From Acidocella sp. (GTDB taxonomy: Bacteria > Pseudomonadota > Alphaproteobacteria > Acetobacterales > Acetobacteraceae), in contig DAIDEE010000036.1 of assembly GCA_027308685.1 (NCBI GenBank), positions 1 to 42,245 on the forward strand: a DNA stretch of 42,245 nucleotides, in the 5' to 3' direction. Below the pieces are notes generated by a model. The model saw only the letters and a program-made list of their open reading frames with translations. It ran no database searches and was not told where the DNA came from. Shown here in pieces: positions 1 through 42,245 of this stretch (position 1 is the first letter of the stretch; the number at the start of each line of letters is the position of its first letter). The position numbers and the translations under genes were made by a program.

Positions 1-332
1 ATAATGGGGTGTGGGCCGCACGCCGGCCCAGCCGGATTGCCACGGTGACGGTGGGGTATGGCGATGGGTATTTCCGCAGTTTGACCAACCAGGCATTCGG
101 CTATTTTGACGGCACCCCCGCCCCGCTGGTAGGCCGGGTCTCGATGGACCTTACCACTTTTGACGTTACCGGAATTGCCAACCTGAATTTGGGCGATAGC
201 CTGGAATTGCTCGGCCCGCATTGCACGCCTGATGACCTGGCGCGGGCGGCCAATACCAATGGCTATGAAATTCTGACCGCCCTGGGGGCGCGTTATCAAC
301 GCCATTACATCGGGGCGGTGCCGGCCACATGA
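1..332 (+). CDS. alr: Alanine racemase, C-terminal part (5' end outside window)
   Basis: This is the last ~110 residues of a PLP-dependent alanine racemase, which interconverts L- and D-alanine for peptidoglycan. The reading frame is open from the first bases of the window, so the N-terminal PLP-lysine barrel is missing because of the window edge, not a mutation. The motif VGYGDGYFRS matches the C-terminal-domain segment that carries the catalytic tyrosine, and GRVSMDLTTFDV is the other conserved stretch of this domain. The stop overlaps the mlaE start (ATGA), so translation of the two is probably coupled. The family call is firm. Biosynthetic (alr) versus catabolic (dadX) cannot be decided from the fragment. 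Confidence 0.85.
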   Translation, partial: NGVWAARRPSRIATVTVGYGDGYFRSLTNQAFGYFDGTPAPLVGRVSMDLTTFDVTGIANLNLGDSLELLGPHCTPDDLARAANTNGYEILTALGARYQRHYIGAVPAT

Positions 333-1114
333 ATGCTGTGTTGAATTTAATCGCCCATATCGGGGCGGCGGTGCTGAATGCGCTTGGGCTGGTGGGAGAA
401 TTGGCGATTTTTGCCGGTACCGGCATTTTTGCGATGATCCGCCCGCCGTATTACCCGCGCATGATTGGCCGGGCGCTGATGGAGGTCGGGTATTTTTCGC
501 TCCCCGTCGTCTCGCTGACAGCCCTGTTCACTGGCATGGTGCTGGCGCTGCAATCCTACACCGGGTTCTCGCGCTTCAACGCCGAGAGCGCGATTGCCAG
601 TGTGGTGATATTATCCGTCACGCGCGAATTGGGTCCGGTGCTGGCCGGGCTGATGGTCTCAGGCCGCGCCGGGGCGGCGATGGCAGCCGAATTGGGCACC
701 ATGCGGGTAACCGACCAGATCGACGCGCTCTCCACCCTCTCAACCGAGCCGATGCAGTATCTGGTGGCACCGCGGCTGATCGCCGGGATCATCGCGATGC
801 CGCTGTTGGTGGCGATTGCCGATATTCTCGGCGTAATGGGCGGGTTTCTGGTGGCCTGGCTGAAGCTGGGCTTCAACCCGCATACGTATCTGGTGAACTC
901 CTTCACCAACCTGCGCACTGATGACGTGGTGTCAGGCTTGATCAAGGCAGCGGTGTTTGGGTTTATCATCGCGCTGATGGGCTGCTTCAACGGCTATCGC
1001 TCCAAGGGCGGCGCCCAGGGCGTAGGGGCTGCTACCACCTCGGCGGTAGTGTCGGCCTCGATTTTGATTTTAGCGGTTGATTATATCCTCACGCAGTTGT
1101 TGTTCACCAAATGA
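329..1114 (+). CDS. mlaE: MlaE-type ABC transporter permease (outer-membrane lipid asymmetry)
   Basis: A 261-residue inner-membrane permease of the MlaE/YrbE family, which forms the membrane part of the Mla ABC system moving phospholipids between inner and outer membrane. Family-typical stretches are visible: a hydrophobic N-terminus, the segment LPVVSLTALFTGMVLALQ around residues 55-72, and the conserved cytoplasmic block RELGPVLAGLMVSGRAGAA followed by AAELGTMRVTDQIDAL, which in this family contacts the ATPase. Five or so hydrophobic spans fit the family topology. It overlaps alr by ATGA upstream and mlaF by ATGA downstream, so the three are read as one unit. No mlaD-like substrate-binding gene follows within the window. 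Confidence 0.92.
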   Translation: MNAVLNLIAHIGAAVLNALGLVGELAIFAGTGIFAMIRPPYYPRMIGRALMEVGYFSLPVVSLTALFTGMVLALQSYTGFSRFNAESAIASVVILSVTRELGPVLAGLMVSGRAGAAMAAELGTMRVTDQIDALSTLSTEPMQYLVAPRLIAGIIAMPLLVAIADILGVMGGFLVAWLKLGFNPHTYLVNSFTNLRTDDVVSGLIKAAVFGFIIALMGCFNGYRSKGGAQGVGAATTSAVVSASILILAVDYILTQLLFTK

Positions 1115-1881
1115 GCATCCCTAAAATTCGTGTCCGGAATTTGAAGAAATATTTTGGCACCAAAAAGGTGCTGGACGGTGTTGATCTTGATGTTGCGCAA
1201 GGCACCGGGTTGGTGGTGATTGGCGGGTCAGGCTCGGGCAAGTCGGTGTTGATCAAATCGATCCTCGGGTTGGTCACACCGGACTCCGGGGTGATTGAAA
1301 TTGACGGGGTGGATGTCTTGAAGGCGCCGCGGGCGCAGGCGCGGGCGTTGCGCGAGCAGATCGGCATGCTGTTTCAGAACGGCGCGTTGTTTGATTCGCT
1401 GCCGGTTTGGGAAAATGTCGCTTTTGGTTTGCTGGCCGAGAAAAAAATTGCCCGCCGCTTTGCCCGCGCCAAGGCGATCGAGGTTTTGGCGCAGGTAGGT
1501 CTGGCGGATAACGTGGCGGATTTATCGCCGTCGGAACTCTCAGGCGGGATGCAAAAGCGGGTTGCCCTCGCCCGCGCGATTGCCTCCGAACCAGCTATCA
1601 TGTTTTTCGATGAACCCACCACCGGGCTGGACCCGATCATGGGTGCGGTGATCGATGAGTTGATCGTGGATTGCGTGAAGCGCTTGGGCTCAACCTCGAT
1701 TGCCATTACTCATGATATGGCGAGCGCGGTGCGCATCGGCGATGCCGCTGCGATGTTGTATGACGGCAAAATCACCTGGACCGGTCCAGCGGCAGAGTTG
1801 CTGACCACCACCAACCCGCTGGTGGATCAGTTCACTCATGGCCGCAGCGAAGGGCCCATTAAAATGGCGCTGCGGCGCTAA
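1111..1881 (+). CDS. mlaF: MlaF-type ABC transporter ATPase
   Basis: A 256-residue ATP-binding subunit that partners the MlaE permease encoded just upstream. The Walker A motif GGSGSGKS lies at residues 38-45, the ABC signature LSGGMQKRVALARA near residue 145, and the Walker B FFDEPTTGLDP follows; a switch histidine (ITHDM) lies further on. The sequence SGGMQ rather than SGGQQ is typical of the Mla/Mkl branch. It starts inside the last codons of mlaE (ATGA overlap). The gene is followed by a hairpin and by a convergent lipoprotein gene, so the operon ends here without mlaD, mlaC or mlaB. Confidence 0.92.
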   Translation: MSIPKIRVRNLKKYFGTKKVLDGVDLDVAQGTGLVVIGGSGSGKSVLIKSILGLVTPDSGVIEIDGVDVLKAPRAQARALREQIGMLFQNGALFDSLPVWENVAFGLLAEKKIARRFARAKAIEVLAQVGLADNVADLSPSELSGGMQKRVALARAIASEPAIMFFDEPTTGLDPIMGAVIDELIVDCVKRLGSTSIAITHDMASAVRIGDAAAMLYDGKITWTGPAAELLTTTNPLVDQFTHGRSEGPIKMALRR

Positions 1882-1885
1882 ACAA

Positions 1886-1913
1886 AAGGCCGACGGAAAA
1901 ATCCGCCGGCCTT
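1886..1913. terminator. Hairpin between convergent mlaF and lipoprotein gene
   Basis: Twelve-base arms (1886-1897 and 1902-1913) pair with a single mismatch around a four-base AAAA loop. On the minus strand the stem is followed by a T-rich run (TTTTGTTT), so it fits best as the terminator of the lipoprotein gene. It may also stop mlaF transcription from the other side, where the following bases are only weakly T-rich. Confidence 0.75.
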
Positions 1914-1936
1914 ATCATTGGCGAAACAAACAAAGT

Positions 1937-2365
1937 TTAGCGCGACATGCCCGGCACCTGGTTGCCGCGTGAATACATGCAGGCGGCATACGCGTTGTCG
2001 TAACGTTGTTGCAGTGTCATCTGAGTGCCGGATTGGTTAGAGCCGGCATTGACCAGCCCGGCCCCGGCCCCGATGGCCGCACCAGCGCCCGCACCCTGGC
2101 CACCGCCGATGGCGCCGCCGATCGCCGCACCGACCACAGTGGTCAACACGCCTACGCCCAACGACTGCTGGTTGGCGGCATCGGCCTGACCAGCCACTTG
2201 CGACTGCGCGTAATTCTCACATTGCGTCTGATCCTGCTGAAACACCGGAAACGGTTTGTTGGGGTCGGGCATTACCTGCACGGTTGGCCCCATAGGCGTG
2301 GAAGCGCAGCCGCCGACGGCCAATAATGCCGAAAGGCCAACGATATTTAATTTGGAAAATCTCAT
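1937..2365 (-). CDS. Glycine-zipper lipoprotein
   Basis: A 142-residue predicted outer-membrane lipoprotein. The N-terminus has a short basic region, a hydrophobic stretch and a lipobox ending VGGC (Cys at about residue 20), followed by ASTP. Residues ~72-110 form a glycine zipper (GAAIGGAIGGGQGAGAGAAIGAGAG), a membrane-inserting or oligomerising pattern seen in envelope proteins of the YMGG/OmpA-associated type. The C-terminus (QQRYDNAYAACMYSRGNQVPG) with a late Cys resembles many alphaproteobacterial proteins of this type. The function is unknown. It is transcribed toward mlaF, from which a shared hairpin separates it. Confidence 0.8.
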   Translation of the reverse strand: MRFSKLNIVGLSALLAVGGCASTPMGPTVQVMPDPNKPFPVFQQDQTQCENYAQSQVAGQADAANQQSLGVGVLTTVVGAAIGGAIGGGQGAGAGAAIGAGAGLVNAGSNQSGTQMTLQQRYDNAYAACMYSRGNQVPGMSR

Positions 2366-2447
2366 GAATTGAACTTTTCAATGACATAATGGAATAATCT
2401 GGCGCACTGCCCGATTTAGGGTGAATACGCCAGGTCGATTCGAAGTT

Positions 2448-3497
2448 TTAGTTGGCAGGCACTTCCTCGTACTGCGTATTGCAGTTTGGAACCTGCGGAT
2501 AGTAGCCGGGCGGGTTGGTGCAATAGTAACGGAATTTTGGTCCGGGCGCCAACGGAACCGCGGGCGGCGGCGGCGGCGGCGGGGGCGGCGCGTAATAGGT
2601 TGGAGGTGGCGCATAATACACCGGCGGTGGTGGCGGGGGCGCACTGTCGTACCCGTAGGAGGGGTCCTGATACGTAACGTCGGGCACATAGAGCGGGTAG
2701 GGGTAAACCGGCGCGGTGTAGAAATACCAGACGCCGCCGGCCAGCCACCACCAGCCGCAACGTCCGGCAAAGCAGGTATTGTCCCAATAGCCCTCGCGCC
2801 AGTGGTCGAAATCATCGTGATCGAAATGACGTACGTCGTGGTCGCCGTCGTGGAAAATATAACGCTCATGCGCGAACTGATGGTCGCCACCGTGGTCGCC
2901 ACCGTGGTCGCCGCCGTGGTCGCCACCATAATTATGGTCGTTACCGCGGTTGTCCTCGCCGTCATTGCCGCGGTTACCGTTATAATCGGGGTGGTTTTGA
3001 TTGAATTGATGTGGCTGGCCGTCATTGGCGTTCTGGTCGAACGGGTGCGGATGGCCATCGCCCTGGGGTTGATACATCGGATGTGGTTGTCCGCCGTTGG
3101 CATTTTGGTCGAACGGGTGCGGTTGGCCATCGCCGGGGGGTTGATAGATCGGGTGCGGGTGTTCGCCACCGTTGGGGTTTTGCATAAACTGGTGCGGCTG
3201 CTGGCCCTGGTTCGGGTTGAATTCATGCGGGGGTTGATAGCCACCACCGCCTTGGCTGAAATTATGCTGTAGTGCACCGCCGTTAGGTGCTTGGTTGACA
3301 AAAGGGTGTGCCGGAGCCTCGGCGGGGTGAGGCAGCGGTGGCGGTGGCGGTGCTGCTGCGGGATGATTTTGCTGATTATGCTGGTCATGTTGATCATCGG
3401 CCAAGGCGCTGGTGCACAGCAGGGGCGTGGCGGCCATGGCTAGGATCAAATAGAATATTTTGCTGGCACAGGGCTTACGGAATGAATGAGCAGACAT
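2448..3497 (-). CDS. Secreted His/Pro/Asn/Gln-rich repeat protein of unknown function
   Basis: About 349 residues. I start it at the ATG at 3497; a TTG six codons upstream is also in frame. A clear signal peptide (hydrophobic IFYLILAMAATPLL, cleavage after ALA) is followed by an acidic, His-rich start (DDQHDQHNQQNH). Then come low-complexity Pro/His/Gln regions, two exact-length 24-residue repeats (around FDQNANGG / FDQNANDG), four GGDH repeats, a Trp-rich segment (CGWWWLAGGVWYFYTAP) and poly-proline runs. The last 40 residues carry a YYCTNPPGYYPQVPNC-type ending also found at the C-terminus of many short secreted proteobacterial proteins of unknown function. The His/Asp richness suggests metal binding, but that is inference. 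The frame was chosen because only it has the signal peptide and the ordered C-terminus. Confidence 0.75.
   Translation of the reverse strand: MSAHSFRKPCASKIFYLILAMAATPLLCTSALADDQHDQHNQQNHPAAAPPPPPLPHPAEAPAHPFVNQAPNGGALQHNFSQGGGGYQPPHEFNPNQGQQPHQFMQNPNGGEHPHPIYQPPGDGQPHPFDQNANGGQPHPMYQPQGDGHPHPFDQNANDGQPHQFNQNHPDYNGNRGNDGEDNRGNDHNYGGDHGGDHGGDHGGDHQFAHERYIFHDGDHDVRHFDHDDFDHWREGYWDNTCFAGRCGWWWLAGGVWYFYTAPVYPYPLYVPDVTYQDPSYGYDSAPPPPPPVYYAPPPTYYAPPPPPPPPPAVPLAPGPKFRYYCTNPPGYYPQVPNCNTQYEEVPAN
2880..2927 (-). repeat. Four 12-bp tandem units coding GGDH
   Basis: Near-identical 12-bp units (ccgtggtcgcca on the plus strand) encode four successive Gly-Gly-Asp-His tetrapeptides inside the secreted His-rich protein. 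The copies differ only by single bases, so copy number could vary by slippage. Confidence 0.85.
3018..3161 (-). repeat. Two 72-bp tandem units in the His-rich protein gene
   Basis: Two in-frame 24-codon units encode HPHP-IYQPPGDG-QPHPFDQNANGG and a close copy (QPHP-MYQPQGDG-HPHPFDQNANDG). The bases ggtcgaacgggtgcgg recur at exactly 72-bp spacing (3035 and 3107). Confidence 0.85.
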
Positions 3498-3638
3498 AAC
3501 CGGCGGGGCTTCCAAAATTTGAAATAGTTTTAGGTAAATTGCAACGATTTGGGTATATAAGCGTCAAGATAAAGCGCAGTTAAGGACGATGTTGGTCCGT
3601 CATTCGGGCACAAAAATGGCGTTATAACGGCGAGATGA

Positions 3639-4580
3639 TTAACGACCGGTCCAGCTCGCTTTATAGACTTTTGCACCCGGTGGAATCACGAGATCTTTCT
3701 CGGCCTTGAGATCGCTCAGCCGCAGTGAATTAAGCGCGATGATCAAGGCGGCGGTATTCATCATCCCCGGCGGAATCCACTGGATCATGCCGCCGAGCAT
3801 CTGGTCGTTGGCGGGGCTGATGGCAGGGAAAATCCGCCCGCATAATGTGTAGAATGAATACAGATCGGTGCGGGTGAGGGCGATATAGGCGCTGATGGCA
3901 ATTTGCGGGAACATCACCAGAAACCCGGCGGCAGCGCGCGCCAGGAACGAGAACCGGCTGACCGGCGCGGGCCGGGGGTCTAGCACCACCAGCCAGAACA
4001 CCAGCCCGCCGAACAGGCAGGAGAGGTTCATGATGGCGTAGAGCGTCGGGTCGATCATCGCAGCGAAATGTACCGAAGGGATCAGCCAGATATCCGAGGT
4101 GACCAAAAACAGCGCCATCGCCGGGAGCGGGTGGAACAGCACATGCCCGACTTTGCGGACAACATTACCTTTGCAAACCGCCAGCAGCCAGGGTGGGATG
4201 CCGCGTGCCAGCACCTCGCTCATCCAGCCGATCGCGATGCCGAACGGGGCCACCATACCGATGCTGACCGCCTGGAGCCGGTTGAGGAAAAACATATGCT
4301 GGGTGAGATATTCAAAGCGGGTTTGCAGCACGAAATAGATCAGCGCGAGGCCACCCAGGAAGAACCATTGCCGCACCCGGCCCGGGCGCTCAGCAAGCGG
4401 TGTGCGGGCCATGCCGCGAAAATACCACAGCATCACAAACCAGGTGCCCAGAAACACCGGCGCATTGAAGATGAAGGGGAACACATAGGGCAGGTTGGCC
4501 GGCAAAAACCGGCAGGCCAGATCCACGATCACCGCGGCGGCGAAAATGCCGATGGTTGGGTAGTCGAGGCGTTTATCCAT
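3639..4580 (-). CDS. CtaG-like cytochrome c oxidase assembly membrane protein
   Basis: A 313-residue polytopic membrane protein that looks like the caa3-type CtaG family (PF09678), proposed to help assemble haem-copper oxidases. It has about seven hydrophobic spans (for example IGIFAAAVIVDLACRF, FLGTWFVMLWYF and FFLGGLALIYFVLQ). The loop FEYLTQHMFFLNRLQAV recalls the QH...H-type helix of the family, though the second histidine position is Asn/Leu here. It also has GHVLFHPLPAMALF and, near the end, GGMIQWIPPGMM. I start at the ATG at 4580, which overlaps the Lrp stop by eight bases; the frame is open 25 codons further upstream but that lies inside the lrp gene. No oxidase subunit genes are nearby. 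Family call moderately sure. Confidence 0.7.
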   Translation of the reverse strand: MDKRLDYPTIGIFAAAVIVDLACRFLPANLPYVFPFIFNAPVFLGTWFVMLWYFRGMARTPLAERPGRVRQWFFLGGLALIYFVLQTRFEYLTQHMFFLNRLQAVSIGMVAPFGIAIGWMSEVLARGIPPWLLAVCKGNVVRKVGHVLFHPLPAMALFLVTSDIWLIPSVHFAAMIDPTLYAIMNLSCLFGGLVFWLVVLDPRPAPVSRFSFLARAAAGFLVMFPQIAISAYIALTRTDLYSFYTLCGRIFPAISPANDQMLGGMIQWIPPGMMNTAALIIALNSLRLSDLKAEKDLVIPPGAKVYKASWTGR

Positions 4581-5055
4581 AAAGCCGCTCCATGGGCACA
4601 CCGGCAAGGGAACGGCTGGTACGGATGGTCTGCAAGGTTTGCACTTTCGCAACACTGGGGGCGGCGGTCAGCCGGGCGGTGAGCTGGTTCTCATGGGCGG
4701 CATCGCGCGCCACCAATTTGAGCAGAAAATCACCGCCACCACGGATCATATGGCATTCACGCACTTCCGGCCAGCCCGCCACCAGTGTCTCGAACGCATC
4801 GAGCGTGCCCTGCTTCTGGCTTTCCAGCCCGACGATGACGAAAAACGCGATCTGCCAGCCGAGCTTCTGGCCGTCGGTCTCGGCGTGGTAGCCTTTGATA
4901 TACCCGGCTTCCTCCAGCCGGCGCACCCGGCGCAGGCAGGGCGGCGGCGAGATACCGGCGCGTTTTGCCAGTTCCACATTGGTCATCCGCCCGTCCTGCT
5001 GCAATTCCAGCAGAATCCGGCGGTCGATCTCGTCTAAAATATTGGGCTCGCTCAT
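4573..5055 (-). CDS. Lrp/AsnC-family transcriptional regulator
   Basis: A 160-residue regulator with the usual Lrp layout. An N-terminal winged helix-turn-helix (LDEIDRRILLELQQDGRMTN, then ELAKRAGISPPPCLRRVRRL) is followed by a RAM effector domain (residues ~70-150) that binds amino acids and drives oligomerisation. The start at 5055 (MSEPNILDEID) gives the normal family length; the frame is open 41 codons further but those residues do not resemble the family. It diverges from trxB across 146 bp that include a palindrome (5087-5099), and its last codons overlap the CtaG-like gene, so the two are probably co-transcribed. The regulated pathway is unknown. Confidence 0.88.
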   Translation of the reverse strand: MSEPNILDEIDRRILLELQQDGRMTNVELAKRAGISPPPCLRRVRRLEEAGYIKGYHAETDGQKLGWQIAFFVIVGLESQKQGTLDAFETLVAGWPEVRECHMIRGGGDFLLKLVARDAAHENQLTARLTAAPSVAKVQTLQTIRTSRSLAGVPMERLYG

Positions 5056-5086
5056 TGGTCCATTCAAAACTTGTTCGGCTCTGGGC

Positions 5087-5099
5087 GCAATATAATTGC
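5087..5099. promoter_or_regulatory. Palindrome in the lrp-trxB divergent region
   Basis: GCAAT-ATA-ATTGC is a symmetric 13-bp sequence lying 32 bp upstream of the Lrp start and 103 bp upstream of trxB. It contains a plus-strand TATAAT (5091-5096). It could be an autoregulatory Lrp site or a -10 element. Neither is proved. Confidence 0.35.
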
Positions 5100-5201
5100 T
5101 TGGCGCAAAAGTGCTACGCAGTAAATTTAGCTCTCCCGCTTGTATCCGGCGTAGAAGCACGGATATGTTGGCTTGCAAGTATCTGAACGGATTGTTTGAC
5201 T

Positions 5202-6167
5202 ATGTCTGAGGTTCACAAGACCCGCGTGCTGATTATTGGCGCCGGGCCGGCTGGTTATACCGCCGCCATTTATGCCGCTCGCGCCAATCTGGCCCCGCTG
5301 ATGGTGGCTGGGCTGCAGCCGGGCGGGCAGCTGACCATTACGACCGATGTCGAGAATTATCCGGGCTTTGCCCAGACCATTCAGGGCCCGTGGCTGATGG
5401 AGCAGATGGCGGCGCAGGCCGAGCATGTGGGCACCAAAATTATCTATGATATCATTACCAAAGTGGATTTTTCGGCCGCGCCGTTTCGGGCCTGGGCGGA
5501 TTCCGGCGATGAGTTTATCGCCGACTCCATCATCATCGCCACCGGCGCACAGGCCCGCTGGCTGGGGCTGCCCTCCGAGCAAACTTTCCAGGGCGGCGGT
5601 GTTTCGGCGTGCGCCACCTGTGATGGGTTTTTCTATCGCGGCAAAAAGGTTGCGGTGATCGGCGGCGGCAATACTGCGGTTGAGGAAGCCTTGTACCTCA
5701 CCCACCACGCCAGCCATGTGACCGTGGTGCACCGGCGGGATGCCTTCCGCGCCGAGAAAATTTTGCAGGACCGGCTGTTCGCCAACCCGAAAATCTCGGT
5801 GATCTGGGATCATGCGGTTGAGGAGATCACCGGCACGCAGGCGCCGGCGGTGGTGACAGGCGTTACCTTGCGCCATACCAAAACCGGCGATCTGCAATCG
5901 ATCCCGGTAGATGGGGTGTTCATTGCCATCGGCCATTCACCGACCACCGCGATTTTCGCGGATCAGGTAAAAACCGATTCGGAAGGGTATTTAATCACCG
6001 TTCCGGGCACCACCCAAACCTCGGTGCCGGGGGTGTTTGCCGCTGGTGACGTGCAGGATAAAATTTTCCGCCAGGCAGTCACGGCCGCGGGGACCGGCTG
6101 CATGGCGGCGCTCGAGGCTGAGAAATTCCTTGCTAATTTTCCAATGCACATAGAAAAAGCAGCATAA
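5202..6167 (+). CDS. trxB: Thioredoxin-disulfide reductase
   Basis: A 321-residue FAD/NADPH enzyme that reduces thioredoxin in the cytoplasm. The FAD-binding GAGPAGYTAAIYAA is at residues 13-26, the redox-active CATC at 137-140 (followed by DGFF), the NADPH-binding GGGNTAVEEALYL follows, and the C-terminal FAD motif GVFAAGDVQD is present. Length and domain order are those of the low-molecular-weight bacterial class. The ATG at 5202 is preferred over an in-frame TTG two codons upstream. A LysR regulator follows after 1-16 bp depending on its start, so the two are probably read as one transcript. Confidence 0.96.
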   Translation: MSEVHKTRVLIIGAGPAGYTAAIYAARANLAPLMVAGLQPGGQLTITTDVENYPGFAQTIQGPWLMEQMAAQAEHVGTKIIYDIITKVDFSAAPFRAWADSGDEFIADSIIIATGAQARWLGLPSEQTFQGGGVSACATCDGFFYRGKKVAVIGGGNTAVEEALYLTHHASHVTVVHRRDAFRAEKILQDRLFANPKISVIWDHAVEEITGTQAPAVVTGVTLRHTKTGDLQSIPVDGVFIAIGHSPTTAIFADQVKTDSEGYLITVPGTTQTSVPGVFAAGDVQDKIFRQAVTAAGTGCMAALEAEKFLANFPMHIEKAA

Positions 6168-6183
6168 AATGTCAGGGCAAAAA

Positions 6184-7080
6184 ATGGACTGGGACAAACT
6201 CCGCGTATTTCACGCCGTTGCTGAAGCTGGCAGCTTCACCCATGCGGGTGATACGCTCAACCTCAGCCAATCAGCGGTCTCCCGGCAGATTTCAGCGCTG
6301 GAGGAAGCACTGTCTGTGCCGTTATTTCATCGCCACGCCCGTGGGTTAATTCTCACCGAGCAGGGTGAGGCGCTGAACCGCACGGTGCGCGAAGTGTTCG
6401 CCAAATTGGCGATGACCGAGGCGCTGCTGGCGGAGAGCAAGGAAAAGCCCGCTGGCCGGTTGAAAATAACCACCACCCACAGCTTTGGCGTGACCTGGCT
6501 GGCACCGCGGTTGAAGCATTTTCTCAGTGCGCACCCAGATGTTTCGGTATCGCTGCTGCTTGATGATACCGACTTGGACCTCGCGATGCGCGAAGCCGAT
6601 GTGGCGATCCGCATGCATCCGCCGCGCCAGCCGGATTTGGTGCAGCGGCATCTCGGTGAAATTCGCTGGCAGGTGTGGGCGTCGCCCGATTATTTGAAGG
6701 CGCATGGCACGCCGGAGAAGGCTGAGGATTTGGATAGCCACAAGCTGGTGTTGTTCGGCGACCGCAAGCCGCCGGTCATGGATGTGAACTGGCTGGCCGA
6801 GGTGGGTCGCAAGGATGGCACGCCGCGCCGGGGCCTGCTGGAAGTGAATTCATTGCAGGCGATGCTGGTCGCAATTCGGGCGGGCATCGGCATCGGTGCG
6901 ATCCCGGATTACCTGATGCACGAGCCGGGCGGGCTGATCCCGCTGCTGCCCAATGTACAAAAACCGCATGTGGATATGTATTTTGTGTATCCGGAGGAAC
7001 TGCGAAACTCCAAGCGGGTTTCAGTGTTTCGTGACTTTTTGGTTAAATCAATTTCAGAAAGAACGCACGACCGCGCATGA
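6184..7080 (+). CDS. LysR-family regulator, LsrB/VtlR-like
   Basis: A 298-residue LysR regulator. The N-terminal helix-turn-helix region starts MDWDKLRVFHAVAEAGSFTH and continues through LNLSQSAVSRQISALEEAL, then FHRHARGLILTEQG; this opening is characteristic of the alphaproteobacterial LsrB/VtlR group. The C-terminal substrate-binding domain spans roughly residues 90-295. I start at the ATG at 6184, which has AGGG six bases upstream and matches family N-termini; an ATG five codons earlier (6169) is possible. Unlike the cysteine-sensing members described in rhizobia, this protein contains no cysteine at all. It lies directly downstream of trxB and upstream of a candidate small RNA. Confidence 0.9.
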   Translation: MDWDKLRVFHAVAEAGSFTHAGDTLNLSQSAVSRQISALEEALSVPLFHRHARGLILTEQGEALNRTVREVFAKLAMTEALLAESKEKPAGRLKITTTHSFGVTWLAPRLKHFLSAHPDVSVSLLLDDTDLDLAMREADVAIRMHPPRQPDLVQRHLGEIRWQVWASPDYLKAHGTPEKAEDLDSHKLVLFGDRKPPVMDVNWLAEVGRKDGTPRRGLLEVNSLQAMLVAIRAGIGIGAIPDYLMHEPGGLIPLLPNVQKPHVDMYFVYPEELRNSKRVSVFRDFLVKSISERTHDRA

Positions 7081-7135
7081 AACTGGCTAATTTGCTCAAG
7101 TTTTAAAAGTCTGTCGAGATCGTGAAGGCGGTTTA

Positions 7136-7150
7136 GTAAAATAATTTTAC
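7136..7150. promoter_or_regulatory. AT-rich perfect palindrome upstream of candidate small RNA
   Basis: GTAAAAT-A-ATTTTAC is a 15-bp perfect inverted repeat 56 bp past the LysR stop and about 45-60 bp before the predicted start of the small RNA. It could be an operator for a LysR-type or other regulator. Confidence 0.4.
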
Positions 7151-7194
7151 AATTTGCCTGTTAATTTTTCTAAATTGTGGCATATATACAACAT

Positions 7195-7323
7195 CGTCAG
7201 GCCCACCCAGGCCTGATTGGGGTTCTCTTCCAGTTTCGGCTGGGTTTGCGCCCTAACGTCTCCCAGACGTGAAGCCTCCCTGTTGACTTAACCCGCTGGC
7301 TGTTCAGCCGGCGGGTTTTTTTT
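7195..7323 (+). ncRNA. Candidate trans-acting small RNA with three hairpins plus terminator
   Basis: The LysR-nth gap holds four consecutive stem-loops in one direction. The first is TCAGGCC/GGCCTGA (7197-7203, 7210-7216) with loop CACCCA. The second is CCAGT/GCTGG (7230-7234, 7239-7243) closed by a TTCG tetraloop. The third is ACGTCT/AGACGT (7256-7261, 7265-7270) with loop CCC. The fourth is a strong intrinsic terminator (7290-7323). An AT-rich promoter-like stretch with TATATA/TATACA (7183-7190) precedes it; no clear -35 box is seen, so the 5' end is approximate. No open reading frame fits. The loops and the linker GAAGCCTCCCTGTTGAC are C-rich, like small RNAs that pair with ribosome-binding sites. 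I considered 6S RNA because of the GAAGCCT after a hairpin, but the molecule looks too short and the fold differs. Confidence 0.65.
7290..7323 (+). terminator. Strong intrinsic terminator of the candidate small RNA
   Basis: Thirteen-base arms (7290-7302 and 7305-7317) pair throughout with one G-T wobble around a two-base loop, and the stem runs into eight T residues (7316-7323). The T run on the plus strand fixes the direction. The distal half and T-tract also encode the last residues of the convergent nth gene. Confidence 0.88.
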
Positions 7324-8002
7324 GGCGCACGATCGGTGCCTGGGTTTTGGGTTTGAACACGCAATAGGCCGCCCCGGCGCAGCGCCAGCATTCCGGGGTG
7401 CGGGCTTTGCATACATAGCGTCCGTGTAAAATCAGCCATAGATGCGCCGGGCGCAGCATGTCCTGCGGCACCCTTTTGAGCAGGGCGTCCTCGACCGCCC
7501 GTGGGGTGGCGCCAGGCGCGATGCCGGTGCGGTTGCCGAGCCGGAAGATGTGTGTGTCAACCGCCATGGTGGCCTGGCCGAAAATTTCGTTCAACACCAC
7601 ATTGGCGGTTTTGCGTCCCACGCCAGGTAAGGCTTCCAGGGCGTCGCGCTCACCGGGGACCTCGCCGCCGTGGCGCTCGATCAGCAATTGCGAGAGGGCG
7701 GCGGCATTTTTGGCCTTGGCCTGCCACAGGCCGATGGATTTGATCCGCGCCCCGATGCCTTCGGCCCCCAGGGCCGCCATCGCGGCGGGGGTGGGGGCAT
7801 CGGCGAATAATATTTTGCCCACTTTGTTGACCGCGACATCGGTGGTCTGGGCTGACAGCATCACCGCCACCAGCAACTGGAACGGCGTGGCGTAGTCCAA
7901 CTCGGTGCGGGGATTCGGGTTGCCGGCGGCGATGGCGGTGAGAAACGGCGCTATATCGGCGTTCTTCATCAATTTTGGGCGTTTTGGCGGGGTCTGCGTC
8001 AT
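7304..8002 (-). CDS. nth: Endonuclease III (DNA glycosylase/AP lyase)
   Basis: A 232-residue base-excision repair enzyme removing oxidised pyrimidines. The helix-hairpin-helix LPGVGRKTANVVLNE carries catalytic Lys131, and the catalytic Asp is Asp149 in MAVDTHIFR. The four [4Fe-4S] cysteines are Cys198, Cys205, Cys208 and Cys214 with the classic 6-2-5 spacing. Length is usual for the family with ~15 extra N-terminal residues; an internal Met at residue 12 is an alternative start. Its stop codon sits at the tip of the plus-strand terminator hairpin, and its final KKPAG is encoded by that terminator. It diverges from the DUF2244 gene with 42 bp between them. Confidence 0.95.
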   Translation of the reverse strand: MTQTPPKRPKLMKNADIAPFLTAIAAGNPNPRTELDYATPFQLLVAVMLSAQTTDVAVNKVGKILFADAPTPAAMAALGAEGIGARIKSIGLWQAKAKNAAALSQLLIERHGGEVPGERDALEALPGVGRKTANVVLNEIFGQATMAVDTHIFRLGNRTGIAPGATPRAVEDALLKRVPQDMLRPAHLWLILHGRYVCKARTPECWRCAGAAYCVFKPKTQAPIVRQKKPAG

Positions 8003-8044
8003 TTCGTCCCTTGTGTAACAGGTGGAATACGCGATTTATGCGGC

Positions 8045-8557
8045 ATGGACGTGCACACCGCCAACCCTGACCGGCTGATTTTTGAGGCCACCGTGCAGCC
8101 GCATCGCAGCCTGGACCGTAAGGGCGTGCTGATGGCCGCCGCGGTGATGGTGGCGGGCTCGCTGGTGGTGACCAGCATGATGGCGATGATCGGGGCCTGG
8201 GTGGTCATCGGGTTCAACGGGGCTGATATCGCGCTGGCGCTGTTTTTATTGTGGTTGAATGTGCGGGCGGCGCGGGCGCGTGAGTTACTGGTTTTGACCG
8301 AGAGTAAATTCATCATCACCAGCACCGATATGAATGGCCGGACCCGGAATATCTCGCTGCCGCCGTACTGGCTGAATGTGGTACTGGAGGAACGCGCCGG
8401 GACCGTGCCGAAGTTGCTGCTTTCAGCAAGGGGGATCAGCCAAGAAGTTGCCCGCCAGTTGGGCGAGGAGCAAAAACGCGACTTGGCGGCAGCACTGACC
8501 AGGGCGCTGCATAAATGGCGCAACCCGGTGTTCCATAATCCGCAGTTGCAGGATTAG
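8045..8557 (+). CDS. DUF2244 membrane protein
   Basis: A 170-residue protein of the DUF2244 family, whose function is unknown. Two hydrophobic spans (around residues 28-52 and 58-73) with a short turn (GFNGAD) form a membrane hairpin. A soluble C-terminal part follows with the family-typical WLNVRAARARELLVLTESK and, near residue 108, LPPYWLNVVLEE. The location next to nth, transcribed divergently, is one I have seen commonly in alphaproteobacteria, so it may be co-regulated through the 42-bp intergenic region. No catalytic motif is visible. Confidence 0.8.
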   Translation: MDVHTANPDRLIFEATVQPHRSLDRKGVLMAAAVMVAGSLVVTSMMAMIGAWVVIGFNGADIALALFLLWLNVRAARARELLVLTESKFIITSTDMNGRTRNISLPPYWLNVVLEERAGTVPKLLLSARGISQEVARQLGEEQKRDLAAALTRALHKWRNPVFHNPQLQD

Positions 8558-8610
8558 TTTAAGGGCTGAGCGTGAAGCATGTCCGCAAACCAGCGCCGCC
8601 CACAAGCCGC

Positions 8611-8634
8611 CACGGCTGAGCCGTGATGGTTTTT
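8611..8634 (+). terminator. Possible terminator after DUF2244 gene
   Basis: CACGGC/GCCGTG (8611-8616, 8620-8625) with a TGA loop is followed by ATGG and a run of five T. The stem is short and the T-tract is offset, so it is a weak candidate. Most of the remaining 8558-8688 gap shows only partial dyad symmetry. Confidence 0.35.
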
Positions 8635-8688
8635 GCGGTTCGGACCGGGAGGTACTGTGGAACAGCGGCTCAGCATAGGCGGAACGGG

Positions 8689-10326
8689 TTAGTCTGTCTC
8701 GGCTTTCGGTAAGCGGATGACGAAGCGGGCGCCGATGATGTTGCCGTCCGCGTCGCGGCGGTTTTCGGCTGAGATGCGGCCCTGGTGGGCTTCGATGATC
8801 TGGCGCGAGATCGAGAGCCCGAGGCCTGAGTGGCTGCCGAATTGCTCCGAGGTGGGGCGCTCGGAGTAAAACCTATCAAAAATACCATCGAGCTTGGCAT
8901 CAGGGATGCCGGGGCCTTCATCCTCGACCGCTAACTCCACGATGCCGCCGGTTTCGCGGCCGCGCAGCCAGATCAACCCATTGTCCGGGCTGAAGGAGAT
9001 GGCGTTGCCGATGAGGTTGCGCAGCACCTGCACCAGCCGGGATTCCACGCCGCGCACGGTGAGGCCGGTGCCGGGGCTGTCTAGCACCATGCGCGGGCCG
9101 TTTTCCTTACGGGTGGCGTCGTGCATTTCGGTCAGGGTTTCAAGAATGGGGGCCAGGTCGATCACCTCCATGCGGGTGCGCGAGAGTTCGGAATCCAGGC
9201 GCGAAGAATCTGAGATATCGGTGATCAGCCGGTCGAGCCGCGCTACGTCCTGCGTGACGATGGCAAGTAAGCGGGTGGCGCGGGTGGGGTCTTCGACGCG
9301 GGTGAGGGTCTCGATGGCGGAGCGGATTGAGGACAGGGGGTTTTTGATTTCGTGAGAGACATCAGCGGCGAATTGCTCGATGGCGTCCATCCGCGCCCAC
9401 AGGGCTTTGGAGGAACCATCGAGGGCGCGGGCCAGCGTGCCGATTTCGTCGTTGCGCTCGATGATGGCTTCCGGCAGCGCCTGAGTGCGGGCGCGGCCTT
9501 CGCGCATCAGGGTGGCGGCGTTGGCGAGGCGTAGGATCGGGCTGGCGATGGTGCGGGCCAGATAGAACGAGACGATGACGGTAAGGGCAAGGGCGAGGGC
9601 GAATAACCCCAGAATGGAAATTCGGACGGCCAGCACCGCCCGGTCCACCCCACCGGCTTCACGGGTGAGCAGTACGGTGCCGACATTCTGTTGGCTGCGG
9701 CTGATCGGTTCCGCCACCGTGACCAGCAACTGGCCATCGGCGCTACGCCGCACATAAGGTGGGGCTTCCTGGTTGGGAGAGACGGAGGTGAGTTGCAGGG
9801 CCTCGCGGGCGTCGGGCTGCCAGCCCAGCGTGTCGGGGTTTTCACCGGCGCCGGAGCCGATCAGGCCGGAAACATCCTGCGGCTGGGCCAGCGCACCGGT
9901 GAGATGGTCGTATGCGTAGCCAACCAGCCTGGCGAACATGTTGGTTGGCGCGGCGGCGGGCAATGGTTCGGTGATGATGGCACCGCCGGGGCCAGGATGC
10001 ACCCTTGAGTTGGCGATGATCTGGCCATCCGGCCCGTAGATAAGCGCCTGAGCGTTCGGAGTCGGGTCGATGAGTTGGTAGAGCAGCGGTTGCGCGAGGT
10101 CGGGGTTCAGGGCCGGCTGGCCAGCCTGGTTGTTTTGCACGGCACTTTGGCTGAGGGCGCCGGCAAAAATACGAGCTTGCTCGCGCAGGGCCGAAACCTC
10201 GGCGGAGAGCAGGCCTTGCTGGTATTGGTCAAGGTAAAACAATGCGGCGAAAATCAGCGCGACGGGGAGCAGATTCACCAGCAGAATGTCGCGCAGCAGG
10301 CGTGAGAGGCGGGTACGCTTGGTCAT
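8689..10326 (-). CDS. chvG: Sensor histidine kinase, ChvG/ExoS/BvrS type
   Basis: A 545-residue membrane kinase. TM1 is at residues ~12-33, a periplasmic sensor domain of about 200 residues follows, TM2 is at ~233-257, then a HAMP linker and a dimerisation domain with phospho-accepting His325 in FAADVSHEIKNPLSS. The catalytic domain has N-box NLIGNAISFSP (~437-447), G1 EDEGPGIPD and G2 SGLGLSISRQI. In rhizobia and Brucella this kinase responds to acid or envelope stress. The ATG at 10326 is chosen because it opens directly into the basic, TM1-containing N-terminus; the upstream frame lies inside chvI. It follows chvI after 10 bp. No HPr kinase or PTS gene follows, unlike many relatives. Confidence 0.93.
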   Translation of the reverse strand: MTKRTRLSRLLRDILLVNLLPVALIFAALFYLDQYQQGLLSAEVSALREQARIFAGALSQSAVQNNQAGQPALNPDLAQPLLYQLIDPTPNAQALIYGPDGQIIANSRVHPGPGGAIITEPLPAAAPTNMFARLVGYAYDHLTGALAQPQDVSGLIGSGAGENPDTLGWQPDAREALQLTSVSPNQEAPPYVRRSADGQLLVTVAEPISRSQQNVGTVLLTREAGGVDRAVLAVRISILGLFALALALTVIVSFYLARTIASPILRLANAATLMREGRARTQALPEAIIERNDEIGTLARALDGSSKALWARMDAIEQFAADVSHEIKNPLSSIRSAIETLTRVEDPTRATRLLAIVTQDVARLDRLITDISDSSRLDSELSRTRMEVIDLAPILETLTEMHDATRKENGPRMVLDSPGTGLTVRGVESRLVQVLRNLIGNAISFSPDNGLIWLRGRETGGIVELAVEDEGPGIPDAKLDGIFDRFYSERPTSEQFGSHSGLGLSISRQIIEAHQGRISAENRRDADGNIIGARFVIRLPKAETD

Positions 10327-10336
10327 AGGCAGTGCT

Positions 10337-11029
10337 TCACGCTTCCTTGTAGCGGTAGCCGATGCCGTAGAGGGTCTCGATCTGGTCGAACTCCTCATCC
10401 TCATTACGGAATTTTTTGCGCAGGCGTTTGACGTGGCTGTCGATGGTACGGTCGTCGACATAGACATTTTCGCCGTAAGCAGCGTCGATCAGTTGGTCGC
10501 GTGATTTCACCATGCCAGGGCGGGCGGCGAGCGCCTTGACCAGCAAAAATTCAGTCACGGTGAGCTGGATATCAAGGCCCTTCCACAGGCACTGATGCTT
10601 GGTCTCATCGAGCGTGAGGTTGCCACGGGTGATGACGGCGGCGGGCGCGGCCCCGGCCTTCGTCGCCTCATTGCGACGCAACAAGGCCCGGATACGCTCC
10701 AGCAGCAGCCGCTGGCTGAAGGGCTTGGTGATGTAATCATCAGCCCCGAGGCGCAGGCCCATCAGCTCGTCGAGTTCGTCATCCTTGGAGGTGAGGAAGA
10801 TCACCGGCATGGCGGTGCGGGTGCGCAGCTTTTGCAGTAACTCCATGCCATCCATGCGGGGCATTTTAATGTCCAGCACGGCCAGATCCACCGGCTTGGC
10901 CAGGAGCGCCTGCAAGGCGCTCTCGCCATCGGTATAGGTGACCACCGAAAAACCTTCCTGCTCCAGGGTCATCTGGACGGAAATCAAGATATTGCGGTCG
11001 TCATCGACCAGGGCGATTGTCTGTTTCAT
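10337..11029 (-). CDS. chvI: Response regulator, ChvI type (OmpR family)
   Basis: A 230-residue two-component regulator. The receiver domain begins [15 protein letters not shown] with acidic residues at positions 9-11; the phospho-accepting residue is Asp53 ([15 protein letters not shown]); Thr and Lys of the active site lie in [11 protein letters not shown]. An OmpR-type winged-helix DNA-binding domain fills residues ~128-228 and ends [10 protein letters not shown]. The sequence strongly resembles ChvI of rhizobia. The start at 11029 fits the family; the frame stays open 21 codons upstream into the divergent gene. Only 15 bp separate it from that gene's start, so its promoter must lie inside the neighbour or overlap it. 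Confidence 0.94.
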
Positions 11030-11044
11030 GGGTTGGAGCTCATA

Positions 11045-11548
11045 ATGGCTGATATGCAGGGCGGGAGTGACGCGATTATGGCAATAGCGCAAGAGCGGGA
11101 TTTTTATAATGAGGCGGCGGGGCTGCTACGCACCGCCAACGCTGCCACTTTGGCCACCGCGCAGGACAATGTGCCGTTTGCCGCCCTGGTGACATTTGCG
11201 TTGCTGCCTGACCTCTCGCCAGTGCTGCTGCTCTCAACGCTATCTGGCCACACGCGCCAGTTGAAACGCAATTCCGCCTGTTCATTGCTAGTGATTGGGC
11301 AAGCGGTGGATGCCAACCCGCAGACCGCGCCCCGGCTGTGCCTGACCGGTACGGCGGCGATGAGTGATGATCCAGGCGTGCGTGCGGCGTTTCTGGTGGC
11401 GCATCCTTATGCCAGCCAGTATGCTGATTTTACCGATTTCGCGTTTTGGCGCATGACGGTGACAGCCGCTCATTACGTGGGTGGCTTTGCAGCGGCAGCG
11501 CGGCTGGATGTTGAAAAACTCAGGGCTGCGGCGGTAATTTTACCGTAA
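11045..11548 (+). CDS. FMN-binding split-barrel (pyridoxamine-phosphate-oxidase-like) protein
   Basis: A 167-residue protein of the pyridoxamine 5'-phosphate oxidase-like, split-barrel flavin/haem-binding type (HugZ-related). The pattern [21 protein letters not shown] near the N-terminus, [20 protein letters not shown] and a later [20 protein letters not shown] match this family. Members bind FMN or haem; the substrate here is unknown. The ATG at 11045 has GGAG seven bases upstream; an ATG at 11078 with GGGAG is a good alternative. It lies between chvI (divergent) and pckA (same strand, 126 bp away). Confidence 0.78.
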
Positions 11549-11674
11549 GTCCTTGGTTTTGCTGCGCTGCGTCAACGAATTTCCCGACTTTAAGGAAATG
11601 GAACGGTTGATGCCACATGCTGAGATGCTTATGAGGGCAGACTAATTTAATCCCAGTCCAAGGAAAACTAACAA

Positions 11675-13288
11675 GTGACAAACGCCAACACGGCCCCGCT
11701 GCACGACGCTACACCGCTGGCAGGCTCTGGCATCCGGGTGGCCGCCAGCCTGCATTCCAATCTGACCGCGCCGGCATTGGTGGCGCATTCATTGCGCAAA
11801 GGTGAAGGCCGGCTTTCCGCTGATGGTGCGATCATTGTGCGGACCGGTATTCATACCGGCCGCTCAGTGGGTGATAAGTATGTGGTCGATGAGCCGAGCA
11901 CAACCGGCGAGATCTGGTGGGGCAAGATCAATCAAAAAATGCCGGAAGCCAAATTCGCGATGCTGAAAGGCCGGGTGCAGGCGTATTTGCAGGGCCGCGA
12001 GTTGTTTACCCAGGATTTATATGCCGGGGCTGACCCTGCCAATCGGATCCGGGTGCGTCTGGTGACCACGGGCGCGTGGCAGGCTTTGTTTGCGCGTAAT
12101 ATGTTTATTCGTCCGCCCGCGGCTGAGCTAGCGGGGTTTGTTCCAGACTACGTGATTTTACACGCGCCGGAATTTGAGACCGACCCTGCGATTGATGGTG
12201 TGAACGGGACCACCGCGATTGTGTTGTCGTTTTCTGAGAAGCTGATTGTTATTGCGGGAACGCAATATGCGGGCGAGATTAAAAAATCTATCTTCACCGT
12301 GATGAACTGGATTTTGCCGGCGAAGGGCGTGCTGCCGATGCACTGCAGCGCCAATATCGGTAAAAATGAAGATTCCGCCTTATTTTTTGGGCTCTCCGGC
12401 ACGGGCAAAACCACCCTCTCGTCTGACCCGGCGCGGCGTCTGATCGGTGATGATGAGCATGGCTGGGCAAGCTCTGGCGTGTTTAATTTTGAGGGCGGTT
12501 GCTACGCCAAGGTGATCGATCTTTCGCAGAGTGCCGAGCCGGAGATATGGGCAGCGTCGCATCGGTTTGGCACGGTGCTGGAAAATGTGGTGGCCGATGC
12601 GCAAGGCCGGCTGGACCTTACCGATCAAACCTATACTGAGAACACCCGCGCCTGTTATCCTGTTGAATTTATTCCTAATGTGGAGTTGTCCGGTCGGGGG
12701 GCGATTCCAAAAAACCTCTTCATGCTGACGGCCGATGCGTTCGGTGTGTTGCCTCCGATTTCCAAGCTCAGCCCAAGCCAGGCGATGTATCATTTCATGT
12801 CGGGTTACACCGCAAGGGTGGCGGGGACTGAGAAGGGGCTCGGCTCGGAGCCGCAAGCGACGTTCTCAACCTGTTTTGGTGCGCCGTTCCTGCCGCGGCA
12901 TCCGGCGGTTTACGGTAAACTGCTTGAAAAACTGATCGCCGAGCATGGCGTGTCATGCTGGCTGGTGAATACCGGCTGGACTGGCGGCGCATACGGTGTG
13001 GGCAAGCGGATGTCGATCAAGCATACGCGCGCACTGCTGCGGGCGGCGCTGAGTGGCGAGCTTGATAAGGGCAGCTTCCGCCGCGATCCGTTCTTTGGTC
13101 TTGGTGTGCCAGAGCAGGTGGCGGATGTGCCGACCGAGGTGCTCGACCCGCGCTCGGCCTGGCCCGATAAAGCAGCGTACGACAAGGCCGCGGCGGATTT
13201 GGTGAGGCAGTTCGAGGACAATTTCGCGACCTTCTCTGATCAGGTCGGAGATGACGTGAAAGCTGCGGCGATCCGGGCTGCGGCTTAA
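11675..13288 (+). CDS. pckA: Phosphoenolpyruvate carboxykinase (ATP)
   Basis: A 537-residue gluconeogenic enzyme converting oxaloacetate plus ATP to phosphoenolpyruvate, CO2 and ADP. The P-loop GLSGTGKTTL is at residues 239-248, followed by DDEHGW (metal and nucleotide binding); RTGIHTGRSVGDKY (~56-69) and YAGEIKKSIF (~198-207) are substrate-site segments of the ATP-dependent class. The GTG start at 11675 has AGGAAA nine bases upstream. Its proximity to chvI is a conserved alphaproteobacterial arrangement, in which ChvI is known to affect carbon metabolism. A hairpin terminator follows. Confidence 0.96.
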   Translation: MTNANTAPLHDATPLAGSGIRVAASLHSNLTAPALVAHSLRKGEGRLSADGAIIVRTGIHTGRSVGDKYVVDEPSTTGEIWWGKINQKMPEAKFAMLKGRVQAYLQGRELFTQDLYAGADPANRIRVRLVTTGAWQALFARNMFIRPPAAELAGFVPDYVILHAPEFETDPAIDGVNGTTAIVLSFSEKLIVIAGTQYAGEIKKSIFTVMNWILPAKGVLPMHCSANIGKNEDSALFFGLSGTGKTTLSSDPARRLIGDDEHGWASSGVFNFEGGCYAKVIDLSQSAEPEIWAASHRFGTVLENVVADAQGRLDLTDQTYTENTRACYPVEFIPNVELSGRGAIPKNLFMLTADAFGVLPPISKLSPSQAMYHFMSGYTARVAGTEKGLGSEPQATFSTCFGAPFLPRHPAVYGKLLEKLIAEHGVSCWLVNTGWTGGAYGVGKRMSIKHTRALLRAALSGELDKGSFRRDPFFGLGVPEQVADVPTEVLDPRSAWPDKAAYDKAAADLVRQFEDNFATFSDQVGDDVKAAAIRAAA

Positions 13289-13299
13289 AATCAACGACG

Positions 13300-13319
13300 C
13301 CGGGGGATAAAACCCCCGG
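13300..13319. terminator. Hairpin between convergent pckA and zinc-ribbon gene
   Basis: CCGGGGG/CCCCCGG arms (13300-13306, 13313-13319) around an ATAAAA loop form a perfect seven-base-pair GC stem in the 37-bp gap between converging genes. Neither side has a long T run (TTATTTT begins 8 bp away on the plus side). Confidence 0.6.
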
Positions 13320-13325
13320 TGGTGA

Positions 13326-13982
13326 TTATTTTGGCGGCGTCGGCTGGATGCCTAAGATATGGTTGATGCCGTTAAAGAACGGGGCGCTGGCCGGAATGGT
13401 GTGCATGATGTGTGCGCGCCCGGCATAGATACCCCCGAAGACGAAAATCAGGATAATGAGAGTGGTGAAAACACCGGCCCGGCCGGCCCGTTCTGGCTCA
13501 TCATGGGTGCGGGAAGATTTCACGAGGGCGGCGAAGCGTTCTTCGTTGCCGGGTAAGGGGCTGGCACCACGGGTGGTTTCGGTATCGCCTGCAGGCTCGG
13601 TATAAATATCAGGGTCTGGTTCGGAGTTTGAGTTGCGCGCCAGGCTGGCGAGAATTTCAGCAGTGCTGCTGGGGCCCGAATACGTGAACGGGTCATGCGC
13701 CGGGTCCTCAGTGGCGGGGCTGGGCCAGGCCGGGGTGCGCGGTGCCGGTTCGGGCGTTGGTGGCGCGTAACTGGGGCGCTCCATTACCTTTGGCATGTCG
13801 TCATACACGCTGCGGCTGGCAGAAGGCTCAGCGGCCGGCCAGGCGGGCGGCGGTGCCGCAACGGCTGGCTCTGCTAACCACTGGTGGTTGCACTGCTGAC
13901 AGCGCACGGTCCGCGGACGGCCGTTGAACGCAACGTCAGGCACATCGTATTCAGTTTGGCAGCCGGGACATGAAATTCGCAT
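13326..13982 (-). CDS. MJ0042-type zinc-ribbon membrane protein
   Basis: A 218-residue protein. The N-terminus is a small zinc ribbon (Cys5, Cys8, Cys28, Cys31: CPGC ... CQQC) of the MJ0042/zinc_ribbon_5 type. A long Pro/Ala-rich disordered region (~40-165) follows, then one transmembrane helix (VFTTLIILIFVFGGIYAG, ~172-190) and a short tail. The layout suggests a cytoplasmic metal-binding head on a flexible tether. The function is unknown. It diverges from ftsE across 152 bp; a zinc-ribbon gene in this position is common in alphaproteobacteria, which hints at an envelope or division role, but that is inference. Confidence 0.8.
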   Translation of the reverse strand: MRISCPGCQTEYDVPDVAFNGRPRTVRCQQCNHQWLAEPAVAAPPPAWPAAEPSASRSVYDDMPKVMERPSYAPPTPEPAPRTPAWPSPATEDPAHDPFTYSGPSSTAEILASLARNSNSEPDPDIYTEPAGDTETTRGASPLPGNEERFAALVKSSRTHDEPERAGRAGVFTTLIILIFVFGGIYAGRAHIMHTIPASAPFFNGINHILGIQPTPPK

Positions 13983-14134
13983 GATATGAAAGAAATGACA
14001 TCTTAATGCGCCTCGTGCAACAGAGTGTGGTCGAGAATTGGGACATAGAACGTTAAGATTGAAAAATATTACGAAAATCGCTTGCGGAACGCGGCAACGG
14101 GGCGGCAGAAAAGACCGAAGGACGGTGCTGGTTT

Positions 14135-14836
14135 ATGGTACGATTTGACGATGTATGGTTGCAGTACCATCGGGCTGGTGGCGCATCGGGGTCAGACGCG
14201 CCTGCGATCATCAGCCACATGAGTTTTGAAATTCCACAAGGTGGGTTTCGCTGGCTGACCGGAGCTTCCGGGGCGGGCAAGACCAGCGTGCTGAAGCTGA
14301 TGTATCTGGCCGAGCACCCAAGCCGGGGTAAAATTGAATTGCTGGGCACCAATGCTGCCAGCATGGAACGGCGAGAGGCAGCACTGCTGCGGCGGCGTAT
14401 TGGGGTGGTGTTTCAGGATTTCCGGTTGCTGGAGCATTTATCTGCCTATGATAACGTGGCTTTACCGATGCGTCTGGCGCGCCGTAGCGAGGGGCAGGTG
14501 AAGTCCGATGTTACCGAGTTGCTGCATTGGGTGGGGCTGGAGGGCAAGATGGACCGTAAGCCCAACGAGCTTTCCGGGGGCGAACAGCAGCGGGTGGCAA
14601 TTGCGCGGGCGGTGGTGAACCGGCCTAAATTATTTTTAGCGGATGAGCCGACTGGAAATTTGGATGACCTGCAAGCTGACCGGTTGATGATGCTGATCAC
14701 CGGGTTGAATAAAATGGGGACCACGGTGGTGGTGGCGACTCATAGCAAGCGGCTGGTGGCGGAGTATCCGGCACCCCGGCTGGATATTGCCAGGGGTATG
14801 CTGGCCCTTGATGAATCATTGGTCTGGAACCGCTAG
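14135..14836 (+). CDS. ftsE: Cell division ATP-binding protein FtsE
   Basis: A 233-residue ABC ATPase that, with FtsX, links the divisome to peptidoglycan hydrolase activation. Walker A GASGAGKT is at residues 43-50, the signature [14 protein letters not shown] and Walker [13 protein letters not shown] follow, and the D-loop and switch region ([10 protein letters not shown]) are normal. The sequence [19 protein letters not shown] is typical for FtsE. A four-residue glycine/serine insertion near residue 16 lengthens the N-terminus a little. Two bases separate its stop from the ftsX GTG. Confidence 0.94.
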
Positions 14837-14838
14837 TC

Positions 14839-15726
14839 GTGGCCAGGCGGATGGATCATTTGGGTTTACGTACCGCGATGGCCGACCGGTTATTGCCGGT
14901 GCTGGTGGCGGCGATGAGTTTTCTGGCGGTGTTGGCAATCGCCGGGACACTGGCGGCGGCGGGGCTGGCGACGCAGTGGAACCATGATACCGGCGTGGAC
15001 CTGACTGTGCAGGTGCCGGAGCCGGGCGATAATGCGGTAGGTGGCAGCACCCCGCGGGAACAGGCGGTGTATGAAGTTTTGGCGAAATCGCCGCAGGTGC
15101 GCGTGCCGCATGTGCTCAGCGCCAGCGAGATTAACGCCCTATTGCGGCCATGGCTGGGCGGGGATGTGGCATCGCTCGGGATGCCGGTGCCGGCGGTGAT
15201 CACCGCGCAATGGGTGGGCGCTGGCTCGCCAGATGGGTTGCGGACGGCGCTGGATGCGGTGGCACCGGGGACGCTGGCCGAAACCGGCGAACGCTGGGCC
15301 GCACGGGTAGCAGCGCTGACGGCCAGTTTGCAGGCCTCTGCATTGTCGGTGTTGCTGATTGTGGTGCTGGTGGCGGTCGCGGTGGTGACGGTGGCGACGC
15401 GGGCGGGCTTGGCGCAGCGGCGTGAGGCGGTGGAGATTATTCATGGGCTGGGGGCGCTAGATTCTGACATTGCCAACCGTTTCGCCCGGCGGGCGACCAT
15501 GCTCACGGCGGTTGGTTCGGTGCTGGGCACGGCTTGTGCGCTGCCGGTCTTGTTCGGGTTGGCAAATTTGGCAGCGCCCTTCAGCGGCGTGGTGGCGAAT
15601 ACCGGCTGGCCGGTGCTGCCGCCGGTGTTATGGGTGGTACTCCCCACTATTCCTCTCGCGGCGGCGGCGATCGGCTGGGTAACCACCCAGCAGACAGTGC
15701 GTGGCTGGTTGCGGCGGCTGAAGTAA
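14839..15726 (+). CDS. ftsX: Cell division protein FtsX
   Basis: A 295-residue permease-like membrane partner of FtsE. TM1 is at ~20-42 (LLPVLVAAMSFLAVLAIAGTLAAAG), then a periplasmic loop of about 120 residues, then three TM segments in the C-terminal half (~160-180, ~215-240, ~258-280), the FtsX arrangement. RREAVEIIHGLGALDSDIANRF is the conserved cytoplasmic loop. The GTG at 14839 is used; an ATG four codons later is possible. The stop overlaps the next start as TAATG, so ftsE, ftsX and the next two genes form one unit. Confidence 0.9.
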   Translation: MARRMDHLGLRTAMADRLLPVLVAAMSFLAVLAIAGTLAAAGLATQWNHDTGVDLTVQVPEPGDNAVGGSTPREQAVYEVLAKSPQVRVPHVLSASEINALLRPWLGGDVASLGMPVPAVITAQWVGAGSPDGLRTALDAVAPGTLAETGERWAARVAALTASLQASALSVLLIVVLVAVAVVTVATRAGLAQRREAVEIIHGLGALDSDIANRFARRATMLTAVGSVLGTACALPVLFGLANLAAPFSGVVANTGWPVLPPVLWVVLPTIPLAAAAIGWVTTQQTVRGWLRRLK

Positions 15727-16358
15727 TGCGGCGGCGGCGGCTTTATGACCGGCGCCGCCGATGGGTTTGGCGCTGGCTGGGCCGTGCCGTTTTGGTGGGC
15801 GCCGGGCTATGGCTTGCGGGATTCGCGGTGTTCGTGGCGGTGGTCGCTCATGCCACGCCACCCAAGCCGTTGCCGCACGCCGACGGAATTGTGGTGCTGA
15901 CCGGTGGCGACGACAGGGTGAGCGCGGCATTGGGTTTACTGGCAGACCGCGCAGCACCTTTGTTGCTGATATCAGGGGCTGGGCGCGGCACGTATTTGGG
16001 CGATTTTACCGCTGACGATGCGGCGGCGGCGACACATTATGCTGCTGACATAACACTTGGTCATACGGCGGCGAGCACCATTGGCAATGCCTTCGAGGCC
16101 TCAGCCTGGGCCCGGTTGCACCAAATGCGTTCGTTGCTGCTGGTGACAGCAGATTATCATATGCCGCGGGCGATATGGCTGCTTCATCAGCATTTGCCGG
16201 ACGTAACCTTGATAGCTTACCCGGTGCGGCCGCCGGCGATGCGAACTTTGTTGGGGTTTTCAACATTGCGGCTATTGGCGGCTGAATATACAAAATACCT
16301 CGCGGTACGTTCCGGGCTGGCCGGGTTGATTTTTGAAGCTTTGGGAGTGCGCCGGTGA
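15726..16358 (+). CDS. DUF218 (YdcF/ElyC/SanA-like) membrane-anchored protein
   Basis: A 210-residue protein with a strongly basic N-terminus (MRRRRLYDRRRR), one transmembrane helix (~22-42) and a DUF218 domain. The domain core DGIVVLTGGDDRVSAALGLL starts near residue 57, and SAGRG-like and LLLVTADYHMPRAIWLL segments are typical. Relatives ElyC and SanA act in envelope biogenesis in E. coli; the biochemical activity remains unclear. Placement between ftsX and plsC agrees with an envelope role. The start overlaps the ftsX stop, and the stop overlaps the plsC start. Confidence 0.82.
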   Translation: MRRRRLYDRRRRWVWRWLGRAVLVGAGLWLAGFAVFVAVVAHATPPKPLPHADGIVVLTGGDDRVSAALGLLADRAAPLLLISGAGRGTYLGDFTADDAAAATHYAADITLGHTAASTIGNAFEASAWARLHQMRSLLLVTADYHMPRAIWLLHQHLPDVTLIAYPVRPPAMRTLLGFSTLRLLAAEYTKYLAVRSGLAGLIFEALGVRR

Positions 16359-17092
16359 TGCTGGTTGTGAGGTCGGTGTTGTTTAACCTGATGATGTACA
16401 GCACCGGCGCCTTACTGAGTGTGTACGGCCGCGTGCTGAAACTGGTGGCGCCGCATAGGGTGATCGGGGCCGGCATTATGTGGTCCCGCTTTACCATTTG
16501 GTCGCTTAAGGTGATTTGCGGGGTTGAGGTTGAGATTATCGGCCGGGAAAATTTGCCGGTTGCAGGCCCTGCATTGATCGCCGCTCAGCATCAATCGGCG
16601 TTTGATACGATGGTGTGGCTGCTGTTGCTGCCCAACATGGCCTATGTGCTCAAAAAAGAATTGCTGAAACAACCGTTGGTGGGGCCGTTGCTGGTGCCGG
16701 CCGGATTTGTGCCGGTGGACCGCGCTGGTGGCGCGATGTCGATCCGCAAGCTGGTGGCGGATTGCAAAAAAGTGGCGCAGGCGGGCAAGCAAATCGTGAT
16801 TTTCCCGGAAGGCACGCGGGTGCCGCCGGGAACACGGGCCACGCTGATGCCGGGTGTGGTGGCGGTGGCCAATGCGCTGCATTTGCCGGTGATCCCGGCG
16901 GCGACTGACTCCGGGCGGTTCTGGGGCCGCAACGCCTTTCATAAATATCCGGGGCGGTTGCGGATCAAGATTTACCCACCGATTCCGGTGGGGACGAATC
17001 GCCCCGAAATCATGGCGCGGTTGAACGAATGTTTTTACGATGAGGGTGTGGATAAGTCTGTGGACTCCCGGCTCGACTTGTTGGCAGTTTAG
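16358..17092 (+). CDS. plsC: 1-acyl-sn-glycerol-3-phosphate acyltransferase
   Basis: A 244-residue membrane acyltransferase making phosphatidic acid from lysophosphatidic acid, with acyl-ACP or acyl-CoA as donor. The catalytic HX4D motif is HQSAFD (~78-83). The substrate-binding motif FPEGTR is at ~149-154, and PVIPAATDSGRFWGR (~178-192) is the fourth conserved block. A hydrophobic N-terminus anchors it. The ATG at 16358 overlaps the preceding TGA; a GTG one codon earlier is equally possible. It is the last gene of the ftsE operon and is followed by a 177-bp gap before the tRNA. Confidence 0.92.
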   Translation: MLVVRSVLFNLMMYSTGALLSVYGRVLKLVAPHRVIGAGIMWSRFTIWSLKVICGVEVEIIGRENLPVAGPALIAAQHQSAFDTMVWLLLLPNMAYVLKKELLKQPLVGPLLVPAGFVPVDRAGGAMSIRKLVADCKKVAQAGKQIVIFPEGTRVPPGTRATLMPGVVAVANALHLPVIPAATDSGRFWGRNAFHKYPGRLRIKIYPPIPVGTNRPEIMARLNECFYDEGVDKSVDSRLDLLAV

Positions 17093-17269
17093 ATAAACTA
17101 AATTCTATAACTATTTGTAAAACAACAACAAATTAGATGTTTTGCCGGTGGAAAGCCGATAGAGTGCACGATGGGGATAAAAGCTGCGGTCGGTGTAGGC
17201 TCTGTGGATCGATGGTGGTTGATGTTGACTTTGGGGCGGGGCCGGATTACCCCGCGCGGCACCCTGTAT

Positions 17270-17344
17270 GGCGGCGTAGCTCAGTGGTAGAGCAGGGGAA
17301 TCATAATCCCTTGGTCGGCAGTTCAAATCTGTCCGTCGCTACCA
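17270..17344 (+). tRNA. tRNA-Met (anticodon CAT), CCA encoded
   Basis: A full cloverleaf can be drawn. Acceptor GGCGGCG (17270-17276) pairs with CGTCGCT with two G-T wobbles; the D-arm is GCTC...GAGC; the anticodon stem GGGGA/TCCCT closes a seven-base loop ATCATAA with anticodon CAT; the T-arm is GGCAG/CTGTC with loop TTCAAAT. Discriminator A and CCA are encoded at the 3' end. The paired first base and the anticodon stem exclude an initiator tRNA. It resembles alphaproteobacterial elongator tRNA-Met; tRNA-Ile2, which also reads CAT in DNA, is the alternative. A TTGACT box at 17225-17230 may be part of its promoter. Confidence 0.93.
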
Positions 17345-17391
17345 GGGTGAGTGTGCTCCACATTATTCCCACCTGATCAAGCCAAACCGGC

Positions 17392-19914
17392 TCATCCTGA
17401 AAGTGTCGCCGGGCCGCCGCCGGAGGCCGTGGAAGAGTGCGGTACCGAGCAGGTGAACGCAACAACCGCATTCCAATACCCGAGGTCATCCAGGCCGTAG
17501 GTCCCGAGGTCGTTCCAGTACAGCGCATAGGTCTCAGGCGTGGAACTGGTGCAGAGGATTGCGCCGAGTTGGGGGTTGGCCACCGGGTCGATCGGCGCGC
17601 TATTATTGTTATCGACCGTGGATGCAAATGTTACGGAAGACCCGCCACCCGCCTGAATGATCGCGCTGCCAGCGGCGTTACCGTTGTTGCGCGGGTTGTA
17701 GCATTGGTGGGATGTGTCCTGCGGCGGGTTGAAGTCGTAATGGCTGCTATAGGCCGGTGCTTCGATGACGGCCACATCACCCGCATAGGTGCCGGACGTA
17801 ATGGCGTAGCTGCGGGCAGAGCCGGTTGGCGTGTAGCCATAACTTTGGATCTGCCCGCTGGCGTTATAGACCGGCGCGGTGTCATTGCTTGTTACCGCGC
17901 CGCCGTTGACGGTTATGTTATAGTCGTAGCTGCTCAGGTTGTTGGTGATGACGCCGGGTAGCTGGTCGGTGAAGGTTTGGCCGTCCCATACCGGGTCCAT
18001 GGCGACGATGGTGCCGGAGGAATTTTCCACGAGGATATAATAGTCTGGCAGCAGGGCTTGGTTTTTGCTGTTCACCGGTGGCGAGGTGCCGAGCGGCTGA
18101 ATGAGCAACGCGCAGTTATTGTAGGTCGGCTGGCCCGAGGCAAGGTAGGATGCCTGGTTGGTGGTATTTTCATTGGAGCAATTACCCGCATTACTGCTGT
18201 TCCAGTTCCACCATGGGTCCACCGCGTTAGTGGTGGCGCCGCCGTCCTCGGCACTTAAGGCGGGGGTGCAGCCGGCGATGCCGGGCGGATAGATGTCGCC
18301 ACCATGGTTGGTCATCCAGATGCTGCCGGTACCGTAGGTGCCTGTGGAATCCTGGGCTGTGTTGATGGAATTATCTGAGTAGGATTGCCCGGGGAAGGCG
18401 GTGGAATAAATATTAAGCCTATTCCATCCGGTGTCGGCGGCATAGGTGCTGCTGATCGGTGCACTGATGGTGGTGTTGGCCAGATTATAGTTGGGGCAGA
18501 CCGCGCGCACGGTATAAGTATTGCCTTGATAGTCCGTATAGTTATTGGCGAGCGATGGGGGCGCAATAAAGGGGATCAAGGCGTGGTTGGTCTCGTACGT
18601 CGGGGGGTAGCCAACCACTTCATAGGCGGATGAATAAACATTCAAACTATTCGTAACGGGTATGCCGGCCAGATTATTGCCTGTTGTGGGGTCCACGTTG
18701 ATAGGGTCGAGTGAGCCGTAGAGCGTCTCGTCAGGACATTCGCCGGCAAAGCTGGTGGTCTGGCTTGAAACCGATGAAGTGACAACCACGGTCTGATATT
18801 GGGTGCATCCGGTGAAATACTGATATTTAGAACATTTTGTTGTCGTTCCATCAGTGCCGTGGGTGCGTGTGAAGGTTCTGTTGGGGTTGGTTTCAGGGCA
18901 AGTGCCGCTGCCGTTCAGGTCGTCCGCGCGGCAATTATAAACGGTGTAATCATAAATGGTTGATTGCGATGTCGTGATGGTTTGGCCGTTCGGATAATAG
19001 GTTGGGGTGTTCGAGCCGTTTGTGTAAACTTCCAGATTGGTGGAGGTTTGAGTGTAGCTGCTGGAATGGTAGCCGTTGGCGCCGGTATAATTCACAAAAT
19101 TAAACGCAATGGGCTGATTTTGTTGCAAGGTAATGGAGCCGCCGGCTCCAGCGGTGCCGGAGCTCGTGGAAAGTGCTATGAACAGATAATTGCAGGTGGC
19201 TGCGGACCCAACGGTTTCAGCAAGCTGGGCCAACGGGCCGAGTGTAGCGTAGTTGCTGCACGCAGAATTAGGTGTGGGGAGTTTGGTATAGTCGGGCGTG
19301 GCGGTGCTGCCCGTGCCCGACATCGGCACGGCGTAAGCGTAAATGCCGCTGACATCACCTGCCGAGCCAAAGCCGGGGCTGGGCGGGATGTCCTTGCCGT
19401 CAATGGTTTGGGCGGGGAAGGCGGTGGTGGCAATGCTGGTGGCGGTGAGCACCTCGGAAGGGATTAGGAACCCGAGAAGCGAGTTTGACAATGTTCCAGA
19501 AGCTTTCACAACCACGCAATATTCCGCCGCGCTGGGACAGCCGTAGGTGCTGACATTGCTGACATAGGTCGAGGAACCCGAATTACCACCGCATTGGGTG
19601 GCTGAACCCGTGCAGGTGAGGCCGGTTGTTGGTGTTGACGTGGTAACGAAATTTGAAAGCTGGCTGGAGGTTCCCTTGAAAGCCGCGTTGGCGACGCTGG
19701 AGGCATAGCTGTAGGACTCCGATGTCTGCCAGGCCCCTGCGCCGGCCACGGCTGCGGCATCGACCGAGGCTTGCAGCAGGGCGCGCGCCGATGCGATGCG
19801 GGCAAAATCCACGCTGGCACCGGCCGACATCATCATGGGCACAAACATAATGGCGAGCGCGATGGCGGTGGCTGAACGCCGGTCACGGAATATGCGTTTT
19901 ACGAGCGCTTTCAT
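17392..19914 (-). CDS. Large TadG-like pseudopilin/surface protein
   Basis: An 840-residue protein with a Tad-type N-terminus: basic MKALVKRIFRDRRSA, one hydrophobic segment (~15-33), then VDFARIASARALLQASVDAA, the pattern of TadE/TadG-like proteins (PF13400). The remainder (about 780 residues) should lie outside the inner membrane. It is rich in Ser, Thr, Asn, Gly and Tyr and has about 18 cysteines, mostly spaced singly or in close pairs. No von Willebrand MIDAS motif is visible. The ATG at 19914 has AGGA eight bases upstream; the frame continues 50 codons further but without family resemblance. It lies 13 bp after a TadE-like gene. The role of the long ectodomain is unknown. Confidence 0.78.
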   Translation of the reverse strand: MKALVKRIFRDRRSATAIALAIMFVPMMMSAGASVDFARIASARALLQASVDAAAVAGAGAWQTSESYSYASSVANAAFKGTSSQLSNFVTTSTPTTGLTCTGSATQCGGNSGSSTYVSNVSTYGCPSAAEYCVVVKASGTLSNSLLGFLIPSEVLTATSIATTAFPAQTIDGKDIPPSPGFGSAGDVSGIYAYAVPMSGTGSTATPDYTKLPTPNSACSNYATLGPLAQLAETVGSAATCNYLFIALSTSSGTAGAGGSITLQQNQPIAFNFVNYTGANGYHSSSYTQTSTNLEVYTNGSNTPTYYPNGQTITTSQSTIYDYTVYNCRADDLNGSGTCPETNPNRTFTRTHGTDGTTTKCSKYQYFTGCTQYQTVVVTSSVSSQTTSFAGECPDETLYGSLDPINVDPTTGNNLAGIPVTNSLNVYSSAYEVVGYPPTYETNHALIPFIAPPSLANNYTDYQGNTYTVRAVCPNYNLANTTISAPISSTYAADTGWNRLNIYSTAFPGQSYSDNSINTAQDSTGTYGTGSIWMTNHGGDIYPPGIAGCTPALSAEDGGATTNAVDPWWNWNSSNAGNCSNENTTNQASYLASGQPTYNNCALLIQPLGTSPPVNSKNQALLPDYYILVENSSGTIVAMDPVWDGQTFTDQLPGVITNNLSSYDYNITVNGGAVTSNDTAPVYNASGQIQSYGYTPTGSARSYAITSGTYAGDVAVIEAPAYSSHYDFNPPQDTSHQCYNPRNNGNAAGSAIIQAGGGSSVTFASTVDNNNSAPIDPVANPQLGAILCTSSTPETYALYWNDLGTYGLDDLGYWNAVVAFTCSVPHSSTASGGGPATLSG

Positions 19915-19927
19915 AATACCGTTCCTG

Positions 19928-20698
19928 CTAATTTTTTGAGGTGTTGCTACTGTTACAAAGCTGGGTGGTCGCATAACGCGTGGTGCATCCGGTGTCGGTA
20001 TTGGCGCATTGCAATTCAGTTTGCGGGCTCGCGTAGCGCCAGCGGGTATAAACGGTTTGCGCAATCGTGGGCCGGGAGGTGAGGATAATCCCCATAATTC
20101 CTGGATAGGTCAGGGTGGCTTTCACGATGATCGCGCTGTCGCAGGGGACGCCGAGCAAGCCTGAGGTTCCGCTGGTTCCGGTGGTGCTAGGCGGTGATGT
20201 GGTGGCGAGCTTTTCAGCGTTGGTCAGGCCGATGGCGGTGGTGGCGGCCGTGTTGCAGGTAGTGCCTAATACTGTGAGGTCGCTCTCCCAGGCGTCGTAG
20301 GTGTTGGCTGCAGTGTACGCTTGGGCGGTGGCGGTATTGACGTTGGGCAAGCCGGTGGGGCTGGATTCCAAAGTGACGCCGGCAATCGCGAGAGTCATGC
20401 CTTCTGGTGGGAAGGGCGCTAATCCGAGGATCGCGCCCTGGCAGATGTCCTGCAGGGAGGCCTGGCTCGTGCCCGAGGAGGGGATGACCGAAATACCGGA
20501 GGTTGTCGTTTGGTTTTGAATGGCAACCATTTGCGCCACGCTGATCACCATTGTGTTCAGCTTCGCCTCGGTTCGGTATAATGTTACGATTTCAATAACG
20601 CCGATGAACAGAACCAGCAGGAATGGCGCCATCAGCGCGAATTCAACAGCAGCGGTCGCGCGACGGCTAAGCAAAGCCTTAAAATTTAACCTGGGCAA
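19928..20698 (-). CDS. TadE-like pilus assembly protein
   Basis: A 256-residue protein with the TadE-like opening SRRATAAVEFALMAPFLLVL, in which the conserved Glu sits at the start of the hydrophobic helix, and YRTEAKLNTMVISVAQMVA after it. The C-terminal region is Ser/Thr-rich with six cysteines and faces the periplasm. No ATG lies near the conserved part. A TTG at 20698 is placed one base after the previous stop and has GGAG seven bases upstream (inside the preceding gene), so I take it as the start. TadE-like minor pilins act in assembly of Flp/Tad pili; the usual Tad ATPase and secretin genes are not in the window. Confidence 0.75.
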   Translation of the reverse strand: MPRLNFKALLSRRATAAVEFALMAPFLLVLFIGVIEIVTLYRTEAKLNTMVISVAQMVAIQNQTTTSGISVIPSSGTSQASLQDICQGAILGLAPFPPEGMTLAIAGVTLESSPTGLPNVNTATAQAYTAANTYDAWESDLTVLGTTCNTAATTAIGLTNAEKLATTSPPSTTGTSGTSGLLGVPCDSAIIVKATLTYPGIMGIILTSRPTIAQTVYTRWRYASPQTELQCANTDTGCTTRYATTQLCNSSNTSKN

Positions 20699-20699
20699 T

Positions 20700-21320
20700 T
20701 TATGGCTCCATCTCAGTGGAAACGGCGGAATAGAGCGAGGGTGTGCCGTTCTCGGTCGCCACCCCGCTTGGCACCGCCAGGACGATAAAAGGCAATGGGT
20801 ATGCCACCTGTACGAGCAAAAACGTTGGAACACCGGCGGCAGTGGCGGTGACATTGCTAAACGCCGCCGGCGTGCTCAAATTGCCTGACGTGTCGAAATT
20901 TGCAGCGGCAATGCCGCCCGTGCCAAAATACAGCCCGCCTTGCACGGCATATTGCAGACTGCCCGCGCAATTTGGGGCCACCACGCCAAATTCGTTGCAC
21001 ACCGCGGTGACGAAGCCGTTGCCGGTGGTGATTTTGCCAAGCTGCACCTGACGCGAAGCGGCTCTCACCGAGTCATCCAGCACTGTTTGCAGGAATTGGT
21101 CGAGTGAGAATACGAAAATACTAAATATAAACAAGAAGAAGGCGACGCCAATTAGGGCGAATTCAACCGCCGTGGCAGCCCGCGTTGCGGCCGCGAAACG
21201 TCGAACCCCCACAGATATTGTTGCAGGACCAAACATATTTTTAAAACGGGCAACAATATGGCCGCCACTAACCAACCCAAACAAAATACGTGCACGTTGA
21301 AGTTGTTGTAACCAGCGCAA
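20700..21320 (-). CDS. TadE-like pilus assembly protein (first of three)
   Basis: About 206 residues if started at the TTG at 21320, which has AGGA some nine bases upstream. An ATG at 21236 would remove the first 28 residues and has no clear ribosome-binding site. The conserved motif AATRAATAVEFALIGVAFFLFIF (split here by its helix) marks a TadE/TadG-type protein, followed by LDQFLQTVLDDSVRAASRQVQ and a periplasmic domain with two cysteines and a hydrophobic YPLPFIVLAVP segment. It is the promoter-proximal gene of the three-gene pseudopilin operon; the next start follows after one base. Confidence 0.72.
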   Translation of the reverse strand: MRWLQQLQRARILFGLVSGGHIVARFKNMFGPATISVGVRRFAAATRAATAVEFALIGVAFFLFIFSIFVFSLDQFLQTVLDDSVRAASRQVQLGKITTGNGFVTAVCNEFGVVAPNCAGSLQYAVQGGLYFGTGGIAAANFDTSGNLSTPAAFSNVTATAAGVPTFLLVQVAYPLPFIVLAVPSGVATENGTPSLYSAVSTEMEP

Positions 21321-21702
21321 AAAAAATATCCTAAGTAATGGGAAGGTAAGTAACTGAATATGATGACATTTTCGGTGGACGGGTATTTTAACTATGCCTC
21401 TGTCAGCAATGATGACAGCACTAACATTTGCGTGACATCGTCACTGATTTGGCACCAAACGGCCCAAAAACACTCGTTTTCATTGCTAAAAAATTAAAAA
21501 TATTCAATAAAATCAGGCGCGTAAGTAAATCCAGATTGGAACGATCACAATTCCGTGGAGGGCTGCCAGAGGCTTCGCCAGTTTATTCACCCCGCAACAG
21601 TGTATTCTATCTAGAATAGACGCCGGATGTACGGTATGAATTATTATTTAGAAGAAACAGCGGCTTGATGTTTAAAATGACGGATTGGATTGGGGTTTCG
21701 GC
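21321..21702. other. 382-bp AT-rich divergent intergenic region
   Basis: This gap separates the pseudopilin operon (minus) from the glycan-transfer operon (plus) and must hold promoters for both. It is clearly more AT-rich than its surroundings. I see a near-dyad TGTCA...TGACA (about 21400-21417) and a palindrome at 21603-21618. A 63-codon open frame at 21428 shows no ribosome-binding site or family resemblance and is not called. No convincing -35/-10 pair could be fixed by eye. Confidence 0.5.
21603..21618. promoter_or_regulatory. Perfect palindrome upstream of the glycan-transfer operon
   Basis: TATTCTA-TC-TAGAATA is a 7+2+7 inverted repeat located 85 bp before the first plus-strand gene. 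It is a candidate operator; no T run follows, so it is not a terminator. Confidence 0.4.
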
Positions 21703-23385
21703 ATGATGGATCACGCATCGGGCGTTTTCGGGTTGGAGACGCAAGGCGCGGTGCCGGTGAGTGTTGAGGATGAGGATATCACCATCATCGCGGCCTCGGG
21801 TTTGTTCAGCGAGGAATGGTATATCAAGGAAAACCCGGATGTGGCGCGCTCCGGCATTAACCCGCTGGTGCATTATGTGCGGCACGGCGCCAGTGAGGGG
21901 CGGGTACCATTTCAGGGGTTTAACGCCACGCGCTACCTGGCCAATGCCGAGGTGAATGGACGGGTTATGCGCAACCCGTTGGCGCATTTTATTTTGCACG
22001 GCAGCCCAGACGATTTGCTGCTGAAGGGCTTGCTGGGGAAATTCTCCACCCAGTCGGTCAAGGTGGCGATGGACCGTTTGGAGGCGTTGCCAATTTTCAG
22101 CCTCGATGATTACCTGACGCTGAACCAGGATATTCGCCCGACCGGCGGCAATATGGATGTGGACCCGTTGAACCATGCGGTGGTGTACGGCTTCCCCGAA
22201 GGCCGTACTGTGTTCATGAAAACCACGGTGGCGCGGGTCATGGGGGCGGCGGCGGCGAAGCCATTTCCACCGGCGGTGTTTGAAAAGTCGCTGGTGCCCG
22301 ATGACGCGCCGGTGGATGTGCCAAAGGCGGGTAAACGCAAGCGGGCGGCACCGGCGGTGGCGCCTGTGGTGGCGGCCCTGCCGGTGTTGCCAGAAATTGG
22401 GGTGTTTTATAATAGTGCCGGCAATGCGTTTATTCGTGAAATAGCCGAGGATATTGTGAACACGCTGGCGGACGCGGGGCAACCGGCTGTGCTGCTGGAT
22501 GAAACACTGCTGCAGGAAAAACGCCCGGCTTTGAATATTTTTGTGGCACCACACGAATTTTTTCATCTCGGTGAAGGCCGGTCGTGGGCGCGGGAGGATA
22601 TTTTGAAATCCGCCTTTCTGTTCACCACCGAACAGCCACAGACATTATGGTTTGAGCGGGCGATGCCGTTTATTTTGATGTCTCGCGGGATTATCGATAT
22701 CGCCTGGCAAGTGCAGGATATATTTCAGCCGACTGGCCTGCCGGCGATGTTTTTCAACCCGAATGTGAAAGCCCGCACGATATGGCTTGAGGAGACCGAC
22801 ATGCGTCACCCGCTGTTGCGGGTGATGCCAAAGGCGGCGCAGCGGCGCGAGGTACCTAAAATGCTGGTCGCCGAGCGGATGATTGATGTGGCGTTTTTTG
22901 GCACGGCCTCCGAGCACCGAGAAAAGTTCTTTACGAAAAATGCTGCGTTTTTTGCTGTGTACGAGGCATTTTTATATTATCGCAAGGTAGAAAGCCCGTT
23001 ACTTGCCAAAGGCTCACACGCGGCGTTGTCACGTATGGCTGGGCATGTGGCGGCACATTCAAAATTGATGTTGAATATTCACCGCGATAATAACGGTTTT
23101 TTTGAATGGCACCGGATTGTAAAGCTGGGGATGGTCAGCGGTACCGTCGTGGTTTCAGAGCCGTGCCCGCCGCATCCGATGTTTAAGCCTGGCGTACATT
23201 ACCTTGAGGAAACCGGCCGGCATATTTTGAATTTGGTGGAGTGGCTGTTGAACACCGATGAGGGCAAGGCAAAGGCGCAGGCGGTGCAGGATGCCGCTAA
23301 CGCTGTGGTAACAAGCCAAAATTTAGCGACCAGCAACGTGCGCAGGCTATTGGAATTTTTAAATGCGCATCAGGTGGCGGCATGA
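21703..23385 (+). CDS. Glycosyltransferase-like protein with N-terminal WY/PD repeat modules
   Basis: About 560 residues. The N-terminal ~170 residues hold three degenerate ~40-residue modules. The clearest is SEEWYIKENPDVARSG followed by NPLVHYVRHGASEGRVP; the others start FNATRYLANAEV and FSLDDYLTLNQDI. The repeated theme is F..xWY....PDV....PL.HY...G..EGR.P, often found N-terminal to surface-polysaccharide glycosyltransferases. After a charged linker (KRKR), the C-terminal ~370 residues resemble a CgeB/Glyco_trans_1_2-type fold, with SKLMLNIHRDNNGFFEWHRI and GMVSGTVVVSEPCPP. I start at the ATG pair 21703/21706; a TTG at 21685 is also in frame. It overlaps the next gene by ATGA. The sugar and acceptor are unknown. 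Confidence 0.68.
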   Translation: MMDHASGVFGLETQGAVPVSVEDEDITIIAASGLFSEEWYIKENPDVARSGINPLVHYVRHGASEGRVPFQGFNATRYLANAEVNGRVMRNPLAHFILHGSPDDLLLKGLLGKFSTQSVKVAMDRLEALPIFSLDDYLTLNQDIRPTGGNMDVDPLNHAVVYGFPEGRTVFMKTTVARVMGAAAAKPFPPAVFEKSLVPDDAPVDVPKAGKRKRAAPAVAPVVAALPVLPEIGVFYNSAGNAFIREIAEDIVNTLADAGQPAVLLDETLLQEKRPALNIFVAPHEFFHLGEGRSWAREDILKSAFLFTTEQPQTLWFERAMPFILMSRGIIDIAWQVQDIFQPTGLPAMFFNPNVKARTIWLEETDMRHPLLRVMPKAAQRREVPKMLVAERMIDVAFFGTASEHREKFFTKNAAFFAVYEAFLYYRKVESPLLAKGSHAALSRMAGHVAAHSKLMLNIHRDNNGFFEWHRIVKLGMVSGTVVVSEPCPPHPMFKPGVHYLEETGRHILNLVEWLLNTDEGKAKAQAVQDAANAVVTSQNLATSNVRRLLEFLNAHQVAA

Positions 23386-24161
23386 AAACGCTGGGCAAGC
23401 CGTGGGCGCTGCAAGCGCGGGTGGCGTATGAGGCGATTAAAAAAATCAAGCCGCCTGCTGATTTGGTTTCAGTGTGTGTAACCGTATTTAACTATGAGCG
23501 GTTTCTGGAGGATTGTTTAGGCTCGATCGCAGCGCAGACTCATAAAAATCTCGATGTTGTGATTGTCGATGATAAATCAGAGCAGGATGACTCATTGGAT
23601 GTCGCAGTGGCATGGGCAAAAAAGTATGCCAGCCGATTTTACCGGATTAGTGTATTAACGCATCCGCGCAACCAGGGACCGGCGGCGGCTCGTAACAGTG
23701 CGTTTTTACATGCGATTGGTGAGAGTGTTTTCATTATCGATGCCGACAATATGATATACCCGCGCTGTATTGCCCGTTTATTTGCAGCGCTGAATGATAG
23801 TGGATTCGACGCGACCTATACGCAGCTTGAATATTTTGGTGATGAACGACGTATTGGCTCGGGCGATATCTGGGACCCGGCGGTAATTGCCCAGGAAAAT
23901 TACGTCGATGTGATGGGGCTGATTAAAAAATCCGCTTGGGAGCAGGTGGATGGGTTTTCACATATTGAGGAAGGCTGGGAAGATTATGATTTCTGGTTGA
24001 AGTTTATCGATGCCGGCCTGACCCCGGGGTACGTGCCGGAAATTTTGAGCCGCTACCGCGTACATGGTACCAGTCGGACTCGGACGGATGCTTATGCCGC
24101 GCACGAACAATTACGCGCGATTATGGCGTACCGGCATCCGATTGAGCCTATTACACCGTAG
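23382..24161 (+). CDS. Family 2 glycosyltransferase
   Basis: A 259-residue GT-A enzyme. Its core starts LVSVCVTVFNYERFLEDCLG (~29-48), then VVIVDDKSEQDDS (nucleotide-sugar-binding Asp pair), GPAAARNSAFLHAIGE and the metal-binding DxD as FIIDADNMIYP. Late EEGWEDYDFWLKFIDAG is the catalytic-base region seen in many GT2 enzymes. No membrane segment is visible, so it should be cytoplasmic. It begins within the stop of the preceding gene (ATGA) and is probably co-translated with it. Donor and acceptor are unknown. Confidence 0.85.
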   Translation: MKTLGKPWALQARVAYEAIKKIKPPADLVSVCVTVFNYERFLEDCLGSIAAQTHKNLDVVIVDDKSEQDDSLDVAVAWAKKYASRFYRISVLTHPRNQGPAAARNSAFLHAIGESVFIIDADNMIYPRCIARLFAALNDSGFDATYTQLEYFGDERRIGSGDIWDPAVIAQENYVDVMGLIKKSAWEQVDGFSHIEEGWEDYDFWLKFIDAGLTPGYVPEILSRYRVHGTSRTRTDAYAAHEQLRAIMAYRHPIEPITP

Positions 24162-24206
24162 CGGAGAATGTATAATAAGTCTTTGTTGTAATGAGAAAGT
24201 TAAAAA

Positions 24207-24220
24207 TTGTTTGCAAACAA
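24207..24220. promoter_or_regulatory. Perfect 14-bp palindrome before the large glycosyltransferase gene
   Basis: TTGTTTG-CAAACAA lies 36 bp before the start codon at 24257 in a 95-bp AT-rich gap that also has TATAAT at 24171-24176. The position suits an operator; no T run follows the dyad. Confidence 0.4.
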
Positions 24221-24256
24221 AGCCACTTTGTCATGGATAAATAAACGCGACTCGAA

Positions 24257-27214
24257 ATGGTCCGGGCAATGAATGATATTGTGGTCAATGACAATCATGC
24301 GCGGTGGGCGAGCTTTGATGCAGCGTGGTATCGCGGCCAGCATCCGGATCTTGAGCAGCAGATGGCGGCCGCCGGTATTGTTGATGTGTATGAATTTTAC
24401 ACCAAGGTAGGCCAAAGCCTGCGGCATGCCCCGAACCCGTTTTTTGATGAAGCCTGGTACGTGGCCACGTACCAGGACGTTGCCGACCTGGTGGCGGCGG
24501 GCACTTTCAACAGCGGTTTTGAGCATTATACAGCAATAGGACACACTGACCGCTCACCACATTGGCTGTTTTCGGATCGCTATTACCTGCTGGGCAATAC
24601 CGATATTACGCGCACCCGTCTGGATGAAGCCGGGTTGATCAATGGCTACGCACATTATCTGGCCAACGGCGACAAGGAATTTCGCGCTGGCCATTTGTTT
24701 TTTGATCCCGCGCTGTACGCAGCCTCGAAGCAGGGAGAATTTTTGGCCGAAGGGCCGTTCACTGATTTTGTGTACGATGATTGCAAGGCAGGTTCGCGCG
24801 TTAAATTATCGTATTATTTCGACCCGCTCTGGTATTTGCAAACCTATCCGCAGGTAGCGGTTGATATCGCCGCAGGGTTATGGGTGTGCGCGTTGCAGCA
24901 TTATCTGTTCAATAAAACGCCCCTGCAGTTCGACCCCAACCGGTATTTTTCCGAGAGCTTCTACGCCACGGTGCATGTTGATATCATCACCCCGCTTGAG
25001 ACCGGGCAATTTCGTAACGGCTTCGATCATTTCATCCAGTTTGGAGTTTTTGAATCGCGTAAACCGCACCCGGATATCGATCTGGCGGCGTATTTTCGGT
25101 CAGTCAGCGTGCAGGCCGATATTCAAAACGGTCTCTGCCGCGATGTGTTTGCGCATTATGTGCGTAACCTGGAGCACGGGCGTCCGCCCGAGGATAAAAC
25201 TGATGTTAATGAGCTGACCTCGAAAGCGCTATTTGCGGCCCGGGCGCGCTCATTGCGGCCGTTGTTTGCGCGTCAACAGATTGATTTTACGCTGCGCGGG
25301 TCTCCCGTTATCAGCGTGATCATGGTGATGTTCAACCAGTTGGATCTGACGTTGAATGCGCTGGATTCATTGCGTCGCTGCTATGGTGGGCCGATCGATT
25401 TAATTTTGGTTGACAGTGGTTCTGCTGATGAATCGCGGCATGTCGAGCGTTATGTGAGTGGTGCCAAAATTGTGCGCTTCAGTCATAATGTTGGGTTTGT
25501 TGAAGCCTGTAATGCCGCATTGGCGAATGTCGCGGCGCCGGTCACCTTGTTCATGAATAATGATGTGTTGCTAGAACGAGGCGCGATTGCGGCAGTATTG
25601 AACCGGCTGGCAATAGCCGATGATATCGGTGCGGTGGGCGGCAAGATTATCAGGACCAATGGCAAGTTGCAGGAAGCCGGCTGCATCATATGGCGTGACG
25701 GCTCCACGGAGGGTTATCTGCGCGACGCCGACCCGAACGTGCCGGAGGCGAATTTTGTTCGTGATGTAGATTTTTGTTCCGGCGTATTTTTAGCGTTACG
25801 CAGTGATATTTTGAAATCGCTTGGCGGCTTCGACGTGATGTTCAAGCCGGCATATTTCGAAGAGACGGATTTATGTATCCAGTTGTATCAGGCGGGCTAC
25901 AGGGTAGTGTATGACCCCGCGATCATGGTGGTACATCAGGAATATTCGTCCGGCGACCCCGCCATTGCGGCGGCGATGATGGCGCAGAACCATCCGAAGT
26001 TCCGCAAGAAGAATCTCGAGTATCTACGCACTAAATATCCGCGAAACCGCGAGTTGCTGGCGCACGCACGCTCGCCCAAGATGAGCGGCAACAGGATATT
26101 ATTTATCGAGGACCGGGTGCCGCTGCGGAATCTTGGCTCGGGCTTCACCCGTTCAAATGACGTGATTCGCACAATGGCTGAGCTTGGGCACCTGGTAAGT
26201 GTGTTTCCGATTTATCAGCCGATTGAGAATATCCTTGATATTTACAAAGATTTTCCTGATACAGTTGAAATTATTCACGACCGCGAGTTGAAGGACTTAA
26301 GTGAGTTCCTCAAGGACCGCAGCGGTTATTTTGATATTTTATGGATCGCCCGAACTCATAACGCGGAGCGGTTGCTGGATATTTTGCTTGAGGCTTCAGC
26401 GCATTTGCCGATTAATAATATTGTGCTCGATACGGAAGCGGTGGCAGCACCCCGAATTGCTGGACGTGACGTTCTGCAGGGCCGTGCCCCGGCGATGAGT
26501 TTGGAAAAAGCGGTTCAACAGGAATTGGCGAGCGCTTATTTTTGCCAGAAAATTGTAGCTGTAAATGATCGTGATGCCGAGATCATCCGCCAGGCTGGTT
26601 TCAAGGATGTCAGCATTTTAGGGCATGTTCAAACAATTGCCGTGACCGAAACGCCATTTGCCGCCCGCCATGATATGCTATTTGTGGGGGCCATTCATGA
26701 CCAGGATTCCCCAAACCTTGATGCGTTGGAATGGTTTGTTAACGAGGTGCTGCCGTTGCTGAATGGCAAGTTGCCTGATGACGTGGGCTTCACCATCGCC
26801 GGATATGTTAACCGGCGGATTGATATGAGTGTGTTTGGCCGGGCGCGGCGGGTGCGGCTGCGTGGGCCGGTGGATGATCTGGTACAGGTTTATCATAATC
26901 ATCGGATATTTGTGGCCCCGACGCGCTACGCTGGCGGCATTCCTTTCAAGCTGCATGAGGCAGCGTCGTATGGGTTGCCGATTGTGGCGTCCACCTTGCT
27001 CTGCCAGCAGGTGGGGTGGCGCGGCGATGTGGAATTACTGGCCGCCAGCGTGACCGATCCCAACGAATTCGCAACACAGATCGTGAAGCTTTATACCGAC
27101 GAGACATTGTGGAGCCAGATGCGCCAAGGCGCTTTAGCCCGTCTGGCGGTTGAGAACAGCCCGCAATTTTATCGTGAAAGCCTGACTGCCATTCTGAAGG
27201 ACGTGACAGGCTAA
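24257..27214 (+). CDS. Multidomain glycosyltransferase: repeat array + GT2 + GT4
   Basis: A 985-residue protein. Residues ~10-310 carry about seven ~40-residue modules of the F..xWY..PD type: FDAAWYRGQHPDL, FDEAWYVATYQDV, FSDRYYLLGNTDI, FDPALYAASKQG, FDPLWYLQTYPQV, FSESFYATVHVDI and DLAAYFRSVSVQADI, several ending in HY...G. A GT2 domain follows (~350-600: VISVIMVMFNQLDLTLNALD, ILVDSGSADES, NNDV, and KPAYFEETDLCIQLYQAG as the catalytic region). A C-terminal GT4/GT-B region (~615-980) has MLFVGAIHDQDSPNLDALEW and RYAGGIPFKLHEAASYGLP. Two active domains in one chain suggest sequential addition of two sugars. The start at 24257 has a weak ribosome-binding site; ATG at 24269 is an alternative. 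The stop overlaps the convergent lipoprotein stop by four bases. Confidence 0.85.
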   Translation: MVRAMNDIVVNDNHARWASFDAAWYRGQHPDLEQQMAAAGIVDVYEFYTKVGQSLRHAPNPFFDEAWYVATYQDVADLVAAGTFNSGFEHYTAIGHTDRSPHWLFSDRYYLLGNTDITRTRLDEAGLINGYAHYLANGDKEFRAGHLFFDPALYAASKQGEFLAEGPFTDFVYDDCKAGSRVKLSYYFDPLWYLQTYPQVAVDIAAGLWVCALQHYLFNKTPLQFDPNRYFSESFYATVHVDIITPLETGQFRNGFDHFIQFGVFESRKPHPDIDLAAYFRSVSVQADIQNGLCRDVFAHYVRNLEHGRPPEDKTDVNELTSKALFAARARSLRPLFARQQIDFTLRGSPVISVIMVMFNQLDLTLNALDSLRRCYGGPIDLILVDSGSADESRHVERYVSGAKIVRFSHNVGFVEACNAALANVAAPVTLFMNNDVLLERGAIAAVLNRLAIADDIGAVGGKIIRTNGKLQEAGCIIWRDGSTEGYLRDADPNVPEANFVRDVDFCSGVFLALRSDILKSLGGFDVMFKPAYFEETDLCIQLYQAGYRVVYDPAIMVVHQEYSSGDPAIAAAMMAQNHPKFRKKNLEYLRTKYPRNRELLAHARSPKMSGNRILFIEDRVPLRNLGSGFTRSNDVIRTMAELGHLVSVFPIYQPIENILDIYKDFPDTVEIIHDRELKDLSEFLKDRSGYFDILWIARTHNAERLLDILLEASAHLPINNIVLDTEAVAAPRIAGRDVLQGRAPAMSLEKAVQQELASAYFCQKIVAVNDRDAEIIRQAGFKDVSILGHVQTIAVTETPFAARHDMLFVGAIHDQDSPNLDALEWFVNEVLPLLNGKLPDDVGFTIAGYVNRRIDMSVFGRARRVRLRGPVDDLVQVYHNHRIFVAPTRYAGGIPFKLHEAASYGLPIVASTLLCQQVGWRGDVELLAASVTDPNEFATQIVKLYTDETLWSQMRQGALARLAVENSPQFYRESLTAILKDVTG

Positions 27215-27756
27215 TTGCTGGGCGGATGGGCCGCAGCATAGTCAAGCTGCGCCTGCGTCATTTGGAACCCGACCAGAACCTCATAGGTGCCGCTCGCGTC
27301 GTCGTTCGGCACGTCGATGGTCATGGTGGGGCTGGCGGCATTGGCGGTGTTGGCGTTGTCCCCGAACTTCAGTGTGATGCTGTGCAGCGCCTTGGCGATG
27401 ATGCGGTTGTCGCTGGTCACGGCCACGAAGTAAGGCAGCGTGACCGGCCGGCTATGGTTGGCCGGGCCATTGGTAGCGGTGAAGCCGGCTTTGAAGCTCA
27501 CCTTGACGGTGCTGCGGTCATTGGTGGGCTGGCAGGAGCCAGCCACCCCGGTGATCTGCGCGGTGGTGAGCGCGGCGGCGACATCGGAGCGGCCTGGCTG
27601 AAACTCAGTGAGGGTGTTGGCCTGCTGGAGAACCTCCACATGCGGGCAGTCGAGCACTGCCACCGGGACGGTGGTATCCGTGTTGGCTTTGAAGAAACCA
27701 CAGGCGGAGAGGGCGAGCAGGGCGGCGAGAGCCGGCAGGGCGGATAAATGTTTCAT
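27211..27756 (-). CDS. Predicted lipoprotein of unknown function
   Basis: A 181-residue protein with a lipoprotein signal: basic MKH, hydrophobic LSALPALAALLAL, lipobox LSAC with Cys at ~19. The mature part (DCPHVEVLQQANTLTEFQPG near the start, then VSFKAGFTATNGPA, LPYFVAVTSDNRIIAKALHS) looks all-beta and resembles short lipoproteins commonly found near thrB or ispH in alphaproteobacteria; I cannot name a family. Two extra cysteines could form a disulfide. The ATG at 27756 has GGGAG upstream; 12 more in-frame codons exist. It diverges from thrB with 44 bp between starts. Confidence 0.75.
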   Translation of the reverse strand: MKHLSALPALAALLALSACGFFKANTDTTVPVAVLDCPHVEVLQQANTLTEFQPGRSDVAAALTTAQITGVAGSCQPTNDRSTVKVSFKAGFTATNGPANHSRPVTLPYFVAVTSDNRIIAKALHSITLKFGDNANTANAASPTMTIDVPNDDASGTYEVLVGFQMTQAQLDYAAAHPPSN

Positions 27757-27800
27757 GATTGCTCCCTTGCCAGAATTTTGGCCTGAGGTCATCTACCCCC

Positions 27801-28760
27801 ATGGCTGTTTATACTGAAGTAACCGACGAGGCTCTGGCGGCGTTTTTAACGCTGTACGACATTGGCCGGATGGTGGCGTTCCGCGGCATCGCCGAGGGGG
27901 TGGAGAACAGCAATTATGCGCTGAAAACCACCACCGGGGATTATATCCTCACGCTGTACGAGAAGCGGGTGAACACCGATGAATTGCCTTGGTTTCTGGG
28001 GCTGATGGAGCATCTGGCAGCGCACGGGCTGTCATGCCCGCTCCCCGTTCGTGGCCTGGATGGCGGCAATTTGAAGCCGCTGGCCGGGCGGGTGGCGGCG
28101 ATTACCACGTTTTTGCCGGGGGTGTGGCCGCGCCGGGTGCAGGTGGAGCATTGCGAGCCGTTGGGGGCCGCGCTGGCCAAGCTGCATATAACCGGGGCTG
28201 GGTTTGCGCCGACGCGGATGAACGCGCTGGGGCCGCATGGCTGGGCGCCGCTGCTGGAAAAATCCCTGCCGCGTGCCGATGAAGTGCTGCCAGGGCTGGG
28301 GGCTGAACTGACCACCGCGCTCGCCGGCATATTGGCAGCCTGGCCGCAAAACTTGCCAGTTGGGCATATTCATGCGGATTTATTCCCTGACAATGTGTTT
28401 TTCCTGGAAGGTAAGGTTTCCGGGCTGATCGATTTTTATTTCGCCGCCACTGATATTTACGCCTACGACGTCGCGGTGTGCCTGAATGCCTGGTGTTTCG
28501 AGCGCGACTTCAGCTTCAACGTGACCAAAAGCCAGGCGCTGCTGCGGGGCTATCTGGCGCACCGGAATCTGGACGCCGCCGAGCAGGCCGCCCTGCCGGT
28601 GCTGGCGCAAGGGGCGGCGCTGCGGTTTTTGTTAACAAGGCTGTATGACTGGCTGAATACGCCCCCCGGCGCGATGGTAACGCGCAAGGACCCGCTGGAT
28701 TATTACCGCCGGTTGCGGTTCCACCAGCATGCAACGTCGGAGGCGGCCTATGGGCTCTGA
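27801..28760 (+). CDS. thrB: Homoserine kinase, choline-kinase-type
   Basis: A 319-residue kinase of the APH/choline kinase fold, the ThrB form used by many alphaproteobacteria. It phosphorylates homoserine for threonine synthesis. The opening [20 protein letters not shown] and [21 protein letters not shown] (nucleotide-binding strand region; second stretch ~34-54) match the family. The catalytic loop HADLFPDN is at 191-198 and the metal-binding DFYFAATD at 211-218. The ATG at 27801 is preferred over 14 weaker upstream codons. Its last codons overlap rnhA by 11 bp, so the two are coupled. Confidence 0.93.
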
Positions 28761-29193
28761 GGATGTTGTGGAAATATGGACCGACGGCGGTTGCCGGCCG
28801 AACCCGGGGCCGGGCGGCTGGTCGGCGATTATGGTATTCAAGGGCACCACACGGGAGCTTTCCGGCGGCGAGGCGGAGACCACCAACAACCGGATGGAAC
28901 TAACCGCCGCCGCTGAGGCGCTGGAAGCGTTGAAGCGGCCCTGCAAAGTGGTGCTGAACACCGACAGTGAATATTTAAAAAACGGCATTACCCGCTGGCA
29001 CACCGGATGGGTGCGTAAAAACTGGCGCACCGCTGCCGGTGATCCAGTGAAGAACATGGATTTATGGCGGCGGATTCTGGATGCCGCCAAGCCGCATGAG
29101 ATTGAATGGCGCTGGGTGAAGGGTCATTCTGGCAACCCAATGAACGAGCGGGCCGATGAGCTGGCGACGGCGGCGCGGGAGAGGTTGGGGTAA
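28750..29193 (+). CDS. rnhA: Ribonuclease HI
   Basis: A 147-residue endonuclease cutting the RNA strand of RNA-DNA hybrids. The catalytic residues are in place: Asp12 ([16 protein letters not shown]), Glu50 ([13 protein letters not shown]), Asp72 ([12 protein letters not shown]), His126 ([13 protein letters not shown]) and Asp136. The basic handle region ([16 protein letters not shown]) is present, so this is the standard bacterial form of full length. The ATG at 28750 lies inside the end of thrB. A 75-bp gap with a weak six-base-pair dyad separates it from convergent cca. Confidence 0.96.
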
Positions 29194-29268
29194 GGCGTAG
29201 TGGTCAAGCTGGGCCACCATGATTGCCTACATGCCGCTTTCATGGCCACGAACGCGGCCATCCACGTC

Positions 29269-30408
29269 TTACTTTACAATTGTAAGCAGTGCCTGGGCGC
29301 GGCAATCTTCATGGCTTGCAACACAACCGCCGTCCAGCCACCAGCGCCGTACTGCGGCTAAAATTTTACCGATGCGCGGGCCTTGGGGAATGCCGAGTTC
29401 GGTTAAGTCGCGGCCTTGCAGCGGGAACACCGGGCGGGGGGTTGCAGCCAGACGCGCGCGCAGGTCTGGCCAGTTGCCGTTCATCCAGCTGCGGGCGATC
29501 AGCGTTGGCGCATCGCTGTCGGCCAAGGCGCGGCGGAGGTCGGCATCGGACGCGGTGGGCTGCAAGGCGGTGGGGGTTTGCCATGATTGTAAAATTTCAG
29601 CTTCATCATTGCTGAGTTTCAAACGCGCGGCGATGGATTTGATATCGCCGGTGAGTAATGCGGCGGCCCGCAGGTACACATCAACCGGCGCACGACGGGT
29701 AATCAGCGTCGTCAGCCGGGGCACATCATAACCCTGCGGGAGTACGCGCTCCAATACACCAGTGGTTTGCATGAGGTGAAGTGCGGCAATAGGGCTTTGC
29801 GCTACCAGGATGCGCTTGATCTCGCTCCATACCCGTTCAGTGGAGAGTAGCAATACCCCGTCGCGTAGGTCTTCAATGGCGGCAACCGCCGCGGCATCAG
29901 GCGCACCGATGGTATAACGTGCAAAGAAACGAAAAAATCTTAGAATTCGCAAGTAATCTTCGGCAATACGGGTTTTGGCGTCGCCAACAAACCGCACCAC
30001 GCCTGCGTGTAAATCCGCCTCGCCACCAAAATAATCGTATAATGTGCCAGCGCGGTCCATCGACATCGCGTTGATGGTGAAATCGCGCCGGCTTGCGTCT
30101 TCCTGCCAATTATCGGTGAAGGCTACCACCGCGTGCCGGCCATCGGTTTCCACGTCGCGCCGTAAAGTGGTGATCTCGAAATGCTGGCCCTCGACCAGCG
30201 CTGTCACGGTGCCATGTGCCAGACCGGTGGGGATGGATTTTATCCGTGCCGCCGTCAATCGCGCCATCGCCTCATCGGGGTTCAACGGCGATGCCAGATC
30301 AACATCTGCCAGCGGCTTGCCCGCCAGCGAATCCCGCACCGCGCCACCCACCACCCGCGCCTCGGGCAGCGCCGCCCATAAAATATTCAACCCCGGAAAT
30401 TCAATCAT
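29269..30408 (-). CDS. cca: CCA tRNA nucleotidyltransferase
   Basis: A 379-residue nucleotidyltransferase that adds or repairs the 3' CCA of tRNA. The head has EARVVGGAVRDSLAGKPLAD followed by the metal-binding DVDLA, then RRDVETDGRHAVV and the RRDFTINAM motif. EDYLRILRFFRFFARY is the conserved neck helix. The C-terminal half is helical and moderately diverged, as in other alphaproteobacterial class II enzymes. The ATG at 30408 overlaps the NUDIX stop as ATGA. Because tRNA-Met in this window already encodes CCA, its role here may be mainly repair for that tRNA. Confidence 0.94.
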   Translation of the reverse strand: MIEFPGLNILWAALPEARVVGGAVRDSLAGKPLADVDLASPLNPDEAMARLTAARIKSIPTGLAHGTVTALVEGQHFEITTLRRDVETDGRHAVVAFTDNWQEDASRRDFTINAMSMDRAGTLYDYFGGEADLHAGVVRFVGDAKTRIAEDYLRILRFFRFFARYTIGAPDAAAVAAIEDLRDGVLLLSTERVWSEIKRILVAQSPIAALHLMQTTGVLERVLPQGYDVPRLTTLITRRAPVDVYLRAAALLTGDIKSIAARLKLSNDEAEILQSWQTPTALQPTASDADLRRALADSDAPTLIARSWMNGNWPDLRARLAATPRPVFPLQGRDLTELGIPQGPRIGKILAAVRRWWLDGGCVASHEDCRAQALLTIVK

Positions 30409-30977
30409 GGCGACCCCCGCAGATGCTGCGCCAGATTGACCAAAATTGCCGCTGTAGCACCCCAGATGAAATGGTCCGGGTGCGGCCAGACCCAAAACGC
30501 CCGCTCCTCACCCCGGATGGTGGCGGTCCGGCGTTGAGGTGCCTGCGGGTCTAACAATATGTCAAACCCCAAACAAAAAATTTCCGCCACCTCGCCCGCC
30601 GCGGGATTAAAAATCACCCCCGGTGCCACCAGCCCCACCACGGGCACAATGTGAAACCCGGTGCCGGTGATATGGTCATCCATCCGCCCTAAAACCTCGA
30701 CAGACTCAGGGGCCAGCCCAATCTCCTCCCATGCCTCGCGCAATGCCGCTGCTTCTGGCGAATGGTCAAACACCTCAATCTTACCGCCCGGAAACGCCAC
30801 CTGTCCCGCATGGCTCGGCAAATCATTGGTCCGCCGCGTCAGCCAAACCCCGCGCCCGGGTTCCAACCCCGCTAACACTGCCGCCTGCCGATGATCCGCC
30901 ACCTCCAGTGGCGCATGATCCAACAAGCCTAATCTTGCTCGAAGTTCTGCGGCGGTCATGCCGGGGTGCAAGCCCAC
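30405..30977 (-). CDS. NUDIX hydrolase, CoA pyrophosphatase type
   Basis: A 190-residue hydrolase. The sequence SHAGQVAFPGGKIE before the NUDIX box and the box itself, ending AALREAWEEIGL, match the CoA diphosphatase (NudL/UPF0035) branch, which splits CoA into 3',5'-ADP and 4'-phosphopantetheine. The GTG at 30977 is used; an ATG at 30959 is an alternative with no better ribosome-binding site. It lies between the DUF1285 gene (18 bp away) and cca (four-base overlap), an order typical of alphaproteobacteria, so all three are probably one operon. Confidence 0.88.
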   Translation of the reverse strand: MGLHPGMTAAELRARLGLLDHAPLEVADHRQAAVLAGLEPGRGVWLTRRTNDLPSHAGQVAFPGGKIEVFDHSPEAAALREAWEEIGLAPESVEVLGRMDDHITGTGFHIVPVVGLVAPGVIFNPAAGEVAEIFCLGFDILLDPQAPQRRTATIRGEERAFWVWPHPDHFIWGATAAILVNLAQHLRGSP

Positions 30978-30995
30978 GGGGCCTTGCCCTTAACC

Positions 30996-31643
30996 TTACT
31001 TCCTCCCGCAACCCGCCGGCAGATCTCCGAGCGAGAAGAAGGCGCCCTCGGACCATACGCCGAGGACGGGGCGGCCGTGCACGCTTCCGGGCTCGGCGAG
31101 GGCGACGAGTTCATAGTAGGTGGCGCGGTTGATGCGCGCCTCGACGGGGAATCGGCCTTTACCATCACGGATATGAAGATAGGGCGTTGGTTCACAAGTG
31201 AGCAAATCATGCGCGATTCGGATGGGGTGTTCGGGCCCGGCGGTAATGCATTGGTCGGTGTTGGTGCGAAAGCATAGGGTTTGGGTTTTGCCGTGGCCGG
31301 ACCAGTCAAGTTCGACGGCGATGAAGGGCACATCCTCAACGTCGATAAAGCCGCGTTCAGCAGGGGATTCCAGCAGGTATTTGCCGTCTTCGTCGCGTTT
31401 GAGGATGGTGGAGAACAGGCAGACCATGGGTTTGCGAGTGATCGGCGAGCCTCGGTATAGCCAGGTGCCGTCGCGTTTGATGAGGAAGGGCAGATGGCCG
31501 CACTCTGTCGGCGTACGTGCAGTATCGGTGCGGGGGAATTTTGCGCAAGCAATAGCGTCGTTGGCGGGGGCGGCTGGTGGCTGGATGGGTTCGCCCTCGG
31601 GGTGACTCACAATTTGGCTATTCCTGGCAGAAGCTGTTCTCAT
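30996..31643 (-). CDS. DUF1285 family protein
   Basis: A 215-residue protein of the DUF1285 family; no biochemical function is known. The family-typical core is LPFLIKRDGTWLYRGSPITRK, followed by MVCLFSTILKRDEDGKYLLESP and VEDVPFIAVELDWSGHGK. The first ~45 residues are low in conservation. The ATG at 31643 has no good ribosome-binding site; a later GTG near 31607 could be the real start. The frame also continues upstream but would run into the divergent moxR gene. It diverges from moxR across 56 bp, and NUDIX and cca follow it. Confidence 0.8.
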   Translation of the reverse strand: MRTASARNSQIVSHPEGEPIQPPAAPANDAIACAKFPRTDTARTPTECGHLPFLIKRDGTWLYRGSPITRKPMVCLFSTILKRDEDGKYLLESPAERGFIDVEDVPFIAVELDWSGHGKTQTLCFRTNTDQCITAGPEHPIRIAHDLLTCEPTPYLHIRDGKGRFPVEARINRATYYELVALAEPGSVHGRPVLGVWSEGAFFSLGDLPAGCGRK

Positions 31644-31699
31644 CAGGGTCTGATATAGGTAGAGATACGCAGCAATCAAATGAATAAGGTGGGCTGGTG

Positions 31700-32680
31700 A
31701 TGATGAATAGCGACGCGTTGGAGCCACGAATGATGGCGATGGCGCAGCGTCTGGCGGCGGCGCGGGCGGCGGTGGCAGACGTGATCATCGGCCAGAGCGC
31801 GGTGGTGGATCTGGCGCTGGTGGCGATTCTCTCGGGCGGCCATGCGTTGCTGACGGGCGTGCCGGGGCTGGGCAAGACCCGGCTGGTGGAGACGCTGGGG
31901 ATTGTGCTGGGCTTGAGGATGCGCAGGGTGCAGTTCACGCCGGATTTGATGCCGGCGGATATTCTGGGCAGCGAGGTGCTGGATGAAACGCCGCAGGGGC
32001 GCAGGTTCCGTTTTATTCCCGGGCCGGTTTTCACTGAATTGCTGATGGCCGATGAGATTAACCGCGCCAGCCCGCGTACGCAGTCGGCGTTGTTGCAGGC
32101 GATGGCGGAGGGCGCGGTGGCGGTGGCGGGCGAAAATCGGCCGGTTCCGGTGCCGTTTCATGTGCTGGCGACGCAGAACCCGATCGAGCAGGAGGGCACG
32201 TACCCGTTGCCCGAGGCGCAGTTGGACCGGTTTTTATTGGACATAAGGATTGATTACCCGGCGGCGGCGGATGAGCGGGCGATGCTGCTGGCGACCACCG
32301 GGGTGAGGCAGGCGCGGCTGGAGCCGGTGCTGACCGCGGATGATGTGATTGCCGCGCAGGCGCTGGTGCGGGTGATGCCGGTGGGAACCAAGGTGGTGGA
32401 TGGTATTTTGGCGCTGGTGCGCGGGGCGCGTCCTGAGAGCCCGGCCTGGCCGGAGTTGCGCGGGCAGTTGGCGTGGGGCCCCGGGCCACGGGCGGCACAG
32501 GCGTTGATGCTGGGGGTGCGGGCGCGGGCGCTGCTGGATGGCCGGTTGGCGCCGAGCCTTGATGACGTGGCGGCGTTGGCGGGCCCGGCGGTGCGGCACC
32601 GGATGGCGTTGAATTTTTCGGCACAGAGCGAGGGCATCAAGTTGGAAGATATTATTGGCCGGTTGACGGCGGCTTTTTGA
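31700..32680 (+). CDS. MoxR-family AAA+ ATPase
   Basis: A 326-residue ATPase. Walker A GVPGLGKTRLVE is at ~54-65, Walker B LLMADEINRASPRTQSALLQ follows, sensor 1 is in VLATQNPIEQEGTYPLPEAQ, and LDRFLLDI is characteristic of MoxR. These ATPases act as chaperones with DUF58 and vWA proteins encoded beside them. Three start codons stand in tandem (GTG 31697, ATG 31700, ATG 31703) behind AAGGTGGG; I use 31700. The TTG of the DUF58 gene overlaps its stop (TTGA). It heads a four-gene, fully overlapping operon. Confidence 0.92.
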   Translation: MMNSDALEPRMMAMAQRLAAARAAVADVIIGQSAVVDLALVAILSGGHALLTGVPGLGKTRLVETLGIVLGLRMRRVQFTPDLMPADILGSEVLDETPQGRRFRFIPGPVFTELLMADEINRASPRTQSALLQAMAEGAVAVAGENRPVPVPFHVLATQNPIEQEGTYPLPEAQLDRFLLDIRIDYPAAADERAMLLATTGVRQARLEPVLTADDVIAAQALVRVMPVGTKVVDGILALVRGARPESPAWPELRGQLAWGPGPRAAQALMLGVRARALLDGRLAPSLDDVAALAGPAVRHRMALNFSAQSEGIKLEDIIGRLTAAF

Positions 32681-33480
32681 ACCAGGTTGCGCAGGCTGAG
32701 ACGTTAGCGGCGGGGCTGCCAAGGCTACTGCTGGCGGCTGAGCGTCTGGCGCATGTGGTGGCGGCGGGTGCGCATGGGCGGCGGCGGGCCGGAACGGGTG
32801 AAGCCTTCTGGCAGTTTCGTGATTTTCAGGAAGGCGACGAGGTGCGGCGGATCGACTGGCGGCGCAGTGCATCCGGCGAACGGTTGTTGCTGCGTGAGCG
32901 CGAGGCGCAGGTGCCGGCGGTGTGCATGGTGCAGTTGCAGGACACGCCGGGGCTGTGGTTTGCCTCGACGCCGGATTTACCGAGCAAACGCGAACGCGCG
33001 GCGCTTTTGCTGCTGGCGTTGAGTTGTCTGTTGTTGGAGGCGGGTGAGCGGGTGGCGTTGGCGGGGGTGACAGCGCCTTTGGCCGGACGGGCGGCTTTGC
33101 CGAAGCTGGCGCAGGCGCTGCTGATCGAGCGCGGCGCGGCGTATGATGACCCGAAGGCGCGGCATGTGGTGTTCGGGGATTTTCTGGCCCCTGATCCTGC
33201 ATTCGGCACCGCGTCCGGCGGGGCGGTGCTGCAGGTGCTGGACCCGGCGGAGTGTGATTTCCCATACGCGGGCCGGGTGGTGTTTGAAGGGTTCGGCGCC
33301 CCGGTTGAGGCGGCGCGGGCGCAGAGTTGGCAGGCGGCTTACAAGGCCCGGCTGGCGGCACAAAAGGCAGCAGTGGTGGCAGCGGCGCAGCGCAGCGGCC
33401 AGACGGCGCTGTTCCATCGCACCGATGCGCCGCCCGCCACGGCGCTGGCGGCATTGTATCAGGCGTTGCGGCAGGCGTGA
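32677..33480 (+). CDS. DUF58 domain protein
   Basis: A 267-residue protein with the DUF58 core: FWQFRDFQEGDEVRRIDWRR (~48-67) followed by SGERLLLREREAQVPA. This corresponds to the family pattern of an Arg-Asp-Trp block and a vWA-like fold after it. Unlike longer relatives it has no N-terminal membrane helices, as in the shorter alphaproteobacterial form. It starts with TTG at 32677, overlapping the moxR stop as TTGA; no other start fits. It overlaps the next gene as TGATG. DUF58 proteins are thought to work with MoxR ATPases; the substrate is unknown. Confidence 0.88.
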   Translation: MNQVAQAETLAAGLPRLLLAAERLAHVVAAGAHGRRRAGTGEAFWQFRDFQEGDEVRRIDWRRSASGERLLLREREAQVPAVCMVQLQDTPGLWFASTPDLPSKRERAALLLLALSCLLLEAGERVALAGVTAPLAGRAALPKLAQALLIERGAAYDDPKARHVVFGDFLAPDPAFGTASGGAVLQVLDPAECDFPYAGRVVFEGFGAPVEAARAQSWQAAYKARLAAQKAAVVAAAQRSGQTALFHRTDAPPATALAALYQALRQA

Positions 33481-36086
33481 TGTTTTCAGCCCCATTGGTG
33501 TTGCTGGGGCTGCTGGCATTGCCGGGGCTGTATTTTTTATTGCGCCTAACGCCGCCGGCGGCGCGGCGGGTGCGGTTTCCACCGCTGGCGCTTTTACGCG
33601 GGTTGGCAGCGGTGGAGCGCACCCCGGCGCGGATGCCGCTCTGGCTGCTGGCGCTGCGGTTGCTGATTGCGGCGCTGGTGATTGTGGGTCTGGCGGGGCC
33701 GCAACTGCATCCGCCCCCGGCGCTGCCGGGCAGCGGGCCGGTGCTGCTGGTGATTGATAACGGCTGGGCCTCGGCCAGTGATTGGGCCGCCCGCCGCGAT
33801 GCCGCTTTGCAGGTGGTGGCTGGCGCTGGGCAAGCGGGGCGGGGTGTGTCGGTACTGGCGACCACCAGGGATGCCAGCAATGCGGCGCCTCGGGTGCAAG
33901 GTGTGATGCCGGCGGTGCAGGCCGCGCAGATGCTGGCGGCGATGGTGCCAGAACCGTGGCCGGTTGACCGTGCCGGTGCGGCGCAGGCTTTGCATGGCCC
34001 TACGGGCGATGTGGTGTATGTGGCTGACGGCATCACTGATGGTCCTGGCTTTGCGGCGTTCATGGCGGCTTTGCATCCATCCCGGATTTTAAGTGACGGG
34101 GTGGTGGCACGTTTGCTGGCGGCACCGCACTTGCTGGCAAATGGCGACGTGGCCGTGCGTCTGGCGGCCGGGGTTAGCAGCGGGCGCGTGCTGGCCCAGA
34201 CCGCAGCGGGCGATGTGCTGGCCAGTGCCGCCTTCGCTGATGGCGAGGCGCATCTGGCGCTGCCGGTGGCGGTGCGCAACAAGCTGGCGCGGCTGGTGCT
34301 GACGGCACCGGCTTCGGCGGGCGGGACATTGTTGCTGGATAGCACCGCGCGTGGCGGGATGGTGGGGTTGTTGGCGAGCGCCGGTAATGCTGAAGCGCCG
34401 TTTCTCGGGTCGCTGTATTATGTCCGGCGGGCGGTACCGGTGGGCAGCGCCATTATAACGGGTGACGTCACAGCTTTGCTGGCGGCCAAGGTAAATGTGA
34501 TCATCGCGGCGGACGTGCCGTTCAATGACACGCAAATTCAAATGTTGCAGGGGTTCGTCCGCAATGGTGGGGTGTTGATACGCTTTGCCGGACCACTGAC
34601 CGCCGATGCACCGGATACTCTGACACCGGATGTGCTGTTGGCCGGAGAGCGAAGGTTGGGCGGGGCGCTGACCTGGAGTGCGCCGCAGAACCTGGCGCCG
34701 TTTGCTCCGGCGTCGCCATTTGCCGGGCTGCCACCGGATACCGGGGTCAGCGTCTCGCGGCAGATTTTAGCAGACCCGACGCAACTGAACCCCGCCACCG
34801 TTTGGGCCAGCCTGCATGATGGCACGCCCTTGGTGCTGGGGCGCTCGTTAGGGGCGGGGTATCTGGTCTCGGTGCTGACCAGTGCGAACACTGAATGGTC
34901 GGACTTGGCACTTTCAGGACTGTACCCGGCGATGCTGGGGCGGTTGGTGCAACTGGCGCAAGGGGCGCCGCCGAAACCTGATGCGCCGTTGCCATTGATG
35001 CAGGCGTTGGATGGGTTTGGCGGGTTGGCGACGGCGACGCGGGCAGCGCATGTCACGGCGCAGGCATTGCCGGAACTGATGGTATCGCCGGAGCATCCGC
35101 CGGGGCTTTACGGCAGCGGTGCGGCGATGCTGGCATTGAACGTGGGTGGGCATGTGCCCCGTGTGGTCGCGGCAGCGTTGCCGGGGGCTGTCGCGTTTGA
35201 TGGTACCGCAGCGCCAGTGCCATTTGGGTCGTGGCTGTTGGCAGCAGCGTTGGTGATGCTGGCGGTGGATTTGATGATTTCGCTGCTGTTGCGGGGCTTG
35301 TTGCGGCTGCGTGGGGCCGTTGCGGTGGTACTGTTGCTGTTGGCAACTGCCGGGCACGCCGATGCACAGGATGCTGCGTTGGGCACCACGCTCGGCTATG
35401 TGCTGACCGGCGATGCCGCAACTGACCAAATAACAGCGGATGGGATGAGTTATCTATCGGCGCTGGTATCGGCCCATACCTCGGCGCAGTTGGGCGCACC
35501 AGTGGGGCTGACGCCAGGGGTTGATGATATCAGCCTGTATCCGATGATCTACTGGCCGATATTGCCGGGTACTGTAACGCCTTCAGCCGCGGCATGCGCG
35601 GCATTTGTCAGCTATATGCAGCATGGCGGCCTGCTGGTGATCGACACGCCGGGCGGCGATGCGGGTACACCTGGAAGTGGCGCCGGGTTTGCGCCGGGGG
35701 CCGCCGATGCGGTGCAGCGCGATACCGCCTGTTTGAATTTACCCCAGTTACAGCCGCTGACCACGGCAAACGTGCTGGCTCATTGTTTTTATATTGTATC
35801 AAATTTTCCGGGCCGCTTTGTGGGTGCCCCGGTGCTGATTGCCAACGAGGCGGCTCGTGATGCCGATGGGGTGAGCCCGGTGATTGTGGCGCAGAACGAC
35901 TGGGCGGGCGCATGGGCGCGCGATAATGCCGGCAACCCCGAGCAGACACCGCTGCCTGGCGGTGATGACCAGCGAATTTTAGCCGATCGGTTTGGTACGA
36001 ATTTGGTGATCTATGCGCTGACCGGCAGTTATAAGGCAGACCAGTCGAGCTTACCCGCGTTGCTGAACCAGCTGAGTGCGCCTTGA
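33480..36086 (+). CDS. BatA-like membrane protein with C-terminal DUF4159
   Basis: An 868-residue membrane protein. The N-terminal BatA-like region has TM1 (~4-22), the conserved RRVRFPPLALLRGLAAVE and TM2 (~54-73). A vWA-like domain follows with VLLVIDNGWASASDW, where the usual DxSxS metal site is replaced by DNGWAS. Next comes a long periplasmic or cytoplasmic middle part (~130-575), then hydrophobic segments (~580-625) and a signal-like ATAGHADAQ. The C-terminal ~240 residues are a DUF4159 domain (glutamine-amidotransferase-like fold), with ISLYPMIYWPILPG and MQHGGLLVIDTPGGD. It is coupled to DUF58 upstream and to the next gene (TTGA) downstream. Function unknown. Confidence 0.85.
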   Translation: MFSAPLVLLGLLALPGLYFLLRLTPPAARRVRFPPLALLRGLAAVERTPARMPLWLLALRLLIAALVIVGLAGPQLHPPPALPGSGPVLLVIDNGWASASDWAARRDAALQVVAGAGQAGRGVSVLATTRDASNAAPRVQGVMPAVQAAQMLAAMVPEPWPVDRAGAAQALHGPTGDVVYVADGITDGPGFAAFMAALHPSRILSDGVVARLLAAPHLLANGDVAVRLAAGVSSGRVLAQTAAGDVLASAAFADGEAHLALPVAVRNKLARLVLTAPASAGGTLLLDSTARGGMVGLLASAGNAEAPFLGSLYYVRRAVPVGSAIITGDVTALLAAKVNVIIAADVPFNDTQIQMLQGFVRNGGVLIRFAGPLTADAPDTLTPDVLLAGERRLGGALTWSAPQNLAPFAPASPFAGLPPDTGVSVSRQILADPTQLNPATVWASLHDGTPLVLGRSLGAGYLVSVLTSANTEWSDLALSGLYPAMLGRLVQLAQGAPPKPDAPLPLMQALDGFGGLATATRAAHVTAQALPELMVSPEHPPGLYGSGAAMLALNVGGHVPRVVAAALPGAVAFDGTAAPVPFGSWLLAAALVMLAVDLMISLLLRGLLRLRGAVAVVLLLLATAGHADAQDAALGTTLGYVLTGDAATDQITADGMSYLSALVSAHTSAQLGAPVGLTPGVDDISLYPMIYWPILPGTVTPSAAACAAFVSYMQHGGLLVIDTPGGDAGTPGSGAGFAPGAADAVQRDTACLNLPQLQPLTTANVLAHCFYIVSNFPGRFVGAPVLIANEAARDADGVSPVIVAQNDWAGAWARDNAGNPEQTPLPGGDDQRILADRFGTNLVIYALTGSYKADQSSLPALLNQLSAP

Positions 36087-38062
36087 TCGTTTTTGTTCCA
36101 CCTCTGGGTTGGGTCGTATTTGGCGGCATTGCGGCGTTGGCTGCGGCGGTGCTGCTGCTGGGGTTGGTGACCCGCGCCCGCGGCGTATTGTGGCGGCTGG
36201 CGGGCTTTGGGCTGTTGCTGGGAATTCTGGCCGGGCCATTGGTGGTGCAGCAAACCACCCGGCCCCTGCCGGATGTGGTACTGGTGGCGGTGGATCAATC
36301 GCAATCGATGCAAATAGCCGGCCGGGCTGCGCTGGCCCATGCCGCCTTGGTAAATCTGCAGGCGCAGGCCGCAAAGTTGCCGGGGTTGGCGATGCGGGTG
36401 GTGAATGTGCCGGCAGCCGATGCTGGTGGCACCGCGCTATTCGCAGCGCTGGGGCAGGCGCTTGCTGATGTTCCCCCGGCGCAACTGGCGGGCGTGGTGG
36501 CGATCACGGATGGTCAGGTTTCAGATGTGCCGCATAGTCTGGCATTTGCGGCGCCGATGACCGCGTTGCTGACCGCGCGGGCCGAGGAGACCGACCGTGA
36601 GCTGCGGCTGATAGCCGCCCCCGCCTACGGGCTGGTTGGTAAAGATGATAGCGTGCAGCTTGAGGTTTTTGATCACGGCGTGGCTGATGCCGGGCTGCTG
36701 GTGCCGGTGCGCGTGGCTCAGGATGGCAAGCAAGTGTGGCAGGGCATGGTGCCGGTGGGGCAGGTGGTTTCAGTGAATGTGCCGGTGCGTCATGCGGGGG
36801 CGGCGGTGGTGATGGCCAATGTTGCGGCACTGCCTGGCGAAGTTTCCACCGTAAACGACCAGGTGGCGTTTACATTAAACGGGATTACCAAAAAACTTGA
36901 CGTGCTGTTGATCTCGGGAAACCCCAACCAGAGTGAGCGCTCCTGGCGGTTGCTTTTGAAATCCGACCCCGCCGTGGCGTTGGTGCATTTTACCATTTTG
37001 CGCACACCCGGCGAGATGGTGGACGCACCGCCGGCCGATGTAGCGCTGGTGCCGTTTCCGGTCGCGCAGTTGTTTGATACCGATATTACCAAGTTTAATC
37101 TAATTATATTTGACGAGTTTAATTCCAACGGCCTGCTGCCGCCGCAGTATCTGGCGAACATCGCAAGGTACGTTCAGGGCGGCGGGGCGCTGTTGGTGCA
37201 GGTGGGGCCAGAATTTGCGGGCGCGGAGTCGCTGGCGGGAACCCCGCTGGCGGCCGTGTTACCAGCGGTGCCGGTAAACCCGGGAACCGTGACAGAGCCG
37301 TTTGCGCCGCAGGTGACGGCTATCGGAGCGCGCCATCCGGTTACCGCCCCGGTGGCCGGGATGGCTTTGGCACCCTGGGCGCGGCTGGAAGCGTCTGCTC
37401 CGGTGGCGGGAGACGTGCTGATGACCGGCGGGGCGGAGAATTGGCCGTTGCTGGTGCTGGCGAGCGAAGCGAAGGGCCGGGTGGGGATGCTGCTGTCGGA
37501 CCAGTTGTGGCTATGGACCAAAGGCGGCGCCCATGACGGCCCGGCGTTGCCGCTGCTGCGCCGGGTGGTGCATTGGCTGCTGCGCGAACCGGCGTTGGAG
37601 CCGGAATTTCTGGCCGCAAAAATCAGCAACGGGCGATTGCAAATTATCAGGCAGTCTTTGGCCGCGACCGACCCTGGCCCGGCAACGGTCACGTCACCTG
37701 ATGGACACGTAAAAACGCTCTCGCTGCAACCAACCACAGCGGGGGTTTATGCCGGCGCGCTACCCGCTGCCTCGCCCGGCGTGTGGCAGGTGCGTGAAGG
37801 CGGCTTGAGTGCTTTTGCGGCGGTCAGTGAAGCCAATGCGCAGGAGTTTCAGGATTTAGCGGCCAGCGGTGCGCCGCTGCGTGGGGTAGCGCGGGAGGTA
37901 TGGCTTGGGCGTGAAGCAGCGCCTGATTTAGCCGCTATGTTGAAACGACGGGGGGCGGTGCAGGTTAGCGGCACGCGCGATGTGCCGCTGCTACCGGCGC
38001 TGCCCGCGATGCTGCTGGCACTGGCACTGCTGGCGGCGGGCTGGTGGCATGAGCGTGGATAG
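36083..38062 (+). CDS. vWA-like membrane protein of the MoxR/DUF4159 operon
   Basis: A 659-residue protein. Two N-terminal membrane segments (~8-28 and ~36-54) are followed by a vWA-like domain with an intact MIDAS-type DQSQSM after VVLVAVD. A middle beta-rich part, then LDVLLISGNPNQSERSWRLL (~273-292), FNLIIFDEFNSNGLLPPQYL and YVQGGGALLVQVGPEF resemble a class I glutamine-amidotransferase-like fold without visible catalytic Cys. A C-terminal helix (~638-655) ends in WWHERG. TTG at 36083 overlaps the previous stop (TTGA). Homologues follow DUF4159 genes in many alphaproteobacteria; no function is known. Confidence 0.8.
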   Translation: MIVFVPPLGWVVFGGIAALAAAVLLLGLVTRARGVLWRLAGFGLLLGILAGPLVVQQTTRPLPDVVLVAVDQSQSMQIAGRAALAHAALVNLQAQAAKLPGLAMRVVNVPAADAGGTALFAALGQALADVPPAQLAGVVAITDGQVSDVPHSLAFAAPMTALLTARAEETDRELRLIAAPAYGLVGKDDSVQLEVFDHGVADAGLLVPVRVAQDGKQVWQGMVPVGQVVSVNVPVRHAGAAVVMANVAALPGEVSTVNDQVAFTLNGITKKLDVLLISGNPNQSERSWRLLLKSDPAVALVHFTILRTPGEMVDAPPADVALVPFPVAQLFDTDITKFNLIIFDEFNSNGLLPPQYLANIARYVQGGGALLVQVGPEFAGAESLAGTPLAAVLPAVPVNPGTVTEPFAPQVTAIGARHPVTAPVAGMALAPWARLEASAPVAGDVLMTGGAENWPLLVLASEAKGRVGMLLSDQLWLWTKGGAHDGPALPLLRRVVHWLLREPALEPEFLAAKISNGRLQIIRQSLAATDPGPATVTSPDGHVKTLSLQPTTAGVYAGALPAASPGVWQVREGGLSAFAAVSEANAQEFQDLAASGAPLRGVAREVWLGREAAPDLAAMLKRRGAVQVSGTRDVPLLPALPAMLLALALLAAGWWHERG

Positions 38063-38126
38063 GAATTATAATTTTGCCATTTAAAAATGTTATGGCGTAC
38101 GAAATTGGGCAACTGAGGAGGTTGGG

Positions 38127-38531
38127 ATGAACGCGACTGAACAATTGATCAGGAATTATTACGACGCCTTTAATGCCGGTGACGAAGCGGCTTTCATGGC
38201 GTTGCTGACCGATGATGTGGTGCATGATATCAACCAGGGTGAACGGGAAATTGGCAAGGCGGCATTCGCCGCGTTTTGGGCGCGGATGACGCGATGTTAT
38301 AAGGAAATGTTGATCGATATTGTGGTTATGACCAACCCGGCAGGTGACCGGGCGGCGGCTGAGTTTATGGTGTACGGAGAATATCTTGAGGCCGATGAGG
38401 GGCTGCCGCCAGCCCATCGGCAAAAATATATATTGCCGGCGGGGGCGTTTTTCACGATCCGCGATGGCAAGGTGGCACGTATTTCAAATTATTATAATCT
38501 GCCCGATTGGGTCCAGCAGGTGAGCATTTAG
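38127..38531 (+). CDS. SnoaL/ketosteroid-isomerase-like protein
   Basis: A 134-residue protein with an NTF2/SnoaL-type cone fold: helix start TEQLIRNYYDAFNAGDEAAF, then LLTDDVVHDINQGEREIGKA and the end AGAFFTIRDGKVARISNYYN. It is close to the proteins annotated ketosteroid isomerase-related. The pocket residues (Tyr13, His33, Asp34) are plausible for ligand binding, but no substrate can be named. AGGAGG seven bases before the ATG is an excellent ribosome-binding site. It stands alone, 64 bp after the preceding operon and 148 bp before the next gene. Confidence 0.8.
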   Translation: MNATEQLIRNYYDAFNAGDEAAFMALLTDDVVHDINQGEREIGKAAFAAFWARMTRCYKEMLIDIVVMTNPAGDRAAAEFMVYGEYLEADEGLPPAHRQKYILPAGAFFTIRDGKVARISNYYNLPDWVQQVSI

Positions 38532-38679
38532 CGTATCGTTATGCTGCGCCGCAGCGGTGGTGATGAATAGCGCTTCGGCATTGAAACCATAACCAATCGG
38601 CATTGGAGAATTGCCGTGGCGGCTGGCAATTAAAGCCTCGCTGTTTTGCATCGGGCAAAATAGTTTGGAGGATTATAAA

Positions 38680-38958
38680 ATGAAGTTTCAATTAGTGGCG
38701 GCTTTGCTAGGTATTGGCATGTTGTCTGTGGCGCCGGCGTTTGCGCAAGGGCAAGGCGAAAATCCAAATGGCACAGTGATGGCCTCAATGATGAAAAGTG
38801 GTGACGTCCAGATGATGGTGACGATGCCCGATAAGGAGTTTCAGGCGATGGGTCAGGCAATGAAGGCCGGCCATAACGCCTGTCAGATCAAGGAAATCTA
38901 CCCTGGCGCTACCGATACCATGGTTTTGATATGCGACGGTTTTCCAGGTGGCAGCTAG
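38680..38958 (+). CDS. Small Met-rich secreted protein of unknown function
   Basis: A 92-residue protein. The signal peptide MKFQLVAALLGIGMLSVAPAFA ends in a good AxA site, leaving a ~70-residue mature protein with about nine methionines (MASMMKSGDVQMMVTMPD, AMGQAMKAG) and two cysteines (NACQIK, ICDGF) that could form a disulfide. GGAGGAT lies ten bases before the ATG at 38680; 23 upstream in-frame codons have no such site. I do not recognise a family. The stop codon (38956-38958) overlaps the left end of a palindrome cluster. Confidence 0.72.
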   Translation: MKFQLVAALLGIGMLSVAPAFAQGQGENPNGTVMASMMKSGDVQMMVTMPDKEFQAMGQAMKAGHNACQIKEIYPGATDTMVLICDGFPGGS

Positions 38959-39147
38959 AGCCTGATCATTTGCGGATGTCGCGCACTGCGCGGCAACCGG
39001 AAGTGTTGCTCAGCCTCTTATCCAATCGTTACAGCGCGTTCGGTTTGACGCAGTGGCGTCAAGCCGAACAGAGCAGGCTCTGAACATATTTCAAAGGTGG
39101 AATGAGACATAATTTTGAATCGCAGCGCGATTTCAAATTATATGTTC
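38957..39147. repeat. Cluster of nested palindromes, possible intergenic mosaic element
   Basis: Four dyads lie in a row between two genes. AGAGCCTG (38957-38964) matches the inverse of CAGGCTCT (39074-39081). A strong hairpin has 14-base arms (39038-39051, 39056-39069; one G-T wobble) with loop AGTG. CAGAGC/GCTCTG pair at 39069-39074 and 39077-39082. A second hairpin has 15-base arms (39109-39123, 39127-39141; two mismatches) with loop AGC. None has a T run. The layout recalls RIME/REP-type mosaic elements of alphaproteobacteria. No second copy is seen in this window. Confidence 0.55.
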
Positions 39148-39152
39148 TGGCA

Positions 39153-39779
39153 CTAGAGTTTATTGAGTCCAAAAAAACGGGGTGCAAAAACGTAATTTAT
39201 TTGCACCAAAACGATAAAGCCAAGGCTGTAATATGTGTTGAAGACGCATAAAGCAGCGCCGAAAGCGTAGAGCGATTGCGCGATAATGATGCGTCGCTCG
39301 ATGCCGGCTTCGAGAACCGGTGATAGTTCTGGCTTCACCAGGTCTTTGGTCATGGCGTAGCGCCATGTCAGGAATAGGGCGGTGCCCAGCAGCAGGATGT
39401 TGCCCCAGTAAATCAGCAAGGCCAGCCGGTACTCGATAAAGCCGCCCATCAGGTCGGTTGAGAACGGTACAAGTGCGACGAAAACCAAAAACAGCAGATG
39501 CAGCCAGGTTAGATCACGATCAGAGCTGGCCAGGTTGTTGAGTTGGGTTTGCTGGCCCACCCAGAAGATGCCGAGTGTGATGAAGCTCATGAAAAACACC
39601 ACCACCTGCGGCAAAATATCACGCAGGGCGCTGATCAGGGCGGCATTGTCATGGATTAGTTCATTGGCGGGGGCATGCAGGTCGATCACCAGCAATGTCA
39701 TCGTAACGGCGAAGATGCCATCGCTGAGCGCCGAGATCCGTTCAATATTCTGGCCGGCAATTTGGTTGTAATTGCCCAT
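39153..39779 (-). CDS. TMEM175-family (DUF1211) putative potassium channel
   Basis: A 208-residue membrane protein with the family signature at the start of TM1: ERISALSDGIFAVTMTLLVI (~13-32), equivalent to the RxxxFSD motif with Leu for Phe. About six hydrophobic spans are visible (also VVVFFMSFITLGIFWVG, LHLLFLVFVALVPFS and LLIYWGNILLLGTALFL), as in bacterial TMEM175 channels, which conduct K+ with low selectivity. It starts three bases after the kup stop, so the two are almost certainly co-transcribed. No ligand-binding domain is attached. Confidence 0.85.
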   Translation of the reverse strand: MGNYNQIAGQNIERISALSDGIFAVTMTLLVIDLHAPANELIHDNAALISALRDILPQVVVFFMSFITLGIFWVGQQTQLNNLASSDRDLTWLHLLFLVFVALVPFSTDLMGGFIEYRLALLIYWGNILLLGTALFLTWRYAMTKDLVKPELSPVLEAGIERRIIIAQSLYAFGAALCVFNTYYSLGFIVLVQINYVFAPRFFGLNKL

Positions 39780-39782
39780 GAA

Positions 39783-41669
39783 TTATATCGCGATTCGGAC
39801 GCCGAGTTCGACCACCCGGTCGGAGGGAATGCGGAAGAATTCGGTGGCTGAAACCGCGTTGCGTGACATGAATAAAAACAGCCAGCGGCGGATGAAGCGC
39901 AGTTTGGGAATGGCGGCGGGCACCACGGTTTCGCGGCCCAGGAAGTAGCTGGCCTGCATTGGCTTGAAGTCGATGCCAAGCTCGCTCAGGCTCTCCAGTG
40001 CGCGCGGCACGTTCGGGCTTTCCATGAAGCCATACATCAGGCTGATTTTGTAAATGCCCGGTGCGGCTTCCTCAGCCTGAGCGCGGTCGCCGGGGGCAGC
40101 GATGGGGATGTCGATGGTGCGGACGGTGACGAAGTACACATGCTCGTGCAGCACCTTGTTGTGCTTGAGGTTATGCAGCAAGGCGTTTGGCACGAAGTCC
40201 AGATTGCCGGTCATGAACACGGCGGTGCCGGGCACCCGGATGATGCGTGATTGCGGCAGCCGTGCCAGGAACGAGGCCAGCGGCAGGCTGTCCTGGGTCC
40301 AGCGGGCGATAAGCAGGCTGCGGCCGCGCCGCCAAGTGGTCATGACCAGTACCACCGTGAGGCCAATGGCCAGGGGTACCCAGCCGCCATCGAAGAATTT
40401 TAAGGTATTGGAGGTAAAGAAGGCGAGGTCGACGATGCCGAAGGTGCCGAACACCGCGATGGTGAGGCCGCGCGACCAGCCAAACTGGCGGCGAAAGACC
40501 ACCATGGCCAGAATGTTGGTACACATGAAAGTGCCGGTGACGGCAATTCCATAGGCCCAGGCGAGCGCGTTACTGGTTTTAAAAGCCAGCACCAGCATCA
40601 CCACACCGATGCAAACCGCGTAATTGATTTGCGGCACATATATCTGGCCTTCTTCTTTCTCGCTGGTGTGGCGGATTTCCATGCGCGGAAATAAGCCAAG
40701 CTGGACGCATTGGCGGGCCATTGAGAAGGTGCCGGTGATGACGGCTTGACTGGCAATGATGGTGGCCAGGGTGGAGAGAATGACCAGCGGCAATTGCAGG
40801 CTGTGAGGCGCCATTTTGTAGAAGGGGTTGTCGGCGGTGGCAGGGTTGGCCACCACCAGCGCCCCCTGGCCAAAATAATTCAGCAACAGGCAGGGCAGCA
40901 CAAAATAAGTCCAGGCGGTTTGAATGGGCTTGCGGCCAAAATGGCTCATGTCGGCATACAACGCCTCGGCGCCGGTGACCGCTAGGACTACGGCACCCAG
41001 GGCGATGAACGCCAGCATGGCGTGGCGATAGATGAACATCACGCCGAAGCTTGGGATCAGGGCTTGCAAGACGAACGGGTTCTGGATGATCTGGATCAGC
41101 CCCATGACGCCAATGGTGAGAAACCATACCAGCATGACAGGACCAAAGGCCCGCCCCATTGAACCGGTGCCACGCCGCTGCACTAAAAACAGCCCGACGA
41201 TAACGGTGAGCGATACCGGAATAACAATCTGGTCGAATTCTGGTGACACAACATCGAGCCCCGCAACGGCTGAGAGTACCGATATGGCTGGCGTGATCAT
41301 GCCGTCACCGAAAAACAGTCCGGCCCCGACAATGCCGACGATGCCAAGCGCTGCACGGGTTTTATCAGATTTGGCGACGCGCTGGGCCAGCGCCATTAGA
41401 GCCAGAATGCCGCCTTCGCCGTGGTTGTCGGCGCGCATCACGAAGGTGACGTATTTGAGGGTCACGGTGATGATCAACGCCCAAAATATAAGCGAGAGGA
41501 CACCAAAAATATCGTCGTATCGCAGGCCGGATTTTTGGAAATAGCCGATGCTGGCCTGGAAGGCGTATAGCGGGCTGGTGCCGATATCGCCATAAACCAC
41601 ACCCAAAACGCCAATCAGGCTGGCGAGGCGTAGTTTGCTTTTTGAGTCACCCGGGCTGGCCACACTCAT
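39783..41669 (-). CDS. kup: Kup-type potassium uptake transporter
   Basis: A 628-residue K+/H+ symporter of the Kup/HAK/KT family. The hallmark [16 protein letters not shown] is at ~23-38. About twelve hydrophobic segments follow (e.g. [20 protein letters not shown] and [22 protein letters not shown]), and then a soluble C-terminal part of ~170 residues with [20 protein letters not shown] and an end typical of the family ([28 protein letters not shown]). Kup is important for K+ uptake at low pH in E. coli. The ATG at 41669 fits family N-termini. The TMEM175-like gene follows after three bases. Confidence 0.96.
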
Positions 41670-41733
41670 GCCGGACTCTCAAGCTTCAGGTTTAGATCGG
41701 CCATCATGCGTTGCTGGCTTTAGCTGTTTGTCG

Positions 41734-42245
41734 CTAATGCAGCAATATGTAGTGCATTGTTGCAGTGACCGTCACGGTGTTGGACTTGGCATCCGCCGGG
41801 AATGGCGGCAGTTGCGCGTCTTTGAACAATCCCGGCCAGGCTTGGTCCAGGAAGGGCGAACCGGAGCCGCTGAGCATTTTTATGCCGGAGACATTGCCGG
41901 CGCGGTCAACGGTGAATTGAATTTTCACGCTGCCTTGCTGGTTTTGCGCCACCGCCGCGTCTGGATAATAGGCGTGGTCATTTACCCATTTATTGAGGGC
42001 GGCGTCCCAGTTGCTGCCGGCGTCGCCTTTGATCGACAGCTCCTGCCCGGCGGCAGCCTGCAGATCATCGGCGGAGAGATTGAGGTTCAGGGCGCGTTTG
42101 GCAAACGGCACCGGCGGCGAGGGCGAACTGTAGGACATGTTGTTCATGACGACGTAATGCGGCGCCTGATGCGAGGCTTTGGCCTGGCGGTGCTGCGGCT
42201 GTTGCGGCTTGGGTTGCGGGGCCGGGTTGGGCAGCGCGCCAGCGG
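41734..42245 (-). CDS. TonB-family C-terminal domain protein (5' end outside window)
   Basis: The last ~170 residues of a TonB-like energy-transducing protein. The frame stays open to the window edge, so the N-terminal membrane anchor is not seen. The visible part starts with a Pro/Gln-rich linker (PNPAPQPKPQQPQH), continues through NMSYSSPSPPVPFAKRAL, and ends in a TonB-type domain: YYPDAAVAQNQQGSVKIQFT, VDRAGNVSGIKMLSGSGSP and QLPPFPADAKSNTVTVTATM. The domain normally contacts TonB boxes of outer-membrane transporters. An internal ATG at 42147 is unlikely to be the start because the linker continues upstream. Which transporter it serves is unknown. Confidence 0.82.
   Translation of the reverse strand, partial: AGALPNPAPQPKPQQPQHRQAKASHQAPHYVVMNNMSYSSPSPPVPFAKRALNLNLSADDLQAAAGQELSIKGDAGSNWDAALNKWVNDHAYYPDAAVAQNQQGSVKIQFTVDRAGNVSGIKMLSGSGSPFLDQAWPGLFKDAQLPPFPADAKSNTVTVTATMHYILLH

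Follow-up and report, generated by a model that had tools for sequence, protein, structure and literature searches.

A candidate anti-Shine-Dalgarno small RNA in the AbcR position beside an LsrB/VtlR-type regulator in Acidocella

The interval between a LysR-type regulator gene and nth in Acidocella sp. (contig DAIDEE010000036.1; the 42,245-nucleotide stretch that was analysed is called the window here) probably encodes a stand-alone, trans-acting anti-Shine-Dalgarno small RNA of about 130 nt that is the positional counterpart of the rhizobial AbcR RNAs. In the model that we propose from sequence comparison, variable hairpins at the 5' end would form a structured body, and an invariant 3' module (a hairpin with CUCCCA, then single-stranded GAAGCCUCCCUGUU, then a terminator) would be the working part, with Hfq probably bound to the U-rich tail. 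The C-rich single strand would pair with the ribosome-binding sites of several mRNAs and block their translation. It occupies the slot behind trxB and LsrB/VtlR, which holds AbcR1/AbcR2 in rhizobia, and perhaps shares with these an origin in one ancestral LsrB-linked small RNA; in the genus of the window, the LsrB-type box would have disappeared, its part apparently taken over by a different promoter.

The linkage of a LysR gene to a small RNA is itself not new: in A. tumefaciens, abcR1 and abcR2 come after trxB-vtlR (PMC7486931), and AbcR1/2 adjoin lsrB in S. meliloti (PMC8844928). What our data add is a different RNA in the AbcR slot, with a 25-nt core that extends across many families and that, in the window, lies below every Rfam cut-off. 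This core provides a marker by which the RNA can be annotated in many genomes, and the locus offers a natural case of a small RNA seed that stayed frozen while body and control changed. In the open-licence literature we found no paper naming SorX and AbcR1 together, and a search there with the core sequence returned unrelated papers only; a section heading in a 2025 paper reads "LsrB is a LTTR unique to Rhizobiales" (PMC11975290).

Structure and conservation of the RNA

The features of the locus are collected in Table 1. Direct reading and the predicted fold confirmed a row of stem-loops, a C-rich single strand and eight T, as the original prediction had it. The terminator and its eight T are likewise present, but the stem has 12 rather than the predicted 13 base pairs. 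Of the RNA range first proposed (7183-7323), the 3' end is kept but the 5' end is not: because 7183-7188 looks like a -10 element, the transcript probably starts near 7194. Apart from its last bases, the segment 7271-7282 is unpaired in the fold predicted for the window and in most folds of the genus; the single strand between core hairpin and terminator reads GAAGCCUCCCUGUUGACUUAA. The folding energy of 7183-7330 is -61.3, compared with a shuffle mean of -45.5 (z -4.2), and 0 of 200 shuffles were as low. Consistent with the predicted absence of a reading frame, the RNA stretch holds no plus-strand ORF of at least 60 aa (the minimum length of the ORF list). In 30 of the 32 genus folds (L042 and L044 excepted), the sequence behind CCUCCC is predicted to pair with the 5' end; we make no claim for this pairing because CAACA may lie ahead of the transcript start.

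Table 1. Features at the small RNA locus, in window coordinates
Feature	Position	Strand	Basis
trxB, thioredoxin reductase, first of the trxB-LysR pair	5196..6167	+	NCBIfam TIGR01292, 417 bits (cut-off 343)
LysR regulator, LsrB/VtlR type, without cysteine	6169..7080	+	Pfam LysR_substrate and HTH_1
-35-like hexamer GTTAAT, 17 nt ahead of the -10	7160..7165	+	Genus alignment; inference
Genus-conserved promoter-like block TTGTGGCATATATACAACA, -10 TATATA at 7183-7188	7175..7193	+	Genus alignment
Proposed small RNA transcript, about 130 nt	7194..7323	+	5' end inferred
Hairpin 1, TCAGGCC-CACCCA-GGCCTGA, 7 bp plus a G-U, loop CACCCA	7196..7217	+	Predicted fold
Hairpin 2, elaborated, CCAGT-TTCG-GCTGG (TTCG tetraloop) inside a longer stem	7218..7255	+	Predicted fold
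Core hairpin ACGTCT-CCC-AGACGT, 6 bp, contains CUCCCA	7256..7270	+	Fold; genus alignment
Class-wide ultraconserved 25-mer	7259..7283	+	Pattern search of class genomes
Putative single-stranded anti-Shine-Dalgarno element GAAGCCUCCCUG	7271..7282	+	Predicted folds; genus-invariant
Intrinsic terminator, 12-bp stem (7290-7317) and eight T	7290..7323	+	Read from sequence
nth, endonuclease III, convergent	7304..8002	-	TIGR01083, 243.5 bits (cut-off 211.7)

Within the genus, the RNA is present in 35 of 37 genomes, its own included, and the 33 nt at 7257-7289 are identical in all 32 aligned sequences. The original prediction had proposed a search for compensatory base changes in relatives, and these were found in the 32-sequence alignment: of 35 pairs, with 95.3% of cells paired, 13 are changed on both sides, compared with 7.2 (sd 1.7) in shuffles, of which 1 of 500 was as high, and with 3-11 in slid versions of the alignment. 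The covarying helices are the 5' helices (helix 1 included) and the terminator helix; the core hairpin is invariant apart from one G-U at its base, and the 5' hairpins vary in number and length. The alignment omits L116 and L143 as duplicates, L015 and L023 for a longer insert, and L039 and L040, which are cut short of the T run; L002, L004 and L006 had their ends adjusted by hand, and the short or shifted first hairpins of L006, L013, L020, L027 and the window group are poorly placed. Together with a conserved promoter-like block and the terminator, the compensatory changes support the original call of a small RNA gene.

Beyond the genus, the 25-mer was found, with up to three mismatches, in 120 of 385 sampled genomes of the class, the genome of the window included. 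The exact 25-mer occupies 86 of the 138 places listed (our own count) and is identical in many families; the reversed 25-mer gave 0 matches in the genomes listed. Further, a 21-nt inner pattern was matched by at least 119 stretches in a collection of titled genomes. Among the 80 titles listed are Azospirillum, Roseomonas, Reyranella, Thalassospira, Kiloniella, Magnetovibrio, Acidiphilium and Caedibacter; many of the titles are of uncultured "Alphaproteobacteria" or "Proteobacteria", and two are of metagenome-assembled genomes titled Rhizobium sp.

Additional copies were observed in a few genomes. Some small genomes, represented by L035, L036 (G049), L046 (G271) and G281, carry the core in two to four copies, and an LsrB-type LysR was not alongside the three copies from multi-copy genomes that were read. 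A genus member (L038, G013:C61) has a second, diverged copy, GTCACCTAGACGTGAAACCTCCCTGTT; its terminator is of the genus type, its upstream region differs, and no LsrB-type LysR lies alongside.

Position beside LysR and relation to known small RNAs

The gene order at the window locus is trxB-LysR-sRNA, with a gap of 1 nt between the end of trxB and the start of LysR in an operon-like order. The LysR protein is 49% identical over 288 aa to LsrB of S. meliloti and to VtlR of R. leguminosarum; of the 25 NCBIfam models listed for each of the three proteins, no model attained its cut-off. Thus the neighbour is of the LsrB type, as predicted, and the linkage is widespread in the class: LysR lies directly upstream on the same strand in 84 of the 103 titled loci with at least 600 nt of upstream DNA (16 of 119 had too little to be counted), and trxB was seen before LysR in 68 of these 84. 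The other 19 have no LysR within 1.5 kb, although in two (L159 and L212) one is located about 2 kb off. Similarly, LysR is upstream in 25 of 30 loci from the 25-mer search, the window's own included. The predicted site between LysR and nth holds in the window, but nth is not a constant neighbour elsewhere; in this 30-locus set, in which some loci are incomplete, it adjoins the RNA, besides the window, only in L002-L004, L006, L011 and L012. In the window, the terminator overlaps the 3' end of nth (7304-7323), the last codons of nth lying within it, so that the convergent genes share their ends. A tRNA-Met (cat) gene is found at 17270-17344 of the window.

The same slot is occupied by AbcR in the three rhizobial records, Sinorhizobium meliloti, Rhizobium leguminosarum and Shinella, each of which has two matches to the ar15 (AbcR) model RF02345 after LysR; these six matches, of 97-127 bits, served as the positive control for this model. 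The S. meliloti and R. leguminosarum loci have trxB before LysR and an ArsR gene after the ar15 pair, and the Shinella record is unannotated at this place. In Paracoccus ferrooxidans, a LysR 49% identical to that of the window, with no trxB alongside, is followed by a match of 49.3 bits to the SorX model (cut-off 46.6), which overlaps a SorY match of 58.1 bits, below the SorY cut-off of 111. Six loci with a related LysR were fetched in all; those on an Azospirillum brasilense plasmid and in Methylobacterium gave no Rfam match, and we saw no small RNA downstream in either.

The original prediction called the RNA unannotated and proposed an Rfam search, in which every family remained below its cut-off over the window RNA, the best being suhB/mmgR, BjrC1505 and SorX. 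The ar15 model (cut-off 40 bits) gave no match in the RNA region (E up to 10) or in the genome of the window (E up to 1), and a search of 14 genomes yielded only matches below the cut-off, in 6 of the 14, as it did in 8 of 14 control genomes. Under strict filters, and with no positive control, the model matched none of the 385 class genomes, which we do not count as absence. The window RNA shares with AbcR the slot next to trxB-lsrB/vtlR, a second C-rich single strand with a terminator, and the M1 motif CUCCCA, which here lies in a hairpin (7260-7265) and is mostly paired, with only CCC in the loop; further, an ATGC-N7-GCAT dyad precedes both AbcR1 of S. meliloti and R. leguminosarum and the window-type RNA at most loci outside the genus. 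It differs from AbcR in that the M2 motif GUUCCC, which lies between the hairpins (motif from PMC5461406), is absent and GCCUCCCUG stands there instead, in that the second ar15 hairpin is missing, in that its own genome has one copy compared with a tandem pair in the three rhizobial loci, and in that the upstream LsrB-type box is absent from its genus. Moreover, sequence similarity is not above that of shuffles, 185 of 500 of which score as high as the alignment with AbcR1.

With SorX (RF02784), the window RNA has in common a hairpin, a CCUCCCUGUUG single strand and a terminator, and the SorX model matches the LysR-linked RNA of Paracoccus; however, the window RNA scores 23.2 bits with this model (cut-off 46.6), and the published SorX arises by cleavage from an OmpR-type gene's 3' UTR (PMC6238624, PMC9438474). 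The suhB/MmgR family (RF00519) has a CUCCCU single strand before its terminator and shares an Rfam clan with ar15, but the window RNA reaches 30.0 bits compared with a cut-off of 41, and the model has one upstream hairpin. BjrC1505 (RF02356) has GCCUCCCUGUU before its terminator; the score is 28.9 bits compared with a cut-off of 50, with pairs broken. SmelC671, a rhizobial RFM with single-stranded CUCCCUGU between variable hairpins, resembles the window RNA by description only and, in the account of PMC3927594, is described for Rhizobiales only. GsrN of Caulobacter was set aside on inspection, as general-stress genes and a sigma-EcfG promoter were not seen in the sequence read around the RNA locus; GsrN homologs detected by BLASTn are reported from Caulobacteraceae only, and further candidates in Rhizobiaceae and others were picked by proximity to general-stress genes and a sigma-EcfG promoter (PMC5869019).

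Two histories could account for this pattern. Tentatively, and at slightly below an even chance in our estimate, a single ancestral LsrB-linked anti-Shine-Dalgarno gene ran through much of Alphaproteobacteria, and AbcR in rhizobia, the SorX-like RNA in Rhodobacterales and the ultraconserved-core RNA in Rhodospirillales and Acetobacteraceae would be its descendants; place, promoter box and role would have been kept and almost the whole sequence replaced, with the box swapped for a new promoter in the genus of the window. A real, if rather doubtful, possibility is that the RNA is of the SorX or MmgR type and unrelated by descent to AbcR, which would have replaced it or arisen beside LsrB independently, so that only the position is common. 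The nearest sequence relatives are indeed SorX-like: the alignment with the LysR-linked RNA of Paracoccus scores 40, compared with a maximum of 26 in 500 shuffles, the SorX model gives 40.9-43.2 bits (below the cut-off of 46.6) on three LsrB-linked loci from other families, and an alignment signal with AbcR1 is absent. However, AbcR loci share the slot and the promoter dyad and resemble the window RNA in their two-part C-rich layout, and suhB/mmgR, the best sub-threshold match of the window RNA, is in one Rfam clan with ar15. Because the alignment with AbcR1 is at shuffle level and that with the Paracoccus RNA is far better, the RNA should be named a positional counterpart of AbcR with a SorX-like 3' sequence, and not AbcR.

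The conserved core and its presumed action

The C-rich anti-Shine-Dalgarno elements of the original prediction are present, and a frozen CCUCCC single strand after a hairpin, with a U-rich end behind it, is the layout of anti-Shine-Dalgarno small RNAs. In AbcR, two anti-Shine-Dalgarno motifs silence many transporter mRNAs (PMC8844928, PMC5461406). We consider it likely that the window RNA would similarly block translation of several mRNAs. It is improbable, in our judgement, that the invariant core is instead a protein-bound element or a decoy of a 16S rRNA region for which mRNA pairing is secondary. Identity over 33 nt exceeds the need of short seed pairing, the core hairpin is nearly constant in 32 sequences while other helices covary, and the 25-mer is identical in many families; all of this would suit such an element. 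However, diverged forms (GAAGTCTTCCCT, GAGCTTCCCT and ATACCTCCCTGTT) keep only the C-rich element before the terminator, as expected of an anti-Shine-Dalgarno seed. Among 30 diverged LsrB-linked loci from genomes without the 25-mer (the best 30 of 34 LysR matches in 44 handpicked genomes), this element was found in 15, compared with 0 on the reverse strand and a mean of 0.075 in Markov resamplings, which for this element and for the dyad and box below keep dinucleotides only on average; it was not seen in the other 15 (28 of the 30 had at least 300 nt downstream).

Target prediction with the C-rich stretch, also proposed originally, gave no conserved target set. The pattern CAGGGAGG-N2-12-ATG has 10 matches at 9 places in the genome of the window (reversed control, 2), three of which lead ORFs of more than 100 aa, named by eye as hemN-like, a pufC-like cytochrome and hemJ-like (L233, L234, L241). 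A set of tetrapyrrole and photosynthesis targets was rejected: of the genus relatives listed, 1 of 21 keeps the hemJ site and 0 of 17 the hemN site. Two other genus genomes gave a match for the pufC-like site: G023, with CAGGGAGG, and G006, with CAGGGAG. A looser pattern, AGGGAGG-N3-10-ATG, has 21 matches (control, 4) and added a mixed group of genes (spoT-like, nuoK-like and rplF-like, by eye). Perfect-complement sites at start codons are few, two of the three gene-linked ones are not conserved, and we claim no targets. The genome itself seems to encode a photosynthetic reaction-centre cytochrome, and a 12-nt perfect complement of the core, CAGGGAGGCTTC, lies directly before the ATG of a 34-codon frame (L240, G000:C45:6409-6423).

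The region upstream of the RNA

The AT-rich, promoter-like stretch of the original prediction corresponds to a genus-conserved block, TGTGGC-TATATAC, that is preceded by AT-rich sequence and has a 17-nt spacing to the -35-like hexamer. A simple promoter scan missed GTTAAT/TATATA; its sole plus-strand match is TCGAGA-17-TAAAAT at 7114-7142 (9/12), and a promoter there would mean a longer transcript. The block was rejected as the mark of a regulon: its own genome has no other copy with fewer than three mismatches and two with three, as many as the control.

Outside the genus, 68 of 101 distinct loci carry the exact dyad in the interval that separates LysR from the RNA (resampled mean 0.6, maximum 3), and 18 of them have the published LsrB/VtlR box GCAT-N3-TG-N3-T (18 of the 101; resampled mean 2.3, maximum 7). 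Because the loci sampled are relatives of one another, counts over them are not independent events. The exact dyad is also present in 11 of the 30 diverged LsrB-linked loci (resampled mean 0.4, maximum 3) and ahead of AbcR1 in S. meliloti and R. leguminosarum and of the Paracoccus RNA; at the Shinella locus only the published box occurs. Within the genus, exact dyad and published box are found in 0 of 32 loci, and the window has no dyad even at two mismatches. At one mismatch, the dyad occurs in 7 of 32 genus loci (resampled mean 2.6, maximum 8), three of which (L030, L043 and L045) have ATGC-N7-GCGT, perhaps a relic. Further, the LysR of the window has 0 cysteines, whereas S. meliloti LsrB has 3. 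Over the aligned part, 22 of the 32 genus LysR proteins have one cysteine, 1 has two and 9 have none, and 77 of all 133 LysR sequences compared have none. Because the exact dyad is absent from the genus and the LysR is free of cysteine, LsrB-type redox control through the neighbour, a possibility raised in the original prediction, is unlikely in this genome, and the idea of a thiol switch does not extend to it.

That the RNA is a mere 3' tail of the LysR transcript, made up of its terminator and processing hairpins, with no promoter or function of its own, is very unlikely: it does lie downstream of LysR on the same strand, and the published SorX itself derives from the 3' end of an mRNA (PMC6238624, PMC9438474), but a conserved promoter-like block with 17-nt spacing separates LysR and RNA, the dyad is present in most non-genus loci tested, core copies exist without LysR alongside, and the single-stranded core is invariant.

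In 4 of 193 core-bearing loci (L050, L148, L208 and L219), a homolog of an integrase query starts ∼170-220 nt upstream of the core and points away from it; the search of the core-bearing loci found no second core repeat. Pfam identifies the L050 protein as a phage integrase, and mobile elements may use the small RNA gene as an attachment site.
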